Shown here: piece by piece, positions 1 to 64,000 of the stretch
Numbering within the stretch: position 1 is the first letter of the stretch
Layout of the letters: the number at the start of each line of letters is the position of its first letter
From: Cyclobacteriaceae bacterium
GTDB lineage: Bacteria > Bacteroidota > Bacteroidia > Cytophagales > Cyclobacteriaceae
NCBI GenBank assembly: GCA_020832305.1
Contig: JAFIEV010000087.1
Location: 1 to 64,000 of the forward strand
Length of the DNA: 64,000 nt
Direction: 5' to 3'
Made by a program: the position numbers and the translations under genes
Notes under the pieces: generated by a model
Seen by the model: the letters and a program-made list of their open reading frames with translations, nothing else
What the model was told of the DNA's origin: nothing
Databases searched by the model: none

Positions 1-67
1 CATATGACAGGCTGAAAATGTTGCTGAATTACACAAATTACCTTATTAAAAATCTTGTAAATAGAAC

Positions 68-99
68 AAACCAGCCGTATGCTACATATGGCTGGTTTT
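68..99 (+). terminator. Intrinsic terminator-like hairpin
   Basis: A 14-bp imperfect stem (AAACCAGCC at 68-76 pairs with GGCTGGTTT at 90-98, continued by TATG/CATA) with a 3-nt loop is followed by TTTT and an AT-rich stretch. It probably ends a gene lying left of the window; I could not assign any coding function to bases 1-67. Confidence 0.6.
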
Positions 100-130
100 A
101 AAATTAAATTTAATAGAGAGTTTTTAAGCA

Positions 131-504
131 GGCCCTAATTAAAACCTATAAGGTTGGAAAAACCTTATAGGTTGAATCTGCATTTTAAAGGACTTTGGCT
201 ACCGGCAGGTGACAGAGGCAGGTGACGGGGCCCATGAAGAATTATTGCTGGAGGTAGTTTCACAAACCGAAGGCTATATGTATATTTATACGGTCCCGAA
301 TTCAAACGGAATTCGGGAAAGATTTGATCCCGTTTGGGAAAACGGGATCGACGATATCACCATGCATAGAGCAGGCAGGCCATCACCCAGACCCACTCAC
401 AGATACTGGCAGTCTATGACTACTATCCCTTTGGTATGGCATGGAACAACCCAATGAATCAATTGGATGTGCCGGTGAATAAGTACCTCTACCAAGGGAA
501 GGAA
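131..504 (+). repeat. Rhs core direct repeat, copy A (5'-shortened)
   Basis: Starts with the AACCTATAAGGTT...AACCTTATAGGTT palindrome (143-173) and continues through the conserved Rhs core to the GKE codons. The same block recurs at 2361-2896, 4616-5129 and 7447-7982. This copy lacks the upstream 190-bp part (GGCACG palindrome and GGGTC-TGT-GACCC hairpin) seen in the other three, and carries 20 extra bases near 373-392. Confidence 0.85.
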
Positions 505-1320
505 TACCAAGATGACATAGGATTGGATATTTTTGATTTCCATGCCAGGGCTTATGACCCAATAATAGTAAAGACTTGGCAACAAGATCCAATGTCCAAT
601 CTATATTACAGCCATTCTCCTTATAGCTGGTTGAAAGGGAATCCCCTTAGATATATAGACCCTACAGGAATGGTTATTGATGACTACTACAACAGAAAAG
701 GAGAGTTTATATATAGAGATAATAAAGTTACAGACAATATAATGATAGTTAATGAAACAGGGGAAGCATTAGCAAGTTTGGTAAAGGATAATGGAACAGA
801 GGATTATCAGAATGTATTAGAATCAAATAGTGTAGGGATAAATGAAGCTAAAATTAGTGAAGAAGCGGCTTCTAAAGTATTCACTGATATTTTGGATAAA
901 ATGCCAGATGTAGATGTTGGCAAATTGCATAATGGGAAAGTATCCATTTACAACGGCGGCTCGGCTCCAGGCGGGGACCCTGCTGGTGCTAATGATCCAG
1001 AAAGGCCTTCTGGGCTGGCTAATACGGCAGTAAAAGGAGTAACGAGTTTTAGAGGCGAAGCTTCAGAGGGAACTATAAAGGTAACGGTTAACTTTACAAG
1101 ACAAAACAACTCAGAACTTGGAACAGTTTCCAATGTTCAAAATGCTCTTGGTGTTCATGAATTCCAAGGTCATGGGGAGAAAAGGTTTGCTATTGGAGGT
1201 GGAAAGCACTCTGAGGCCTATAAATTACAAGAGCGTCATCCGAGCTGGAAAAAAACTACGCCAGATTTTAAGAGGGACATGAAGATAAGAAAAAATCAAC
1301 TTTTAAAGATCGGTGACTAA
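209..1320 (+). pseudogene. Rhs toxin C-terminal cassette 1, HExxxH tip, frameshifted
   Basis: This is the C-terminal end of an Rhs/YD-repeat protein, with the DYYPFGMAW core, the GKE...YDFHARAYDP segment and the YIDPTGM junction, followed by a unique tip. Compared with the sister copies, 20 extra bases near 373-392 throw the core out of frame: the first part runs 209-457 and the second 436-1320. The tip, after the DPTGM junction, has H-E-F-Q-G-H (residues 241-246 counted from base 436) and a GGGKHSEAY segment, which suggests a metal-dependent enzyme of the Rhs tip families. The stop codon overlaps the start of the immunity-like gene (TAATG). GTG 209 is only the first possible start; no large N-terminal Rhs body precedes it, so the cassette is an orphan and probably silent. 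Confidence 0.8.
295..349 (+). repeat. In-frame double palindrome in Rhs core (copy A)
   Basis: Two adjacent perfect inverted repeats lie inside the coding core: CCCGAATTC/GAATTCGGG (295-317, 9-bp stem) and GATCCCGTTT/AAACGGGATC (326-349, 10-bp stem, 4-nt loop). They replace the segment that encodes [12 protein letters not shown] in the copy at 4959-4994, changing its length by 21 nt and keeping the frame. The conserved FFDD motif is reduced to DD. Confidence 0.85.
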
Positions 1321-1910
1321 TGAAGAAATTTATTTTTGTTTTTGTATTATTTTCATGTTCTGGGAACTCGCAGAACAGCAAAAAGGAAAGCAACACCCCT
1401 GATTTTGTAAATATTGAGCTAACACATATTCATGTTAATCAGTATCAAAACGATTCATTGAATTTAATACGGCCTTATACTCTTCCTATATTGTATTTCG
1501 AGTTAAAAGCTATCAATTACTCGGATGAAAACTTAACTATGGTCATTAATTCCTCTGATATTGATATTGAGCCACAAAAATTGGTAGCCGAATTTAGTTA
1601 TTTAGGTAAATTGGATACGATATTAATAATGGATTTTGAGACATCAAAAACGTTCAAATTCCATTCTCATGACACTACATATTTTACTGTGAATGGAATT
1701 TTACATGAAAAATTAAATTCAAACAATTCAACTAATGAAATTGGAGTAATAAAGGAAATTGTATCAACAGTTGAATTGTATTATCTACCATCCTTATTTG
1801 ATACTTTATACATTGAAAAAAGTGAGATAATAACAGATACCATTTATATAAGAAAGAGTTCTGATTTTAGTATTACCTTCAGAGATCCAGACGACACAAC
1901 AATAGAATAA
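1320..1910 (+). CDS. Putative immunity lipoprotein of Rhs cassette 1
   Basis: The 196-residue protein starts with a short lipoprotein signal (MKKFIFVFVLFSCSG, Cys at about residue 13), so it should be anchored in an envelope membrane. The rest is a beta-rich chain without a domain I recognise. Its ATG overlaps the stop of the upstream toxin reading frame by one base, the typical arrangement of a toxin followed by its immunity gene. The role as immunity protein is inferred from position only. Low GC and the lack of similarity to the other three putative immunity genes fit the usual diversity of such partners. Confidence 0.6.
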   Translation: MKKFIFVFVLFSCSGNSQNSKKESNTPDFVNIELTHIHVNQYQNDSLNLIRPYTLPILYFELKAINYSDENLTMVINSSDIDIEPQKLVAEFSYLGKLDTILIMDFETSKTFKFHSHDTTYFTVNGILHEKLNSNNSTNEIGVIKEIVSTVELYYLPSLFDTLYIEKSEIITDTIYIRKSSDFSITFRDPDDTTIE

Positions 1911-1921
1911 GTCAATAAGTG

Positions 1922-2045
1922 TCATCCCCCATAGTCCTTCGTTTCCGCCAAAGGCGGACAGGTGAAACGAGGGCTCACGATATGGCGATTGAATCGTCAA
2001 AATAAGAAAACAAATGGAAACCCGTTCAGAGATGGTTGGGCTTTT
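1922..2045. repeat. Palindromic intergenic block Z, copy 1
   Basis: Contains the nested inverted repeat CGTTTC...GAAACG around TCCGCC-AAA-GGCGGA (1936-1973), then sequence shared with 4106-4211, including the text GAGATGGTTGGGCTTTTTTAATGCG. It sits between the immunity gene of cassette 1 and the regulator remnant. A shorter relative lies at 10212-10247. Confidence 0.65.
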
Positions 2046-2126
2046 TTAATGCGCCAGTTTTTGCACATACCTTTTAGTGATGAAAGCGTCCAAGAATGTT
2101 TTTACCAGGTGTTTATCCTCATTTCC
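2046..2126 (-). pseudogene. 3' remnant of a Cro/C1-type regulator gene
   Basis: Read on the minus strand, this stretch encodes GNEDKHLVKTFLDAF and ends KLAH-stop. It is almost the same as the last 27 codons of the regulator at 4212-4538, which ends NLTH. The rest of the gene is missing; the next bases belong to a different repeat block (X). It therefore marks a deletion or recombination join in the cassette array. Confidence 0.75.
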
Positions 2127-2345
2127 CCTCTCGCACTTTTGTAAAGTGTGAGATTAAGAAAGATTGTTTTAAATAAATATTCAAGTATTCATTTTCTACC
2201 TAAACACGCATTTGCAATGCGTGCTGCTAAAAATATGAGAGCTCGACCTGGTTTGGCCGGAGTTTTCAACCCTACAAAGCCGCCACGTTTTTCTGAAAGA
2301 AGTCTTTAAATTTTTTATTAGTAAGCATTTTATCGATGAGTTTGA
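2127..2345. repeat. Intergenic block X, copy 1
   Basis: This about 220-bp block begins with a TCGCACTT-TTGT-AAGTGTGA hairpin, contains CACGCATT-TGC-AATGCGTG (around 2204-2222), and goes on to GGAGTTTTCAACCCTACAAA and AAGAAGTCTTTAAA. The same order is found at 6579-6815, and the first part again at 8953-9055. It has no coding potential that I can support. Confidence 0.75.
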
Positions 2346-2360
2346 AGATTGTTTAACTCT

Positions 2361-2896
2361 CCAATGGCACGTGTTTAGCGCAGCGTAACGCGTGCCTCCC
2401 CGATCTTTAATGATTTCCGTTCTTCAAACTTTAAAAATGAAGCAGGGTCTGTGACCCGGTGTTGATAGGAAAATCTTCATCCTGACTAATGTTGGCATTT
2501 CTGTGGTTTGTGTCTTATTGAAACGCTTTTATGTATCTGAAAACAATTAATTAAAACCTATAAGGTTGGAAAAACCTTATAGGTTGAATCTGCATTTTAA
2601 AGGACTTTGGCTACCGGCAGGTGACAGAGGCAGGTGACGGGGCCCATGAAGAATTATCGCTGGAGGTAGTTTCACAAACCGAAGGCTATATGTATATTTA
2701 TACGGTCCCGAATTCAAACGGAATTCGGGAAAGATTTGATCCCGTTTGGGAAAACGGGATCGACGATATCACCATCACCCAGACCCACTCGCAGATACTG
2801 GCAGTCTACGACTACTACCCCTTTGGCATGGCCTGGAACAACCCGCTGGATCAGATGGATGTGCCGGTGAATAAGTTTCTGTATCAAGGAAAAGAA
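2361..2896 (+). repeat. Rhs cassette direct repeat, copy B (full length)
   Basis: Full repeat unit of about 535 bp. It begins CCAATGGCACG with an imperfect palindrome ending CGCGTGCC, then the GGGTC-TGT-GACCC hairpin (2445-2457), the AACCTATAAGGTT palindrome (2555-2585), and the Rhs core to the GKE codons. It is nearly identical to copies C and D, and identity stops where the toxin-specific part begins. Confidence 0.88.
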
Positions 2897-3754
2897 CTCC
2901 AAAGCGAGCTGGATCTAAACTGGCTGGATTATGGGGCGAGGATGTATCAAGCAGATTTGGGTAGGTGGATGGCTGTGGATCCGTTGGCAGATAGATATTA
3001 CAAGTTTAGCCCTTACGTATATGTTGGAAACAGTCCAATAATTGCAATTGATCCTGATGGAAAGAGAATACTTTTTGTTAATGGGTATTGGATGGATAAT
3101 TGGATCGGAAGAAACATTATTGGCTCTTCCTCACCAGGAAAAGGTTATTGGGGAGGAGGGTTTACAGGTGCTGCTCAGCGATTCTTCAATGATTATTCAT
3201 CTGTTTCAGATGCAAATTATATTGACGGCTCATCTAGTTGGGGTGGGGATATGTCTGGTAGCGACAGAGAAAAGGCAGGATACGCCTATGCAAAATATTA
3301 CTACAGTTCCCTAGTTGATGGTCTTGGAGAAGATGAAACATTTAAACTGGTAACCCATAGTGAAGGAGGTGCTTATGGCGCAGGAGTTGCGAGATACTTA
3401 ATTGAACGAGGGCATAATGTTGAAACGATACTGCATTTATCTACTGATGAAGCAGATGAATTTGATAATCCAGGAAACACAACAACCTATCAATTAGGTT
3501 ATGGCGGAGATTGGGTTACAGGAAATAAAGAAGTAGCCGGAGCGGATGTATTTGGTGTGGTTGACAAATTTTCAAAGAGATCTGATAAAGTGAAATATGC
3601 ACATGGATCGACTAAGGGAGCAGGTGTGTTCAAGGATGTCAAAGCGATGTTAAAGGCTGCTAGTTCCGGAGCAACTGGTGTGAATGTTACAGAAACTAGT
3701 AGTGGAATTAAGTTTGAGTTTATTAGAACAAAAAATGATGATGAGAAAAAATAG
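2621..3754 (+). CDS. Orphan Rhs C-terminal cassette 2 with lipase-like toxin tip
   Basis: The 377-residue frame holds the Rhs core ([35 protein letters not shown]...[23 protein letters not shown]) and the IAIDPDGK junction at about residue 148, then a unique tip. The tip has V-T-H-S-E-G-G around Ser247, a serine nucleophile elbow like that of alpha/beta-hydrolase lipases (usually GHSMGG), with HLSTDEADEF and AHGST segments that could provide the acid and histidine. A lipase or phospholipase toxin is therefore likely. No N-terminal Rhs shell is present; the first start is a GTG inside the conserved repeat, so expression as a stand-alone protein is doubtful. The membrane protein gene downstream overlaps its end and should be its immunity gene. 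Confidence 0.7.
   Translation: MTEAGDGAHEELSLEVVSQTEGYMYIYTVPNSNGIRERFDPVWENGIDDITITQTHSQILAVYDYYPFGMAWNNPLDQMDVPVNKFLYQGKELQSELDLNWLDYGARMYQADLGRWMAVDPLADRYYKFSPYVYVGNSPIIAIDPDGKRILFVNGYWMDNWIGRNIIGSSSPGKGYWGGGFTGAAQRFFNDYSSVSDANYIDGSSSWGGDMSGSDREKAGYAYAKYYYSSLVDGLGEDETFKLVTHSEGGAYGAGVARYLIERGHNVETILHLSTDEADEFDNPGNTTTYQLGYGGDWVTGNKEVAGADVFGVVDKFSKRSDKVKYAHGSTKGAGVFKDVKAMLKAASSGATGVNVTETSSGIKFEFIRTKNDDEKK
2707..2761 (+). repeat. In-frame double palindrome in Rhs core (copy B)
   Basis: Same two stems as at 295-349, without change: a 9-bp EcoRI-centred hairpin (2707-2729) and a 10-bp GATCCCGTTT hairpin (2738-2761). The encoded peptide is VPNSNGIRERFDPVWENGI in place of the native [12 protein letters not shown]. 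Confidence 0.85.
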
Positions 3755-4067
3755 CACTTTGCTGGTTGTCATAAATATAGTACTGGTATTGCTTGGAATC
3801 AGTATATTGTATTTTATATCAATGTTTTGGATGGGTAGCAAGGAAGAGTACGATGATTTAGTTAACAATTCTTACTGGTCATTTTTTGCCAATAGACTGC
3901 TCTTTAATATTCTCGTCGGACTCGTGTTTATTGGGTTTGTAGGTGCAATTAACTGGCTAGTCAAGAAAATAACAAAATCTGAAATGAGAGTGTGGAAAGT
4001 GCTAATAATCGGCTTTTTGATATTTATCATCTGTTCGATTGTCTTTATTTCTATACAATTGTCTTAA
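3735..4067 (+). CDS. Putative immunity membrane protein of Rhs cassette 2
   Basis: Begins at one of three consecutive ATG codons (3735, 3738, 3741), overlapping the toxin 3' end by about 20 nt. The roughly 110-residue product has three strongly hydrophobic segments, near residues 8-30, 48-70 and 84-106, with short polar loops, so it is an integral membrane protein. A membrane-embedded immunity protein fits a lipase-like toxin that attacks membranes, but the assignment rests on gene order. No family recognised. An in-frame TTG at 3684 would add residues with no clear role. Confidence 0.6.
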   Translation: MMMRKNSTLLVVINIVLVLLGISILYFISMFWMGSKEEYDDLVNNSYWSFFANRLLFNILVGLVFIGFVGAINWLVKKITKSEMRVWKVLIIGFLIFIICSIVFISIQLS

Positions 4068-4105
4068 TAACTGGTGATTATAAAATTTCAAATACCCCCC
4101 CACAT

Positions 4106-4143
4106 CCCTCGTTTCTGCCAAAGGCGTACAGGTGCAACGAGGG
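4106..4143. repeat. Palindrome of block Z, copy 2
   Basis: CCCTCGTT (4106-4113) pairs with AACGAGGG (4136-4143) around TGCCAAAGGCGTACAGGTGC. It matches 1936-1973 in layout and sequence and is followed by the same text leading into the regulator gene end. Confidence 0.65.
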
Positions 4144-4211
4144 CACTTGAGAAGGGCAGTTGCATCGCCAAAGAAACAAATGGAAGCCTGACCAGAGATG
4201 GTTGGGCTTTT

Positions 4212-4538
4212 TTAATGCGTCAGATTCTGCACATGCCTTTTGATGATGAAAGCATCCAGAAAGGTTTTGACCAAGTGTTTGTCTTCATTTCCGAACTGTT
4301 CCACTTCTTTGAACTGCCTGAGCAGTTCTTTGTCGGTGAGTTGGGCAGAGGCAGCTTCGTTCTGGCTGCCGTTCATAAGGTAGTCGGTGGTGGTGTGCAG
4401 TTCTTGAGCCAGGCGTTGGAGTACCGAAGACGGGTTGGACTTCTGCGTCTCATATCTTCCGATCTGTATACAGGTCAGCCCCGCTTTTATGGCCAGTTCC
4501 TGCTGGGTCATTTTTTCTTTGTCTTTAATTCTTTCCAC
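4212..4538 (-). CDS. Cro/C1-type (XRE) helix-turn-helix regulator, N-terminus possibly shortened
   Basis: A 108-residue protein with a DNA-binding helix-turn-helix near residues 8-55 (KMTQQELAIKAGL, then QIGRYETQKSNPSSVLQRLAQEL) and a helical C-terminal part. This is the standard XRE fold, which normally represses its own or a neighbouring promoter. Only about nine residues precede the MTQQELA segment, fewer than usual, and the only start in place is GTG, so helix 1 may be cut short or the true start lies upstream. It is the only minus-strand gene in the toxin array. A remnant of the same gene is at 2046-2126. Confidence 0.65.
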   Translation of the reverse strand: MERIKDKEKMTQQELAIKAGLTCIQIGRYETQKSNPSSVLQRLAQELHTTTDYLMNGSQNEAASAQLTDKELLRQFKEVEQFGNEDKHLVKTFLDAFIIKRHVQNLTH

Positions 4539-4615
4539 TATAGCCAGGTAACAAAACCATAAATTCCCATTGGATCATGTATGAAAAGACAAAGACGTAT
4601 AAAAAAGCCATTCTC

Positions 4616-5129
4616 CAATGGCACGTGTTTAGCGCAGCGTAACGCGTGTCTCCCCGATATTTGATAACTTTCATTCTTCAAACTTTAAATATAAAGCAGG
4701 GTCTGTGACCCGGTGTTGATAGGAAAATATTCAACCAGGCTATGGTTGGCATTTCTGTGGTTTGTGTCTTATTGAAACGCTTTTATGTATCTGAAAATAA
4801 TTAATTAAAACCTATAAGGTTGGAAAAACCTTATAGGTTGAATCTGCATTTTAAAGGACTTTGGCTACCGGCAGGTGACAGAGGCAGGTGACGGTGCCCA
4901 TGAAGAATTATCGCTGGGGGTAGTTTCACAAACCGAAGGCTACATGTATATTTATACGGCTAATGAGACCATGGAAGATTTGAACATTTTCTTCGACGAT
5001 ATCACCATCACCCAGACCCACTCGCAGATACTGGCAGTCTACGATTACTACCCTTTCGGTATGGCATGGAACAACCCACTGAATCAATTGGATGTGCCGG
5101 TGAATAAGTACCTATACAACGGAAAAGAA
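4616..5129 (+). repeat. Rhs cassette direct repeat, copy C (without double palindrome)
   Basis: Same unit as copies B and D, with the GGGTC-TGT-GACCC hairpin at 4699-4711 and the AACCTATAAGGTT palindrome at 4809-4839. It is the only copy that has the ancestral-looking 36-bp coding segment (4959-4994) with FFDD instead of the double palindrome. Confidence 0.88.
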
Positions 5130-5867
5130 CTCCAAGATGAATTAGGACTAGATTGGTTGGATTACGGGGCACGGATGTATGATGCGAGTTTGGGAAGGTG
5201 GTTGGCTGTTGATCCTGCGGCTGAGCTTGGGAGAAGATGGTCTCCCTATACTTATGCGTTTGACAATCCTGTAAGGTTCTTAGATCCGGATGGAATGTGG
5301 CCGGGACCAGGAGGCAATATTTTCGCACTGGAAGCACAAAGGACTGTTGATGCGATTAAAAATTCTGGTGTAGGGAAAGCAATTGGTAAAACTCTTGATT
5401 CGACTGGAGAGGTTGTGCATTCTATAGGCAATACAGTTGTTAATGCAGCAATCGCAGTAGGAAAGTTTGCAGCCGAACATGAAATAGTGTTTGCAGGAGG
5501 GGCTTTGATTGTTATTAATAACAAACCCACAGATTTTGCTACTGATCCTGCAACTGTAAATGGCAATGCTAAAGAAATTATTGATACAGACGGTCTACCA
5601 GGTCCAGGAGTGATGAATTCAAAAATTGATTCTAAGATGGTGGAACAGGTTGCAAAAGCAGGGGCTGATGCATTTGCCTCTGTAGTAGATGTGGTTGACG
5701 ATTTAAAATCCACTAATACTTCGAAATCTACAAGTTACAACACTTCCAAAATAAGCTCACCTGATAGGACTAGCAAATCAGATTCAGTCTATACTTATAC
5801 ATCCCAACCTGATGGTAAAGGAGGTTGGGAAATAACAGATTCGACAAAAGTTAAATCAGGTTTTTAA
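4875..5867 (+). CDS. Orphan Rhs C-terminal cassette 3, unknown toxin tip
   Basis: The 330-residue frame contains the intact Rhs core with [48 protein letters not shown] and RWLAVDP, and the junction [10 protein letters not shown] near residue 135. The tip of about 190 residues is rich in Ala, Val and Ser/Thr, with a hydrophobic stretch ([11 protein letters not shown]) and a low-complexity Ser/Thr/Lys tail. I recognise no catalytic motif. It is the only one of the four cores with the native FFDD motif. GTG 4875 lies within the repeat and there is no Rhs shell, so it is an orphan cassette. The lipoprotein gene 13 nt downstream is the likely immunity gene. Confidence 0.65.
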
Positions 5868-5880
5868 GTTGAAATTTGCT

Positions 5881-6570
5881 ATGAAAAAATATTATTTGAT
5901 TCTTATTATATTAAGTATTGCTTGTAGCGATAGGGAAAAGGTACTAGAATTTTATGATGATGGCACCGTATTTAAGTCATACTATATTAGGAATGGTGAA
6001 TTTAATGGAGAGTATTTAGAGTACTATAAAAATGGAAATATTAAAATTCAGGGTAATTTTGAAAGCAATGTTGCTAATGGAACATTCAAAGAGTTTTCAA
6101 TTGATGGGAAGTTAATAAAGAAAGGAAATTATGTTGATAATAAAGCAATTGGATGGTTTGAATATTATGAAAACGGATCATTAAGAATGAAAAGACATTA
6201 TATTCTGAAAGATAATCAATCTATCCTTAACCAATATATTATTTATGACAAATCAAAAAATATAGTAAAGGATTCAAGTAATTATGTTTCAATTGCAAAA
6301 ACAAATATTGATAATAGATATGTTTTAAGACTTGAAGCCTCTATGTTCAAGAGTGATTATATGGAAGTACTTGTCGGATATTTTGACGATAATTTTAGAC
6401 CTTTAAATCAAACATTAATCGATACAATTAAGGTAAAAGGAAATCCTGAAGTAGTTGTGGAGATACTAGATAAAGAGAAAATTATTGTTTGTGACATTTT
6501 GGAATTTGATTCAATACGTCAAAACAGATTTATCTATGTTGACCCACTCGCTGACTTTAGTGATATATGA
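5881..6570 (+). CDS. YwqK/MORN-repeat lipoprotein, putative immunity protein of cassette 3
   Basis: ATG 5881 gives 229 residues with a lipoprotein signal (LILIILSIACSD, Cys about residue 15). Residues about 20-120 show repeated strands of the YwqK/MORN type (YDDGTVFKSYYIRNGEFNG, YYKNGNIKIQGNF, YYENGSLRMKRHY). Such repeats occur in proteins annotated as YwqK-family antitoxins, so immunity to the tip of cassette 3 is plausible. The gene follows the toxin stop by 13 nt. A TTG at 5869 would extend it by four residues but spoils the signal peptide. It is very AT-rich, as is common for immunity genes. Confidence 0.65.
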   Translation: MKKYYLILIILSIACSDREKVLEFYDDGTVFKSYYIRNGEFNGEYLEYYKNGNIKIQGNFESNVANGTFKEFSIDGKLIKKGNYVDNKAIGWFEYYENGSLRMKRHYILKDNQSILNQYIIYDKSKNIVKDSSNYVSIAKTNIDNRYVLRLEASMFKSDYMEVLVGYFDDNFRPLNQTLIDTIKVKGNPEVVVEILDKEKIIVCDILEFDSIRQNRFIYVDPLADFSDI

Positions 6571-6578
6571 CTCCACCG

Positions 6579-6815
6579 CCCTCACGCGCTTTTGTAAAGC
6601 GTGCGACAAAGAAAGATTGTTATAAGTCATATGCCATAAAAATTCAAGTAACCATATTCCACCAAACCGCGGATTTGCAATGCGTGCTGCTGAATGAAAG
6701 AATGCCAAGCAGGGAATGTCCGGAGTTTTCAACCCTACAAAGCGGCCACATTTTTTTTAAAGAAGTCTTTAAACTTTTTATTGGCAAGCATTTTATCCAT
6801 GTGTTTAAAGATAGT
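6579..6815. repeat. Intergenic block X, copy 2
   Basis: Second copy of the block at 2127-2345: CTCACGCGCTT-TTGT-AAAGCGTG hairpin, TTTGCAATGCGTGCTGCT (around 6672), GGAGTTTTCAACCCTACAAA, then AAGAAGTCTTTAAA. It joins directly to a fragment of an Rhs gene body. Confidence 0.75.
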
Positions 6816-6879
6816 TTGTTGTTTGTTGTCACAACGAGCTCTTAGCTCTGAACTTTTTTTCACCAAGCTCAAAAAATCT

Positions 6880-7464
6880 GTGAAAACAGGTAATGACACT
6901 ACCCATACTTATTATGCGGGAGCTATACAATACACTAAAACCCCGGCAGATCAGGAGCCCGTCCCGGACTTTATGATGACCGATGAGGGCAGGGTAGCAT
7001 TTAGCGAAACCACAGAGGGATTAAAGGGAACCTATCAATACTTTATCAAAGACCATTTGGGCAACAACCGGGTATTGTTTACTACTGAAACGACCACCAC
7101 TGTAATACAGGCGGGCATGGAGCCAGAAAACGCAAGCCAGGAAATGCAGCTTTTCAGCAATATAGAAGAAACCCGTCAGTTGGATGTACTTTTTAACCAT
7201 ACCGATGAAGGCAGGTATGCGGCCAGGCTCAATGGTGCAGATGGCAAAAATGTAGGCCCTGCCACCGCCATTAAGGTTATGCCCGGCGATACGATAAGGA
7301 TGCAGACCTATGCCATGTACCTGGGCAAGCCCAAGAACAAAAACCTGTTATCGGCAGGGTTGGGTGCTGCCCTGGCTTCGGCTTACGGATATGTACCCGG
7401 ATTACCGGAGACAAGTGTAATTAAAGAATTTTTTGAAGAAGCTATCCCAATGGCACGTGTTTAG
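6880..7464 (+). pseudogene. Rhs gene body fragment (last YD repeat, DHLGN motif and jelly-roll-like insert)
   Basis: The open frame encodes NDTTHTYYAGAIQY, then the Rhs hallmark YFIKDHLGNNRVLF, then the domain that precedes the core in Bacteroidota Rhs proteins (GMEPENASQEMQLF, TRQLDVLFNHT, AARLNGADGKNVGP, KVMPGDTIRMQTYAMYLG). It stops at 7462-7464, just inside repeat copy D, where EEAI runs into the CCAATGGCACG palindrome. Its normal continuation (LNYILFDKD...QVTEAG) is missing, and the core restarts only at about 7686. It is a stranded piece of the parent gene, with no sign of a start codon that fits. Confidence 0.75.
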
Positions 7465-7982
7465 CGCAGCGTAACGCGTGCCTCCCCGATGTTTGATGAC
7501 TTCCATTCTTCAAACTTTAAAGATAAAGCAGGGTCTGTGACCCGGTGTTGACAGGAAAATGTTCAACCTGGCTATGGTTGGCATTTCTGTGGTTTGTGTC
7601 TTATTGAAACGCTTGTATGTATCTGAAAATAATTAATTAAAACCTATAAGGTTGGAAAAATATTATAGGTTGAACCTGCATTTTAAAGGACTTTGGCTAC
7701 CGGCAGGTGACAGAGGCAGGTGACGGGGCGCATGAAGAATTATCGCTGGAGGTAATTTCACAAACCGAAGGCTATATGTATATTTATACGGTCCCGAATT
7801 CAAACGGAATTCGGGAAAGATTTGATCCCGTTTGGGAAAACGGGATCGACGATATCACCATCACCCAAACCCACTCGCAGATACTGGCAGTCTACGACTA
7901 CTACCCCTTTGGCATGGCATGGAACAACCCACTGAATCAATTGGATGTGCCGGTGAATAAGTACCTCTACCAGGGGAAAGAA
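7447..7982 (+). repeat. Rhs cassette direct repeat, copy D
   Basis: Full-length repeat unit with the GGGTC-TGT-GACCC hairpin at 7531-7543. The central palindrome at 7641-7671 has a decayed right arm (AATATTATAGGTT), and the double palindrome lies at 7793-7847. Its left end interrupts a recognisable Rhs frame, which shows where the repeat block joins the parent gene. Confidence 0.88.
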
Positions 7983-8822
7983 TGGGAAACAGACCTTGAT
8001 TTAAATACCTATGACTTCAATGCAAGGATGTATATGCTTTACCTGGGGAGAACTTTTCAGTTGGATCCTTTGGCTGAAGTGTATTACTCTTTTAGCCCAT
8101 ATAGCTGGGTAGCTAATAATCCATTACTATTTACGGATCCTACCGGAATGTGGATTGACTGGTCAGTGTTGCAAGGCAAAGAAAACAGAGAAAATAGAAG
8201 AGAATACAGGAAAGCATTTAGGGAAATTAAGAATAGTGGTGAAACTGGAAAAGCTGCTGTTAAATTTCTTAAAAGCAAAGAGTCTCGCAAGATCCAATTG
8301 ACTGCTAATTAATCAACAAAACCTGGTAGTTTTAATGGTAATTTGAATTTGGGTGGAACTGGTGCAGGGACACTTCCCGGTTTTGGTGAAAATGAAATCG
8401 GAGGAATTATCAATGTTGATGTATCTTCAGTTTTAAATTTTTATGAGTTAAATAATATCACTGATGTATTGTTAGAGGAAGTTATGCATGCTGCCATACA
8501 TTCCATGGAGGCTTTGGCAATGGGAGGAATCCAAAATGTGGATATTCCAAGAGGAAATGATGAGTTTACTGCCAAATCAATTGTTGGGCAAGTTGAAAAA
8601 GAAATTGGTAGAGAAATAACTCAGTTTACTCCCGAAGAAATTGCAAGAACATTTGGTAGAAGTGCTTTTGAAAGGGGAAGTACAGATGGCTATCATCAAA
8701 AGATGAAGGAATGGCAAAATGCGCAAACAGGCAGCTATAAAAGCGCAAAAACAAATAGTAATATACCTTCTTTATTTACCAAATTTGTCCAAAAACAAAC
8801 TATTAACAGAAAAAGGAAATGA
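7707..8822 (+). pseudogene. Rhs C-terminal cassette 4, peptidase-like tip split by an in-frame stop
   Basis: The core ([39 protein letters not shown]) reads into a unique tip, stops at TAA 8310-8312, and continues in the same frame to 8822 (from STKPGSFNGN on). One nonsense change therefore breaks an otherwise intact frame of about 371 residues. The part after the stop has LLEEVMHAAIH followed by NDEFTAKSIVGQ, resembling Rhs tips with an EExxHA motif and a later acidic ExxAK segment; a metallopeptidase-like or related hydrolase tip is a guess. The downstream lipoprotein gene overlaps the stop (ATGA). Confidence 0.75.
7793..7847 (+). repeat. In-frame double palindrome in Rhs core (copy D)
   Basis: The 9-bp (7793-7815) and 10-bp (7824-7847) stems are unchanged from copies A and B, although neighbouring positions differ among the copies. 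Confidence 0.85.
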
Positions 8823-8947
8823 ACAGAGTAATTGCTTTATTGATAGTTATACTAATTGGTTGCAACAAGAAAACCTATACATATAAAGACGTAAAATATA
8901 GTGTTTATACTGAAAAATTACCAAACACAAGAATTATGCATCATTAA
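8819..8947 (+). CDS. Short lipoprotein, probably a truncated immunity protein of cassette 4
   Basis: ATG overlaps the toxin stop (ATGA) and encodes 42 residues: a lipoprotein signal (LLIVILIGCNKK, Cys15) and a short tail ending RIMHH. Block X follows six bases later. The other putative immunity proteins are 110-229 residues long, so the gene is probably cut off by the block X join. The frame is too short for gene finders but has the expected place and signal peptide. Confidence 0.5.
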   Translation: MNRVIALLIVILIGCNKKTYTYKDVKYSVYTEKLPNTRIMHH

Positions 8948-8952
8948 ATTAT

Positions 8953-9055
8953 CCTCATGCGTTTTTGTAAAGCCTGCGATCAAGAAACATAGTTGTAAGT
9001 GATAAATAATCAAGAATCATTTGCCTCCTAATCACATCACTGATTACGAATGAAT
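8953..9055. repeat. Intergenic block X, copy 3 (5' part only)
   Basis: CCTCATGCGTTTTTGTAAAGC and the following AAGAAACATAGTTGTAAGTGATAA match the starts of the blocks at 2127 and 6579, with more differences. Similarity fades before the Rpn-family gene. Confidence 0.55.
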
Positions 9056-9133
9056 CTTTATTTTATGGTTTATTAACTTGTGAATTTAATCGATAATTTG
9101 TTAGTTGCATATCTTTTTATAACTCAAAACTTT

Positions 9134-9976
9134 ATGAGGTCCAGATATATCAACCCTTTCACCGATTTCGGTTTTAAAAAGATTTTTGGTTCAACCAATG
9201 CCAAAGAGATCCTGATAGATTTCCTAAACCAGGTACTCGGCGGTGAAGAAGAAATACAAGACCTCACGTACCACAATCTTGAAAAACTGGGAAATTCTAA
9301 GAGTGACCGGAGTTCTATTTTTGATATTTACTGCACCAATAATAAAGGTGAACGATTCATCATCGAATTGCAAAACGCTTCCCAGCGATGGCTCAAAGAC
9401 AGAAGTATCTTTTACGCTACCTATGCTATTCAGGAACAATCAGTAAAAGGAAAAAGCTGGGATTACGAACTCAAAGCCACCTATACCATCGTAATTATGA
9501 ACTTTCCACTTATGGATGGGGATCCACGATACCATAAAGTCGTAAAATTGATGGATACCCATACCCATAAGGTATTTTTCGACAAACTCTGTTTTGTATA
9601 TTTGGAAATTCCGAATTTTGCTCTAGAACTCGATGAACTTAACAATGATTTTGATCGTTGGATATATGTACTGAAACACATGCACCGATTGCAGGATTTA
9701 CCTGATGCATTGAAAAGTAAAATTTTTAAAAAAGTATTTGAAATTGCAGAAATTGCTAATCTAACGAGAGAGGAAATGAAAACCTATAATAAAAGTCAAA
9801 AAGCCAGTTGGGATAATTATGCACTACTGGAATCTGCAAAGATGGAAGGTAGAGAAGAAGTCATGACAACAATGGTTATCAAGCTATTTAAAGCAGGTGT
9901 AAGTCTTGACAAGATTTCCGAAGCCTCAGGACTTTCGATGGATGAATTAAAAATAATACTAGACAAAAACACCTGA
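9134..9976 (+). CDS. Rpn-family recombination-promoting nuclease / PD-(D/E)XK transposase-like protein
   Basis: The 280-residue protein begins MRSRYINPFTDFGFKKIFG, the typical opening of the Rpn (PDDEXK_2) family. The nuclease core follows: E15-like acidic positions, FDIYC at about 65 and FIIELQ at about 77, forming the D...ExQ active site. The C-terminal part is helical and ends in a short DKISEASGLSMDELKIIL motif common to this family. Rpn proteins cut DNA and promote RecA-independent recombination. I chose ATG 9134 because the family consensus starts there; a GTG at 9080 would add 18 unlike residues. Position beside the repeat array suggests a link with its rearrangements, but no direct evidence is visible. 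Confidence 0.85.
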   Translation: MRSRYINPFTDFGFKKIFGSTNAKEILIDFLNQVLGGEEEIQDLTYHNLEKLGNSKSDRSSIFDIYCTNNKGERFIIELQNASQRWLKDRSIFYATYAIQEQSVKGKSWDYELKATYTIVIMNFPLMDGDPRYHKVVKLMDTHTHKVFFDKLCFVYLEIPNFALELDELNNDFDRWIYVLKHMHRLQDLPDALKSKIFKKVFEIAEIANLTREEMKTYNKSQKASWDNYALLESAKMEGREEVMTTMVIKLFKAGVSLDKISEASGLSMDELKIILDKNT

Positions 9977-10164
9977 TCACTTGCGTTGGTCCTGAGCTGG
10001 TGCGTACGTACCTATATCGTCCTCGATACTATACCAAGTGTTCGGATTTTATTTTCCTCTCTAAAGGCAGGGGAGAAAGTTCCCATGCAGAGACCGGTTG
10101 CCAACCCTTTGAGCTTTCACGCCCAACTGCATGTCTGCGACTTTTGCATTTACAATGAAAAGCA

Positions 10165-10247
10165 GGGTCTGTGACCCGATCTTGCCGGAGGAGGAAAATA
10201 TTCCCTGTAGTCCTCGCTTCCTCCAAAGGCGTGCAGGTATGACGAGG
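10165..10247. repeat. Small palindromic repeats related to those in the Rhs array
   Basis: The GGGTC-TGT-GACCC hairpin and, 35 bp later, CCTCG...CGAGG around CTCCAAAGGCGTGCAGG. Both units are found within the cassette array (2445, 4699, 7531; 1936, 4106), so they are dispersed elements rather than parts of one transcript. Confidence 0.6.
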
Positions 10248-10386
10248 GTCATTATCCCTTAATCATTAAAATTACTTCTTTCATCATTTTCCTCCCATCC
10301 CCAACACCAGAGAATGTTCATTTGCCGGTTTATGCAAGATGAAATTCATCTTTGTCAGGGCTTGTATGTCAGAATACACCGTTGGC

Positions 10387-10455
10387 TGTCAATTTGGCAC
10401 TTTTTGATTTCTTCTGTCTACAATGGTTTGAGATTTGTTTAATGCCAAATTGACA
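10387..10455. repeat. Perfect 13-bp inverted repeat
   Basis: TGTCAATTTGGCA (10387-10399) and TGCCAAATTGACA (10443-10455) are exact reverse complements separated by 43 bp. They lie about 210 bp upstream of the NEW3 gene. They could be paired operator half-sites or an insertion scar; function unknown. Confidence 0.7.
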
Positions 10456-10667
10456 ATAATCAACCCAAAATGATTGTGTATGTTGAGTCCTGTTTTGACA
10501 TATGCCTTGATTAAAACAAAAATTGTTTTTTCTGTTTCTGATCAATTTGTCAGATTTTCTTCTTTCTACCGGAAGAACGACGGTTTTCCTTTTCTTTTTT
10601 ATTACGCAAGTATCACTACGATTATTCCTGAAATGTATTTCCTATTGTTAAACATAATAAACAGTAT

Positions 10668-11813
10668 ATGAAAATGCGTACTCATTTAATCGGCCAGCTT
10701 ATACTTATGTTTTGGCTTTGCAGCGCCGGTTCTGTCAGCTTTGCAGAACATGGTGTAAAACTTTACACTCCATTTACAAAAATCTCTGTTCCCCCGGGTG
10801 AATCCATCGATTATAATATCGACGTACTCAACAATGGTGAAGAGGCACAAAAGATTGATATTGTAGTGACGGGTATACCATCGTCCTGGACTTATTCTAT
10901 AAAATCCGGAGGTTGGTCTGTGCAACAGTTGGCTGTATTGCCCGGTGAGAAAAAAACGCTCAATCTCAAGGTAGATGTGCCAATGAGGGTAAATAAAGGA
11001 AATCACAGTTTCAGGGTACTCGCGCGCAATTTCGATGAATTGCCTCTGGTAGTGAATGTATCAGAACAGGGGACTTTCAAGACTGAGTTTACTTCTGATC
11101 AGGTAAATATGCAGGGCCATGCCAAGGCAAGCTTTACTTTTTCTACCAAGCTGAAAAATATGACAGGAGAGAAGCAATTATATTCTCTTCAGGCCAATGC
11201 TCCCCGTGGCTGGGAAGTTATTTTTAAGCCCAATTACAATCAGGGAACAGCGGTGGAAGTAGAACCCAATGCTACTACCAATATTTCCATTGATGTTAAA
11301 CCTCCTTACAATGTATCGGCAGGTACCTACAAAATACCCATAAGAGCCATCAATAATGCAACCTCGGCCGAAAATGAATTGGAGGTAGTGATTACGGGTA
11401 CTTATGAAATGGAATTGACAACCCCCAGAGGTATTTTAAGTACCAGTCTTACCGCAGGCAAGGAAAAGAAAATTGAAATGCTGGTGCGTAATACCGGCTC
11501 CAGCCCATTAAGTAATATTCGTTTTGCAGCTTCTAAACCACAGAGCTGGGAGGTGAGCTTCTCCCCCGATACCCTGCGTTTGCTCGAACCCGGCGCCAGT
11601 GCTGTTGTCAATGCAAGCATCAAAGCCTATGACAAAGCAATACCTGGTGATTATGTTTCTAACATCACGGCCAATACTCCGGAGGTTTCATCGACAGCCG
11701 CTTTCAGAATATCGGTTAAAACACCCTTATTGTGGGGTTGGCTGGGCATTATGATCATTGCAGTCTCTGTCGGTTTCATTTATTTTCTGTTTCGCAAATA
11801 CGGCAGGAGGTAA
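10668..11813 (+). CDS. Exported NEW3-domain protein with C-terminal membrane anchor
   Basis: The 381-residue protein has a signal peptide (LILMFWLCSAGSVSFA), then repeated Ig-like beta domains of the NEW3/COG1470 type: YTPFTKISVPPGESIDYNIDV...WTYSI, a second copy with GWEVIFKPNY, a third with WEVSFSPDTLRLLEPGAS. A single transmembrane helix lies near residues 352-374 (WLGIMIIAVSVGFIYFLF), followed by a short basic tail (RKYGRR). The domains should face the periplasm. The gene precedes ABC-2 transporter genes by 3 nt, an arrangement known from other genomes in which the NEW3 protein is thought to assist the transporter. Substrate unknown. Start ATG 10668; ATG 10674 is an alternative. Confidence 0.85.
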   Translation: MKMRTHLIGQLILMFWLCSAGSVSFAEHGVKLYTPFTKISVPPGESIDYNIDVLNNGEEAQKIDIVVTGIPSSWTYSIKSGGWSVQQLAVLPGEKKTLNLKVDVPMRVNKGNHSFRVLARNFDELPLVVNVSEQGTFKTEFTSDQVNMQGHAKASFTFSTKLKNMTGEKQLYSLQANAPRGWEVIFKPNYNQGTAVEVEPNATTNISIDVKPPYNVSAGTYKIPIRAINNATSAENELEVVITGTYEMELTTPRGILSTSLTAGKEKKIEMLVRNTGSSPLSNIRFAASKPQSWEVSFSPDTLRLLEPGASAVVNASIKAYDKAIPGDYVSNITANTPEVSSTAAFRISVKTPLLWGWLGIMIIAVSVGFIYFLFRKYGRR

Positions 11814-11816
11814 GCA

Positions 11817-12767
11817 ATGGAAAACCATGCGATAGAAATACATGGGCTCACAAAAAAATACGGAGATTATAAGGCAGTAGACAATCTGAATTTAAGCTTG
11901 TCAAAAGGTGAGATTTTCGGATTGCTTGGCCCTAATGGGGCAGGAAAGTCTACCACCATATTAATGCTCCTGGGATTGACAGAGCCTCACGATGGCAGTT
12001 TACGTGTATTTGGAATTGATCCTGTGCGAAACCCGGTGGAGGTTAAAAAACTGGTGGGTTATCTTCCCGAAGATGTGGGTTTTTATGAAAATATGTCAGG
12101 CCTTGAGAACCTTATATATACTGCCCAGCTGAATGGCCTGGGTAAATCTGAAGCAAAGGTAAATGCTGAGGAAATTCTTAAAAGGGTTGGTTTGGAAGAA
12201 CATATCCATAAAAAAGCGGGAAAATATTCCAGGGGCATGCGACAAAGGCTCGGTTTGGCTGATGTGCTTATTAAAAAACCGCATGTCATCATACTTGATG
12301 AACCGACATTAGGGATAGATCCTTCTGGTATAAGGGAATTCCTCGAACTCATTGTAAAATTGAGTAAGGAAGAAGGTATCACGGTAATGTTTTCGTCACA
12401 TCACCTGCATCAGGTACAAAAGGTATGTGACCGTGTCGGCATCTTCGTGAAAGGCAAACTACTCGCTGTCGGTGATGTTCAAAGCCTTGCCAATCAGCTT
12501 TTTTCTGAAAACGCATATTCGGTCTCGGCCGAAATACTGCCAAACACCCTGCCTCAAGGGGTTGATGCCTTGAAGGAAGCCATCCTGGCCATAGATAATG
12601 TCATAAAAGTGGATTGCCAGGACAATCACTTCCACATCGAAAGTAGTGAAGATGTTACCGACCAGATCGCGGAAGTAATTGTAAAGCAAGGTGCAGGACT
12701 TTGTCATCTTTCCAAAAAAGATTACGGTCTTGACGATATTTATTACAAGTATTTTGAAGGAGAATAA
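11817..12767 (+). CDS. ABC transporter ATP-binding protein
   Basis: The 316-residue ATPase has Walker A GPNGAGKST near residue 39, the Q-loop region, the signature YSRGMRQRLGLADVL near 138, Walker B HVIILDEPTLGIDPSG near 159 and the H-loop FSSHHLHQV near 193. It belongs to the ABC-2 (NatA/DrrA-like) class and powers the permease encoded 3 nt downstream. The C-terminal 90 residues form an extra domain as in many ABC-2 ATPases. The three genes 10668-13778 are separated by only 3 nt each and clearly form one operon. Confidence 0.92.
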   Translation: MENHAIEIHGLTKKYGDYKAVDNLNLSLSKGEIFGLLGPNGAGKSTTILMLLGLTEPHDGSLRVFGIDPVRNPVEVKKLVGYLPEDVGFYENMSGLENLIYTAQLNGLGKSEAKVNAEEILKRVGLEEHIHKKAGKYSRGMRQRLGLADVLIKKPHVIILDEPTLGIDPSGIREFLELIVKLSKEEGITVMFSSHHLHQVQKVCDRVGIFVKGKLLAVGDVQSLANQLFSENAYSVSAEILPNTLPQGVDALKEAILAIDNVIKVDCQDNHFHIESSEDVTDQIAEVIVKQGAGLCHLSKKDYGLDDIYYKYFEGE

Positions 12768-12770
12768 GCG

Positions 12771-13778
12771 ATGGAAAATATAAACATGACGGAACGACAG
12801 TCGAAACCGACCATCCCGGATAACGAGTCAAAACCAAATCCATTTTGGATAATGGTGAAAAAGGAAATCGGAGACCATGTAACCAGCTGGCGATTTTATA
12901 TTTTGATGGGGATCATACTACTCACCTGCATCGGTGCTTTATATACAGCGCTCAGCAATGCAAAACGACTTATGGAGCCATCAGAAATGGAAAATACATT
13001 CTTTTTTCTGAACCTGTTTACCATAAGTGATGGTACATTGCCTCCATTTTTTGTTTTAGTTGGCTTTCTGGGGCCATTATTGGGCATTAGCATGGGCTTT
13101 GACGCGGTAAATTCTGAGCATAACCGAGGTACCTTGAGCCGTATATTGGCACAACCCATTCCCAGGGATTATGTCATTAATACCAAATTTACCGCTGCTT
13201 TGCTGGTTATCGCGGCCCTTATAATTGCCTTGAGTTTTACTGTGATGGGGGCAGGACTCTTTGCCCTGGGAATACCTCCGACAGTGGAAGAATTTGTTCG
13301 TATACTGGTGTTTATGCTGGTAGCCATTATTTATATCTCTTTCTGGCTGAATCTTTCGGTATTTTTTTCTGTCAGATTCAGACAACCCGCCACCTCAGCC
13401 CTTTCTTCCATAGCTGTCTGGCTGTTTTTTACGGTGTTTTATCCGCTGTTGATGAACATCGTTTCGAAAGTTTTCGCCCCGGGTCCTGCTTCCAGCCTGA
13501 AATCAGTAATTCTCTATGAAAGGCTTCAAACTTTTCTTATGCAAATTATACCGGGAGAGTTGTTCAATCTTTCGGTTTCTGCACTGCTGATTCCTACCGT
13601 TCGCAGCGTAGGTCCGCTTAGCATGGAGCAAATGGCAGGTTCTATACCCGGTCCTCTGCCACTGGGTCAGAGTGTAATTATCATATGGCCCCAGCTTACA
13701 GGAATCTTAACCCTTACACTACTCTGCTTCGTATTATCTTATATCTCATTTATGAGGCGGGAAATAAGATCGAGATAA
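12771..13778 (+). CDS. ABC-2 type transporter permease
   Basis: The 335-residue membrane protein has a polar N-terminus of about 35 residues and six predicted helices: about 43-62, 88-110 (a large loop follows), 138-165, 175-200, 208-230 and 308-328. The MGFDAVNSEHNRGTLSRILAQP segment near 110-130 is characteristic of ABC-2 permeases such as NosY/GldF-like proteins. It pairs with the upstream ATPase and the NEW3 protein. The substrate cannot be deduced from sequence. Confidence 0.9.
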   Translation: MENINMTERQSKPTIPDNESKPNPFWIMVKKEIGDHVTSWRFYILMGIILLTCIGALYTALSNAKRLMEPSEMENTFFFLNLFTISDGTLPPFFVLVGFLGPLLGISMGFDAVNSEHNRGTLSRILAQPIPRDYVINTKFTAALLVIAALIIALSFTVMGAGLFALGIPPTVEEFVRILVFMLVAIIYISFWLNLSVFFSVRFRQPATSALSSIAVWLFFTVFYPLLMNIVSKVFAPGPASSLKSVILYERLQTFLMQIIPGELFNLSVSALLIPTVRSVGPLSMEQMAGSIPGPLPLGQSVIIIWPQLTGILTLTLLCFVLSYISFMRREIRSR

Positions 13779-13792
13779 CAATAGCTGGCTTT

Positions 13793-14458
13793 ATGAATAC
13801 AAAATATGAATGGGAAGGGGGGGATGCAGACGTCATCCCCTCTTTTGTAGTGGATGATCGCGAAAAGACAGCTGCCCTGCTCCCTTTTCTGTTGGAATAT
13901 GGCATTAAACTGCATCGGGCCAGGTTAAATGCCGGAGACTATCTCTTGCACAATACCATACTGATTGAGCGAAAAACCGCTGAAGATTTTATACAATCGC
14001 TGATGAGCGGACGCTTGTTTGCCCAGTGCAGGAAATTGTTGCTAAGTAATTATCGTCCTCTTTTGTTGATAGAAGGCAATCTTTTTGGCACAGGACACAA
14101 GATTGATGAGAATGCGCTCAAAGGTGCTGTTTTGTCGATAGCTTCTGCCTGGAATATTCCCTTGATATACGCCGATAATGCAGAGGAAAGCGCCAGCCTT
14201 ATGCACCTTTTATACAATCAGGGCAAAGCCTGTGCAGCCATACCCAGGCAAACGTATTATAAACCCAGGCGCCATAAGGAAAAACGGATACAGTTTTTAC
14301 AAGGACTTCCCAATACAGGACCAGTACGGGCCGGGAGGTTGTTAACTCATTTTGGAACTATTGAAAAGGTAGTTATGGCCAATGCAAAGGCATTGACCTC
14401 CGTAGATGGCATTGGTAAAAAGGCCGCCAATAAGATCAGGGAATTTCTGAGCGGCTAA
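13793..14458 (+). CDS. XPF/ERCC4-type nuclease with helix-hairpin-helix domain
   Basis: The 221-residue protein has VVDDREK at residues 19-25, AGDYLLHNTILIERKTAEDF at 47-66, which is the complete GDX(n)ERKX3D active site of the XPF/Mus81 family, and a C-terminal tandem helix-hairpin-helix (LPNTGPVRAGRLLTHFG and VDGIGKKAANKIREF). It should cut branched DNA structures. ATG 13793 is used because the family begins here; an upstream start at 13685 would lie inside the permease gene. The gene follows the ABC permease by 14 nt and may be co-transcribed. Stand-alone ERCC4-HhH proteins are best known from archaea and eukaryotes. Confidence 0.88.
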   Translation: MNTKYEWEGGDADVIPSFVVDDREKTAALLPFLLEYGIKLHRARLNAGDYLLHNTILIERKTAEDFIQSLMSGRLFAQCRKLLLSNYRPLLLIEGNLFGTGHKIDENALKGAVLSIASAWNIPLIYADNAEESASLMHLLYNQGKACAAIPRQTYYKPRRHKEKRIQFLQGLPNTGPVRAGRLLTHFGTIEKVVMANAKALTSVDGIGKKAANKIREFLSG

Positions 14459-14570
14459 TGGTAAAGCATTTAAGTTCTTTTTCGGCCAGAAAAGACCCCT
14501 TACCCCTTCGACTTTACTTTTACAACGGTTGATTATCCAGACCAAGGGGATATCATAGTTTGGTCTAGGA

Positions 14571-15371
14571 TCAAATAGGCGTTTTAGATTTTTCTACGGT
14601 GAATTGGCCTGTAGCTGTGCTATATTTTCCAGGCAGGGTTTTGCCCGAAGCATCTGTGAGTTCCAGTTGGATGGTATAATCACCTATGGATAAACCGGAA
14701 AGGGACAAGGGTTGCCATCGGTCGATTATAAATGTTTGATTTTGGAGGCTTACCCGAACTTTATTCCCGTCAGATTTTAAAGTAGTATTTGCCACAAAAA
14801 AATCGAGCAGTACTTCTTGTTTCTCTTCATATTTACCACCGGGCAAATGGTAAAATATCATGGGTTCCGTGAGGTCTTTTGATTCGAATTTGCCATCGCC
14901 CATGATAAATTGCCGGATAACATAAGCTTCCGGGCTTCTCGATATCATGCCTTTATCATTGCATAAATAAGCCAGTGATATGTAATTCCCATCAGCAAGA
15001 TTAAAGGTTTTTTCTCTTTCACGAACAGGGCCATAGACCTTACCATTAAGAAGCAGCTGAATATGGCTGCCCTGAAAAGATTTGAATCCATCAAATTCTT
15101 TGCCGGAGCTTGTATTAAATTGAAAGTTAACGGCCTCAAAAATAAATTCTGCCTGTTGATAAAGCCGGTCTTCGTCGTAGGGCAGCATCATGTTTAATAT
15201 GGCATCTTCATATACTGAGGAGTTTTCGATATATTTCCATTCAATTGAAGCGGCATTTTCTGCCTCTTGCTTATTATTTGATCTGGTTTCGCAGGAAAAG
15301 CATAACCATGCAGCGGCTGTAATTACCGATAAAGAAATGGAAAGGTTGAGTTTTTGTTTGGAAGGGCACAT
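14571..15371 (-). CDS. Hypothetical lipoprotein
   Basis: The 266-residue protein has a lipoprotein signal (ITAAAWLCFSCETRS, Cys about 27) and a beta-rich mature part. Segments such as HIQLLLNGKVYGPVRE, YISLAYLCND and a last domain (VRVSLQNQTFIIDRWQPL...IGDYTIQLELTDASGK) resemble extracellular beta-sandwich modules. No enzyme motif seen. It is convergent with the ERCC4-type nuclease gene and about 130 nt downstream of another lipoprotein gene. I do not recognise the family. Confidence 0.65.
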   Translation of the reverse strand: MCPSKQKLNLSISLSVITAAAWLCFSCETRSNNKQEAENAASIEWKYIENSSVYEDAILNMMLPYDEDRLYQQAEFIFEAVNFQFNTSSGKEFDGFKSFQGSHIQLLLNGKVYGPVREREKTFNLADGNYISLAYLCNDKGMISRSPEAYVIRQFIMGDGKFESKDLTEPMIFYHLPGGKYEEKQEVLLDFFVANTTLKSDGNKVRVSLQNQTFIIDRWQPLSLSGLSIGDYTIQLELTDASGKTLPGKYSTATGQFTVEKSKTPI

Positions 15372-15504
15372 ATCTGGTTTTGTTTTTGGTTAAACTAGAT
15401 GACAGTTCGTCATTTCGAGGTATCAGCATTCACACAAAACAAAGTTCGATAAATATTCCTCAATATATTCTCAGAAGGCAATGAATTTCTAAAATTAAAG
15501 TTAT

Positions 15505-16473
15505 CTATTTTCTGAGGCGGTACAGACGGGGATTTAATCCATCAACTTTCTCACTGCTTATGTAATAGGATGAATCGTCTTTATAAACAATCCCTTCGGT
15601 TTGTCCGATTTGTCCAAATCTACCCAATCTTACGTATTTTTTGGCTCCGCTGAAGAAATTATCCTCCTGATAACTTTCAAGAACCCACAAGAAGCAATCA
15701 CCATTTTTTCTATAACCCAGCAATGTGATTTGATGGCCGCCCGGCTGGATATCTGCGCCGGTAATAAGACCTCTTGTTTCAAAGGAGTCAATAAATTCAG
15801 CCTGGTAAGTACCTGGTGTTGCCGGTATTCGATACAGGTCGCTTTGATTATTCAGCCGGTTTTTTGAAAACAGGTAAATATGGCCTTCTTTGTAGATGAT
15901 AGCTTCGCAATCGTAATTATGATTTTTTGAGCTGCTAAAGTTTGTCTGATCGGGATAAACAAATTCTATGATGCCGGATACCTCCACTGTGCCATCGCCG
16001 CTAAAGTTAAAAGCATCTTTATGTACCATATATATTTTTAGGTCACGTCTGTCACCGTTATTGTTACCCATATCACCAATAAATAAATGTTCCCTGCTTT
16101 CTGCCAGATCTTCCCAATCTACATTTTCAGCGCCATTCACGGTAATGCGCTGAAGTACTTGACCATTGGTTCTGTCGATGACAAAAAGATGGTTGGAGTT
16201 TCCACGATCATTATGGGTGATGAGTTTATCTTGAATAATTGCCAGGCCAGAAGTTTCCTTAACCTTTGCAGGAAGGGTCGAAAGTTTTTCCGGCTCCAGG
16301 TTAAGTTCAGGATAATTACAACCCGTTTTGCCGGTAGATTCGGCATTGTAATTTAAGGCAAAAGGATCTCCACATTCGCTGTAGTTTTTACCCCCGCAGG
16401 CAATCAGAAAAAGCGCGGAAAGTAAAAATGCAGGTGTTAAAACAAAAAGCATAGAGTACTTATAGCGAAACAT
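15505..16473 (-). CDS. Lipoprotein with beta-propeller-like fold
   Basis: The 322-residue protein has a lipoprotein signal (SALFLIACGG, Cys26). The first mature segment (ECGDPFALNYNAESTG...CNYP) resembles the Cys-containing calcium-binding-like repeats (DPxAxNYNxxA) of Bacteroidota surface proteins. The rest contains successive sheets (ETSGLAIIQDKLITHND, HLFVIDRTNGQVLQRITV, NVDWEDLAESREHLFIGDMGNN, LYRIPATPG) like SdiA-regulated/phytase-type propellers. A surface role in binding or hydrolysis is possible; no active site can be named. Confidence 0.6.
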   Translation of the reverse strand: MFRYKYSMLFVLTPAFLLSALFLIACGGKNYSECGDPFALNYNAESTGKTGCNYPELNLEPEKLSTLPAKVKETSGLAIIQDKLITHNDRGNSNHLFVIDRTNGQVLQRITVNGAENVDWEDLAESREHLFIGDMGNNNGDRRDLKIYMVHKDAFNFSGDGTVEVSGIIEFVYPDQTNFSSSKNHNYDCEAIIYKEGHIYLFSKNRLNNQSDLYRIPATPGTYQAEFIDSFETRGLITGADIQPGGHQITLLGYRKNGDCFLWVLESYQEDNFFSGAKKYVRLGRFGQIGQTEGIVYKDDSSYYISSEKVDGLNPRLYRLRK

Positions 16474-16610
16474 GGTTTAAAAATAGGGAATCTGCATTTA
16501 TTTTAAAAATGCAGATTATTGGTTCTGAATTTATTAATCAGTGATTTTTTTTAAAATTATCATAGCAACTTTAGCTAAATACGAAGTACAACTGATAAAT
16601 TTTTTAGTTA

Positions 16611-17963
16611 TTACGGGGTGGCAATATTTTCAAGATACTGTCCCCGGTATATCTCCGAAGTTACCCATCGCAAAAAGTAATCGTATTTGCTTTGCAATAA
16701 TTCACTTTGGGTAATTACATATCGGTTTCTCACCTCACCATATTCTACCAGATTCAGAGCACCGATATCAAATTGACGCTGTGCGTAGCTAAATTCCTGA
16801 TCAACCGCCTTAAATTGGCGACCTAAAGCTTCAAAGTTTTTTTGGGCTCCTTTTAATTCCAGAAAAGCCATAACCACGTTTTGCTCGATTTCCTGCCGCG
16901 TTTTCTCTTCTGCAATTCTTGATGATTTTAATTCGAGCTCGCTGATTTGTACATTGTTCTGAAGGCTGAATTTGTTGAAAATGGGAACCGTAAGACCGAT
17001 GCCCAGATACTGATAAAAATTATTGTTGAGCTGTTCCGTTGAAGGCAGGGGGTTGATGGTAGACAAGCGTGTGCCTACAAAACCATCCAAAGAGACTACT
17101 GGCATCGTAAAGCTACGTTGCAATTTCATATTGATTTCGGCAGCTTCTATATTCAGTTTTGCCAGCTTGCCTTCAGGCAGGATTTCAAATGCCTCCTCAA
17201 TGATTTTATAAACATCATCTTTCCCCGAAATGATAATTCCCGCCAAACTTTCGTCAAGGTCATAGTGAACAATATCGCGCACTCGCTTCGGACTAATACC
17301 CATGCTCTGTGCTAAAAGCAAGAGGCTTGATTCAAAACGATTTTCCTGGATTACCAGGTTTTGATCTTCAGCAGCGACAAAATATTCAATATTATAAAAA
17401 TCCCTGGGGTGCAGAATTCCCAGCTCTACCATACGTTGGGTTTGAAGTTTTTGCTTATCCAATTGCTTCAGCCGTTCCCTGGCATTTTCAATTTGTTCTT
17501 TGGCCAGCATCGCGGATGTATAATGCGATACAACTTCGAGGTACATACGGTTGAATTCCTCCCTTTGCACCGCTTCGGTAAACTCCAGACGGTTCATACC
17601 TAATGAAAGCCGGTGACGGTAGTTAAAGCCCCGATACACATCGATACTGGAATACAGAAAAGAATGTGCGTTAACGTTATAGGCATTGGTAAGTATATTG
17701 GTGGTAGGATCGATAAACAAGCCCCAGTTGTTGGTGGTGCGCAAATTGGCGCTTAAGTCAGGTAAATAGCTGTAACGGGTAGTGGAAAATTTAATTTTCT
17801 CAGCTTCGTACTGCACCAGACTTTCCCTGATATCGAGGTTGTTGGATGAGGCTTCCAGCAGACACTGCTTAAGGTTCCAGGATTCCTGTGCAAACAGAAT
17901 GTGCATACCAGACCCTGAAAAAAGAAACATCAAGGCCAGGCATATCATTACATTATGCTTCAT
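16611..17963 (-). CDS. TolC-family outer membrane efflux protein
   Basis: The 450-residue protein starts with a signal peptide ending near FAQ (residue 26) and has the TolC layout of two homologous halves: WNLKQCLLEASSNNLDIRESLVQYEAEK at the N-terminus and long amphipathic coiled-coil helices (EQIENARERLKQLDKQKLQ; KNFEALGRQFKAVDQEFSYAQRQFDIGALNLVEYGEVR). It should form the trimeric outer-membrane channel and periplasmic tunnel. The gene is last in the HlyD-VTC-DUF4956-TolC operon and overlaps the DUF4956 gene by 11 nt. No inner-membrane ABC, MFS or RND pump is encoded nearby. Confidence 0.9.
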   Translation of the reverse strand: MKHNVMICLALMFLFSGSGMHILFAQESWNLKQCLLEASSNNLDIRESLVQYEAEKIKFSTTRYSYLPDLSANLRTTNNWGLFIDPTTNILTNAYNVNAHSFLYSSIDVYRGFNYRHRLSLGMNRLEFTEAVQREEFNRMYLEVVSHYTSAMLAKEQIENARERLKQLDKQKLQTQRMVELGILHPRDFYNIEYFVAAEDQNLVIQENRFESSLLLLAQSMGISPKRVRDIVHYDLDESLAGIIISGKDDVYKIIEEAFEILPEGKLAKLNIEAAEINMKLQRSFTMPVVSLDGFVGTRLSTINPLPSTEQLNNNFYQYLGIGLTVPIFNKFSLQNNVQISELELKSSRIAEEKTRQEIEQNVVMAFLELKGAQKNFEALGRQFKAVDQEFSYAQRQFDIGALNLVEYGEVRNRYVITQSELLQSKYDYFLRWVTSEIYRGQYLENIATP

Positions 17964-18627
17964 CGAAGAAAATATTTACCTGGCTCACACCTTTTATTCT
18001 TTTGAGCTCATTTACGAGCACATCACTTTTGTCTTCACTTTTGAGATTTACATAATAAGAAGACTCAAGCATATTATTATATTCATCGCCAAGCGCCTTT
18101 ATATTTACCAGTTTGTAATTCGAACAAAATTTTCTGAGGGTTGTACTGAAAGCATCATCGGGCGTTTCCGTACCATCTGCATTTATCTGAAGTAAAAATT
18201 CTTTCTTTTTAGGATTTGCGTGATTGAGTCTTGCCGTAAGAAACATCGCCAGGCCAATGAACAGCGTACCCGTGATGGTGATGGCATATACCCCTACACC
18301 TGCAGAAAGACCGATACCTAGTGCAAAGAATATAAACATTATATCCTGTGTATCTTTTACAGCTGTTCGAAAGCGAATGATTGACATAGCCCCTACCAGT
18401 CCAAATGCCCTGGCAAGATTGTTACCAATTACCATAATAACCAGTGCTGTGATCATGGTGAGCATTATGATGGAGTTGACAAAAGAACTTGAATAGCTGA
18501 TGCCTCTGTAAGTAATACGGTAAAGCAAAGCTATAAAAATGCCGCAAATAAGCGCAAGTAGCAGATTGGCTGCTGCTTCACGGGCTGTAAGTGAAAAAAC
18601 AAATATATCCTGAAATTCCTGTCGCAT
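17953..18627 (-). CDS. DUF4956 membrane protein
   Basis: The 224-residue protein has four to five transmembrane helices in residues 18-135, including the family signature GLVGAMSIIRFRTAVKDTQD near 77-96 and FFALGIGLSAGVGVYAI, then a soluble C-terminal domain of about 90 residues. DUF4956 genes often sit next to VTC-domain genes, as here. The fold resembles MgtC-like membrane domains, but function is unknown. In this operon it is the only integral inner-membrane component besides the HlyD anchor, so it may carry the polymer or substrate across the inner membrane. Confidence 0.85.
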   Translation of the reverse strand: MRQEFQDIFVFSLTAREAAANLLLALICGIFIALLYRITYRGISYSSSFVNSIIMLTMITALVIMVIGNNLARAFGLVGAMSIIRFRTAVKDTQDIMFIFFALGIGLSAGVGVYAITITGTLFIGLAMFLTARLNHANPKKKEFLLQINADGTETPDDAFSTTLRKFCSNYKLVNIKALGDEYNNMLESSYYVNLKSEDKSDVLVNELKRIKGVSQVNIFFDEA

Positions 18628-18661
18628 TGTATACTATATAACAATTAATATATCGTAGGGT

Positions 18662-19402
18662 CTAAACCATAGAAAACCCGGGAGTGGATAGGCCTGATGC
18701 ATACTTGGAAACAGCTTCATGACGCAGGCCAAATTCCTGTATAACTGACCTCGCCCAAACGGGCATATAAGGGGTAAAATATTTAACTTCCATTACAAAA
18801 AAATCATTCCATAGATAGGTATAGCCATCATTTTTATACAAATCACTGATTTGCGGATGCAAAAGCGACCTGACATGCTTATCGAAAGTAATTCTTACCC
18901 CCGGGTCAAATTTTCCATGATAAGCTTCCCTTTCATATACCACCAGGTTTGCTGGTTTTTGAGCGTATCTTTTCATATTGAAAAAGAATCGGCTGGCATC
19001 TTCTAGTTCTTTTTGGTTGCTTATATCATGATCGAGGTAATGGCCAACACTTCCATTTTGAATTAATTCTTCCAGAATATCATATGAAACCAGTGCCCGA
19101 TTTTTCCCTATGGTGTTTTCCCTTTTTCTTTTAATTTCCAGAAAAACTTTGCAGCCTTTATAATATTGATTGTATCCACGTATTCTAAGCTTTTTTCTGT
19201 TTTTTAATCCTTCCACTTTTTCGTAAAAAGAGGTAAAAGTTGGGGTGTCGAAATAGATGCTTCTAACGGTATATTGCGGAAGCCCATTCAATGCCGATTG
19301 TAAAGCATACTTATCAGGTTCTACAAAAGCCTCTATCCGGTTTCTAAGATCATTCAGAAATTTTGTTGGAACCAGATACTTTCTTTCAAATCGCACTTTC
19401 AT
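18662..19402 (-). CDS. VTC-domain polyphosphate polymerase-like protein
   Basis: The 246-residue protein is a complete VTC tunnel domain, the fold of yeast Vtc4, which makes polyphosphate from ATP. All the expected basic and acidic tunnel positions are visible: ERK at 6-8, KLRIR at 71-75, EIKRKR at 89-94, YERE at 156-159, GVRI at 168-171, MEVK with the metal-binding Glu at 204-207, and SKY at 232-234. It has no transmembrane or SPX domain. Its ATG directly abuts the HlyD stop, and DUF4956 follows 34 nt later, so it is part of the operon. Activity as polyphosphate polymerase is expected from family knowledge but not shown; a related triphosphate tunnel enzyme activity is the alternative. Confidence 0.85.
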   Translation of the reverse strand: MKVRFERKYLVPTKFLNDLRNRIEAFVEPDKYALQSALNGLPQYTVRSIYFDTPTFTSFYEKVEGLKNRKKLRIRGYNQYYKGCKVFLEIKRKRENTIGKNRALVSYDILEELIQNGSVGHYLDHDISNQKELEDASRFFFNMKRYAQKPANLVVYEREAYHGKFDPGVRITFDKHVRSLLHPQISDLYKNDGYTYLWNDFFVMEVKYFTPYMPVWARSVIQEFGLRHEAVSKYASGLSTPGFSMV

Positions 19403-20488
19403 TTAACTAAAGGTCAGATCAAGGATTCTAGATAGATATTCGCGTATATTGATTTTTTCACAATGCACAATCACTTCTGTGAAAGTGCCTGGCATAATTT
19501 CTATATCATTATTGAAAATGGCAGTAGCGAAAAATGCCTGTTTACTGTCGACAAACTGTACCACATTGTCTATGCTTTTAATAAGCCCTGAGCTTTTTTG
19601 TCTCGTATGGCTAAGCCTGACTTCTGCCTGCATATTTTCAGTTACAAATTTTCTCTCCATAACATCTATGGGTAATAAAACCACATAAGATGAAGTGTCG
19701 GCTATGGTAATAAGCAATTCTGAATTATCACTGCCTCTGTTGAGAACCACCATTCCCGATACGGGGGAGACAAGGGTAAAATATTCCAGACGGGTTTTGA
19801 TTTGTTGTATTTGCTGTCGCAATGCTACCATTTGGGTTTGAATAAGCTCTGCCTGCTCGGGCTTATCACCGGTGATGGCCGACAGGTACCGGGCTTCAGC
19901 AATATCACGTGAAAGTTGTGTGGTTCTGAACTTGTTCAGTTCGATTTCATAATGCTGATCTGAAATGAGCGAATCGCGGAACAGGCTTTCCATCCTTTCC
20001 ATTAGCCGGGCCTGGGTTGTGAGCTCCTGCTCCATAAGTGCCAGTTTCTTTTCCGCTTCCTGAACATCCTCAGGCTTTTGTCCCGTTGTGTAAAAAATCA
20101 ATTGCGACTGAAGTATATCATAATCGCCCTGCAACTGAATTAGTCGCCTTTCTTCTTCATTGGAGTACAAAATACCAATGGTATCCCCCTTTTGTACATA
20201 TAATCTTTGATAAATCTGAGAATTAAGCCTGAATTCTACAACATCACCCCTTTGAAATTCAGTTACGCCATAGGTATCTACCGAACCTTTAATGTTGTCT
20301 TTGTAGGCCGAAATCAGATTTCCCTCCAGGGTACGGGCCAGAGACCATTCGTAAGCCGGAACAATCAATCCGCGTGTGTATATGCGATAGGGCAATTCAA
20401 TTGGTATAAATAAGGCCAAAGCCAAAATGCTCAGAAAAATAGTCATCCATATAAGACCCATTTTTTGCTTTCTCATACCAACTGACAA
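19403..20488 (-). CDS. HlyD-family periplasmic adaptor protein
   Basis: The 361-residue protein has an N-terminal membrane anchor (residues about 11-30, LIWMTIFLSILALALFIPIEL), a first beta-barrel/lipoyl half (RGDVVEFRLNSQIYQRLYVQKGDTIG), a long coiled-coil hairpin (about 115-235, with EAEKKLALMEQELTTQARLMERM) and the second lipoyl half (LVSPVSGMVVLNRGSDNSEL), then a beta-barrel. It should bridge an inner-membrane component to the TolC protein of the same operon. It is the first gene of the operon. A lone TAnnTTTG-like box on the minus strand (20572-20579) lies about 85 nt upstream, without a clear -33 box. Confidence 0.9.
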   Translation of the reverse strand: MSVGMRKQKMGLIWMTIFLSILALALFIPIELPYRIYTRGLIVPAYEWSLARTLEGNLISAYKDNIKGSVDTYGVTEFQRGDVVEFRLNSQIYQRLYVQKGDTIGILYSNEEERRLIQLQGDYDILQSQLIFYTTGQKPEDVQEAEKKLALMEQELTTQARLMERMESLFRDSLISDQHYEIELNKFRTTQLSRDIAEARYLSAITGDKPEQAELIQTQMVALRQQIQQIKTRLEYFTLVSPVSGMVVLNRGSDNSELLITIADTSSYVVLLPIDVMERKFVTENMQAEVRLSHTRQKSSGLIKSIDNVVQFVDSKQAFFATAIFNNDIEIMPGTFTEVIVHCEKINIREYLSRILDLTFS

Positions 20489-20694
20489 CTGAAAATATTT
20501 TTTATAAAAAATATCTATTATATATCACAGTTTAGTTTAACAAAATTCAAAACTGAGATAGTAATATTACACAAAGATATCTAAATTAGTTAATATCAGG
20601 ATAATAAACACTTAACATAATGTGTTAAATATTACCTGTGTATTATTTTGTGACAAAGCTAAAAGATTAAAGATAAGGCAAAAAAGAAGCGGTT

Positions 20695-21336
20695 TCAGAC
20701 TGGTTTTTTATCATTAATTTTACTTTTCAGAAACATACTTATAGCCTGAAAAGCCATTTCAAAACAGTTATTGTTTACAATGATTATATCTGCAATTTCT
20801 TTAAAGGGAGCAATGATCTTTTCATAAGCCGGAGATACGTGATGCTCATATCTATAGAGCACATCTTCCATTTCATACCCTCTTTCCCTTGCATCCCTTA
20901 CGATCCGGCGTCTGAGTTTAACACTTTCCTTAGCCTCTACAAATAGTCTGAAATCAATGAGATCGAGAATAATATCGGAATAAAAGATAAAAATTCCTTC
21001 CACTATGATCATAGGCGCCGGTTGAAACTCCAGTAATTTGGGCTGCTGTACCGGATTATTAAAGGTATATTCCTGCCTTATGATGCTTTGACCCTGAATA
21101 AGCTTTTGGAGATCATCTTCAAATGCCTCAAAATCGAGTGCCCTGGGGTCATCAAAATTGTGAACGCCATTTTTATCAGTGGGAACTTCTGAAATGTGAC
21201 GGTAATAATTATCCTGTGATATAAGACAAACCTCATCAGATTGAAAGGAATTCATGAGTTTGTTGAGAAAAAGGGTTTTTCCTGATGCACTGCCACCAGT
21301 AAGGCCTACAACAAAAGGTTTATCTATAAACAGCAT
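20695..21336 (-). CDS. udk: Uridine kinase
   Basis: The 213-residue protein has the P-loop GGSASGKT at about residues 14-21, the QDNYYR motif near 41-46 and FDDPRALDFE near 61, typical of uridine/cytidine kinase in pyrimidine salvage (uridine + NTP to UMP). RRRIVRDARERGY near 128-140 forms the lid. The gene lies 4 nt after rdgB on the same strand and is probably transcribed with it. Confidence 0.88.
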   Translation of the reverse strand: MLFIDKPFVVGLTGGSASGKTLFLNKLMNSFQSDEVCLISQDNYYRHISEVPTDKNGVHNFDDPRALDFEAFEDDLQKLIQGQSIIRQEYTFNNPVQQPKLLEFQPAPMIIVEGIFIFYSDIILDLIDFRLFVEAKESVKLRRRIVRDARERGYEMEDVLYRYEHHVSPAYEKIIAPFKEIADIIIVNNNCFEMAFQAISMFLKSKINDKKPV

Positions 21337-21340
21337 TTTT

Positions 21341-21934
21341 TTAATTCTTCTTAATTTTTCTCTTGAGAAAACCTGCGAGTTTTTCGATAGCCAGCCCTCT
21401 GTGACTTATTTCATTCTTTTGCCCGAGACTCATCTCGGCAAAAGTCTGATCAAAACCTTTGGGAATAAATACAGGATCATAGCCAAAACCATCTTTCCCT
21501 CTTGGCGCATCGATGATGATTCCGGTAACAACACCTTCAAACTGATAGACTCTGCCCTTTTTAATAAGTGTAATGACGGTTCGAAACTGGGCTGATTTGT
21601 TTTCTTTATCTTTTAAATTCTCAAGTAATAATGCGATGTTGTCTCGGCTGTGTTTTCCCGGCCCTGCATATCGTGCAGAGTAAACACCGGGTTCTCCATC
21701 CAGTGCATAGACTTCAAGTCCGGTATCATCAGCAAAACAGTCGATTCCATATTTTTTGTAGATGTATTCTGCTTTTTCCCTGCTGTTGCCTTCCAGTGTT
21801 TTTTGATTTTCAGGAAGCTCCTCATTTTCCCCCAGTTCATTCAGGCCTATAAGTTCAAAACCTTCCCCCAGTATCTGGCCTACTTCTTTGAGTTTGTTTG
21901 GGTTGTGGGTGGCAAAACAAATTTTCATGGGCAT
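21341..21934 (-). CDS. rdgB: Non-canonical purine NTP pyrophosphatase (RdgB/HAM1)
   Basis: The 197-residue protein has the RdgB/HAM1 motifs: ATHNPNKLKEV at 7-17, FADDTGLEVYALDGEPGVYSARYAG at about 67-91 and GFGYDPVF at about 148-155. It hydrolyses dITP/XTP to monophosphates and so keeps damaged purines out of DNA. Length and motif order are standard. It is the first gene of a two-gene unit with udk. Confidence 0.93.
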   Translation of the reverse strand: MPMKICFATHNPNKLKEVGQILGEGFELIGLNELGENEELPENQKTLEGNSREKAEYIYKKYGIDCFADDTGLEVYALDGEPGVYSARYAGPGKHSRDNIALLLENLKDKENKSAQFRTVITLIKKGRVYQFEGVVTGIIIDAPRGKDGFGYDPVFIPKGFDQTFAEMSLGQKNEISHRGLAIEKLAGFLKRKIKKN

Positions 21935-22085
21935 TCAGCTCTGTTGTAGGAAAATGCGATTTGACACCAATTATGCGAGGGTGATCAAACAACGGCTCAA
22001 ATATTGTAATTTTGAAGTTTATTTTAAAATTCTATTCGTATCTTTTGACGGGTATGTACCAATTTATATGTAATTATTTTTGTAA

Positions 22086-23411
22086 ATGAAAGTAATTGAA
22101 CAGATTAATGACAATTATTACATCATTCTGATATGGATGGCTCTGATGTTGAGCTCCTGTTTGACCACCCGTAAAATGGAAAGGCAGCTGAATAAGACAT
22201 TAAAACATTCTGAAGTTTTTGATTCACATTTTACTGGATTTGCCCTGTATGATCCACTATCGTACAAGATGCTGGTGGAGTATAATGCTGATAAATATTT
22301 TATTCCCGCTTCAAACACCAAAATATTTACCTTGTATACTTCTCTAAGGGTTTTGGGTGATACACTTATCGCCATGCAGTACGCAGAACGAAATGATTCA
22401 CTGTATATAAAAGGCATGGGATATCCTTTATTGATGCACCCTGCATTACCCGACAGAGGCCTTGAATTTTTTTTAAAAAGTTGGAAAGGACCGGTTCTAA
22501 CCGACTTTTCAAATTTTTATGAAACGCCTCTGGGCCCGGGCTGGTCGTGGAATTGGTACCCATACAGATATGCTACCGAAAGAGCACCCTTTCCATTGGC
22601 AGGTAATTTGGTGCAATTTTACAAAGAACCAGCCAGTCAAAATTGGACGGTATATCCGAAGGCCTTCAAAAAGTACAGCATTCATACTCCTCAAAACACA
22701 AAAAATGAGATCAGAAGAGAATACAATGGAAATGTATTTTATACCAGCAGTATTGCCCAGCATTCTGATACACTGGAGATGCCCTACCAATGGACGCCCG
22801 AATTATTTAGCGATATACTGGCATCTGAATGGCAGCTTGCCGTTAGTCAGATGCCGGTTCCCTCAGATGTAAACTATCGGTATTATTTGGGCCGGCCGGC
22901 CGATAGTGTGTATATGGCCGTAATGCAAAATAGTGATAATTTTTTTGCAGAACATTTATTACTTATGTGTGCAGGCATATTGAGCGACTCTCTTAAGTCT
23001 TCTATAGCAATTGATTATGCTAAACAACACTTCTTTCATGATATGCCAGACACGCTGTATTGGGTAGATGGTTCCGGTTTGAGCCGGCACAATCTGTTCA
23101 GTCCGCGAAACATCATCATGGCCTTGACAAAAATTGACGAATGGCTGCCCGAAGAGCGCATCCGTAGTATTTTTCCAGCCGGAGGAGTATCAGGAACCAT
23201 CAAAAATCAGTATGCCGGACCTGATGGCATTCCCTACGTGTATGCCAAAACAGGTACCTTGAGCAATGCGATGGCATTGAGCGGATACCTTTTTACCAGA
23301 AGCGGTAAAAAACTGATATTTAGTTTTTTGCACAACAATCAGGTAAAACCGGGAAAGGAGGTTCGTGACGAAATGCAAAAAGTCCTGGAAAGAATTTACT
23401 ACCAATATTGA
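22086..23411 (+). CDS. PBP4-type D-alanyl-D-alanine carboxypeptidase lipoprotein
   Basis: The 441-residue protein belongs to the peptidase S13 (DacB/PBP4) family: S-N-T-K near residue 77 (FIPASNTKIF), S-D-N near 282 (QNSDNFFAEHLL), and K-T-G near 395 (YAKTGTLSNAMALSGYL). A lipoprotein signal is present (MALMLSSCLTT, Cys about 25), which is unusual because most DacB proteins are soluble periplasmic enzymes. It trims or cuts peptidoglycan peptides. It is transcribed alone; two TAnnTTTG boxes (22007, 22075) precede it without convincing -33 partners. Confidence 0.85.
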   Translation: MKVIEQINDNYYIILIWMALMLSSCLTTRKMERQLNKTLKHSEVFDSHFTGFALYDPLSYKMLVEYNADKYFIPASNTKIFTLYTSLRVLGDTLIAMQYAERNDSLYIKGMGYPLLMHPALPDRGLEFFLKSWKGPVLTDFSNFYETPLGPGWSWNWYPYRYATERAPFPLAGNLVQFYKEPASQNWTVYPKAFKKYSIHTPQNTKNEIRREYNGNVFYTSSIAQHSDTLEMPYQWTPELFSDILASEWQLAVSQMPVPSDVNYRYYLGRPADSVYMAVMQNSDNFFAEHLLLMCAGILSDSLKSSIAIDYAKQHFFHDMPDTLYWVDGSGLSRHNLFSPRNIIMALTKIDEWLPEERIRSIFPAGGVSGTIKNQYAGPDGIPYVYAKTGTLSNAMALSGYLFTRSGKKLIFSFLHNNQVKPGKEVRDEMQKVLERIYYQY

Positions 23412-23559
23412 GGCATTGTCAGGAGGTGAACCCTTAAAGCTGAGCTAGAAGCGAAAAAATGTGAGAAAAGAATATTAGCTGGTAGCTCGCAGTTGATTGA
23501 CAGCTGTACTTCCCTGAATAATGTTAACCAATAATATCTTTCTTCACTTATACTGGGTT

Positions 23560-23625
23560 ACAAACCCTGCTTTTCATAATTAGGGGCACAAGTCGCAGAC
23601 TTGCGCCAACAAGGGTTTGTTTTTA
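23560..23625. repeat. Nested palindromic element related to the Rhs-array repeats
   Basis: Outer stem ACAAACCCT/AGGGTTTGT (23560-23568, 23612-23620) encloses an inner hairpin GGCACAAGTC-GCA-GACTTGCGCC (23585-23607), followed by TTTT. ACCCTGCTTTTCAT on this strand is the reverse complement of ATGAAAAGCAGGGT at about 10155-10169. It occupies the 288-bp gap between two convergent genes and may also end transcription. Confidence 0.65.
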
Positions 23626-23699
23626 TCGATGAACTGTAGCATTAAGCATTCAAGGCCAGTTTTAATATTGGAGAAGACTCCACAACAACAGATCTGGAA

Positions 23700-24749
23700 T
23701 TATTTCCCGGGCTGGCGCGATATGCGTTCATTGAGATATTCGGCGAAGGCCGCGTCACTATTGGGTTTTTGCATGATAAATCGCTGCGATGTACGATTGC
23801 CATCACTGATCCACCGGCATCCTTTTTCTACATCAAAATCGAGGTAACCCACACCGGCATCCTCCAGAAATTCACCAGTCCCTTCCAGGGCATAATATAC
23901 CGTAGCCAGGTCCCAGCTGGGCCTTTGATCGGCAATGGTTTTCTTTTCTACATTCCAAAGCCAGTCGCGATAGGCCGTGCGCACTATATTGCCGGCTTGG
24001 GTGTTTTTGAGTGAGGCTCCGGTCATGACCTTCGACCCGGCATCCACAAACACTATGTCGGAAGGGAAATGCTGAACCAGGTATGCCGTATATGGAGTAG
24101 TTTTATTGAAAAAGAAATTCCAGTCTCTGATATAATGCCCCTGGGGATTATTGGCATTGAGTGCGCCCAGGGCAATCCATCTGCGGACTTTTTTGGCTAT
24201 GAGTTCCTTGCCGTTCAGGGGAGAATTATTATCGGGCTCAGACATAAGTAAATCATACAATCCCTTTGTATGGCCTACTGTAATGTAGTCAACGCTGTTA
24301 TCATCCTGCAAGGCTAAGATTTTTCTGTTGAGTTTTGTCTGGTCTGCGGCATCCTGGTTGTGAACTATGGTATTTCCAAATGCAGCCTGATCTTTGGCCA
24401 GTTTTTCAGCGCTCATTTTATCTACCGGATCCCCGACTTCCGCATCCTGATTGGCGCCTATCGGTATTTCGCCTCTGCCGTAATAGATATTGATGGCCTC
24501 TGTAACGCCGGCTCCATAGGGTACAGTACCTGATGAGTATATGCAGGCCAGAATGTCTGCTTTACCTTCATCAGCATAGGAATGCAATAAGGCCAGTGCG
24601 CCAACGTCATCACAATCTGATCCCATATCAGTATCAAAGATGACTTTTTGTGCCATACCTTTGCTCTTTTCAGCGGGGGAACAGGCAGCCAGCATAGCGA
24701 GATATATACCTAAGCAAAAAAATATACCTGGTAAGTTCATCTTATACAT
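23700..24749 (-). CDS. Nucleoside hydrolase lipoprotein
   Basis: The 349-residue protein has the calcium-binding DTDMGSDCDDVGAL motif near residues 40-53 of the inosine-uridine nucleoside hydrolase family, with IPIGANQDAEVGDP and the later RDWNFFFNKT segment. It has a lipoprotein signal (LAMLAACSPA, Cys about 23). It would split nucleosides to base and ribose outside the cytoplasm. The gene follows the EEP phosphatase gene by 8 nt, so the two may work together in nucleotide scavenging. Confidence 0.85.
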   Translation of the reverse strand: MYKMNLPGIFFCLGIYLAMLAACSPAEKSKGMAQKVIFDTDMGSDCDDVGALALLHSYADEGKADILACIYSSGTVPYGAGVTEAINIYYGRGEIPIGANQDAEVGDPVDKMSAEKLAKDQAAFGNTIVHNQDAADQTKLNRKILALQDDNSVDYITVGHTKGLYDLLMSEPDNNSPLNGKELIAKKVRRWIALGALNANNPQGHYIRDWNFFFNKTTPYTAYLVQHFPSDIVFVDAGSKVMTGASLKNTQAGNIVRTAYRDWLWNVEKKTIADQRPSWDLATVYYALEGTGEFLEDAGVGYLDFDVEKGCRWISDGNRTSQRFIMQKPNSDAAFAEYLNERISRQPGK

Positions 24750-24757
24750 ATCTAGAT

Positions 24758-25588
24758 TTATTTTACCAACTCCAGGGTAACCAGTATGGGCAGGTGATCA
24801 GAGTATTGCAATTGAAAGGTTTTTACCTCTCTCACACACCATTGATTTTTCTTATTTACAAAGAAATAATCAATGCGTTTTTCAGGATTGTGCGCCGGAT
24901 AGGTTGCTTTGGCTTCTCCAAATTCTGCAGCGACATCCAGCCAGCTTTTGCCTAACCAGCGATAAGTTTCAGTATCTTCTTCAAAATTAAAATCTCCCGC
25001 CAATACCACAGGCAGTTTAAGTTTTTTAAAATACTTATCCATGGCTTTGAGTTGTGCCATTCTGTTTTCTTCAAATTCATGGCATAAATGGGTACCAGCT
25101 ATTACCATTCGCCTTCCACCGGGTAAATCGCCTTCTATCATTATTACAGCTCTTGCTTCTCCGCCTTTAGGATTTGGCAAGGCCATGGTACGGCTTTCAA
25201 AGGGAAATTTTGTGAGAATTCCTTCCCCATATCCGCCATTGTCGTAATCTATGGCCTTTCCAAAATGACCATACATACCTGTCATTGTGGCCAGGGCGTC
25301 TGCTATATTGAGTTTTTCTCCCTGATTAAGCTTTGCTGATCGACCGGTAAGGCTGTCTACCTCCTGCAGCAACACCACATCTGGATTGAGGTCATTTATC
25401 AGCGCTGCAATTTCCCTAAGATTACTTTGGCCTTTTTGGTAAGGATTTTCACCGTGATAGATGTTGTAAGAAAGCAATCGCACAATCACAGGCTGTGCCT
25501 GAATAAGGTTCAGGGAACTAAAGATCAAACCTGAACATATCCACATACGGATGAAGAATTTTTTCATAAGTCCGGCATTGTTAACCAT
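24758..25588 (-). CDS. Exported endonuclease/exonuclease/phosphatase family protein
   Basis: The 276-residue protein has the EEP motifs SYNIYHGEN at about 39-47, LLQEVD near 73-78, GTHLCHEFEENR near 167, AGDFNFEEDT near 197 and YSDHLPILV near 262-270. A signal peptide lies at the N-terminus, so it acts in the envelope or outside, on phosphodiesters in nucleotides, sugars or lipids. ATG at residue 8 (25567) is an alternative start. It lies 35 nt downstream of lysS and 8 nt upstream of the nucleoside hydrolase gene. Confidence 0.85.
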   Translation of the reverse strand: MVNNAGLMKKFFIRMWICSGLIFSSLNLIQAQPVIVRLLSYNIYHGENPYQKGQSNLREIAALINDLNPDVVLLQEVDSLTGRSAKLNQGEKLNIADALATMTGMYGHFGKAIDYDNGGYGEGILTKFPFESRTMALPNPKGGEARAVIMIEGDLPGGRRMVIAGTHLCHEFEENRMAQLKAMDKYFKKLKLPVVLAGDFNFEEDTETYRWLGKSWLDVAAEFGEAKATYPAHNPEKRIDYFFVNKKNQWCVREVKTFQLQYSDHLPILVTLELVK

Positions 25589-25623
25589 TGTAAAAAAATG
25601 AAAGTATTCCCTGAAGACTAAAT

Positions 25624-27363
25624 TTATTCAAACCCTATCCAGGCGCTCACTTCCTCAAGACTGGGGTTTTTAACATCATTGAGCTTGAGTTTCTTTCTCA
25701 TACCACATACATCGTTAAACAATTTAGAAGGTACCGCTTTGCTAAGGTCTTCCAGGGTTAAGATGCCCAGTTTTTGGAGAATGGGAATCAATTCACTGCG
25801 AACGCCCCGATCTTCAAAGTCTTTTTCCGTAGCTATTTTTGGTTTTTTCTCAGGCTTCATTTGCGGGAAAAAGATCACGTCCTGAATGGATGGCGAATTG
25901 GTAAGAATCATGGAAAGCCGGTCAATCCCTACGCCTAATCCTGCGGTAGGCGGCATACCATATTCCAGGGCACGCAGGAAGTCCTCATCGAGCATCATAG
26001 CTTCCTCATCGCCTCTTTTACCCAGTTCAAGCTGGGCTTCAAAGCGTTGTCTTTGATCGATGGGATCGTTCAGTTCTGAAAAGGCATTGCAAATTTCTTT
26101 TCCATTGCAGATGGCCTCAAATCGCTCTACCAGTCCGGGTTTAGACCGATGTTTTTTAGCAAGTGGGGACATTTCCACCGGATAATCTGTAATAAAGGTC
26201 GGTTGTATGAGCTTGTGTTCACAATGTTCTCCAAAAATTTCATCGATAAGTTTGCCCTTACCCATGGAGTCATCAACCTCTACTTTAAGATTTTTTGCAG
26301 TAGTGCGCAATTCATTTTCATCCATATTTGAAATATCCACCCCGGTAAAATGTTCAATGGCTTCAAACATGGTAAATCTTTTCCATGGCCTCTGGAAGTT
26401 GATCAGGTGCTGTCCTACTTTTACTTCGGTAGTACCATGTAAATCCATGGCTGCTTTTTCAACCATCTCCTCTACCAGGTCCATCATCCATAAATAATCT
26501 TTATAGGCGACATAAAGTTCTACCTGTGTGAATTCCGGATTGTGAAACCTCGACATTCCTTCATTTCTAAAATCTTTGGCAAATTCATATACCCCGTCAA
26601 AGCCACCGACGATAAGCCTTTTGAGGTATAATTCATTGGCTATTCTAAGATACAATGTGGTATCGAGTGTATTATGGTAGGTTTTAAAAGGTCTGGCTGA
26701 GGCACCACCATATATGGGTTGCAATACAGGAGTTTCAACTTCAAGGTATCCTTTATTATTGAGAAATTCTCGAATCGATTGCACCATTTGTGTGCGTTTG
26801 ACAAATGTATTGCGCACTTCAGGATTTACGATGAGATCTACATAACGCATTCTATAACGTTGCTCAGGATCGGTAAAAGCATCGTAAGTTTTCTTTTCTC
26901 CGGTTTTTTCATCTAAGGTTTCTTTAACGATCGGAAGGGGACGCAGAGATTTGGTCAGAACTTTAAGTGAGTTTACATGAATGGAAATTTCACCGGTTTG
27001 CGTTGTAAATACGTAGCCTTGTATGCCTATGATATCTCCGATATCGAGTAATTTTTTAAATACAGTATTATACAGTGTTTTATCTTCATCCGGGCAGATA
27101 TCATCTCTTCGGATGTAAATCTGAATCCGTGCGGTTGCATCCTGAATTTCGGCGAAGGAAGCTGAACCCATAATACGCCGGCTCATGATTCTACCAGCGA
27201 TTGAGATATTTTTATAATCCGTTTTTCGTTTTTCGTAATTCTGATGAATATCACTTGCGGTAACATTCACGGGGAATAAATCTGCCGGATAAGGGTCTAT
27301 ACCTAATTTTTCTAATTCGGCGCGCTCATTGCGCCTGTGGATTTCCTGTTCACTCAGATGCAT
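25624..27363 (-). CDS. lysS: Lysyl-tRNA synthetase, class II
   Basis: The 579-residue enzyme has the N-terminal anticodon-binding OB fold (about 55-150; [23 protein letters not shown]), class II motif 2 ([20 protein letters not shown], about 265-285) and motif 3 ([14 protein letters not shown], about 480). It charges tRNA-Lys. It is somewhat longer than the E. coli enzyme because of a C-terminal extension of about 75 residues with a helix-hairpin-helix-like segment ([18 protein letters not shown]), which is common in Bacteroidota. A lone minus-strand TAnnTTTG box is at 27441-27448. Confidence 0.95.
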
Positions 27364-27492
27364 AATATTTTTGTAGTATACTTACAGTGTTGAATAGTTT
27401 TCGATTTTCCAATTATAGAAGCTTTGATCGAAAATGTTTGCAAAAATAGTGAAAACCAGTGGCCTTAAAAATTACAGCCAGAAAATTTGGGA

Positions 27493-28683
27493 TCAGGAAA
27501 GGTTTTTTACCTTATTTCTTCGTTTTCGCTCTTTTCTGATCAGTTCGAGTTCCCTTCCGGTTTGTCCTGCTATGGAAGTATTCTCTTCGGCTCTTCTGAA
27601 AAGATAAGGTAACACAGATTTTACCGGTCCGTATGGAAGATATTTAACAACGTTATAATTGGCATGGGCCAGATTAAAAGAGATGTGATCACTCATTCCG
27701 TACAACTGAGCGAAAAAAATACGTTCATCAGCTGGATGAATGCCATGGATTTCCATTAATTCTGTCAGATAGTGATTGCTTCTTTCGTTGTGTGAACCGG
27801 AGCACACTTCTATGCGGTCGATATTTTCAATACAAAATCTAAGCGCTTCATTGTATTGCTGGTCTGTGGCATTTTTGCTTGGCAAAATAGGGTCTTCATA
27901 ACCATTAAGTGCGGCCCTGTCCCTTTCTTTTTCCATATATGCGCCCCTTACCAGTTTGGCACCAAGATAAAAACCTTTTTCAATACTTTTGGCATGAGCC
28001 ACGATCAGGCGTTCCATCATACTAGACCGATACATCTGATAGGTATTAAAGACAATTGTTTTTTCCTGATTGTAGCGTTCCATCAGTTCATAAACCATTT
28101 GATCTATGGTTTCCTGGTACCAGCTTTCTTCACTGTCGATAAATAATTTTACATTAAGGGCGTAAGCTTTATTCGCTATGGCATTCCAGCGGGCACGGGC
28201 TTTTTCGAAAGAAGACTTTTCTGCCTTGCTGAGCGGCATATGGTTTTGTATTTTTTCCAGCAGTGCGGCTGATGCCAGTCCGGTAGGTTTAAAAACGCAA
28301 AAAGGTATGCTTGTATCATCCTTTGCCCGTTCTATGGTACGCATAACCTCAGCAGCAGATTTTTCAAAGCCTTCTTCTGAGTTTTCACCTTCCACAGCGT
28401 AATCCAGTATGGTGCCGATACCATAGGTAGCCAGCATTTTGATGGTGTTTTCACATTCTTCTATGCTTTCACCACCACAAAATTGATGAAAAACTGTGTT
28501 TCTGATAATTCCTTTTACCGGTAGGTTTAATTTGAATGCAATTTTCACCATATTTGTACCCGCATTTACCAATGCAGGACTGCTCATGGCTGAAAACAAA
28601 CGATGGCTCAGACGAAGGGCCTTATCGTCTTTATAGGCAAAAGCAATGGACGTATTATCGAATGAAACAGCGTTTGTATTCAT
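27493..28683 (-). CDS. Proline dehydrogenase
   Basis: The 396-residue protein is a stand-alone proline dehydrogenase (FAD-dependent TIM barrel). Visible motifs are FCVFKPTGLAS, GAKLVRGAYMEKER (about 237-250), SHNERSN (about 292), FAQLYGMSDHISFNLAHA (about 319) and YLFRRAEENTS near the C-terminus. It oxidises proline to P5C at the membrane and passes electrons to quinone. It is not fused to P5C dehydrogenase, and no P5C dehydrogenase gene is nearby. Confidence 0.93.
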   Translation of the reverse strand: MNTNAVSFDNTSIAFAYKDDKALRLSHRLFSAMSSPALVNAGTNMVKIAFKLNLPVKGIIRNTVFHQFCGGESIEECENTIKMLATYGIGTILDYAVEGENSEEGFEKSAAEVMRTIERAKDDTSIPFCVFKPTGLASAALLEKIQNHMPLSKAEKSSFEKARARWNAIANKAYALNVKLFIDSEESWYQETIDQMVYELMERYNQEKTIVFNTYQMYRSSMMERLIVAHAKSIEKGFYLGAKLVRGAYMEKERDRAALNGYEDPILPSKNATDQQYNEALRFCIENIDRIEVCSGSHNERSNHYLTELMEIHGIHPADERIFFAQLYGMSDHISFNLAHANYNVVKYLPYGPVKSVLPYLFRRAEENTSIAGQTGRELELIRKERKRRNKVKNLS

Positions 28684-28854
28684 GCAGTTAAAAGTATTCG
28701 TATTTAGGAAAAGTTTAAAAAATTTTACCAGGCCCGAAATTAAATAATTTTAAACAAACCTTATCATCATAATTATAAGAATAATACACAGATTAAGGAA
28801 AAGGTGCAATTGCTTTAAACAGACCAAAACATCTGATTTGAAATTAGTAACACA

Positions 28855-29988
28855 ATGAAAATAGAAAACCTAAAAGACTGGGGATTTGATTTGAAAAGAC
28901 CCTGGATTATTGCTGGTCCATGCAGTGTAGAAACAGAAGAACAGCTGCTCGACACCAGCAAGCAAATTCAAAAATTGGGTATCAACATCATCCGTGGAGG
29001 TGTTTGGAAACCCAGAACGCGGCCCGACACTTTTGAAGGTGTCGGATCTGCGGCACTGCCCTGGATTCAAAATGTTAAAAAAGAAACCGGTCTTTCTTTT
29101 ATGATAGAAGTGGGCAATCCAAAACATGTTGAAGAAGCCCTAAAGCACGATATTGATATTTTGTGGATTGGAGCTCGCTCTACCGTAAACCCTTTTACGG
29201 TACAGGAAATTGCAGAAGCCATCAGAGGGGTGGATATTCCAGTATTGGTAAAGAACCCGATTAATCCCGACCTGGCTCTTTGGATAGGTGCAATTGAGCG
29301 CATCAGCAGGGTAGGTATTTCGAGAATTGCCGCCATACACAGAGGATTTTCATCATTCCAGAATACCCGGTACAGAAACCTGCCAATGTGGTCTATTCCT
29401 ATTGATCTCAAAAGAAACCTGCCTGAAATCCCGATGATTTGCGACCCAAGCCATATTGGTGGTTCCAGGGATCTGATATTTGAAATAAGCCAAAAAGCCA
29501 TAGACCTTGATTACGATGGCCTGATTATCGAGAGTCATCGCGATCCCGACAGGGCCTGGAGTGATGCCAAACAACAAATCACGCCAACCACCCTTGCCCT
29601 GATCATGAAAAACCTGAAGTACAGAACGCCCACTTCAGAAGATAAAGATTTTATTACCCAGCTCGAAGGATTGAGAGACCAAATCGACCATATCGATAAA
29701 GAGCTTTTTGAAATTATGGCCCAGCGAATGGATATAGTCGAAGAAATCGGTCTGTACAAAAAGCGCAATAACGTAACCGTATTTCAGAAAGATCGCTGGA
29801 AGGAAATATATGAAACCCGAAGACTCTGGGCAGCAAAACTCAACCTTAATCCTGAGTTTATGGCCGATTTGTTTAAAATTATTCATGATGCCTCCATCAG
29901 GCGCCAGGAGTATATTATGAATAATCCCATAGAAACAACAGAAGACGAAAAACATGAGTTTACCGGAGAACATCCAGATAACGTCTGA
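28855..29988 (+). CDS. DAHP synthase / chorismate mutase fusion
   Basis: The 377-residue protein joins a type I-beta DAHP synthase (about 1-260: IAGPCSVE at 19-26, GGVWKPRTRP at 48-57, IWIGARSTVNPF, CDPSHIGG) to an AroQ-class chorismate mutase (about 270-360: LRDQIDHIDKELFEIMAQRM). It makes the first shikimate intermediate from PEP and erythrose-4-P and converts chorismate to prephenate. In Bacteroidota the mutase end usually allows feedback control. The 3' end overlaps aroB by 35 nt. Confidence 0.94.
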   Translation: MKIENLKDWGFDLKRPWIIAGPCSVETEEQLLDTSKQIQKLGINIIRGGVWKPRTRPDTFEGVGSAALPWIQNVKKETGLSFMIEVGNPKHVEEALKHDIDILWIGARSTVNPFTVQEIAEAIRGVDIPVLVKNPINPDLALWIGAIERISRVGISRIAAIHRGFSSFQNTRYRNLPMWSIPIDLKRNLPEIPMICDPSHIGGSRDLIFEISQKAIDLDYDGLIIESHRDPDRAWSDAKQQITPTTLALIMKNLKYRTPTSEDKDFITQLEGLRDQIDHIDKELFEIMAQRMDIVEEIGLYKKRNNVTVFQKDRWKEIYETRRLWAAKLNLNPEFMADLFKIIHDASIRRQEYIMNNPIETTEDEKHEFTGEHPDNV

Positions 29989-31024
29989 TATTGCCGGAGT
30001 TATCAAAGACTACTTCGCACATAATAATTTCTCATCGGTCATGGTTTTGGTAGATGAAAATACCAAAAGGCATTGCTTTCCCCTGGTTGAAAAAGCAATG
30101 CCTGACCATGAGCTCATAGAAATTAAAAGTGGTGAAGAGTACAAAAACCTGGATACCTGTAGCCAAATTTGGTCTGAACTAACCCGTTTTGCCTGCGACA
30201 GAAAAGCCATTTTGGTAAATCTGGGAGGAGGTGTCATCGGCGATATGGGAGGCTTTTGTGCTGCAACTTATAAAAGAGGAATTCGCTTTATAAATATTCC
30301 CACAACTTTGCTTGCGCAGGTAGATGCCAGTACAGGGGGTAAATTGGGAATAGATTTCCAGGGCTTTAAAAACCATATCGGGGTTTTTCAAGAACCCCAC
30401 AGGGTTTTTATCGACCCGGTTTTTCTCCATACCCTGAGCGAAAGGGAGATGCGATCTGGATTTGCTGAGATTATTAAACACTGTCTGATTGCAGATGACA
30501 GGATGTTTGAGAAAATTTATGGAAAAGAAATTAGTGAACTAAGAATGGATAAGCTTATCCAACACTCTGTTGAAATTAAAAACCAGGTGGTTACAGAAGA
30601 TCCATTTGAAAAAGGTTTGCGAAAAATCCTAAACTTCGGGCATACAGTAGGTCATGCAGTTGAAACCTTTTTTCTCAGCCATGGAGAAGATAAAATGTTG
30701 CATGGAGAAGCCATTGCGATTGGAATGATTGCCGAGGCATACCTTTCCCATAAATTGGCTAATCTTAAACATGTGGAACTGGAGAAAATCTGTCGCTATC
30801 TGTTGGCTGTGTACGGTTATCGTTCTATACCCGATGAAGCAATACCTGCCATAAGCGATCTGACCCTTCATGATAAGAAAAATGAAAAGAAAAGTATTAA
30901 CTGCTCCCTGTTGATCAAAACGGGGCAATGCGGTTTTAACTATAAAGTGAAAAAAGCTGATATACAAGAATCACTGAGGTATTATAACCAAATGGTAAAT
31001 TCATCAGATAAAGTAATGAACTGA
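29954..31024 (+). CDS. aroB: 3-dehydroquinate synthase
   Basis: The 356-residue protein has the NAD-binding GGGVIGDMGGF motif at about residues 90-100, PTTLLAQVDASTGGKLGIDF near 115-135, the metal-ligand glutamate in FAEIIKH near 170, and the histidines in FGHTVGHAVE (about 228) and HGEAIAIGM (about 250). It cyclises DAHP to 3-dehydroquinate. Its ATG lies inside the preceding gene (35-nt overlap); no later start would keep the N-terminal strand, so the overlap is likely real and suggests translational coupling. Confidence 0.94.
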   Translation: MSLPENIQITSDIAGVIKDYFAHNNFSSVMVLVDENTKRHCFPLVEKAMPDHELIEIKSGEEYKNLDTCSQIWSELTRFACDRKAILVNLGGGVIGDMGGFCAATYKRGIRFINIPTTLLAQVDASTGGKLGIDFQGFKNHIGVFQEPHRVFIDPVFLHTLSEREMRSGFAEIIKHCLIADDRMFEKIYGKEISELRMDKLIQHSVEIKNQVVTEDPFEKGLRKILNFGHTVGHAVETFFLSHGEDKMLHGEAIAIGMIAEAYLSHKLANLKHVELEKICRYLLAVYGYRSIPDEAIPAISDLTLHDKKNEKKSINCSLLIKTGQCGFNYKVKKADIQESLRYYNQMVNSSDKVMN

Positions 31025-31195
31025 TTCTTCATTTTCTTCCTTATCGTGCTTATGAGCGTTAATCATTACTTTACTGCTCACTTTAGAGAAAGCGTTTCTT
31101 TTTGTTTTCATTTCGCCCTGAGCGATTTTGCCGGCAAGGGTGCCTAGGGCAATTCCTGAGAATACAAGGGCCGCGAATTTAATGTAATTTTTCAT
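31004..31195 (-). CDS. Small membrane-anchored protein, antisense to the aroB end
   Basis: The 63-residue frame has one hydrophobic segment (residues about 6-24, KFAALVFSGIALGTLAGKIA) and a charged tail rich in Lys, His and Glu. It resembles short YtxH-like proteins but has no firm family. It runs opposite to the aro genes and overlaps the aroB 3' end by 21 nt. Start ATG 31195 has a suitable upstream region. Real but unproven. Confidence 0.45.
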   Translation of the reverse strand: MKNYIKFAALVFSGIALGTLAGKIAQGEMKTKRNAFSKVSSKVMINAHKHDKEENEESVHYFI

Positions 31196-31337
31196 CTTGG
31201 GTAAAATTGTAATTTATTTTTCATTAGCTAAAACTGTACCAGGTGATACGTTCAGCGCTTAACAGGTATAAAGGTTTAAAAAAAATTTATAATATGCAAT
31301 TGTATATTTAAATAATGCATTTTAAGGCATGTAATAT

Positions 31338-32612
31338 ATGATCCAGAAAAGTAAAATTGTCGATACATTGAAAAGTTACAAATCGGTAGAAATAACAGCG
31401 CCCCTAAAGTTTGTTTCAACGCGCATTGACCTGGTTTCTTCGAAAAGTGAGAGCAATAGGGCTTTGATAATCAATAAGATATCGGGGGAATTGTCTGAAT
31501 TACACAATTTGTCTGAGGCCAGGGACACCCGCACGATGCAGCGGTTATTGCAGTCAGATGATAATGTACTGGATGTGCTGGATGCTGGAACCACCATGAG
31601 GTTTATTACAGCATATTGCGCTATAACAGGACAAAAAAAGATCATTACCGGTACTCCGAGGATGCAGGAACGTCCGATCGGTGTACTCACCGATGCTTTG
31701 ACGGCACTCGGATGCAAGATTAAATTTCATGGAAAAGATGGCTATCCTCCGGTTGAGACACTGGGTTTCGATGGTCAGCGCACCCGAAATCTTAGGGTGC
31801 GCGGAGATATAAGCAGTCAGTACATTTCGGCATTACTAATGGTTGCACCTCAATTGCCGGAAGGGCTCAGGCTTGAACTGGAAGGCCCAATAGGCAGCAG
31901 GCCATACATTAATATGACAATTGCACAGATGCAACATTTTGGTGCCGAGCTGGGCTGGGTAAATGACAGGATCATTGATGTCAGACCCAAACCTTACGAT
32001 GCTACCTCGTACACAATAGAGTCAGACTGGTCGGGTGCAAGTTACTGGTTTAGCATAGCGGCATTGAGCAAGCAGTCTTTTATTTCATTAAAGGGTCTGA
32101 AAGACAAATCCCTACAGGGAGACCGGGCCATTGTAGATATTATGCAACATCTCGGGCTTCAAACTGAATTTTATGATGGAGGTTTGCATATACAGGCAGG
32201 CAGAGATTCCCGGGCATTTAGCTGTGATTTTGTTGCTTGTCCAGACCTGGCACAAACCGTAGCTGTGGCTTGTGCAGGCCTGGGTATAGAATGCACTATG
32301 ACCGGTCTCGAAAGTCTCAGAATCAAAGAGACCGACAGGATTGCCGCACTTCAAACAGAACTGGCCAAATTGGGCGCTTCATTAGATGAAACAGAACCAG
32401 GTGTCTGGAAAGTAAGCGGAGGTGGTGAAAAGGCTTTATTGGGTGAAAAACCTGTTTTTGAAACCTACGATGATCACCGGATGGCAATGGCATTTGCTCC
32501 TTTGGCAATTATAAGGCCCATAGTTATTTTAGAACCGCACGTTGTGGAAAAATCTTATCCGGGTTTTTGGGATGATCTGACAAAGGCAGGGTTTATACTG
32601 ACGTTCCATTAA
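31338..32612 (+). CDS. aroA: 3-phosphoshikimate 1-carboxyvinyltransferase (EPSP synthase)
   Basis: The 424-residue protein has VSSKSESNRALI at about 33-44 (substrate-binding SKSxSNR), LDAGTTMRFITAY at about 81-93 (the usual N-A-G-T has become D-A-G-T), RMQERPIGVLTDAL near 108, ESDWSGASYW near 230, RIKETDR near 331 and TYDDHRMAMAF near 373-383. It transfers enolpyruvate to shikimate-3-phosphate. A terminator follows at 32652-32675. Confidence 0.94.
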   Translation: MIQKSKIVDTLKSYKSVEITAPLKFVSTRIDLVSSKSESNRALIINKISGELSELHNLSEARDTRTMQRLLQSDDNVLDVLDAGTTMRFITAYCAITGQKKIITGTPRMQERPIGVLTDALTALGCKIKFHGKDGYPPVETLGFDGQRTRNLRVRGDISSQYISALLMVAPQLPEGLRLELEGPIGSRPYINMTIAQMQHFGAELGWVNDRIIDVRPKPYDATSYTIESDWSGASYWFSIAALSKQSFISLKGLKDKSLQGDRAIVDIMQHLGLQTEFYDGGLHIQAGRDSRAFSCDFVACPDLAQTVAVACAGLGIECTMTGLESLRIKETDRIAALQTELAKLGASLDETEPGVWKVSGGGEKALLGEKPVFETYDDHRMAMAFAPLAIIRPIVILEPHVVEKSYPGFWDDLTKAGFILTFH

Positions 32613-32651
32613 GAAAGCAGCGAAGTAATTATATTAGTGAAACAAAAAAAA

Positions 32652-32675
32652 CCTTTGTATCGAACAAAGGCTTTT
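32652..32675. terminator. Terminator after aroA
   Basis: CCTTTGT (32652-32658) pairs with ACAAAGG (32664-32670), followed by CTTTTT on the plus strand and preceded by a run of A, so it can act in both directions. It separates the aro genes from the next two genes. Confidence 0.7.
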
Positions 32676-32809
32676 TCAAGCTCCTTATCCGAAGTTGGCT
32701 TCAAATAAAACTAACGAAATAATATGGCGAGGAAACAAAAACCAGAAAATAAAAGTAAAATAGCATGATAGGTTGACAATAAATATTAATAGATATAACT
32801 TCAAAACAA

Positions 32810-34099
32810 ATGACAGCAGTAGTTGGCATATTAAATAAACATGCAGTTGCATTAGCGGCTGATAGTGCTGTAACCGTTGGAGGAACGAATGGCAGAAAAA
32901 TTTTTAATAAAGCCAATAAGGTTTTTACACTATCCAAACTTCATCCTGTCGGCATAATGATTTACAACTCAGCTTCTTTCATGACTACCCCTTGGGAAAC
33001 CATCATAAAGGTGTATAGAGACCAGTTGGCAGACAAATCATTTTCCACCTTAAAGGAGTATCAGGAGGATTTTTTGAAATTTGTCAGAACTAAGAAATTC
33101 TATACAACTCCTGAAATTCAAATTGCATTTCTGCAAAATTTCTCACTAGATATTATCAATTCTATAATTAATGAAGTTGCTAATCAAAATAGAGTCTTAA
33201 TTGATAACCCAACTCACGAGAGTAGAGAGCAGTTCTTAATTTTATTTGAAGAAAAACTTGACAACTTAATTCTTGATTGGAGTAACTCAAAAGATATTTG
33301 TTTAGAATTTTCCAATTATACATTTGAAGCATTTGCATTTTATTCGACCCAAATTTTTGAAAATATAAATCAGTTTCGTTTTGTTTCTAACGGGATTAAG
33401 CTAACAGAGATTTTGCTGCTTAAAATAAAACAAGTTGTATATTCTATTCTTAAAGCTAAAGTGGACTTTTCAATTTACACTGGTTTAATATTTAGTGGCT
33501 TTGGTGAGGATGAAATATATCCGCAACTTATAACTGTTAATGTTTCTATGGTTATTGATAATAGATTGAGATATTACATAAATGAGGATAGGGCAGCATC
33601 AATTTCCAATGAGAATAACGGGGCTGTATGTCCATTTGCCCAAACTGATGTGATTGACACAATTCTGACTGGTATAGACCCTTCTCTTGACAATATTTAT
33701 CTCAATAACTTTGATGCACTTTTCAAAAAATACAATCAAGCAATAATTGATAGCATTGGTAATGACAACCAGCTTCTAGTTGCTCAGATTCAACAACTTG
33801 ACATTGAGAAAATTGTAAAGACTTTCAATGAAATAAATCATAACATCAAGCGAGAAAATTATATAGCGCCATTGATGAATGCAGTAAGTAATTTATCCAA
33901 AGAAGATTTGGCTGAAATGGCAGAAAGTTTAATATATTTAACCTATCTTAAAAGACGAATTACATTTGCAGAAGAAAGTGTTGGAGGACCAGTTGATGTT
34001 GCATTAATTTCAAAAGGCGATGGTTTTATTTGGATTAAACGTAAACACTACTTCAAACCCGAACTGAATCAACATTTCTTTGAAAACTATTTCAAATAA
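32810..34099 (+). CDS. Proteasome-like Ntn hydrolase with large unknown insert
   Basis: The 429-residue protein begins MTAVVGILNKHAVALAADSA. After removal of Met1 the residues Thr1, Asp17 and Lys33 fall exactly at the catalytic positions of proteasome beta subunits and HslV (AAD17 and FNK33), and the surrounding strands align. HPVGIMIYNSASF follows, like the early proteasome core. A later segment, SGFGEDEIYPQLITVNVSM (about 222-240), resembles the G-x-D/pxLY strand pair of the second half of the fold, so about 150 residues, mostly helical, appear inserted. The C-terminal third contains PFAQTDVIDTILTGIDP and helices. No signal peptide. Self-processing at Met1 would expose the nucleophile. Function unknown; peptidase or amidase activity is inferred. 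The next gene lies 6 nt downstream. A TTGACA...TATAAC-like pair upstream (around 32773) is not of the usual Bacteroidota type. Confidence 0.75.
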   Translation: MTAVVGILNKHAVALAADSAVTVGGTNGRKIFNKANKVFTLSKLHPVGIMIYNSASFMTTPWETIIKVYRDQLADKSFSTLKEYQEDFLKFVRTKKFYTTPEIQIAFLQNFSLDIINSIINEVANQNRVLIDNPTHESREQFLILFEEKLDNLILDWSNSKDICLEFSNYTFEAFAFYSTQIFENINQFRFVSNGIKLTEILLLKIKQVVYSILKAKVDFSIYTGLIFSGFGEDEIYPQLITVNVSMVIDNRLRYYINEDRAASISNENNGAVCPFAQTDVIDTILTGIDPSLDNIYLNNFDALFKKYNQAIIDSIGNDNQLLVAQIQQLDIEKIVKTFNEINHNIKRENYIAPLMNAVSNLSKEDLAEMAESLIYLTYLKRRITFAEESVGGPVDVALISKGDGFIWIKRKHYFKPELNQHFFENYFK

Positions 34100-34105
34100 A
34101 ATAAC

Positions 34106-34330
34106 ATGAAGACACTAACTTTCAACAACATTTTTTCAACTAATACATTCTCAAACACGGATGTTCTTTCGGCATTTAAACAGGAACCTGAAAAGCCGAT
34201 GACTATTAAACAAGGAATGTCAGCAAAAGAAATTTCTGAAGTTGTTTCTGAAAAGGTAATTGCTGTAGTAAAAGAACAATTTCATGCTACAAAGGAGGAA
34301 TTTAAAAATCAGGCTAAAAAAAATAGTTGA
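34106..34330 (+). CDS. Small protein partnered with the proteasome-like hydrolase
   Basis: The 74-residue protein starts 6 nt after the hydrolase gene. Residues 1-35 are polar and probably disordered (NNIFSTNTFSNTDVLSAF, PEKPMTIKQGMS); residues 36-70 form an amphipathic helix (SAKEISEVVSEKVIAVVKEQF, KEEFKNQA). It ends KKNS. I know no family. Its position suggests a substrate, adaptor or regulator of the upstream enzyme. Confidence 0.6.
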   Translation: MKTLTFNNIFSTNTFSNTDVLSAFKQEPEKPMTIKQGMSAKEISEVVSEKVIAVVKEQFHATKEEFKNQAKKNS

Positions 34331-34387
34331 AATTTTTCTGATTAAAAAGTCAAAAGTTACGATCGCTTTGGTTTTATCCACATTTTG

Positions 34388-34418
34388 AATATTTTTTTGA
34401 AGCAGTCAAAAAAATATT
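34388..34418. terminator. AT-rich perfect hairpin after the proteasome-like gene pair
   Basis: AATATTTTTTTGA (34388-34400) and TCAAAAAAATATT (34406-34418) form a perfect 13-bp stem with the loop AGCAG. The arms contain only two G/C pairs, so termination would be weak. It lies in an otherwise empty 270-bp gap before the convergent M42 peptidase gene. Confidence 0.4.
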
Positions 34419-34600
34419 TTAAAATATAGTTAACAATAACAATATCCAGAGTCACTTAAAATAACAGAACGACCTCAGGCTTGGCTCAAAGTAGGGTGAA
34501 GTGGATATTTGAGAATTCTGTCCCGCATCTACTTTTGTGATGCTTTAACATTTTTTTATCTCCTAAATCACCTACCGAGCCAAGAGCCAAAACGTCTTAT

Positions 34601-35671
34601 TTATTTTATATACCTGAAATCATGGCCATCGGGTAATTGCTTTAAAAATTGCAGCATAAGTTCGATGAGGTTTTCCACATCATGTTTATTGGCCATCTCC
34701 ACAGTCGTATGCATATATTTCAGGGGAAGGGAAATAAGTGCAGAAGCCACTCCTTCATTTGAATAAGCAAAAGCATCGGTATCGGTACCGGTGGTTCGGG
34801 AAGAGGCGGCACGTTGAAAAGGAATATCTTGCTTTTCAGCTGTTTCTATCAACATCTTAAGCACATTATTTTGAACAGCAGGTGCATAGGTAAGCACCGG
34901 TCCTTCACCCAGCCTGATATCACCCTGTTTAATTTTGCTGTAACCCGGGGCCGTTGTGTCATGGGTGACATCGGTAATAATAGCCAAATGGGGCTTAATG
35001 CGGTGTGCTATCATTTCGGCACCACGCAATCCGATTTCTTCCTGTACTGAATTGGTAACATACAGTCCGAAAGGTAACTTAACAGACTGTTCAAATAATC
35101 TCCTGGCCACTTCAGCAATCATAAAACCTCCAATCCGGTTATCCAACGCCCTGCCTACAAGATATTTATCATTCATTTCGCTGAGCTCATCATCAAATGT
35201 TACCATACAGCCTACATGAATTCCCATAGCCAGCACTTCCTCATCAGAATTGGCACCACAGTCTAGTACTACATTTTCTACATTCATTTTTCCTTCTTCA
35301 CGTTTTTCACGCACATGAATGGCCGGCCATCCAAATACTGCCGGCACGGGGCCTTTATCTGTATGTATCTTTACTTTTTTGGAAGGAGCGATCATATAAT
35401 CAGAACCTCCATTGCGAATTACATGAATGTAACCTTCCTTGGTAATATAATTGACAAACCAGGAGATCTCATCACTGTGTGCTTCAATGACAACTCTGTA
35501 TGGCGCTTCAGGATTGATCACCCCTACTACCGTTCCATAGGTATCAGAAATATAAGTGTCGATATAAGGTTTAACATAATCAAGCCAGATTTTCTGGCCT
35601 TCTGCTTCGTAACCGGTCGGTGTCTCACTGTTGAGATACGCGTATAAAAATTTTTTGCTCTTTTGATCCAT
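34601..35671 (-). CDS. M42-family metallopeptidase (glutamyl aminopeptidase/endoglucanase-like)
   Basis: The 356-residue protein has the M42 metal ligands: H in EAHSDEISW (about 63), D in GRALDNRIGG (about 177), EE in SVQEEIGLRG (about 211), D in IITDVTHDT (about 235) and H in KYMHTTVEM (about 320). The enzyme is a dodecameric tetrahedral aminopeptidase in other organisms, cytoplasmic and active on peptides released by proteases. No signal peptide is present. It is convergent with the proteasome-like gene pair, which may be chance. Confidence 0.9.
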   Translation of the reverse strand: MDQKSKKFLYAYLNSETPTGYEAEGQKIWLDYVKPYIDTYISDTYGTVVGVINPEAPYRVVIEAHSDEISWFVNYITKEGYIHVIRNGGSDYMIAPSKKVKIHTDKGPVPAVFGWPAIHVREKREEGKMNVENVVLDCGANSDEEVLAMGIHVGCMVTFDDELSEMNDKYLVGRALDNRIGGFMIAEVARRLFEQSVKLPFGLYVTNSVQEEIGLRGAEMIAHRIKPHLAIITDVTHDTTAPGYSKIKQGDIRLGEGPVLTYAPAVQNNVLKMLIETAEKQDIPFQRAASSRTTGTDTDAFAYSNEGVASALISLPLKYMHTTVEMANKHDVENLIELMLQFLKQLPDGHDFRYIK

Positions 35672-35729
35672 TGATAAAAGAATTTAATATAGAATAAAGA
35701 TTAGGTTGAAAATACAATCCTATGGTCAT

Positions 35730-36335
35730 CTAAAAATGATATGATAGTCCAATGCCATTGGAAGAAACCGATAAATTATTGATAATGCCTTTTAACCTGC
35801 GACTATTGCGATTGTGAGCATAATGCATGGCCGCATCGAAAACCAGTAAAAATCCACCTTGCAAAATTAATCCTTTTCCGAAGCCACTGTAAAGATCGGC
35901 ATTGCGGTCAGTGTTTTTTGAAAATTCCATCAGGTAAAAACCACCTGCAATATAGGCAACATTCAGGCCACTATTAAAAGCAAAGGTTTTTTCAATTCGC
36001 TTTTGACGATCAATGCTTTCTGTAAGACTATAATAAGAGGGGTCTCTTCGCAGCTCATTGTAATAACCTATACCTGCCAGGCCAAGGTTTACCACATTCC
36101 AATATATATTAAAACGGTAAAAATATTTATCTTCTCCACTGGCATTCATTGAAAGAATGGTATTGGTTCCAATGTTGGCAACGGCCCAACCACCCAGGGT
36201 GAGCATCCCTCTTTTATTATACAAACTGGTTCTTTCATTAAAATCCCGCAAATCAAGTGAGGATTGAGCATGAAGCATCTCCGATTGCAGAGAGCACAAC
36301 AGCAAGAAAATACCGGTAATTGTAAAATGTTTCAT
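35730..36335 (-). CDS. Exported protein of unknown function
   Basis: The 201-residue protein has a signal peptide (FLLLCSLQSEMLHAQ) and a mature part with several hydrophobic helices: GMLTLGGWAVANIGTNTIL, YWNVVNLGLAGIGYY, NSGLNVAYIAGGFYLME and GLILQGGFLLVFDAAMHY. It ends in NGIGLSYHF, an outer-membrane-protein-like last strand. I recognise it as a common Bacteroidota family without known function. It stands alone upstream of the M42 gene by about 60 nt. Confidence 0.7.
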   Translation of the reverse strand: MKHFTITGIFLLLCSLQSEMLHAQSSLDLRDFNERTSLYNKRGMLTLGGWAVANIGTNTILSMNASGEDKYFYRFNIYWNVVNLGLAGIGYYNELRRDPSYYSLTESIDRQKRIEKTFAFNSGLNVAYIAGGFYLMEFSKNTDRNADLYSGFGKGLILQGGFLLVFDAAMHYAHNRNSRRLKGIINNLSVSSNGIGLSYHF

Positions 36336-36661
36336 TGTAATGTAAACGCTAAAATTACAATTCTGGTTAAAAATAATTTAATTCAGTAAAAAAGAAATAT
36401 ACATCAAAAATACTTCAAACCAGCCATCCAGATAGTCATACTTTAAACCAATTGACTTTTCGCATGAATTTTTATTGTTATTTCTTTATTTGTCAAAGGT
36501 GTAATGTTAAAAGAAGTTATGCAATTTAAAATTAATGTATCTTAGTTAATTTTGAATCGAATCCACACCCCTGTAAAAAAGGCAATTTACGCATTGCTGT
36601 TATACATTTTATAAAAAGAGCGAATCTATTAGTATTTTTTTAATTTATATCTCTTGTTACA
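36336..36661. other. Divergent intergenic region, 326 bp
   Basis: AT-rich, no gene. It separates the minus-strand exported protein gene from the DUF3857-like pair. Single TAnnTTTG boxes occur on each strand (plus 36547-36554; minus 36405-36412), but neither has a -33 element at a convincing distance. Confidence 0.4.
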
Positions 36662-38713
36662 ATGAAAACAATAACTAAAATCGCCGTTTTGCTGTGTATT
36701 GGTTTATGCATACCTGAATGGAGCTTTTCTCAATTACCGCCAGACAGACCCAAAGTAAAGTTTGGCAATGTTTCGCCGGAGGATTTTCATATTCCTGATG
36801 ATTTGGGCTTTGAGGATGCCGAAGCCCTGATTTTGTATGATGAAGGGAGTTATACCTATTCATGGCGCGATGGCTCAGGCTTCAGAACAAAATTCGAAAG
36901 ATTGTGCCGCGTTAAAATAGAAAACACAGAAGGTTTTGACTGGGCTTCCCATGAGATACCCTTGTATACAGTAACTGGTACATACAAGGAAAATCTTACC
37001 AATATTAAAGGATTTACCCATATTCTGGAAAATGGAAAAGTTAAAAGTATTAAACTTGATAAAAAAGATATTTTCAGGGATAAATTCAACGATGAGTACG
37101 ATGTGGTTAAAATTGCCTTACCCAATGTGGTGGAAGGTTGTATTGTTGAATTTACTTATGCAATAGACAGTGAAAAAACAAGGTCTGTTCCTTCCTGGGA
37201 GTTTCAAAAATCGATTCCTGTACTTTGGAGTGAATATACTGTAGCCATTCCCGAATTTTATAATTTTCAGCAGCTATCTCAGGGTTATGAGCCTTTTTAT
37301 GCCAATATAAAAACACAGGAAAGTAGTGCCATTGTGGGTTCTGTGAGGACTCAAAACAGCAGCATGGGACAACCACCAGTGCGACAGGCACAACGGCATG
37401 AATACAAAGTCAATAAAAACTATCTTGCTACCAAAAACCTGCCTGCGTTAAAAAATGAATCCTTTATTACCCGTCCGGAAGATTTCCGTCTGAAATTAGA
37501 ACATCAAATAATAGGCGTACAATTCCCACAAAGTGCCTATGAGAATTTATTAGGTGACTGGCGAAAAATCAACGAAGTGTTGTATAAACACCAGGAGTTT
37601 GGTGTGCAGATTAAGTCAAGGGGATTTTATAAAAATACAATTGAAGAAGCAAAATCAAAATCTTCAACCGATGAAGAATTGATGATGCATATATATAAAC
37701 ACGTTTCTTCACAAATGAAGTGGAATGGTCAAAATGCTTTGTTTGTTGAAAAAAATATCAAGTCAGCATACGACGCTCAGTCAGGTAATGCAGCAGATAT
37801 CAATCTAACCCTGATTTCTATGTTAAATGCCGCAGGTGTAAGAACAGATCCGGTAATATTAAGCACCCGCAGTAATGGCATCATTAATACCCACGCACTT
37901 ATTCTTAAAAAGTATAACTATGTGGTAGCCCTGGCGCATGTAAACGGAAAGAAAGTATTACTGGATGCCACAGATCCTTTTTTACCATGTGGAGTTTTGC
38001 CTGTGCGTTGTCTGAATCAGCATGGTCGTGTAGTGGTGGAAAATGGTATAGGAGATTGGATTAACCTTACACCCCAGGTAGGTAATTATATGGCTTCATC
38101 TTCCCGATTAACGATTTCAGAAGAGGGTGAAATGCAGGGAATTATACAGGTGAAGCGGGAAGGTTACAATGGCTTACTGCTTCGGCAGAACCTAAGGGAA
38201 AAAGGAGAGCAAGCCTACAAAGAATCACTTATGACCAAGTACCCGGGTTGGAAAATAGAAAAAATGAGCTTTAGCGATGCTGAAATAGGTGATGGAATCA
38301 TAGAGGAAATCCATCTTTCCATTCAATCGGGCATTCAGGTGATGGGGAATACCATGTATATCGACCCTTACATTATCGAAAAGCTGCAGGAAAATCCATT
38401 TAAAAATGATGAGCGAAAATTGCCGGTTGATATGGTGATGCCCGACAGGGAATTTCACAATGTAAACATTGAAATCCCTCAGGGATTTACGGTTGATGAG
38501 GTTCCGGTTAGTACTGCCTTTCATTCAGCTGACAAATCGGCTTCCTATCGGCTTCTCAGCAACCAGAATGGCAATCAGTTGGTAGTTTCCAGGCAATATA
38601 AAAGAGATCGCTCATTTTACAGCCCGACTGAATATTCGACAATTCGCGAATTCTACGGTATGATTGTGGGTGCCGAAACGCAACAAATCGTCTTGAAGAA
38701 AATTCCGCAATAA
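36662..38713 (+). CDS. DUF3857/transglutaminase-like protein lacking the catalytic Cys
   Basis: The 683-residue exported protein (signal ending FSQ, about residue 24) has a DUF3857 domain (about 55-240), a transglutaminase-like domain (about 290-460) and a C-terminal beta domain. In the transglutaminase part, the G-D-C of the active site is replaced by G375-N376-A377 (SGNAADINLTL), while the His (INTHALIL) and Asp (VLLDATD) regions remain. It is therefore probably not a cysteine enzyme. The neighbour one base downstream has the intact site, so the two may form a complex of catalytic and non-catalytic partners in the periplasm. Confidence 0.82.
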   Translation: MKTITKIAVLLCIGLCIPEWSFSQLPPDRPKVKFGNVSPEDFHIPDDLGFEDAEALILYDEGSYTYSWRDGSGFRTKFERLCRVKIENTEGFDWASHEIPLYTVTGTYKENLTNIKGFTHILENGKVKSIKLDKKDIFRDKFNDEYDVVKIALPNVVEGCIVEFTYAIDSEKTRSVPSWEFQKSIPVLWSEYTVAIPEFYNFQQLSQGYEPFYANIKTQESSAIVGSVRTQNSSMGQPPVRQAQRHEYKVNKNYLATKNLPALKNESFITRPEDFRLKLEHQIIGVQFPQSAYENLLGDWRKINEVLYKHQEFGVQIKSRGFYKNTIEEAKSKSSTDEELMMHIYKHVSSQMKWNGQNALFVEKNIKSAYDAQSGNAADINLTLISMLNAAGVRTDPVILSTRSNGIINTHALILKKYNYVVALAHVNGKKVLLDATDPFLPCGVLPVRCLNQHGRVVVENGIGDWINLTPQVGNYMASSSRLTISEEGEMQGIIQVKREGYNGLLLRQNLREKGEQAYKESLMTKYPGWKIEKMSFSDAEIGDGIIEEIHLSIQSGIQVMGNTMYIDPYIIEKLQENPFKNDERKLPVDMVMPDREFHNVNIEIPQGFTVDEVPVSTAFHSADKSASYRLLSNQNGNQLVVSRQYKRDRSFYSPTEYSTIREFYGMIVGAETQQIVLKKIPQ

Positions 38714-38714
38714 G

Positions 38715-40616
38715 ATGAAAATTCAATTTACAGCCTGTCTGCTTTTGCTTGTACTTTGGGGAGCGGCGGCAAAAGATACTTATTCAGTAAGGGAAATACC
38801 GGCAGAATTGTTAGTCAACAGCAATGCCGTAGTAAGGGATGAAAGTGAACGCTTTGAAATTCATGATGTGCGCAATGCAACCTACAGCTACCGGCGGGCA
38901 GTGACTATACTCAATAAAAAGGCGGATGCATTTTCCAGCGTTAAGGTTTACTATGATGGCAAAAGTACAGTGGCTTCACTGGAAGGAGCTATTTTTGATA
39001 AGCATGGTAAGCTCGCGAGGAAGTTAAAAAAATCAGACATAAAAGATTACAGTGCCTTCGATGGTTACTCAATTATAGATGATGGAAGGTTTAAGGAAGC
39101 TGAATTGAATTTTCCAGACTACCCCTATACCATTGTTTTTGAATATGTCGTTAAGCAAAAAAATATCCTGCGTTATCCTACCTGGGCGCCCCTGCCGGGT
39201 TATAACCTTTCCTGCCAATGGTCAGAATTTGAAGTTATTAATGCAAAGGATCTTGAATTGAGGTACCTGGAAAAAAATATTCCAGCCAACGTAAGCAGTG
39301 AAATTGATGCTGCGAACGGGAAATTCAAATGGAATATTAAAAATGCACCTGCCCTAATGTATGAAGCTATGGCGCCACATGCTACCGAGATTCTGCCACT
39401 GGTGCGCACCTCCCCAACCCGCTTTGTAACATATGCCTACCAGGGGGATATGAGTGATTGGAAAGGGTATGGCCAATGGGTGTATGCGTTGTTGGAGGAT
39501 AAGCAAAAATTGCCGGATGCTACGGCGAAGAAAATGCAGGAAATGGTGAAGGACTGTTCCGATGATATCGATAAGGTCAGAAGAATTTATCAGTATATGC
39601 AAAATAATACCCGGTATATAAGCGTTAGCCTGGGACTGGGGGGCTGGCAACCCTTTGATGCCACTTACGTCAATGAAAAAGGCTATGGCGACTGCAAGGC
39701 TTTGAGCAATTATATGATGAGCTTGTTGAAATCAGTTGGCATTAATTCTCATTATACCCTAATACGTGCAGGCAGTAATGAGCCATCCATTTCTGTGGAT
39801 TTTCCTTCTCATCAGTTTAACCATGCAATACTCTGCGTCCCAATGGAAAAGGATACCCTCTGGCTGGAATGTACCGATCAGAAAAATCCATTTGGATATG
39901 TCGGTTCAGGTTTAGACAACCGGCATGTTTTACTGATTACTGAAGATGGTGGATATCTTACCCGCACCCCCGGTTGGACCGGACATGAAAATATACAATT
40001 CACCAATGCCAGGGTAGACCTTGATACCGAAGGTAATGCGACGGCCGAGGTGGAAATCGTTTCAGCAGGTTTGCAATTCAGCCGGGTAGACGCATTGCTT
40101 AAAAGAGGAAGAGAGGAACAAAGAAAGCGGATCTATAATTTTATTGATATTCCTCAGTTTGAATTACAGGACTTTAAAGTCAATGCCAACACAGGAGCTG
40201 ACATAAACGGATTGGAAGAATATCAACTCCAACTGAGGAGGTATGGAGCTGCCGGTGGGAAAAGGGTATTTTTTCAACCTAACTTGCTGAACAAAAACTC
40301 CAATGTGCGCCTTACAAGTGAATCACGTATCAATCCACTGGTATTGCGGTTTCCATACCTCGATATTGATACCATAGAGTTTAATCTGCCCAACCATTGT
40401 CATCTTGAATTTGTACCGGAAAACATCAGAATTACCTCAGATTTTGGCAGCTATGAAGTGAATTTCGAGATAGAACAAGGTAAAGTTGTATATATAAGGC
40501 GGATGGAAATGTATAATGGAACCTTTCCATCAGAGAAATATAATGAATACATTCAATTTATGAATCAGATAGCTGAAGCCGATCAGATGAAGATTGTAAT
40601 GCTTAAATCAACCTGA
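38715..40616 (+). CDS. DUF3857 and transglutaminase-like protein with intact active site
   Basis: The 633-residue exported protein has a signal peptide (LLLLVLWGAAAKD), a DUF3857 domain (about 50-210) and a transglutaminase-like domain (about 260-400) with the catalytic Cys327 in GYGDCKALSNYMMSLL, His in FNHAILCVP and Asp in ECTDQ. The C-terminal 200 residues are beta-rich. Related proteins are cysteine peptidase/transglutaminase-fold enzymes of the envelope, with unknown substrates. The gene starts 1 nt after its paralogue, so they are co-transcribed. A short relic of a close relative is found at 41586-41659. Confidence 0.87.
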   Translation: MKIQFTACLLLLVLWGAAAKDTYSVREIPAELLVNSNAVVRDESERFEIHDVRNATYSYRRAVTILNKKADAFSSVKVYYDGKSTVASLEGAIFDKHGKLARKLKKSDIKDYSAFDGYSIIDDGRFKEAELNFPDYPYTIVFEYVVKQKNILRYPTWAPLPGYNLSCQWSEFEVINAKDLELRYLEKNIPANVSSEIDAANGKFKWNIKNAPALMYEAMAPHATEILPLVRTSPTRFVTYAYQGDMSDWKGYGQWVYALLEDKQKLPDATAKKMQEMVKDCSDDIDKVRRIYQYMQNNTRYISVSLGLGGWQPFDATYVNEKGYGDCKALSNYMMSLLKSVGINSHYTLIRAGSNEPSISVDFPSHQFNHAILCVPMEKDTLWLECTDQKNPFGYVGSGLDNRHVLLITEDGGYLTRTPGWTGHENIQFTNARVDLDTEGNATAEVEIVSAGLQFSRVDALLKRGREEQRKRIYNFIDIPQFELQDFKVNANTGADINGLEEYQLQLRRYGAAGGKRVFFQPNLLNKNSNVRLTSESRINPLVLRFPYLDIDTIEFNLPNHCHLEFVPENIRITSDFGSYEVNFEIEQGKVVYIRRMEMYNGTFPSEKYNEYIQFMNQIAEADQMKIVMLKST

Positions 40617-40758
40617 TGGTTAATATCAGATTGGCTTTTTCCTGACTTACTAATTTTAACACTCAAATCTAGTTTCTTTAGCATCATAACTAGCTAATAA
40701 TGTATAGGTTAAGAAAATCATTCATGGGGTTTTCTAAAAGTTGCGGAAGACAGAAAAA

Positions 40759-40790
40759 GGGCATTTGGAAGAAATAAATTCCAAATGCCC
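40759..40790 (-). terminator. Terminator of the SnoaL-like gene
   Basis: GGGCATTTGGAA (40759-40770) pairs perfectly with TTCCAAATGCCC (40779-40790), loop of 8 nt. On the minus strand the stem is followed by TTTTT, giving a typical intrinsic terminator 33 bp past the stop codon of 40823-41347. It may also stop transcription from the DUF3857 genes. Confidence 0.8.
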
Positions 40791-40822
40791 TAATATATCA
40801 TTGCTTTATTTCGGTTTAAAAA

Positions 40823-41347
40823 TCAATTAGATGGTGGTTTGATAACATAGCCTTGATTTTGTAGAATATTCAATATGTCATACCAATAGCGCACCATTGT
40901 AATCTTGCCATTCGAAACCATGCTCGCGGTATGGTAAGGAATGGTTATCGTTTCCCCAGAAGCCTTGTCAGTAACGGTATTTATACCCCATGACAAGATC
41001 CATTCTCCTTCGTTCCAGTTATTGGTCACTTTCACAGGCAGGTAGAGGTCCTGGGAAATGCGGTGTTTGTATTGGTTGAAACTATTGGTGTAAAACTCTG
41101 CGTGCTGGGCTACTGTGAGAGAATCCAAAGCTCCCACCAGCCCGTAAATCATCGCATTTGGGGCAAATTGGGCAGTCAATGCAGCCACATCGCCTGCCTC
41201 AATTGCTTTGGAATGTTTCTGGATAACTTCAAGGGCTGTTGCTGCATTTTTAAATTCGAGGGTCACTGACATTTCCTGAGCGTTGGAAATGATAGGGGTC
41301 AACATAAGGAATAAAGCCAATACGAAGGTTGCTTTTAATGTTTTCAT
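40823..41347 (-). CDS. Exported SnoaL/NTF2-like protein
   Basis: The 174-residue protein has a signal peptide ending SNAQ (about residue 23) and a SnoaL-like domain: VIQKHSKAIEAGDVAALTAQFAPNAMIYG, then QHAEFYTNSFNQYKH, then the strands EGEWILSWGINTVTD and SNGKITMVRYWYDI. This cone-shaped fold binds or isomerises small ligands, but the active site is not conserved enough for a reaction to be named. It is transcribed alone. Confidence 0.8.
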   Translation of the reverse strand: MKTLKATFVLALFLMLTPIISNAQEMSVTLEFKNAATALEVIQKHSKAIEAGDVAALTAQFAPNAMIYGLVGALDSLTVAQHAEFYTNSFNQYKHRISQDLYLPVKVTNNWNEGEWILSWGINTVTDKASGETITIPYHTASMVSNGKITMVRYWYDILNILQNQGYVIKPPSN

Positions 41348-41585
41348 AATTAGATTGTTTAAAGGTTTATGAATTGTTTTTATTGAGTATAAGGCTTAAC
41401 TGTCTGAAATTCAATAAACATAAGATCTATCATGGACGAATGCCCCCCTTTTCTGTCCCCATGATGGGAAAAAGTTACCGAAGACCCTGCAACATTATAA
41501 TGCCTGCATTTTCTTTTCAAAGACCTCTCTGAAGACTAGTCTTCAAATGCCTGTAAAAGCGTGAAGGATCAGAATAAGAGACAGC

Positions 41586-41659
41586 GGCGCCAGATGCTAC
41601 TGAGGTCCTGCCATGGGTGCGCACCTCCCCAACCCGCTTTGTAAAATATGCTTACCAGG
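41586..41659 (+). pseudogene. Relic of a DUF3857/transglutaminase-like gene
   Basis: These 74 bases match 39371-39444 inside the intact gene at 66 of 74 positions, and the reading frame is kept (APDATEVLPWVRTSP versus MAPHATEILPLVRTSP). In this frame the relic is bounded by a TAA at 41575 and another TAA about 30 nt past its end. Several changes are synonymous or conservative, so it probably comes from a diverged paralogue, not from a recent copy of the neighbour. Confidence 0.8.
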
Positions 41660-41681
41660 AGACTACCATAATTAAATAATC

Positions 41682-41720
41682 AAGCCCTGTGAACTTCTTT
41701 CCTGGAGGTTCACAGGGCTT
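41682..41720 (-). terminator. Terminator of the vWA gene
   Basis: AAGCCCTGTGAAC (41682-41694) pairs with GTTCACAGGGCTT (41708-41720), a 13-bp perfect stem with a 13-nt loop. On the minus strand TTGATTATTT follows. It lies 51 bp past the stop of 41772-43637. Confidence 0.7.
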
Positions 41721-41771
41721 AAAATGTATATGCTGAAAACAAAGTAAGCTGCAAGGCTAAAGTTTAAGTGA

Positions 41772-43637
41772 TTACCTGGTGCTTAGAAAAGGAGTCGTTT
41801 TTACCTTGTTAATAAATTCCTTTCGGTAACCTTCTTTATCGAGTCCCAGGGCATTTTCGGCCAGTGCGATTACCTCTTTAAAGCCATGCCCTCCAACAAA
41901 TTCTGAATCCCTGAGTAACATACCATACAACGCTACGGCTGCTGAAAACCTGAAATTCTCTGAACTGTTTTCCAGCCTGATTGATCTGGGAGAAACCGAT
42001 TGTTCGAACATACGACTGGTGTGGCCATCGGGTTTTTTGTACCTGATTTTAAGGGTGAGCAGATCGCTGCTTTTTTGAAGGACCGGTTTTTGCTGATATT
42101 TTAATTCATGCATATTCTCAGATGAGCCCGAACCCACTGGAACAATTTCATACAAAGCTGTTACAGAATGCCCTGCCCCCATATCACCCGCATCTTTTTT
42201 ATCATTGTTAAAATCTTCGTGGGGCATTATACGGTTTTCATAGCCGATCAGGCGGTAGGACTGAACTTTGGCGGGGTTGAATTCAATTTGAAGCTTTACA
42301 TCTTTGGCTATAGTAAAAAGGGTACCGCCAAATTCAGATACCAGTACTTTTCGGGCCTCCTGTAAATTATCGATATAGGCAAAGTTACCATTCCCTTTAT
42401 TCGACAATCGTTCCAGCCGGTCATCTTTATAATTGCCCATACCTACGCCCAGAATTGTAAGATAAACGCCTTTGTCACGCTCGGTTTCAATAAGCCTTTC
42501 CAGTTCGGCATTGCTGCTTACCCCAACATTGAAATCGCCATCGGTCGCCAGGATGATACGATTATTGCCACCTTTTATGAAATTTTCTTCAGCCGTTTTA
42601 TAGGCAAGTTTAATACCTGCGCCTCCTGCTGTGCTACCGCCGGCTTCCAGGTTTTCAATTGCCTTTATAATGGTCTCTTTTTCAGAACCTGGCGTTGGAT
42701 CCAGTACCTTTCCCGCTGCACCGGCATAGACAACGATAGATACTTTGTCTTGCTCTCTTAGTTCATCGACCAGCATTCTCAGCGCAGATTTCAGTAGTGG
42801 AAGCCGGTTTGGTGGAAACATCGAACCGGAAACATCGATCAGAAAGGTAAGATTTGACGGAGGAAGATGTTCTTTTTCAATTTTTTCCCCCTGTAATCCG
42901 ATGTGTAAAAGCTTGTGTCCGGCATTCCACGGGCAATCGGCGTATTCGGTGGTAATAGAAAAGGGATGTTCGTCTTTGGGTTGGGGGTAATCGTAGCTGA
43001 AATAATTGATAAGTTCTTCAATGCGCACGGCATCGGTTGGCGGACGCTGGCCCAGGTTAATGAAGCGACGTACATTGGCATAAGAAGCGGCATCTACATC
43101 AATGGAAAAAGTGGATAAAGGTTGTTTCAGCGCGCTTTGAAATGTGTTTTCCTTGATGTATTCATAATTTTCAGTCTCGTGGTACATATAAAGAGGATCT
43201 GATATTTCATGTGGGTAATGACCCGGCAATTGCGCAGGATGAGGGGCAATCATTTGGGCTTCATTGGAAAGCATCTTATAAGATGCTTTGCGGTTTTTAT
43301 ATCCGGTAGTAACTACCTCATGGAGCATTGCATGATCAGGTGTCATTGTAACCTGCAATTCCTGAGGCCCTTTTACAGTTATCTCGAGGTTTTTATACCC
43401 AATAAAATAGAATTGGAGAATACCCGGTGAATGCGTGAGACGCAATTGAAATTTACCCTGCAAATCACTGATTACGCCTTGCTGGCTACCTTTTATGACG
43501 ACACTTACACCGGCAAGGGGATTGCCGTCATCGGCATCTGTAATAATTCCGCTCACCAGATAGCCGGGTTCGATCGATTTTGCCTGCAGTAAAAAAATGG
43601 CAAGCAATGAAATAAGACTGATTCGAATGCTTTTCAT
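41772..43637 (-). CDS. YfbK-type von Willebrand factor A protein with CarboxypepD_reg-like domain
   Basis: The 621-residue exported protein has a CarboxypepD_reg-like domain (about 27-110, VSGIITDADDGNPLAGVSVVIKG) ending in EVVTTGYKNR, then the YfbK N-terminal domain (TFSIDVDAASYANVRRFI), a vWA domain with the MIDAS motif DVSGSM (about 269) and later ATDGDFNVG, and the DUF3520 C-terminal domain. The MIDAS site binds Mg and mediates protein contacts. The regulatory domain matches one in the anti-sigma-like gene on the other side of the divergent promoter, which links the two genes. Function is unknown; envelope-facing. Confidence 0.88.
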   Translation of the reverse strand: MKSIRISLISLLAIFLLQAKSIEPGYLVSGIITDADDGNPLAGVSVVIKGSQQGVISDLQGKFQLRLTHSPGILQFYFIGYKNLEITVKGPQELQVTMTPDHAMLHEVVTTGYKNRKASYKMLSNEAQMIAPHPAQLPGHYPHEISDPLYMYHETENYEYIKENTFQSALKQPLSTFSIDVDAASYANVRRFINLGQRPPTDAVRIEELINYFSYDYPQPKDEHPFSITTEYADCPWNAGHKLLHIGLQGEKIEKEHLPPSNLTFLIDVSGSMFPPNRLPLLKSALRMLVDELREQDKVSIVVYAGAAGKVLDPTPGSEKETIIKAIENLEAGGSTAGGAGIKLAYKTAEENFIKGGNNRIILATDGDFNVGVSSNAELERLIETERDKGVYLTILGVGMGNYKDDRLERLSNKGNGNFAYIDNLQEARKVLVSEFGGTLFTIAKDVKLQIEFNPAKVQSYRLIGYENRIMPHEDFNNDKKDAGDMGAGHSVTALYEIVPVGSGSSENMHELKYQQKPVLQKSSDLLTLKIRYKKPDGHTSRMFEQSVSPRSIRLENSSENFRFSAAVALYGMLLRDSEFVGGHGFKEVIALAENALGLDKEGYRKEFINKVKTTPFLSTR

Positions 43638-43756
43638 AGAACAATTGTTTAAAGGTTGAAACTATTTTGATTACAGGATGCAAACCCCACGGCTATTCCA
43701 TAAAAATTCTTAGAAATAATTTCAAAGAGCCTTTTGCCAAAATTGAATTAAATTGC

Positions 43757-44341
43757 ATGATCATGTTTTTCAGAAAGAAGGTTGGCAAATCGGATGAAGA
43801 CTTTATCCGAAAATATACCGAAACCGGAGACCCGGAATTTCTGGCCTCTCTGTATTCGAGGTATATACCCATGGTCTATGGCGTATGCCTGAAATACCTG
43901 AAAAATCGTGAAGACAGCCAGGACGCTGTAATGCATATTTATGAAAAACTCAGCGCTGAAAAAAGACTTGGCGATGTGAAAAATTTTAAAGTCTGGTTGT
44001 ATGTGCTGGTAAAAAACCATTGCCTGATGCAGCTGAGAAAAAAGAATACCATTTATCTTGATAATTCAGCTTTCGCATCTGTGGAAAATCAAATGTATGT
44101 GCATCCTTTAGATGAAGAAAATCATGAAGGCGATCTCCTGAAGCTTGAGTATTGTCTTACACAGCTTAAAAATCTTCAGGAAAGATGTGTCAGATTATTC
44201 TATATGGAGAAAAAATGCTATCGCGAGATCGCTGAATTAATAGATTGCGATCTGAATGCCGTAAAAAGCCATATACAGAATGGAAAGAGAAATTTAAAAA
44301 TCTGCATGCAACAAGATCATGAAAAAGAAGGGCAGGCATAG
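43757..44341 (+). CDS. ECF-type RNA polymerase sigma factor
   Basis: The 194-residue protein (ATG 43757; ATG 43763 possible) has sigma region 2 (LASLYSRYIPMVYGVCLKYLKNREDSQDAVMHIY, about 24-58; WLYVLVKNHCL) and region 4 (QERCVRLFYMEKKCYREIAELIDCDLNAVKSHIQNGKRNL, about 140-180). It directs transcription of a small regulon, presumably under control of the next gene, which overlaps it by 23 nt. It is divergent from the vWA gene, with about 120 bp between the starts, so it may control that gene. Confidence 0.9.
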   Translation: MIMFFRKKVGKSDEDFIRKYTETGDPEFLASLYSRYIPMVYGVCLKYLKNREDSQDAVMHIYEKLSAEKRLGDVKNFKVWLYVLVKNHCLMQLRKKNTIYLDNSAFASVENQMYVHPLDEENHEGDLLKLEYCLTQLKNLQERCVRLFYMEKKCYREIAELIDCDLNAVKSHIQNGKRNLKICMQQDHEKEGQA

Positions 44342-45578
44342 TACATCTGGCTTTGATGAAGAAGCCTTGAAAAGATATCTCAATGATGAGATGACTTCGC
44401 AGGAAAGGCATGCTTTTGAAAAGACCATGTTGCAATCTGATTTTGAAGCAGACGCCTTGGAAGGCCTGTCGACCTTGCCTTCAGATCAATGGCAGCAGGA
44501 CATAGCCGGCTTGAGAAATTCGGTATTGCACGCAAGACAAAAAAAGATACATCAAAGATATTGGCAGGTTGCAGCAGCCATTGCTTTTATTATTTCTGTT
44601 GGAAGTTTGTGGCTGATTTTGTTTAATATGAATGCTGATTTACCCGGTGAAATAGCTCGTCAGGAAGTCGGCCAGAATGATGAGCCGATACCTCCGGATA
44701 CCCTTGAAGTGAATACTGAAACCACAGAAGTTGAATTACGCCAACAACCCGTGCCTGAAATAGTCGCAGAAGCATCAAAATCCCTTTCCCAAAGATCTGA
44801 AAAAAGGATTCCTGATCCACCCGCCCCAGTTCAGGCGCCCAGCGCTGTACAGGAAATTATGGATGAAGTTGCTGCAATACCAAGGGAGGAAGAAGTGCAA
44901 TGGCAGGAAATTGCATCCGCACCCAACATTACCGATAGCATGCACAAAAAAGTATCCAGAATTATGCCAACCGTCGTCCGGGGTGAGGCCCTGCCTGCAA
45001 TGCAATTTCAGGGGCAGGTATTTGACGCATCAGATGGCTACCCTTTACCCGGGGTAAATGTAGTGATCAAAGGCAGGCAGGAAGGAGTAGTTACCAATGA
45101 AGAGGGCCGGTTTCAATTGCCATTTGCCCTGGTACCCGAAGACAGTTTAATACTGAGTAGTGTGGGTTATATGAATAAAACCATTGCTGTTTTTCAATCC
45201 TCCGAAGTAAAGATGGAGCCAGATATAAATGCACTTTCTGAAGTAGTTGTCATCGGGTATGGTGTTGCTCAGGCTCAGCAGGAGGCCCAGCAGGAAGCTC
45301 AGCCTGTTGGAGGTTATGCGGCCTTTCGAAGGTTTGTAAAGGAAAACATGCAATTTCCTGAGGCCGCCACAAGCTCATCAGGCGTGGTAAGACTTTCTTT
45401 TAAAGTTGCTGAGACCGGTCGTATAGAAGAGATTAAAATACTTAAAAGCCCGGATAAGCTTTTTGAAGATGAGGCCATTCGATTATTGGAGACAGGGCCT
45501 GTCTGGGAGCCCGCCAGAAAGCATGGTATGGCGGTAAAGCAGGAGGTTCGTTTATCTATCCGGTTTAAGCGGCCGTAA
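44319..45578 (+). CDS. Membrane protein with anti-sigma-like N-terminus, CarboxypepD_reg-like and TonB C-terminal domains
   Basis: The 419-residue protein has a cytoplasmic part (about 1-85) with YLNDEMTSQERHAFEKTMLQ, like anti-sigma factors without zinc site, one transmembrane helix (about 87-106, AAAIAFIISVGSLWLILF), a Pro/Glu/Gln-rich linker, a CarboxypepD_reg-like domain (about 230-305, FQGQVFDASDGYPLPGVNVVIKG) ending in EVVVIGYG, and a TonB C-terminal domain (about 330-419, FVKENMQFPEAATSSSGVVRLSFKV). The combination suggests that a periplasmic or outer-membrane signal is sensed and passed to the sigma factor. Overlap of 23 nt with the sigma gene supports coupling. Confidence 0.85.
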   Translation: MKKKGRHSTSGFDEEALKRYLNDEMTSQERHAFEKTMLQSDFEADALEGLSTLPSDQWQQDIAGLRNSVLHARQKKIHQRYWQVAAAIAFIISVGSLWLILFNMNADLPGEIARQEVGQNDEPIPPDTLEVNTETTEVELRQQPVPEIVAEASKSLSQRSEKRIPDPPAPVQAPSAVQEIMDEVAAIPREEEVQWQEIASAPNITDSMHKKVSRIMPTVVRGEALPAMQFQGQVFDASDGYPLPGVNVVIKGRQEGVVTNEEGRFQLPFALVPEDSLILSSVGYMNKTIAVFQSSEVKMEPDINALSEVVVIGYGVAQAQQEAQQEAQPVGGYAAFRRFVKENMQFPEAATSSSGVVRLSFKVAETGRIEEIKILKSPDKLFEDEAIRLLETGPVWEPARKHGMAVKQEVRLSIRFKRP

Positions 45579-45597
45579 TTTGCCCTTCAAAAACAAT

Positions 45598-46119
45598 ATG
45601 AAATCAGCAACAGTAGTAAAAAATGGTTTTAGCCTGGATGAGGACATGATATATGCACTTATGCAGCGTATTTATGGTGAGTCAGATGCTTTTTCTTCGA
45701 GCTTTGAAGAAAAATTTAAAAACCGTGAAGCGTTTTCCAGATACATCAGGCAATTAAAGCTGGCCAAAGGCGCAGTATTTTTTGTAGCAGTAATCAATGG
45801 CAATCCTGCAGGCTATATAGTAATAGCACCGAGACATCAGAAAAAACTACAGCATACTTCTGATTTAAACATGGGTGTTTTATTATCGGCTACCGGTGGA
45901 GGTGTAGGTAATGCGCTGTTGAAAAAAGCCCTTAAAATGGCCGCTGAACAACAAATCATTGAAATCATATATTTAATGGTCCGTGAAGACAATGCAAAGG
46001 CCATTGCCTTATATCAACGACATGGCTTCGAAACACTGGCTGTACTTCATCGCGACCTGAAAATAGAAAATCAATATTTCAATGGTCTGCTGATGCGCCT
46101 GATTCTTCCCTTGCCCTGA
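45598..46119 (+). CDS. GNAT-family N-acetyltransferase
   Basis: The 173-residue protein shows the GNAT core: VAVINGNPAGYIVIAP (beta 4 region), GVLLSATGGGVGNALLKKALKMA (acetyl-CoA-binding loop, about 98-120, with an unusual Gly-rich ATGGGVG in place of R-G-x-G-x-G/A) and MVREDNAKAIALYQRHGFE (about 132-150). Substrate unknown. ATG 45598 is preferred; TTG 45580 would add six residues. The gene follows the anti-sigma/TonB gene by about 20 nt and may belong to the same transcript. Confidence 0.82.
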   Translation: MKSATVVKNGFSLDEDMIYALMQRIYGESDAFSSSFEEKFKNREAFSRYIRQLKLAKGAVFFVAVINGNPAGYIVIAPRHQKKLQHTSDLNMGVLLSATGGGVGNALLKKALKMAAEQQIIEIIYLMVREDNAKAIALYQRHGFETLAVLHRDLKIENQYFNGLLMRLILPLP

Positions 46120-46137
46120 TCGAATTAAATATATCGA

Positions 46138-48543
46138 CTATTTATTACTCATGGAGAAGGGCACCGAATCTTTTCCGCTTGCCCAGTTCAGATTAGGCTC
46201 AGGCCCCATTACAAACTTGAGTTCACCGCCTTGCCAGATTTCATTGTGATGTATCCAGCTTCTGTCAAAAACTTCTCCATTCAAGGTAGCACGCTGAATG
46301 TATTTATTTGCAGAGCTGTTGTTTTCAGCAACAAATCTGAAAGTTTTACCATCAGCTACTTTAAGCTCTGCGCTTCCGAATAGCGGACTGCCAATGGTGT
46401 AAACCGGCATGCCTGGTGTTACGGGATAAATGCCCATGCTGCTTAAAATAAACCATGACGATAATGAACCCATATCTTCATTTCCACATAGACCCCCAGG
46501 CCCTGACCTGTAAAAGCGTTCCATTACCTCTCTTACTCTTTCCTGTGTTTTCCAGGGTTTGCCGGCATAATTATAAAGATATGCCACATGATGTGAGGGT
46601 TGATTACCATGTACATACTGGCCTATATTACCCACTACGCCCACGTATTTAGGTGGAGAGATGCCAGGGCTCATGGTAAAAAAGGCATCAAGTCTTGCAC
46701 TGAAAGCATCATTTCCACCCAGCAATTCTATCAGACCAGCAGGATCATGCTGAACAGACCATAGGTATTGCCAGGCGTTTGACTCGGTGTAATGACGGTT
46801 GGGGCGACGACCCACCAGAAGGGGATCGAAATACCGATAGTATTGATGATCTCCGGCCTTTACAATTTCTTGTTCATTATCGCCAAGCGCTTCGAGCCAG
46901 TCGCCGTTTAGCTTTTTGGGTCGCATAAATCTCGTTTCGGCGTCATACAGATTTTTATAGTGATGGGCCCTTTTGTAAAACATTTCGGCATCTTCCTGTT
47001 TCCCCAGTGCCTTGGCAAGCTCGGCAATGCACCAGTCATCATAAGCAAGCTCCAGCGTATTGGGAACCGATTCATTTACACGATCCACCGGGGTATATCC
47101 CTTTTCTATGTAATAAGGCAGTCCAGACCTTCCTGCATTGATCGGTATGGCAGATGGAGGTACTTCCATGGCTTTTCTGCGTATGGCCTGGTATAAAAAC
47201 TCAACATCATAATCTTTGAATCCCTTTTGATATGCATCTACAATAACCGGGATCAAATGGTCACCCACCATACTGTGTTCAGGTTCAAATACATTTCTGA
47301 AATGTTGGGCCGGAAGCCATTGATACTCTTTTGCTTTGCGGATAATTGAACGTATCATGGCATTTACCTCTTCGGGAGCAGTGAGTGTGAGGAGCGGATG
47401 CTGGCTGCGGTAGGTATCCCAGACTGAAAAGGATGGATAAAAGTTATGATCTGCGGTATAAACCTGCTTGTCCATTCCCATGTATTGGCCATCCACATCC
47501 TGACCGGTGTACTGAGCCAGGAAGCTGTGGTAGAGCAGGGTGTAGAAAATGGTTTTTTGTTCATCGCTTGCTCCGTCAATGTTAATTTTGCTCAATTCCT
47601 GATTCCAGGTATCCCGGGCATTCTGCACATAAGCATCAAAATCCCAGTGAGGGGCTTCTGCAATAAGATTTTTTCTGGCCCCTTCAATACTCACATGTGA
47701 AAGAGCTACTTTTACTAAAATATCCTCGTCACTTTTGGTTTTAAAACTGACAAAAGCGCCGACGTTTTTACCTTCTTCTTCATATTTGTAAGGCCACATA
47801 CCTTCTGCCGATTCGGGGGTTTGGTAATCGCCATCCCAGGTTCCGTAATAGCTAAAGGGCCTGCTGAATTGCGCTACGAAATAAATTTTTACACCATTGT
47901 TGGCTACCTTTACGCCTTCCATTTCATGGTCTCCCTTTATTCGAATCAGGGAGATGCCACTTTTGTCATCCGGACCGATTTCATGCCCGAGGTCAAAAAG
48001 GATGTTGGATCGGTCTGAAGCAGGAAAAGTATATCGGTGAATCCCGGTTCGGCGCGTGGAAGTAAGTTCAGCTTTGACGCCATAGTCTTTCAACAAAACG
48101 GAATAATAACCGGCTTTGGCCGATTCATCTTTTTTATCATACCTCGATCGGTAACCTGCATCGGGGTTTTCACGAGAGCCCGGAAATATCTGTATTTTGT
48201 CTGATACCGTAGGCATAACCAGCACATCTCCTCCGCTCAACATACCTACGCCACTGAAGTGGGTATGGCTGAAACCCATGATGGAACTGTCGGAATATGT
48301 ATAGCCTGCGCAGTAGGTCCAGCCTTTGTTATAGTGGTCAGGACTGAGTTGTACCATACTGTAAGGCATGACAGGTCCCGGGAAAGTATGGCCAAAAAAG
48401 TCGGTGCCTATAAAAGGATCTACATAATAAACAGGTTCCTTTTGGGAATTTTGCCCTGTTTGGGATGTACAGGCGGCAAATATAAGTAACAGAAAAAAAG
48501 CAAACAGAGCTGGTGCGTTACGCATGGTGGATAAAATTTTCAA
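46138..48543 (-). CDS. GH92-family alpha-mannosidase lipoprotein
   Basis: The 801-residue protein has a lipoprotein signal (FAFFLLLIFAACTSQTG) and is a full-length GH92 glycosidase: VDPFIGTDFFGHTFPGPVMPYSMVQLSPD near the start, FSHTHFSGVGM, LLYHSFLAQ, WDTYRSQHPLLTL and the catalytic-domain segment GNEDMGSLSSWFILSSMGIYPVTPG near the end. GH92 enzymes are calcium-dependent exo-alpha-mannosidases of the cell surface. The gene is third in an operon with a sugar kinase-phosphatase fusion, 50 nt apart. No SusC/SusD genes are nearby, so this is not a classical polysaccharide locus. Confidence 0.93.
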   Translation of the reverse strand: MKILSTMRNAPALFAFFLLLIFAACTSQTGQNSQKEPVYYVDPFIGTDFFGHTFPGPVMPYSMVQLSPDHYNKGWTYCAGYTYSDSSIMGFSHTHFSGVGMLSGGDVLVMPTVSDKIQIFPGSRENPDAGYRSRYDKKDESAKAGYYSVLLKDYGVKAELTSTRRTGIHRYTFPASDRSNILFDLGHEIGPDDKSGISLIRIKGDHEMEGVKVANNGVKIYFVAQFSRPFSYYGTWDGDYQTPESAEGMWPYKYEEEGKNVGAFVSFKTKSDEDILVKVALSHVSIEGARKNLIAEAPHWDFDAYVQNARDTWNQELSKINIDGASDEQKTIFYTLLYHSFLAQYTGQDVDGQYMGMDKQVYTADHNFYPSFSVWDTYRSQHPLLTLTAPEEVNAMIRSIIRKAKEYQWLPAQHFRNVFEPEHSMVGDHLIPVIVDAYQKGFKDYDVEFLYQAIRRKAMEVPPSAIPINAGRSGLPYYIEKGYTPVDRVNESVPNTLELAYDDWCIAELAKALGKQEDAEMFYKRAHHYKNLYDAETRFMRPKKLNGDWLEALGDNEQEIVKAGDHQYYRYFDPLLVGRRPNRHYTESNAWQYLWSVQHDPAGLIELLGGNDAFSARLDAFFTMSPGISPPKYVGVVGNIGQYVHGNQPSHHVAYLYNYAGKPWKTQERVREVMERFYRSGPGGLCGNEDMGSLSSWFILSSMGIYPVTPGMPVYTIGSPLFGSAELKVADGKTFRFVAENNSSANKYIQRATLNGEVFDRSWIHHNEIWQGGELKFVMGPEPNLNWASGKDSVPFSMSNK

Positions 48544-48593
48544 TTCAATAGAATTAAACAGACTACATTTTTAAATCAGCGGTTTGAGAATTC

Positions 48594-50504
48594 TCAGGCT
48601 TTATTAAATAATAAGGACAGCAGATTTTCAAACTGTGAAAAATCAGGAATCAGAATTTGCGCTCCTGCCTTGATTAACCTGGCCCGCTTTTCAGGGTTGT
48701 GGCCATGTCTTCTTACTTCGTTGCTGGTAATACCTATGGCGATACCTCCAAATTTTCTACATTCGCGCATTTCAACAGGGCCATCACCCAAAACCAGTAA
48801 TTCATGACTCCTGAGTTTGTGGTCATACAGGATTTTTTCAATAATCATTTTTTTTGAAAACTTACTCAGATCGCGTAAGGCGCCGTACATTCCTCCGTTA
48901 AATTGGTGTGAATAGCCCAATATCGAGGCCTCGTTTATAACATCTTCGGCATCGGTACCACTGGCAAGGTAACAGGTGACCTCTCTTTCCCTCAATCCTT
49001 CAAGAAATTGCACTGAACCTTTAACAGTGTAATCATCAGCATTGAGTTCTTTTCTGTTCAGTTTATCTATTCGGAGGTTTACTACTTCGAGCAGCGCCTT
49101 ATTGTACACATCTTTATATTCGTATTTATCGAGGATCTGTTCTTCGGGTACAAAGCCAAAATCCCTTACCATCTGTACCAGGCCCTCCATCTGATAAATG
49201 GTTTGAATGCCTGTGGTTTTTTCAATAAATTCAAGTACTTGTTTTTCCACTTTTCTGTAAGTGCCCTGATCAACACTATCGTAGGCGCTGCCGAGAATAG
49301 ACTTCATCATAACCGGATGCATAATATCTTCCCATCCTTCGCGCAGAGTGCTGATGGTACCATCATGGTCAAAGACAGCGTGACGTATGTGTCCCAATTC
49401 ATCAAGCACTGCAGGATCGCAAAGTTCAAATTCAGTGCCGGGCAGGTATCGGGCCATCCTTGGGTTTTCGGCCAGGTCAGGATTGAAAATATAACTGGGA
49501 TCTTCACTTACCCTGATGATTTCTTCAGCACTGGCTGTACCAGTGGTAAATAGTTTTTGCACGGTAACCGTAGCGGCAAAATTGGCAAAAGTAGCTGCTT
49601 CGCTGGCATTTACACCGGCAGCCGCGCAACAGGCGATGGCACTCATGACCGTATCACCGGCGCCCACGGTATCGAGCTTTGACGTAAGTTGAATGCCAGG
49701 AATTTCATGAATACCCATATTGTCAAATGCCATAATGCCCCTGGGTCCACAGGTGACGAAGACCGGCTTTTTATTTTTATTGTAAATGGTTTCGCCGTAT
49801 TTTCTTATGTCGGCAGTTATCACCACCTCCCTTGGATCAACCTTTATATCATTTAAAGCCGCTACTTCTTTTTCATTGGCCTTTAGCCAGGTATTTTTAA
49901 AGCGATGGTTAAAATGGCGGCTGTCGAGAATGACAATTTTATCAGAAAACTCTTCGAAGAGTTTGTTGCAATCATCGATAAATTTATCATTGCTAATACT
50001 GCCGGTAACCTGCTGGTTGAAAATAAGGGCATCACAGTTTTGCAGGGCTTGTCGCAGACTGTTAACAATTTTTTCATCTGTACCGGAAGATCGTTTATTG
50101 TAAACCCCAAAATCGACCCTTGGGGCTTCTTTTCCTTCAATGATTTTTTTGAGGTATGTATAGGTTTGAAAATCGCTTTCTTCCTGTATAAACAAAGCAT
50201 CGGTATTGGCGCCCAGGTTCTGTAGCTGACTGCGCAATTCACGTCCATGGATGTCATTGCCAACCACACCGATCACAGTAATGGAGGCAGGTTGTAAAGC
50301 TGCTACATTCGCCACGACATTTCCGGCACCACCGGGGCTGTAATAATGACGTTCTACGGCTTCGGCAGGCAATCCAGTTTCAATGGAAACTTCAGATCCT
50401 CTTTTATCTATTATCCAGTAGGCATCGAGACAAAAATCTCCATATACTGCTATGTTGACATTTTTTATTTTTTCTAAAATGGATGTAATATGTTGTTTAT
50501 CCAT
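48594..50504 (-). CDS. PfkB-type sugar kinase fused to a HAD phosphatase
   Basis: The 636-residue protein has an N-terminal PfkB/ribokinase domain (about 1-335: GDFCLDAYW, YYSPGGAGNVVANVAAL, and the catalytic DTVGAGDTVMSA near 275), similar to the heptose-7-phosphate kinase part of HldE/RfaE. The C-terminal HAD domain (about 370-636) has motif I FDHDGTIS, motif II LASGTDA, a cap segment and motif IV GDGPVEM. One chain therefore phosphorylates a sugar and removes a phosphate, as would be needed to convert a phosphosugar to its 1-phosphate form. The exact substrate is unknown; an activated heptose-like route is an inference. Confidence 0.85.
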   Translation of the reverse strand: MDKQHITSILEKIKNVNIAVYGDFCLDAYWIIDKRGSEVSIETGLPAEAVERHYYSPGGAGNVVANVAALQPASITVIGVVGNDIHGRELRSQLQNLGANTDALFIQEESDFQTYTYLKKIIEGKEAPRVDFGVYNKRSSGTDEKIVNSLRQALQNCDALIFNQQVTGSISNDKFIDDCNKLFEEFSDKIVILDSRHFNHRFKNTWLKANEKEVAALNDIKVDPREVVITADIRKYGETIYNKNKKPVFVTCGPRGIMAFDNMGIHEIPGIQLTSKLDTVGAGDTVMSAIACCAAAGVNASEAATFANFAATVTVQKLFTTGTASAEEIIRVSEDPSYIFNPDLAENPRMARYLPGTEFELCDPAVLDELGHIRHAVFDHDGTISTLREGWEDIMHPVMMKSILGSAYDSVDQGTYRKVEKQVLEFIEKTTGIQTIYQMEGLVQMVRDFGFVPEEQILDKYEYKDVYNKALLEVVNLRIDKLNRKELNADDYTVKGSVQFLEGLREREVTCYLASGTDAEDVINEASILGYSHQFNGGMYGALRDLSKFSKKMIIEKILYDHKLRSHELLVLGDGPVEMRECRKFGGIAIGITSNEVRRHGHNPEKRARLIKAGAQILIPDFSQFENLLSLLFNKA

Positions 50505-50548
50505 AAATAATATTTCTTGGGAATTGTACGATAAAAAAATTTATGCTG

Positions 50549-51595
50549 TCAGAGTCTGCTTACAATGGCCTGATAAAAAGCCGGAAATGTCTGCATCTGA
50601 TTGCCCTCTATATAGTAACCTTTACCATCATAGGCCTCGGGTACCCTCACCACAATAGATTTTTGGTCGCGGTAATAGTATCCTACTTTTGATTCGTCAG
50701 TAATGTGTTTGGGATCAAAAGGTCGTATGTCAAAATCCGCAGAAATTAAATGTAAGGGTCTTTTACCTACATTTCCTGTCATGGAAGCAGCTTTCAGAAA
50801 TACTTCAGGACCTGTTACTGCACTGCCCACATTAAGTAGCATACCACCAATGCTCAATTTTTCGATTTCGTGGGTATAAATCAAAAAATCACGACCAGAA
50901 CACCCTCCTTTAGCCCTTCCATCGAAGCTTTCGTGCTGGTCGGTTACATCTGTTCCAATGCCCACATGTACCGTAAAAGGTATATTTCTTTCATAACAGG
51001 CTGCCAGCACACTTTTGTCGGGGTGGCTGAAATGATCGGGGGCACCTTCACGCCAGACCTTATCAAATACCAATTTCCGAAATTCGGGGTCGCAGATGGT
51101 TTTGCCCAGACACTCACCCAGGCCAAGCATTTGCTCGTTTCCCAGGTTCATGGCGGTATTGATATATGCAAATTCATAGGCCATGCCAAACTGCCCGCGC
51201 TCCAGGGCTTTGGGTACATATTCACTGGTTTGACCAATCAGGGCGAGTTCAAAATCGTGGATTGTGGTTGCCATATTTCCGGCCACACAGGTAATCATAT
51301 CCCTTTTCACCAGGTCTGCCAGTAGCAGACCCAATCCGTTTTTTATCAAATGCGCACCGGTAAACATAACGACCGGCTGGTTTTTTTTCCTGCAATGCAC
51401 CAAGGCATCGGCAAGCATGTTCATTCTTTCGCCTACCTCGGGATTGAGGTTATATTGGGTTTCCATGGCCTGTTCGGGATAAACCAGGTTCTCCAGTTTT
51501 ACTTTATTTTCCCGGCTGGAAATGGGGTAAGTAATTATTTGTTTGGGGTCAAAAGGAGTGTATTTGCCTTTGTAATCCATAGTCTTAATCAACAA
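50549..51595 (-). CDS. Conserved protein of unknown function, deoxyhypusine synthase-like pattern
   Basis: The 348-residue protein has no signal peptide. QPVVMFTGAHLIKNGLGLLLADLVKRD (about 74-100), CVAGNMATTIHDFELALIG (about 104-122) and THEIEKLSIGGMLLNVGSAVTGPEVFLKA (about 240-268) form a pattern of Rossmann strands like deoxyhypusine synthase, but the key Lys region is not recognisable. GIGTDVTDQHESFDG and GGCSGRD are likely functional loops. It is the first gene of an operon with the kinase-phosphatase fusion (44 nt apart), so a role in the same sugar-phosphate pathway is likely. Confidence 0.65.
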   Translation of the reverse strand: MLIKTMDYKGKYTPFDPKQIITYPISSRENKVKLENLVYPEQAMETQYNLNPEVGERMNMLADALVHCRKKNQPVVMFTGAHLIKNGLGLLLADLVKRDMITCVAGNMATTIHDFELALIGQTSEYVPKALERGQFGMAYEFAYINTAMNLGNEQMLGLGECLGKTICDPEFRKLVFDKVWREGAPDHFSHPDKSVLAACYERNIPFTVHVGIGTDVTDQHESFDGRAKGGCSGRDFLIYTHEIEKLSIGGMLLNVGSAVTGPEVFLKAASMTGNVGKRPLHLISADFDIRPFDPKHITDESKVGYYYRDQKSIVVRVPEAYDGKGYYIEGNQMQTFPAFYQAIVSRL

Positions 51596-51634
51596 CTTTT
51601 AAAAAATTTTAGAAGTACTGGGCTTAAATAATTA

Positions 51635-51664
51635 CAATGCACCCTTAAATCAAAGGGTGCATTG
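51635..51664. repeat. Perfect 12-bp hairpin upstream of the sugar operon
   Basis: CAATGCACCCTT (51635-51646) pairs with AAGGGTGCATTG (51653-51664) around AAATCA. It is 40 bp upstream of the minus-strand start 51595, so it could lie in its leader as an attenuator, or be a terminator for readthrough from either side. Confidence 0.55.
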
Positions 51665-51904
51665 TCATTTATTAATCCAAAACAGGATGAATGAATCATC
51701 GAATATACTACTTATTTCAAAGGTGACTGTACTATTTTAAAGTTGATCTTTGAGGCAAAATATTGTTATAACCTGCACTTCTGAATTTTTTCAGAATAAT
51801 TTCTGCAAATGTTCAGACAGAAAAATAATTGGAAATACATGCAACCATTTTGATATCAGGCAAATCATATGAAAACAGCAAATATGTAAGTTTTATTTCA
51901 AGTA

Positions 51905-51939
51905 TTGATAAAAATAATACAATTATACCCTTACATTTG
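51905..51939 (+). promoter_or_regulatory. Bacteroidota-type promoter of the beta-barrel gene
   Basis: TTG (51905-51907) and TACATTTG (51932-51939) match the -33 TTG and -7 TAnnTTTG boxes, with 24 nt between, slightly more than usual. A start near 51945 would give a leader of about 37 nt before the ATG at 51982. Confidence 0.45.
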
Positions 51940-51981
51940 GGACATCATTTAAATATTTTTCAGACCTAATCAAAAAAAACT

Positions 51982-52527
51982 ATGAAAAAACTCGTCTTAA
52001 CGACATTACTGGCTGCACTTTTTTTTGCAGCGCCAAAAGTTTCTCTGGCACAGGAAAACACAGTGAAAGTAAATATCTTTAGCCCGATATTCAGAACGTT
52101 GAATCTGCAGTATGAAAGGGTTTTAAGTGAAAATTCCAGCTTTCAATTTGGGTTTTTCTACACAGGCGCATCCATTGAAGAAACGCGCTTTTCTGGTTTT
52201 GGTCTTACACCAGAATACAGATTTTATCTTTCAGATTCGCCAGCTCCTGCAGGTGTTTATGTCGCGCCATTTTTAAGATATCAGAACTTCAGTCTTACCG
52301 AAGACATGTCAACTGCAAAGGGAACTTTAAGTACTTTTGGCGGTGGTTTGATAATCGGCAAGCAGTGGATTTTTAAGGAAAGAATTGCGTTGGATATCTT
52401 TATAGGGCCTTCTTATAGTTCAGGTTCCGTTAGTGCATCTGATGGTTCGGGAAATGTTGATTTTTCAACAGGCTTATTTAGTGGTTTTGGTGTTAGATCA
52501 GGTCTATGTCTTGGTATAGCATTCTAA
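51982..52527 (+). CDS. Outer membrane beta-barrel protein, DUF3575-like
   Basis: The 181-residue protein has a signal peptide ending SLAQ (about residue 23) and eight or so alternating strands: VKVNIFSPIFRTLNLQYERVL, SSFQFGFFYTGAS, FGLTPEYRFYLS, GVYVAPFLRYQNFSL, GGLIIGKQWIF and the final GVRSGLCLGIAF ending in an aromatic residue. It should be an eight-stranded barrel of DUF3575 type. It is a single gene with its own promoter and terminator. Confidence 0.82.
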   Translation: MKKLVLTTLLAALFFAAPKVSLAQENTVKVNIFSPIFRTLNLQYERVLSENSSFQFGFFYTGASIEETRFSGFGLTPEYRFYLSDSPAPAGVYVAPFLRYQNFSLTEDMSTAKGTLSTFGGGLIIGKQWIFKERIALDIFIGPSYSSGSVSASDGSGNVDFSTGLFSGFGVRSGLCLGIAF

Positions 52528-52552
52528 TGACATATTAAATAATTGTTTATGA

Positions 52553-52580
52553 GGCTGGTTTGTATAAACCGGCCTTTTTT
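52553..52580 (+). terminator. Intrinsic terminator of the beta-barrel gene
   Basis: GGCTGGTTT (52553-52561) pairs with AAACCGGCC (52566-52574), one G-U pair, 4-nt loop, followed by six T. It is 26 bp past the stop codon and just before the end of the convergent gene. Confidence 0.88.
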
Positions 52581-53541
52581 ATGCCTCCCATTCAAAGAAA
52601 TCTTTAAATCCTTCCAGCGCGCCAATATTGGTTTTAAAACGGATCAGACTCTTCTGGGGTTTTCCGTCTGAAGTCGTGGAGATGCCCAGATCGAACATTT
52701 CAAATTTTTCGCGCTGGCAATAATTGTACATTTCAGACAGCAGCATAACCATAGGGCTATAAGCGTTATATGCTGTATCACTGGCCGGAAGGAAGTTGTA
52801 CAATATTTTTTTACTAATTCTCACAGCCACGGTTGCGGCACAAATTTCTTCATCTTTCCGAATGCTGAAAAATGAATAAGTCTGTGGAAATTCTTCAAGA
52901 TACAATCTGAGTTTTTCGATGGAAATGGATATATCAAGATTCTTTTCCTTTCTCTTTTGGGCTATAAAGTCATGAATTTCTTCTGCCCGGCTTTCGGGTT
53001 CGACATTAAACGTAAAACCATCCTTTAAGCATTTTTTCAATCTGCGCTTTTCATTGGCACTCATCCAGGTCTCCAGGGGTTCAATATCTACCGGGATATG
53101 ATGATTTACGGCCCGCATTTTCAATTTAAAGCCCAATTGTACTAAAATATCATGTACTACCATTGCTTTACGTTCGCTGTAGCAGGAAGCATGGTGGGTT
53201 ATTTTAATATATGTAATATTTCTGGTTTTTAGATCATTCAGGATAAACTCGGTGAATTCCTGCATAATTGCCCTGGGAAAACGATGGTTGAATTCAAATG
53301 AACCAAAAAGACTTTTATATGGACTGTAAGCATGATTTTCATCGATGAGAAAATGAATTTTTGCTTCAATTCTCTTCTTAACCTTGTTAACCAGAAAGTA
53401 ATCTACCCGCTCTTCCAGCCCCTGGGTGGCTATATGCCTCACTTTGTTGTACAGAAAATTTTCAAAATTATAGGCATAACCAAAGGGAAACTGATTGATG
53501 AGAAATTCGTAAAACATGACTTGACATGGAATGTAAGCCAC
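52579..53541 (-). CDS. FemAB/GNAT-like acyltransferase
   Basis: The 320-residue protein lacks a signal peptide and shows two GNAT-like halves. The second half has FNVEPESRAEEIHDFIAQKRKEKN, YSFFSIRKDEEICAATVAVRISKKILYNFLPAS (about 225-260) and the family motif FDLGISTTSDGKPQKSLIRFKTNIGA (about 285-310), which resembles FemAB-type or GNAT_6 proteins that modify cell-wall or peptide amino groups. The substrate is not clear. ATG at residue 9 (53517) is an alternative start. Confidence 0.7.
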   Translation of the reverse strand: MAYIPCQVMFYEFLINQFPFGYAYNFENFLYNKVRHIATQGLEERVDYFLVNKVKKRIEAKIHFLIDENHAYSPYKSLFGSFEFNHRFPRAIMQEFTEFILNDLKTRNITYIKITHHASCYSERKAMVVHDILVQLGFKLKMRAVNHHIPVDIEPLETWMSANEKRRLKKCLKDGFTFNVEPESRAEEIHDFIAQKRKEKNLDISISIEKLRLYLEEFPQTYSFFSIRKDEEICAATVAVRISKKILYNFLPASDTAYNAYSPMVMLLSEMYNYCQREKFEMFDLGISTTSDGKPQKSLIRFKTNIGALEGFKDFFEWEA

Positions 53542-53622
53542 AAAAAAAGCACAATTTGTATTGAATTAAAAATTTGAAATTTCATTCAGCATATACGATA
53601 CAGAAAGTAGCTATACGTAGCT

Positions 53623-53658
53623 TTTGGTGCGGATTGAGACGGGAAACTGATATATTTG
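53623..53658 (+). promoter_or_regulatory. Bacteroidota-type promoter of the DMT transporter gene
   Basis: TTTG (53623-53626) and TATATTTG (53651-53658) are separated by 24 nt, the same spacing as in the promoter at 51905-51939. The ATG at 53678 would be about 15 nt from the transcript start. Confidence 0.45.
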
Positions 53659-53677
53659 TAAGCCATCAATATTCAAA

Positions 53678-54577
53678 ATGATTTTTGTAATCCTGTGTAT
53701 TCTCGGAAATGTGGCAATTTTTTTGTCATTCCGTTCTTTTAAGGCTTTGGGAATAAATACTTTGCAGGCCATCGTGGTCAATTACACGGTATGTGTTATC
53801 ACCGGAGTCGCTTTTGTTTCTCAAGATGCAGGGGCAAGGCTATCTGCACACTGGCACCAGGACTGGCTGTATTTTGCGATTTTTCTGGGCTTATTATTCA
53901 TCATTACCTTCTACATGATGGCATTAACTACCCAGCGTATTAGCATTGCTGTTGCGAGCATTGCCAGCAAAATGTCATTGGTCATACCAGTAGTTTTCAA
54001 TTTGTTTTTTTTAAACCGTGGTATACATAACATGGGATGGATCAACTATGCTGGTATTGCCCTTGCCATGTTGTCTATTGTATTAAGTACCTGGCCAAAC
54101 AAGGGTCATACAGTATTACCTGCAAGAAGAATACCTTTGGCGCATCGTTTTCTTCTTCCTGCTATGGTATTTATTTGCGGAGGCGTAATTGATACTTCTC
54201 TTAATTTCAGTAACAGCCGCCTGATTTCAAGGGAGGAACAAGGTATATTTCCTATATTTATCTTTTTGGTTGCGGCCATTGCAGGCTTTATATATTCCAT
54301 ACGAAGCAGGGAACGATGGCATTGGAAAAGCTTGTTGGGTGGTCTTTATCTTGGTATACCCAATTATTTTTCCGTTTATTTTTTACTGAGGGCACTTGAT
54401 GCCTTTCAAAACAACGGAGCATTAATTTTTCCCGGGATCAATATGGGTATTATTCTGAGTTCATCGCTTATGGCTTTTTTTCTGTTCAGGGAGCGGTTAA
54501 ACTTTTTTAATATCTGTGGTATGTTTTTGGCTGGCTTGTCGTTGTTTTGTATTTTTTACGGCGATCCGGGAATTTAA
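53678..54577 (+). CDS. EamA/DMT-family membrane transporter
   Basis: The 299-residue protein has ten predicted helices in two repeats of five, the EamA/DMT layout, with short loops and a longer loop near residues 142-158. Typical features are the ending of each half (WINYAGIALAMLSIVLSTWP; FFNICGMFLAGLSLFCIF). Members move amino acids, nucleotide sugars or drugs; the substrate here is unknown. The gene is alone with its own promoter-like element. Confidence 0.85.
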   Translation: MIFVILCILGNVAIFLSFRSFKALGINTLQAIVVNYTVCVITGVAFVSQDAGARLSAHWHQDWLYFAIFLGLLFIITFYMMALTTQRISIAVASIASKMSLVIPVVFNLFFLNRGIHNMGWINYAGIALAMLSIVLSTWPNKGHTVLPARRIPLAHRFLLPAMVFICGGVIDTSLNFSNSRLISREEQGIFPIFIFLVAAIAGFIYSIRSRERWHWKSLLGGLYLGIPNYFSVYFLLRALDAFQNNGALIFPGINMGIILSSSLMAFFLFRERLNFFNICGMFLAGLSLFCIFYGDPGI

Positions 54578-54658
54578 AGTTACAGGTGGCGGTTGGTTCC
54601 TGATTATGATTATTGGCATTTCTGCCATCAGAGAATTGTGGTTATAGTTTGATTGAAA

Positions 54659-55264
54659 ATGCACGATAGCTTTGTTACCATAGATGCCGGCTGCGAGGCC
54701 ATGTATAAGGAAAAGGGGAGTAAGTTTCTGGCCTTTGCTTTTCCTGTTGATGGTGAGGAGGAAGTTAAAATACATTTAACAGAGCTTAAAAAAGTGTTTT
54801 TCGATGCCCATCATCATTGTTATGCCTTTGTATTGGGCCATCAGGGCGAATACTTCAGGGCCAGTGATGACGGAGAACCGCATCATTCTGCCGGAGATCC
54901 TATATTGGGTCAAATCAGGTCCAGAGGATTTACTCAGGTATTGGTCGTAGTTGTAAGGTACTTTGGCGGAACAAAGCTTGGGGTATCAGGCCTGGTTCAG
55001 GCCTACAAAACTTCTGCCGCATTGGTACTGGAACTTTGTACCTCAAGGGAGGTATTTATCAAAAAAGAATTGATATTGCAATTTGAATATCCAATGGTAA
55101 ACCAGGTAATGAAACTTATAAAAGACTATGAACTTGACATTATCAGGCAGGATTTCCAGTTAAGCTGTACCATGCGCATTGCAATACGTCTTTCTTTACT
55201 GGATGTGATTTTGCATCGATTAGAAGTGATGCCTGGGTTAAGCTATCATGTTGAAGAAACTTAA
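54659..55264 (+). CDS. YigZ/IMPACT-family protein
   Basis: The 201-residue protein (ATG 54659; TTG 54653 possible) has the UPF0029 N-terminal domain with GSKFLAFAFPV (about 20-30), HHHCYAFVLG (about 55), DDGEPHHSAGDPIL (about 76-89) and VVVVRYFGGTKLGVSGLVQAYKTSA (about 100-124), then the DUF1949 C-terminal domain. In eukaryotes IMPACT affects translation control; the bacterial role is unclear. It lies 20 nt before the Na/Pi cotransporter gene. Confidence 0.9.
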   Translation: MHDSFVTIDAGCEAMYKEKGSKFLAFAFPVDGEEEVKIHLTELKKVFFDAHHHCYAFVLGHQGEYFRASDDGEPHHSAGDPILGQIRSRGFTQVLVVVVRYFGGTKLGVSGLVQAYKTSAALVLELCTSREVFIKKELILQFEYPMVNQVMKLIKDYELDIIRQDFQLSCTMRIAIRLSLLDVILHRLEVMPGLSYHVEET

Positions 55265-55284
55265 ACAGATTAAAAGTAAGCATT

Positions 55285-56961
55285 ATGCCATATTTTGTAT
55301 CGCTTTTCGGACTTATACTGTCAGATAATGAATTTAGTATTTGGGAATTGATTGCTGGTTTGGGAATCTTCTTATTTGGTATGTATCTGATGGAGGAATC
55401 GGTAAAGAGATTATCGGGACGGAGATTAAAATATTTTATCAGAAAGTTTACATCCACCAATATCAGAGGAGTACTATCTGGTATAGCAGCCACAGCTGTA
55501 TTGCAAAGCAGCAGTGCCGTTTCACTTATGATCCTTGCCTTTGTAGGTGCGGGCATTATGACTTTTGGAAATGCATTTGCCGTAATTATTGGTTCTAATA
55601 TAGGCACCACCGTGACGTCATGGATTGTGGCATCTATAGGTTTTAAAGTAAACATAGATGCTTTGGCCCTGCCTTTTATTGGCATAGGGGGTCTGATGTT
55701 AATTTTTCTCGGGTCAAAAGAAAAAACCGCAAACATCAGTAAACTCATGGTAGGTTTTGGTTTTTTGTTTCTGGGCCTCAATTACATGAAAACTTCCATG
55801 GAAATTTTAGCTGCCGGACTGGATTTATCAAAATATGCCGGAGCCAATTTTTTGTGGTTTTTTATTATTGGCTTTATTATTACCGCAGCCATACAGAGCA
55901 GTTCAGCAACCATGGCCATTATATTGACATCGGTTCATTCAGGAATCCTCGAGATCGCGGGCGCTGCCGTAATGATAATCGGTGCCAATGTTGGAACGAC
56001 CATAACCGTCGTGATTGGCTCTATTGGTGGAGATGCTGAGAAGAAGCGTGTAGCGATGTCGCACTTTTTATTCAATTTTGTCACCGGTGTGATTGCTCTG
56101 ATTTTTCATATACAACTGATTGACTTGGTTTTTAATATTTTCGGTTTTTCGGCCGATCCTGTAATCGGCATGGCCATTTTTCACACGCTTTTCAAATTAT
56201 TGGGTTTTATCATATTTTTCCCTTCTATACCCTTATTCAGCAGGCTAATTAAAAAAATAATTCCCCTTAAAAAAGATGTAAACCTTGTCGATTTACCCGA
56301 CACCTTGCTGGAGGTACCGGAAGCAGCCTTAGAAGCATTTAGGCATGAAACCAAAATATTTGTTGTTAAGGTCATCGAATTTAATCGCCATCTTTTACAA
56401 ATTCCTGAAAATAAGACAACAGCGGCAAGATATAATTTGATACATGCTTATGAGTCTCTGAAACTGCGACAGGGAGATTTATTTATTTTCAGCCATAAAT
56501 TGAGTGGAAAGATTTTGGGAAGTAAGGAATCTGCCATTTTGCATAATTATTTGCATACAGTAAAATATGCAATGGCTTCAGCCAAATCGCTTAAAGACAT
56601 AGATAAGGATATTGAAGAGACCCGCTCTGGAGAACAGCCCTTTATCCGAAAGGAAGTTTATGAGTACATCAAAAAATCTGCGGATAAGTTATATAAGTTT
56701 GCCTGCAAATCCCTGGTTGCCGAAGATTCTGAAAGATATGTAGAAAAACTGATATCCCGCAAAAGGAGGTTGGTCATTTTAGATGAGGAAATTACCGGGC
56801 TAATCGCCGAGTTTATGAAGCAAGGAAATGTACAACGTGACCAACTTCTGCACCTTCTGAGCATCAACCGCAATTTTCATCAATCAAATCTTCAATTAAT
56901 TGATGCTTTGCGCGATTATAAATTATCGGAATACGAGTCAGTTGAATATGAACGCCTGTGA
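55285..56961 (+). CDS. Na/Pi cotransporter-family protein with PhoU-like C-terminus
   Basis: The 558-residue membrane protein has two inverted repeats, each with the QSSSA motif (LQSSSAVSLMILAFVGAG about 71-88; IQSSSATMAIILTSVHSG about 204-222) and the pair SNIGTTVTSW / ANVGTTITVV. These are the signature of the NptA/PNaS family, which takes up phosphate with sodium. The last 200 residues form PhoU-like helices (AALEAFRHETKIFVVKVIEFN). Phosphate import is the expected role. Start ATG 55285. Confidence 0.9.
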   Translation: MPYFVSLFGLILSDNEFSIWELIAGLGIFLFGMYLMEESVKRLSGRRLKYFIRKFTSTNIRGVLSGIAATAVLQSSSAVSLMILAFVGAGIMTFGNAFAVIIGSNIGTTVTSWIVASIGFKVNIDALALPFIGIGGLMLIFLGSKEKTANISKLMVGFGFLFLGLNYMKTSMEILAAGLDLSKYAGANFLWFFIIGFIITAAIQSSSATMAIILTSVHSGILEIAGAAVMIIGANVGTTITVVIGSIGGDAEKKRVAMSHFLFNFVTGVIALIFHIQLIDLVFNIFGFSADPVIGMAIFHTLFKLLGFIIFFPSIPLFSRLIKKIIPLKKDVNLVDLPDTLLEVPEAALEAFRHETKIFVVKVIEFNRHLLQIPENKTTAARYNLIHAYESLKLRQGDLFIFSHKLSGKILGSKESAILHNYLHTVKYAMASAKSLKDIDKDIEETRSGEQPFIRKEVYEYIKKSADKLYKFACKSLVAEDSERYVEKLISRKRRLVILDEEITGLIAEFMKQGNVQRDQLLHLLSINRNFHQSNLQLIDALRDYKLSEYESVEYERL

Positions 56962-56963
56962 TT

Positions 56964-58364
56964 TTATTCTATTACAATTTTCAGGCTGTCGGCCTGCGTT
57001 CTTAATTTGAGCCAATCGTACATGCGGTTAATTTCTTTTTGCGGAGGTTTTCGTTTAAACTTTACATAGGCAAGCATTAAAGTATCTGATTTATCAGTAC
57101 CCGGCCTGAGTACTACATTTCTGTTGATGGAAAACTGTTCCACTTCGCTGTGTTGTATTTTGAGTTCTTCACCAATATTTTTTACAGGCAGATCGGTGAG
57201 TTTGTACCGGATAAGCTCATTTTCCAGAAAGGTGATTTGCTGGTTTTTATCTTCCAACATACGTTCATTTCGCCGGTATAAATCTTCGATGATGCCTTGC
57301 TTAACATTAACATTAATTTTTTCTACAAGGGCCAGGTCATCATCGACACCGCGAAAGTATCCCTGGTTTACCTGTAAATATGTATTTTTCATATGATAGT
57401 CCGGCAATTTTTTCCGGGCTTCTGTAAGCATTCTTTCGTCGACAAATTCACCAAAGAATGTTACTTCGATTAAGCTGGAGTCTCTTTTATATGCAATTTT
57501 TTGGCTTATGATTTCTGTGCCGGTAAATTCGAGTTCTTTAGTAATAAATTCAGTTGCCCTGCGATAAAAAAGACTTTGGTTTACCACATCTACTGCAAGA
57601 TATATGCTGGGTAAAATGGTAAATATCACAAAAGCGTAGATCGACATTTTTACTTTTCGTTCTCTTTCGGGGTCGACGTATTCAACCTTTTTATAGCGCA
57701 TATACCGCACAATGAGGTAGGTTGAAACGGAAATCAGCACCGAATTGATAAAGAACAGGTAAAAAGCGCCAAAGAAGTAATAAAAGTTAAAAGTTGCCAG
57801 CCCGTAGCCTGCGGTACAAAGCGGTGGCATAAGGGCTGTGGCAATGGCTACTCCGGGTATAGCATTGCTTTTTTCTGAACGGGAACCTGCCACAATGCCG
57901 GTGAGGCCTCCAAAAAAAGCAATTAATACATCATATATGGTCGGGGTAGTACGGGTAAGCAATTCAGATTGAGCGTCTTTAAGCGGGGATAATAAAAAAT
58001 ATAAGGCTGAGGTTATCACACTAATACCAACTGCTATGGATAGGTTTTTTAAACCTCTTTTGATTAGCTGAAAGTCATTAATGCCAACGCCCAACCCTAT
58101 ACCCATGATAGGGCCCATAAGGGGAGAAATCAACATAGCGCCTATGATAACAGCTGTAGAGTTTACATTTAATCCTACGGATGCTATCAAAATAGCAAAT
58201 ATTAAAATCCAGAGGTTAGTGCCTTTAAACTGTACCCCTTTTCGAATATATTCTATGGTTTCAGTTTCATCAGCCTTATCATCTTCCAGGCTTAAGCGAT
58301 CCTTAAGGTATCGTTTGAAAAACAGCACCAGAAATCTGTTTCTCCTCTTGTTTTCAATGTTCAT
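56964..58364 (-). CDS. DUF389 membrane protein
   Basis: The 466-residue protein has the DUF389 core of six or seven helices (about 50-245): NSTAVIIGAMLISPLMGPIMGIGLGVG, GLTGIVAGSRSEKSNAIPGVAIATALMPPLCTAGYGL. These are the characteristic conserved loops of the family (TIGR00341-like). The C-terminal 200 residues are soluble, with a coiled coil (IEDLYRRNERMLEDKNQQITFLENEL) and a beta part. Function unknown. It overlaps the preceding gene by 4 nt (ATGA), so the two are translated together. Confidence 0.85.
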   Translation of the reverse strand: MNIENKRRNRFLVLFFKRYLKDRLSLEDDKADETETIEYIRKGVQFKGTNLWILIFAILIASVGLNVNSTAVIIGAMLISPLMGPIMGIGLGVGINDFQLIKRGLKNLSIAVGISVITSALYFLLSPLKDAQSELLTRTTPTIYDVLIAFFGGLTGIVAGSRSEKSNAIPGVAIATALMPPLCTAGYGLATFNFYYFFGAFYLFFINSVLISVSTYLIVRYMRYKKVEYVDPERERKVKMSIYAFVIFTILPSIYLAVDVVNQSLFYRRATEFITKELEFTGTEIISQKIAYKRDSSLIEVTFFGEFVDERMLTEARKKLPDYHMKNTYLQVNQGYFRGVDDDLALVEKINVNVKQGIIEDLYRRNERMLEDKNQQITFLENELIRYKLTDLPVKNIGEELKIQHSEVEQFSINRNVVLRPGTDKSDTLMLAYVKFKRKPPQKEINRMYDWLKLRTQADSLKIVIE

Positions 58365-59395
58365 ATAGGATACAATTTATCCAGCATATCTAAAAACTCC
58401 TGTACTTCTTCTGTTTCTATATCCCAACCGAGTTTCTGAAAACAATTTTTTTCGATAAAATCCATGGCATCTTCTCTCGAAGGACATTGGTTTAAAAATA
58501 ATATGGTCGAATCAAATGTTTGTACATCTCCGTGAAAGAGGGTATTGACAAACATAAAGCGTTGATTGATACTCATACTTTTTTTGAGGTCTTCCACGCG
58601 CTGCCGGCGCAGTTTTTCTACCAGCATATTGGAGTTTTTATTGTCAAAGCGCTCATTGATGGTGCCTTGATTATCTGTCTGAGCTGGTTTGGAGTCAGTG
58701 GCAGGATTTTTTTGTCCCGTGTAGTGTTCTTCATCCCTTGGAGAGGGTTTATTTTTTTCATCTCTTACAAAGAGCTGACCAGCATCAAGGCTTTCCGTTT
58801 GGGAAAAAGCTGGCAACCAATTTTCCTGATTTTCATCCTGATTTTTCAAATCCTGGTATTGCCTTTTCAAGGAATCCAGCCAATGTTGCTGATTTATTAT
58901 ATCTGAATTTCCAGCATTCTCAAGGGCTTCAAGATAATGCCGGTTGATTTTAATATACTTTTTAAGAATTTCCAGTTTAGAGGAATCACCCTCATTGTAA
59001 TAGGGATGGGCCAGTTCGGTGTTGAAAAAATCATAAGGAACTGTTATCAGCAATAAACTTTGGCGCACGGCTTCAGAGAGCAAAGGCCTCAGGTCATCGG
59101 CCTGAATTTGAATATGTCGGCTTAAGACATTGAGAAAGGATTTTAATGCCTGCCGTACCTCCGGATTTTGATAGTCGAAATAAGGGCTCCGAAGCTTTTG
59201 GGTTTCCTGTTCCCATAAAGTAAAAAGACCTTTAATAATCAAAAGATTGATTTGCTTTATGGGTGTAATTTCCAGAAGTTCAGCTCCGGTAAGTCTCGTT
59301 TTGGAGGCAAAAGCCTGTCTGACAATTTTTTCAGTATAATTTTTGCAATACTGATGTATATATGGATGATTGAGAGCCCTTTTCATACAATACAA
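58361..59395 (-). CDS. Hypothetical protein coupled to DUF389
   Basis: The 344-residue protein has no signal peptide or membrane segment. Residues 1-160 are helical (IHQYCKNYTEKIVRQAFASKTRLTGAELLEITPIKQINLLI, QSLLLITVPYDFF), followed by a polar, Gln/Asp/Asn-rich linker (about 170-250) and a C-terminal helical module (VEKLRRQRVEDLKKSMSINQRFMFVNTLFHGDVQTFDSTI, then AMDFIEKNC). That last module is often seen in Bacteroidota proteins of unknown role. ATG at residue 4 (59386) is an alternative start. Function unknown. Confidence 0.7.
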   Translation of the reverse strand: MYCMKRALNHPYIHQYCKNYTEKIVRQAFASKTRLTGAELLEITPIKQINLLIIKGLFTLWEQETQKLRSPYFDYQNPEVRQALKSFLNVLSRHIQIQADDLRPLLSEAVRQSLLLITVPYDFFNTELAHPYYNEGDSSKLEILKKYIKINRHYLEALENAGNSDIINQQHWLDSLKRQYQDLKNQDENQENWLPAFSQTESLDAGQLFVRDEKNKPSPRDEEHYTGQKNPATDSKPAQTDNQGTINERFDNKNSNMLVEKLRRQRVEDLKKSMSINQRFMFVNTLFHGDVQTFDSTILFLNQCPSREDAMDFIEKNCFQKLGWDIETEEVQEFLDMLDKLYPI

Positions 59396-59564
59396 TTTTA
59401 GCCAATAGAAAAAGTAAAAGAAAACTTATTTGTAAATTACTTTTGTGCCGTACAATGTGTCACAAAATAAGTAAATTATACAAGTGTTTGTACTCTGTTA
59501 ATGTAGATAAAGTTTTTTTTGCATTCATTGCTAAAAATTTCAATTTTGAAAAAAGAATGAAAAG

Positions 59565-60173
59565 ATGTTTATAGAACCTAATCTTGGTCTGCCTGATATT
59601 CACGGTAATGGAGGTACAGGATGGATTGAAGTGATTTGTGGCTCGATGTTTTCTGGCAAAACTGAAGAGCTTATTCGCAGACTCAACAGGGCCTATATTG
59701 CTAAGCAGAAGGTAGAAATTTTCAAACCGTCAACCGATAAGCGCTATCATGAATCAGATGTGGTCAGCCATAATCAACAGACCATAAGATCAACACCGGT
59801 TCAGTTTGCATCTGACATTTTATTACTTGCGGGAGATTGTCAGGTGGTCGGTATAGATGAAGCTCAGTTTTTCGATGCAGAAATTACCCGAGTTGTCAAT
59901 ACATTGGCAAATAGTGGCAAAAGGGTGGTACTGGCAGGTCTGGATATGGATTACACCGGTAAGCCTTTTTATCCTATGACCGAACTCATGGCCATCGCTG
60001 ACTTCGTAACAAAGACCCATGCCATTTGCGTAAAATGTGGAAGCATAGCTGCTTATTCATTCAGGTTAACCAAAAGTGAAGAACAGGTGTTATTAGGAGA
60101 GAAAGATGTTTATGAAGCCCGATGCCGTAAATGCTTTAATCAGGGTATGAAACCCACAAAAACCAGATTGTAA
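59565..60173 (+). CDS. tdk: Thymidine kinase
   Basis: The 202-residue enzyme has the P-loop [15 protein letters not shown] (about 27-41), the [10 protein letters not shown] motif (about 96-105), the lasso loop, and a zinc site formed by CVKCG (about 153) and CRKC (about 188). It phosphorylates thymidine for DNA synthesis (type II tdk). Start ATG 59565; one base separates it from porZ. Confidence 0.94.
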
Positions 60174-60174
60174 A

Positions 60175-62478
60175 ATGTCGATTGCAAAACAAATTGTTGT
60201 AAGTTACTTCCTTTTCCTGATTTTGGGATGTTTTTCTGTTGTAGTAGCACAACAGGAAATACCTGTTGGTACCTGGAGAACACATTACAGCTATTTGAAT
60301 GCACAGGTAGTAAAGCATGCTGATGAGCTGGTACTCTGTGCGGCAGAAAATGGTTTGTTTTTAATTGATCTGGAAGACAACTCAAGGGTTCTACTCAATA
60401 AAACACAGGGATTAAGTGATCAGGGCGCCTCAGCCATTGCTCATGATGCCTCCAGCCAGACCTGGATCATCGGATATAGAAATGGCAATATCGATTTTGT
60501 ACAGAATAACCGTATTACCAATCTGCCTGTCATACTCAATGCAAGTATTGAAGGAGATAAAACCATACGCCACATTTACATAAACGGGCAATTGGCTTAT
60601 TTATCTACGCCCTTTGGTGTGGTGGTTGTTGATCTCAGAACAAGGGTAGTAAGGGCCAATTATCGGAACATAGGACCGCAGGGTAGTGCTTTGAGTGCTT
60701 TTGGGACAGCAATTTTCAGGGACTCACTTTACATTGCCGGCAATCAGGGTTTGCTTGTTGCTCCCTTGCAGCAAAATCTCAATCTACAGGATTTTGATTC
60801 CTGGTCAGTTGTGAGCTCTTCTGCAGGATTGCCCACCACGCAAATGCGCCATGTAGTGGTATGGCAAAATACTTTATGGGCGGGAACAGGCCAGGGTTTG
60901 ATATACCGCTACGCCGATACCTGGCAATTTTCACAAAACCAAACTGGTTCACCCATCAGGTCTGTTGACATTTCTGTTGACCGAATGCTTATTACCACTG
61001 ATCGCGGAATTTTTGAATGGCTTTCTGATGGAAATTTTAAAGAACTAAGTCTGGGGGCACCGGAGCCATCAAACACAATTTATCACCGCAATGCATATTG
61101 GGTGGCAGACAGGCAAAAGGGTCTGCTGCGTTTTCGTAACAATGCAAGTGATATGCTGTCGCCCCGTGGTCCTGTTACTGACCAGATTGGTAAATTTTTT
61201 CCGCAATACGGTAGAATATATGCCTTGCCGGGGGGTATCACAGATGAAGGAATGATAGATAGCAAAACTCCAGGCTGGTCGGTTTTTGAGCTGGGTTTAT
61301 GGCAAAATTTTGGCCCTTTTCCAGAATCTGACATTCCGATTAGTCCCTTCAACGGTCTCAGCGGACTCGCATATGATGAGTTAACAGGAACATATTTTGT
61401 ATCTTCTATAAATTCCGGAATTATGAGCATCGACCGGAATGGACAAGCTACTTTTATCAATGACAGAACACCGGGCAGCACACTTACACGGAGCGCACAA
61501 TTTGGAGACAGCATTATAATTAGCGACTTACATATGGCCATAAGTGGAAAGCTACTAATTGCCAATTATGGAGTAAACCGTTCACTTCACATCTGGGATG
61601 GTTCTGGTGGCTGGACATCCCATTCTTTTGCAGGTAATGCAGCAAGATTTCCAAGAGAGATTCTGAGTATGCCAAATGGTGATATTTGGATCAGACTAGA
61701 CCCACAAGCGGGGGGTGGTGTTATCGTTTATAATCCAAATACGGGAATCTCAAGAACCCTGGGCACCGCAAGGGGAAATGGTGGCTTGCCAAGTCAGTTG
61801 GTAAGCTCAATGGCTTATGATAAGAAAGGTTTAATGTGGATAGGAACTGACAGAGGTCTTGTATATTTTTCAGAACCTCTTAATGTGCTAAGAACCAATG
61901 GCTCAGGGTCTTTTTCTGAGGTTAATGCCATAGTACCGATATTTGATTCAGGTCTATTGTTGCGCGAAGAGCAAATAACCGCTCTAACGGTTGATCCCGG
62001 CAATCAAAAATGGGTGGGCACCCGAAATGGTGTATGGCTGTTTGATGGTTTGGTGCAAAATTTAGTACAGCATTTTACAAGGCTCAACAGTCCATTGCCA
62101 TCTGACCTTATTAGAAAAATTGTTGTAGAAGAGCGAAGTGGAGAGGTTTTCATTAGTACTGTACAAGGTGTGGTTTCTTTCAGAGGGAACTCAACCAGGC
62201 CAGAACACACACATAATAACATTAGAATTTTCCCTAATCCGGTAGATCCGAATTTTATTGGAGAAGTAAGTATAAGCGGCCTGGTAAATAATGCCATTGT
62301 AAAAATTACTGATACCAATGGAAATATTGTTTATGAAACCAGGTCATTAGGAGGTACGGCAACCTGGGCAGTAAGTGATTTTCAGGGACGTCGTGCAACC
62401 ACCGGGGTATACCTGATTTACAGTAGTGAACCTACAGGCACTGATACCTATGTAGGTAAAATCGCCATTATTAAATAG
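60175..62478 (+). CDS. porZ: PorZ-like type IX secretion protein (propeller and C-terminal sorting-type domain)
   Basis: The 767-residue exported protein has a signal peptide (LILGCFSVVVAQQ), then two beta-propellers with repeated TWIIGYRNGNIDFV, TLWAGTGQGLIYRY, GLMWIGTDRGLVYF and KWVGTRNGVWLFDGL blades of the two-component regulator type, and a C-terminal Ig-like domain (IRIFPNPVDPNF...TTGVYLIYSSE) like the sorting signals of type IX cargo. This architecture, and the position directly before recO, match PorZ of the type IX secretion system, which works with the PorU sortase at the cell surface. The T9SS core genes are not in the window. Confidence 0.85.
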   Translation: MSIAKQIVVSYFLFLILGCFSVVVAQQEIPVGTWRTHYSYLNAQVVKHADELVLCAAENGLFLIDLEDNSRVLLNKTQGLSDQGASAIAHDASSQTWIIGYRNGNIDFVQNNRITNLPVILNASIEGDKTIRHIYINGQLAYLSTPFGVVVVDLRTRVVRANYRNIGPQGSALSAFGTAIFRDSLYIAGNQGLLVAPLQQNLNLQDFDSWSVVSSSAGLPTTQMRHVVVWQNTLWAGTGQGLIYRYADTWQFSQNQTGSPIRSVDISVDRMLITTDRGIFEWLSDGNFKELSLGAPEPSNTIYHRNAYWVADRQKGLLRFRNNASDMLSPRGPVTDQIGKFFPQYGRIYALPGGITDEGMIDSKTPGWSVFELGLWQNFGPFPESDIPISPFNGLSGLAYDELTGTYFVSSINSGIMSIDRNGQATFINDRTPGSTLTRSAQFGDSIIISDLHMAISGKLLIANYGVNRSLHIWDGSGGWTSHSFAGNAARFPREILSMPNGDIWIRLDPQAGGGVIVYNPNTGISRTLGTARGNGGLPSQLVSSMAYDKKGLMWIGTDRGLVYFSEPLNVLRTNGSGSFSEVNAIVPIFDSGLLLREEQITALTVDPGNQKWVGTRNGVWLFDGLVQNLVQHFTRLNSPLPSDLIRKIVVEERSGEVFISTVQGVVSFRGNSTRPEHTHNNIRIFPNPVDPNFIGEVSISGLVNNAIVKITDTNGNIVYETRSLGGTATWAVSDFQGRRATTGVYLIYSSEPTGTDTYVGKIAIIK

Positions 62479-62482
62479 TGAT

Positions 62483-63166
62483 ATGTTACACAAAACCCGT
62501 GGCGTTGTTCTAAGCTTTATCAAATACAAGGAAAGTTCTATTATCGTAAAAATATTCACTGAAAACTATGGGTTACAAAGCTATATCGTTAATGCGGTGA
62601 GGAACAGCAAATCAAAAAACAAAATAGCCTTGTTTCAGCCTTTAACGCTGGTAGATATGGTGGTTTATAAAAATCCTGGCAGGGATATTCAGCGGATATC
62701 AGAACTTAAATGCAGAAAGCCTTTTACCAGTTTACCATTTTCAATTACTAAATCTGCTATTGCAATATTTATTACAGAGCTCCTTGTAAAAACCTTGCAC
62801 CACGAAGAAGAAAATGCATCATTGTTTGCATTTCTTGATGACTCTGTTCAGAAGCTGGATGCTACAGCCAAAGGTTCGGAAAATTTTCATTTGTATTTTA
62901 TGGTAAATCTATGTGCTTATCTGGGCTTCAACCCTGAAACCCCCGCTGAGTTTGTGAGCCAGATTGGAGAGTACTGGCCTCAAGAAAAACCTGAAATGAA
63001 ACTTCTGAAAATGATAATGGAAAAATGGGATGAGACAGTGACTGTAGATGCAGACCGGAATGCCAGAAATAATCTGTTGTCTGCAATGGTGAAATACTAC
63101 AAAATTCACCATATGATCAGTACTGAATTTAAATCTATACAAGTACTTAAAGAAAGTCTTGCATGA
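62483..63166 (+). CDS. recO: DNA repair protein RecO
   Basis: The 227-residue protein has the N-terminal OB fold (HKTRGVVLSFIKYKESSIIVKIFTENYGLQSYIV) and the helical C-terminal part of RecO (FHLYFMVNLCAYLGFNPE near 135). It helps RecA load on SSB-coated DNA in the RecFOR pathway. The gene starts 4 nt after porZ, in the same operon. No zinc-binding Cys cluster is present. A hairpin follows at 63176-63206. Confidence 0.9.
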   Translation: MLHKTRGVVLSFIKYKESSIIVKIFTENYGLQSYIVNAVRNSKSKNKIALFQPLTLVDMVVYKNPGRDIQRISELKCRKPFTSLPFSITKSAIAIFITELLVKTLHHEEENASLFAFLDDSVQKLDATAKGSENFHLYFMVNLCAYLGFNPETPAEFVSQIGEYWPQEKPEMKLLKMIMEKWDETVTVDADRNARNNLLSAMVKYYKIHHMISTEFKSIQVLKESLA

Positions 63167-63175
63167 TATAAAACA

Positions 63176-63206
63176 AACAACCCCGAAGCAAAACCCCGGG
63201 GCTGTT
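63176..63206 (+). terminator. Hairpin after recO
   Basis: AACAACCCCG (63176-63185) pairs with CGGGGCTGTT (63197-63206) with one mismatch and an 11-nt loop. There is no T run after it, so termination is likely but not certain. Confidence 0.5.
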
Positions 63207-63421
63207 AAATACTATAAAACACAAACCCATAAAAATATTAACAGTGAAAACACTGAATTTTATGATTATCAAAATTAGTTATTCTAAAATTGATAACAAA
63301 GAAATATGCGTTATTTTACGCTATAGAAAATAGCGCTATTGTCATCTATACAACTGATGCTTAAATTATTATGGCCTTATCACAATTTTTTTGATAAAGC
63401 CAAAATTGCTTATGATGATGT

Positions 63422-63997
63422 CTATATGGCCGCTGCAATCGTAACAATGCTTACAGAAGACGCCCCGGCCTGCAAGAGAGCCAAGGCACAAGCCTCCAAC
63501 GTCGCGCCTGTTGTTATCACATCATCGGCCAGCAGAATCCGTTTCTTCTGAATTGGTTCATTATTTTGCAGCGTAAAGGCTTTTTCTACGTTAGTCCATC
63601 GCTCTATCCGGCTTTTTCGTGTCTGTGAAATATTTATTTTTTCCCTGATCAATACATTGGTATAAATTGGAAGTGACAAAGCTTCGGCCAACCCTTCAGC
63701 AAATACCAGGCTTTGATTGAATCCTCTTTTTTTTTGTCTGCTTTTGTGAATTGGTACCGGAACTATACCATCCCATTCATTTTGTAAACCCGACTCTATC
63801 AACTCAATCCCAAACCATCTTCCAATGTATGTGCCAATATCTTTATTACCCTTGTATTTAAAATTGTGTAAAAGTGTCTGAACAATGCTGTTTTTATGAA
63901 AGCTGAGATAGCAATAGGCATGTTGTATCTCAACTTTACCGTAAAATCGTTGTTCAAGGTGGTTGTAATGCCCCTGGTGAAAGTACAACCGTGGCAA
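63422..63997 (-). CDS. ComF-family phosphoribosyltransferase-like protein, cut by the window edge
   Basis: The 191 residues seen show the C-terminal part of a ComF protein: QTLLHNFKYKGNKDIGTYIGRWFG, VPVPIHKSRQKKRGFNQSLVFAEGLAEAL and the PRPP-binding loop ADDVITTGATLEACALALLQAG. ComF proteins help in the import of DNA in competence or in phosphoribosyl transfer. The N-terminal zinc-ribbon region and the start lie beyond 64000; the first part here is frame-open to the edge. Confidence 0.88.
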   Translation of the reverse strand: MPRLYFHQGHYNHLEQRFYGKVEIQHAYCYLSFHKNSIVQTLLHNFKYKGNKDIGTYIGRWFGIELIESGLQNEWDGIVPVPIHKSRQKKRGFNQSLVFAEGLAEALSLPIYTNVLIREKINISQTRKSRIERWTNVEKAFTLQNNEPIQKKRILLADDVITTGATLEACALALLQAGASSVSIVTIAAAI

Positions 63998-64000
63998 TTC

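Follow-up and report, generated by a model that had tools for sequence, protein, structure and literature searches.

Two adjacent genes, which we call A and B, lie on the forward strand of the window, the whole stretch of 64,000 nucleotides that we analyzed. Gene A (32810-34099, + strand) encodes a proteasome-like Ntn hydrolase of 429 residues that resembles the PMI-4 class (see below), as judged from its open reading frame, its homologs, and its fold; its product begins with MTAVVG. Gene B (34106-34330, + strand) follows after 6 nt and encodes a small partner of 74 residues. The preliminary description of this DNA had delimited both frames correctly, and both are real genes. As it had also stated, the pair is flanked by aroA (31338-32612) on one side and by a peptidase gene on the other (34601-35671, convergent), and it occupies an inserted interval (32613-34600). 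In relatives, e.g., G003 and G004, this site is empty: the convergent peptidase gene comes directly after aroA, separated by tens of bases, and there is neither A nor B. The G+C content of A-B is 0.32, against 0.42-0.46 in the flanking genes, which bears out the claim that the pair is AT-rich. The presence of A is patchy, since it is carried by 4 of 146 relatives and by 7 of 395 genomes of the phylum. Together with the empty site, this supports the horizontal gain suggested earlier.

The 2-kb insert yielded neither an integrase nor terminal repeats nor a conserved RNA. The search of Rfam over 32560-34700 gave nothing at the gathering score, and a conserved RNA downstream of B was not found either, the DNA similarity to the nearest homologs never extending past B. 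The gap between aroA and A contains one terminator-like hairpin (32652-32670, + strand), where 0.8 are expected in shuffled sequences. The proposal of an atypical promoter could not be upheld, as sigma-70-like sites are no more common in the region than in shuffles. By eye, we spotted an imperfect inverted sequence in the noncoding end of the insert (34470-34590), with about 100 nt between CAGGCTTGGCTC and GAGCCAAGAGCC.

To model the proteins with AlphaFold2, A was continued in frame through its stop codon into B, with TAA read as Gln for modeling only (pLDDT 89.2, pTM 0.84). The top Foldseek matches of the model of A are solved proteasome beta chains and Anbu. VIA-align superposes it on proteasome beta with a Z of 17.4 and an rmsd of 3.2-3.5 over 185 residues, with residue 2 (Thr2) falling on beta residue 1; the list of solved structures used by VIA is full of proteasome chains, and the absence of other families from it carries no weight. 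The proteasome-like Ntn fold predicted in the preliminary description is thus recovered. Sequence profiles, which are independent of the structure, point the same way: the family profile of A matches Thermoplasma beta (E 0.0016) and residues 1-24 of HslV (E 0.0018). No family of Pfam, NCBIfam, or PADLOC was over its cut-off for A or B. Pfam matches of the two proteins to Snf7 and DDE_Tnp_4 were below the cut-offs of these families, and PDB profile matches to cullin-3 (E about 0.004) fall in the helical insert of A and were taken as helical-repeat noise.

Residue conservation was counted over 117 aligned full-length homologs of A. The proposed N-terminal nucleophile, Thr2 (32813-32815, + strand), is Thr in 114 of them and Ser in 3. 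In each of the 117 this residue is encoded by the second codon, so that the removal of Met would expose it. Asp18 (32861-32863, + strand), which aligns with HslV Asp17 and is the equivalent of proteasome Asp17, is found in 117/117. The equivalent of proteasome Lys33 is Lys37 (32918-32920, + strand) and not Lys34: Lys37 is placed on Lys33 of Thermoplasma acidophilum and is invariant (117/117), the loop before it being 3 residues longer than in Thermoplasma beta in the profile alignment, whereas Lys34 is a Lys in only 14/117 homologs and mostly Ser or Thr in the others. The preliminary description had proposed a Thr1/Asp17/Lys33 triad with exact spacing and had made its reading depend on the conservation of Lys34. 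The first two residues stand, but Lys34 turned out not to be conserved, and its place in the triad is taken by Lys37. The alignment indicates that the exact spacing noted earlier is a coincidence. For beta Ser129 and Asp166/Ser169, no counterparts are clearly retained.

The architecture of A departs from a simple proteasome subunit by two insertions. In the AlphaFold2 model, H1 (residues 62-73) and H2 (81-94) are followed by an all-helical insert (residues 97-220; 33098-33469, + strand; pLDDT over 90), by strands (224-276), and by H3 (291-316). A second insert (residues 317-363; 33758-33898, + strand) separates H3 from H4 (364-384), after which come S10-S11 (395-410) and a short tail. The first insert, once estimated at some 150 residues, has about 124, and what had been taken for a long C terminus consists of H3, the H3/H4 insert, H4, and S10-S11 (291-410), leaving a true tail of about 20 residues. 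Conservation among the 117 homologs and the profile alignment delineate S10-S11 and the signature E-x-VGGPxDVAxISKGDGFxWIKRKHYFxxxxN (residues 389-420; 33974-34069, + strand), a region where GGPVDVALISKGDGF of A aligns with GGMIDVAVITRKDGY of Thermoplasma. Lys410, Arg411, Lys412, Tyr414, Phe415, and Asn420 are each present in 117/117 homologs. The IKRKHYF block after S11 is constant from archaea to phages, with a conservation exceeding that of the catalytic loop. Its KRKxYF part, with which S11 ends, is a family signature of A.

Gene B encodes a protein whose predicted structure is disordered up to an amphipathic helix at residues 40-73 (34223-34324, + strand; AlphaFold2 pLDDT about 89), which is the conserved half of B in the family alignment of Bacteroidota. 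After dereplication at 80% identity, 91 loci had enough sequence to look for it. An open reading frame for 50-79 residues whose start falls in the range of -30 to +60 nt around the stop of A is present in 88 of the 91, so that the adjacent partner gene anticipated by the preliminary description is indeed almost always there, far above chance. With a stricter definition (ATG start, 45-80 residues), B is found in 83/91 loci, against 30/370 (8%) for a control made of the further long genes that this DNA contains. A few A loci lack B, e.g., L078, L092, L108, and those of one E. coli lineage. In archaea, Firmicutes, and phages, the start of B commonly overlaps the stop of A, which suggests that the two genes may be translationally coupled.

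The sequences of B fall into four families: that of Bacteroidota, including the B of the window; FFPxS, which spans archaea and many bacterial phyla; that of Firmicutes; and that of gammaproteobacterial prophages (ELREWQKxFNPS). Homologous families built from the main seeds at an E of 0.001 recruited 0 decoys, and those of Bacteroidota and FFPxS merge at an E of 0.01, also with 0 decoys. At this latter threshold a larger set places 67 of 129 unique sequences in one family, with 2 decoys among 774, and the remaining ones have only their size and place in common. An aromatic-Phe-x-Pro motif, [EDQ]-aromatic...F(F/N)xP, is present in the flexible region of 42/129 unique B sequences (13/774 shuffled or reversed decoys) and missing from the B of the window and from most B of Bacteroidota. 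The distances between A proteins correlate with those between their B proteins (r 0.80, n=23; r 0.72, n=30; p 0.0005), with mean identities of 0.23-0.26 for B versus 0.46-0.47 for A, and in most close pairs the substitutions in B are mainly at third codon positions. Given its placement relative to controls, this correlation, and the third-position changes, we regard B as a real gene that evolves with A; the substitution patterns indicate that it is under purifying selection and diversifies in step with A.

Several observations complement this picture of B. The B proteins of gammaproteobacterial prophages (L248-L250, L256, L258, L260, L262, L264, L268, L270, L272, L273) share the ELREWQKxFNPS motif and mostly have an aromatic-rich end (SxFxW-like), without the C-terminal helix of the other families. 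In the E. coli locus L294 (11902-13305), the annotated start of WP_231531568.1 lies upstream of the family-conserved MTAEI, which probably is the real N terminus, and no partner frame of at least 35 residues starts within 60 nt downstream. A tblastn search of B against phage genomes gave no match. Natural A-B fusions were sought in the tails of A and at loci L218, L219, and L228, where the match to A continued into B, and a stop codon always lies in between. The tail of A at locus L148 is Arg-rich and not a B. A second AlphaFold2 read-through model (L060, shallow alignment) was poor (pLDDT 70) and was set aside.

The preliminary description had presented A as an orphan. A scan of GTDB contigs recovered 233 loci related to A, and one of viral contigs 105; related genes were also present in 13 phage records and 10 plasmids. 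Homologs are present in archaea, many bacterial phyla, plasmids, phages, and satellites. A quick tree of A intermixes rows of archaea and bacteria; a row of Altarchaeum, for example, groups with one of Bacillota at 96%. There is also a published class that fits A. Fuchs, Alva and Lupas (2021, PMC8665760) described, without a function, the proteasome homolog with multiple insertions PMI-4 (example HDY66466.1), which has inserts after H1/H2 and between H3/H4 and no propeptide. Its hosts include many bacterial phyla (Bacteroidetes, Firmicutes, and cyanobacteria among them), Euryarchaeota, and phages, and it is the sole PMI class marked for phages (Table 1, PMC8665760). These authors found no genomic surroundings hinting at function (PMC8665760). 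We found in A the equivalents of Thr1/Asp17/Lys33, both inserts, and a host range that includes phages. By its insert positions and host range, we class A as PMI-4-like. Our literature search found no PMI-4 paper besides that of 2021. Of the earlier suggestion that this was an undescribed pair, the part concerning the enzyme does not hold, and the part concerning the association does: A-B is a conserved, mobile two-gene module for which no description was found in the literature searched.

The genes surrounding A-B in chromosomes are diverse and mostly ordinary. No PADLOC family matched more than 2/147 neighbors, and neither A nor B matches any defense protein listed in PADLOC-DB 2023. One chromosomal arrangement recurs. 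In Flavobacteriaceae (L027, L028, L029, L033; around 6990-12000), A-B lies 18-21 nt behind a gene for a 330-residue ALAD (hemB), in neighborhoods that also hold a CNNM/CBS gene and keep a stable order across several genera. On the rhizobial plasmids L148 (4733-6799) and L150 (7944-10450), A is close to genes for a multiubiquitin-domain protein and a ThiF-type adenylyltransferase, and in L150 also to one for a Clp proteolytic subunit. On these plasmids A is thus near ubiquitin-like modification operons.

In phages, A-B looks like an autonomous cassette. Some pairs are near holin and lysozyme genes, and in Streptococcus satellites A-B is end cargo. In E. coli it lies beside the repressor of a Rac-like prophage (15 genomes) or, in another prophage, is inverted between the antiterminator Q and the lysis region (9 genomes). 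Of the viral loci, 13/53 have both neighbors on the opposite strand, versus 11/165 control genes (p 0.0008). Positions beside the repressor, or inverted between Q and lysis, are typical of prophage-expressed genes, including exclusion and defense genes. The phage positions of A-B favor a protective role, expressed in lysogeny.

These results lead us to a proposal in which A is a specific enzyme of a mobile module, B its obligate regulatory partner, and protection the outcome; we give it a little less than an even chance. It takes the computed fold, conserved residues, pairing, co-diversification, mobility, and phage positions and adds to them a putative enzymatic activity of A, its contact with B, the status of B as regulator rather than substrate, and the protective role. 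The removal of Met1 would expose the Thr nucleophile of A, and the equivalent of Asp17 and the lysine at codon 37 would complete the triad. With its inserts behind H1/H2 and between H3 and H4, A is not expected to build an ordinary stacked-ring barrel; a clash of inserts with the ring stack has been argued for PMI-3/4 (PMC8665760). This would make an enzyme of narrow specificity likelier than a bulk protease, and A is probably a specific peptidase, amidase, or transpeptidase. B would be an obligate, co-translated partner that binds A; apart from its amphipathic helix it is mostly disordered, and it carries the aromatic-Phe-x-Pro motif in many lineages. In the version that we prefer, B would keep A inactive or set its target, until a signal, most likely a competing phage or other mobile element infecting the cell, frees or redirects A. 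The released enzyme could then protect the element or the host by superinfection exclusion or abortive infection. We infer the protective role only from carriage and position. Against it speak the absence of PADLOC matches for A and B and the stable linkage to hemB in Flavobacteriaceae, which looks like that of a housekeeping gene. The proposal as a whole is weakened by the B sequences outside the one homologous family (about half), by the few loci without B, and by the lack of clear counterparts to beta Ser129 and Asp166/Ser169. We advance tentatively, and consider rather doubtful, the idea that archaea, bacteria, phages, and satellites share in A-B an undescribed two-component protection system, whose non-barrel Thr hydrolase, gated by its small partner, hits a specific protein upon the entry of a competing element.

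How else could the pairing be explained? B could be the dedicated substrate or tag of A, cleaved at the aromatic/Pro motif to release a peptide or ligated to another protein in the manner of connectase, a relative that also has inserts and ligates proteins specifically (PMC8665760). The long inserts of A, unlike a barrel protease in the AlphaFold2 model, and the enrichment of the motif in a flexible region would suit this role. However, a substrate is expected to hold its exact site while the remainder drifts, and in the window and most Bacteroidota it is the motif that is missing and the helix that is conserved. We prefer a regulator for this reason, the conserved half in the family of the window being a helix and not a cleavage-like motif, and regard a substrate as somewhat unlikely. 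The helix could also fit an assembly factor, in which case B would be provided in trans, as a detached propeptide or C-terminal helix, and A-B would be an ordinary transferred quality-control peptidase. Propeptides of proteasome beta subunits aid assembly and the new homologs have none, and the double layer of Anbu is built by H5 helices (PMC8665760). The conserved half of B is a single amphipathic helix in the AlphaFold2 model, and the linkage to hemB is stable. Yet such a peptidase would leave unexplained the carriage by phages, satellites, and plasmids and the inverted prophage cassettes, and we find this reading unlikely.

A toxin-antitoxin pair, with A as a protease toxin and B as the antitoxin blocking it, would account for the small size and fast evolution of a partner that shares its transcript, on mobile elements, with a conserved enzyme. 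Type II pairs are two adjacent small genes of which the partner is always present; A and B are adjacent and mobile, but A has 429 residues and B is missing at some loci, which a lethal toxin would not allow. In addition, a toxin-first order with an overlapping antitoxin is the less usual one, and proteasome-like toxins are not known, making this explanation quite improbable. Finally, B could be a passenger or no gene at all, a small downstream frame arising by chance, as its poor sequence conservation and frequent lack of annotation might suggest. Against this stand its frequency (83/91 versus the 8% of controls), the decoy-free homologous families at an E of 0.001, and the third-position excess in most close pairs. 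They refute it for the Bacteroidota and FFPxS families, and although single phage loci could still fit, we give it hardly any credence overall.

Among the PMI proteasome classes listed in 2021, PMI-4 is the largest, and it had neither a function nor a genomic clue; the constant partner B is a first handle on it. Since E. coli prophages hold close relatives of A, common laboratory strains are suited to testing the function. Should the protective role be borne out, archaea and bacteria would share a new mobile system of immunity or exclusion with the proteasome fold at its core.

Compared with known systems, A shares with the beta subunits of the 20S proteasome and HslV (PF00227) the core of the fold, the N-terminal Thr, and the equivalents of Asp17 and Lys33, but it is twice as long, has two helical inserts, and lacks a propeptide and a visible unfoldase partner. 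A compact PF00227-type subunit has about 200 residues and no inserts, against the 429 residues and two inserts of A. The A of the window has no match to PF00227, and of 84 family members 2 have one, the best with an E of 0.0033; this does not place the family over the Pfam cut-off. The same genome has two further PF00227 genes, L140 and L141, one HslV-like (frame of 189 residues) and one Anbu-like (244 residues), labels that rest on length and sequence. Connectase is likewise proteasome-like, with a helical insert and a narrow specificity (PMC8665760). It differs in being only archaeal, with no adjoining small partner described (PMC8665760), and in its two-helix insert between S3 and S4, whereas those of A come after H2 and between H3 and H4. 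PHROG 5990 matches A over its full length (E 1.3e-112) and is a family of phages only, of unknown function and with no partner listed. With RexAB-like and lysogenic-conversion cassettes, A-B has in common its position beside the repressor in one E. coli prophage and the inverted cassettes in others, but the sequences are unrelated. With PMI-4, A has in common the proteasome-like fold, the long H1/H2 and H3/H4 inserts, the absence of a propeptide, and a taxonomic spread including phages. To this class as published, our analysis adds the constant partner B, the corrected lysine, the evidence of empty sites, and the positions in prophages.
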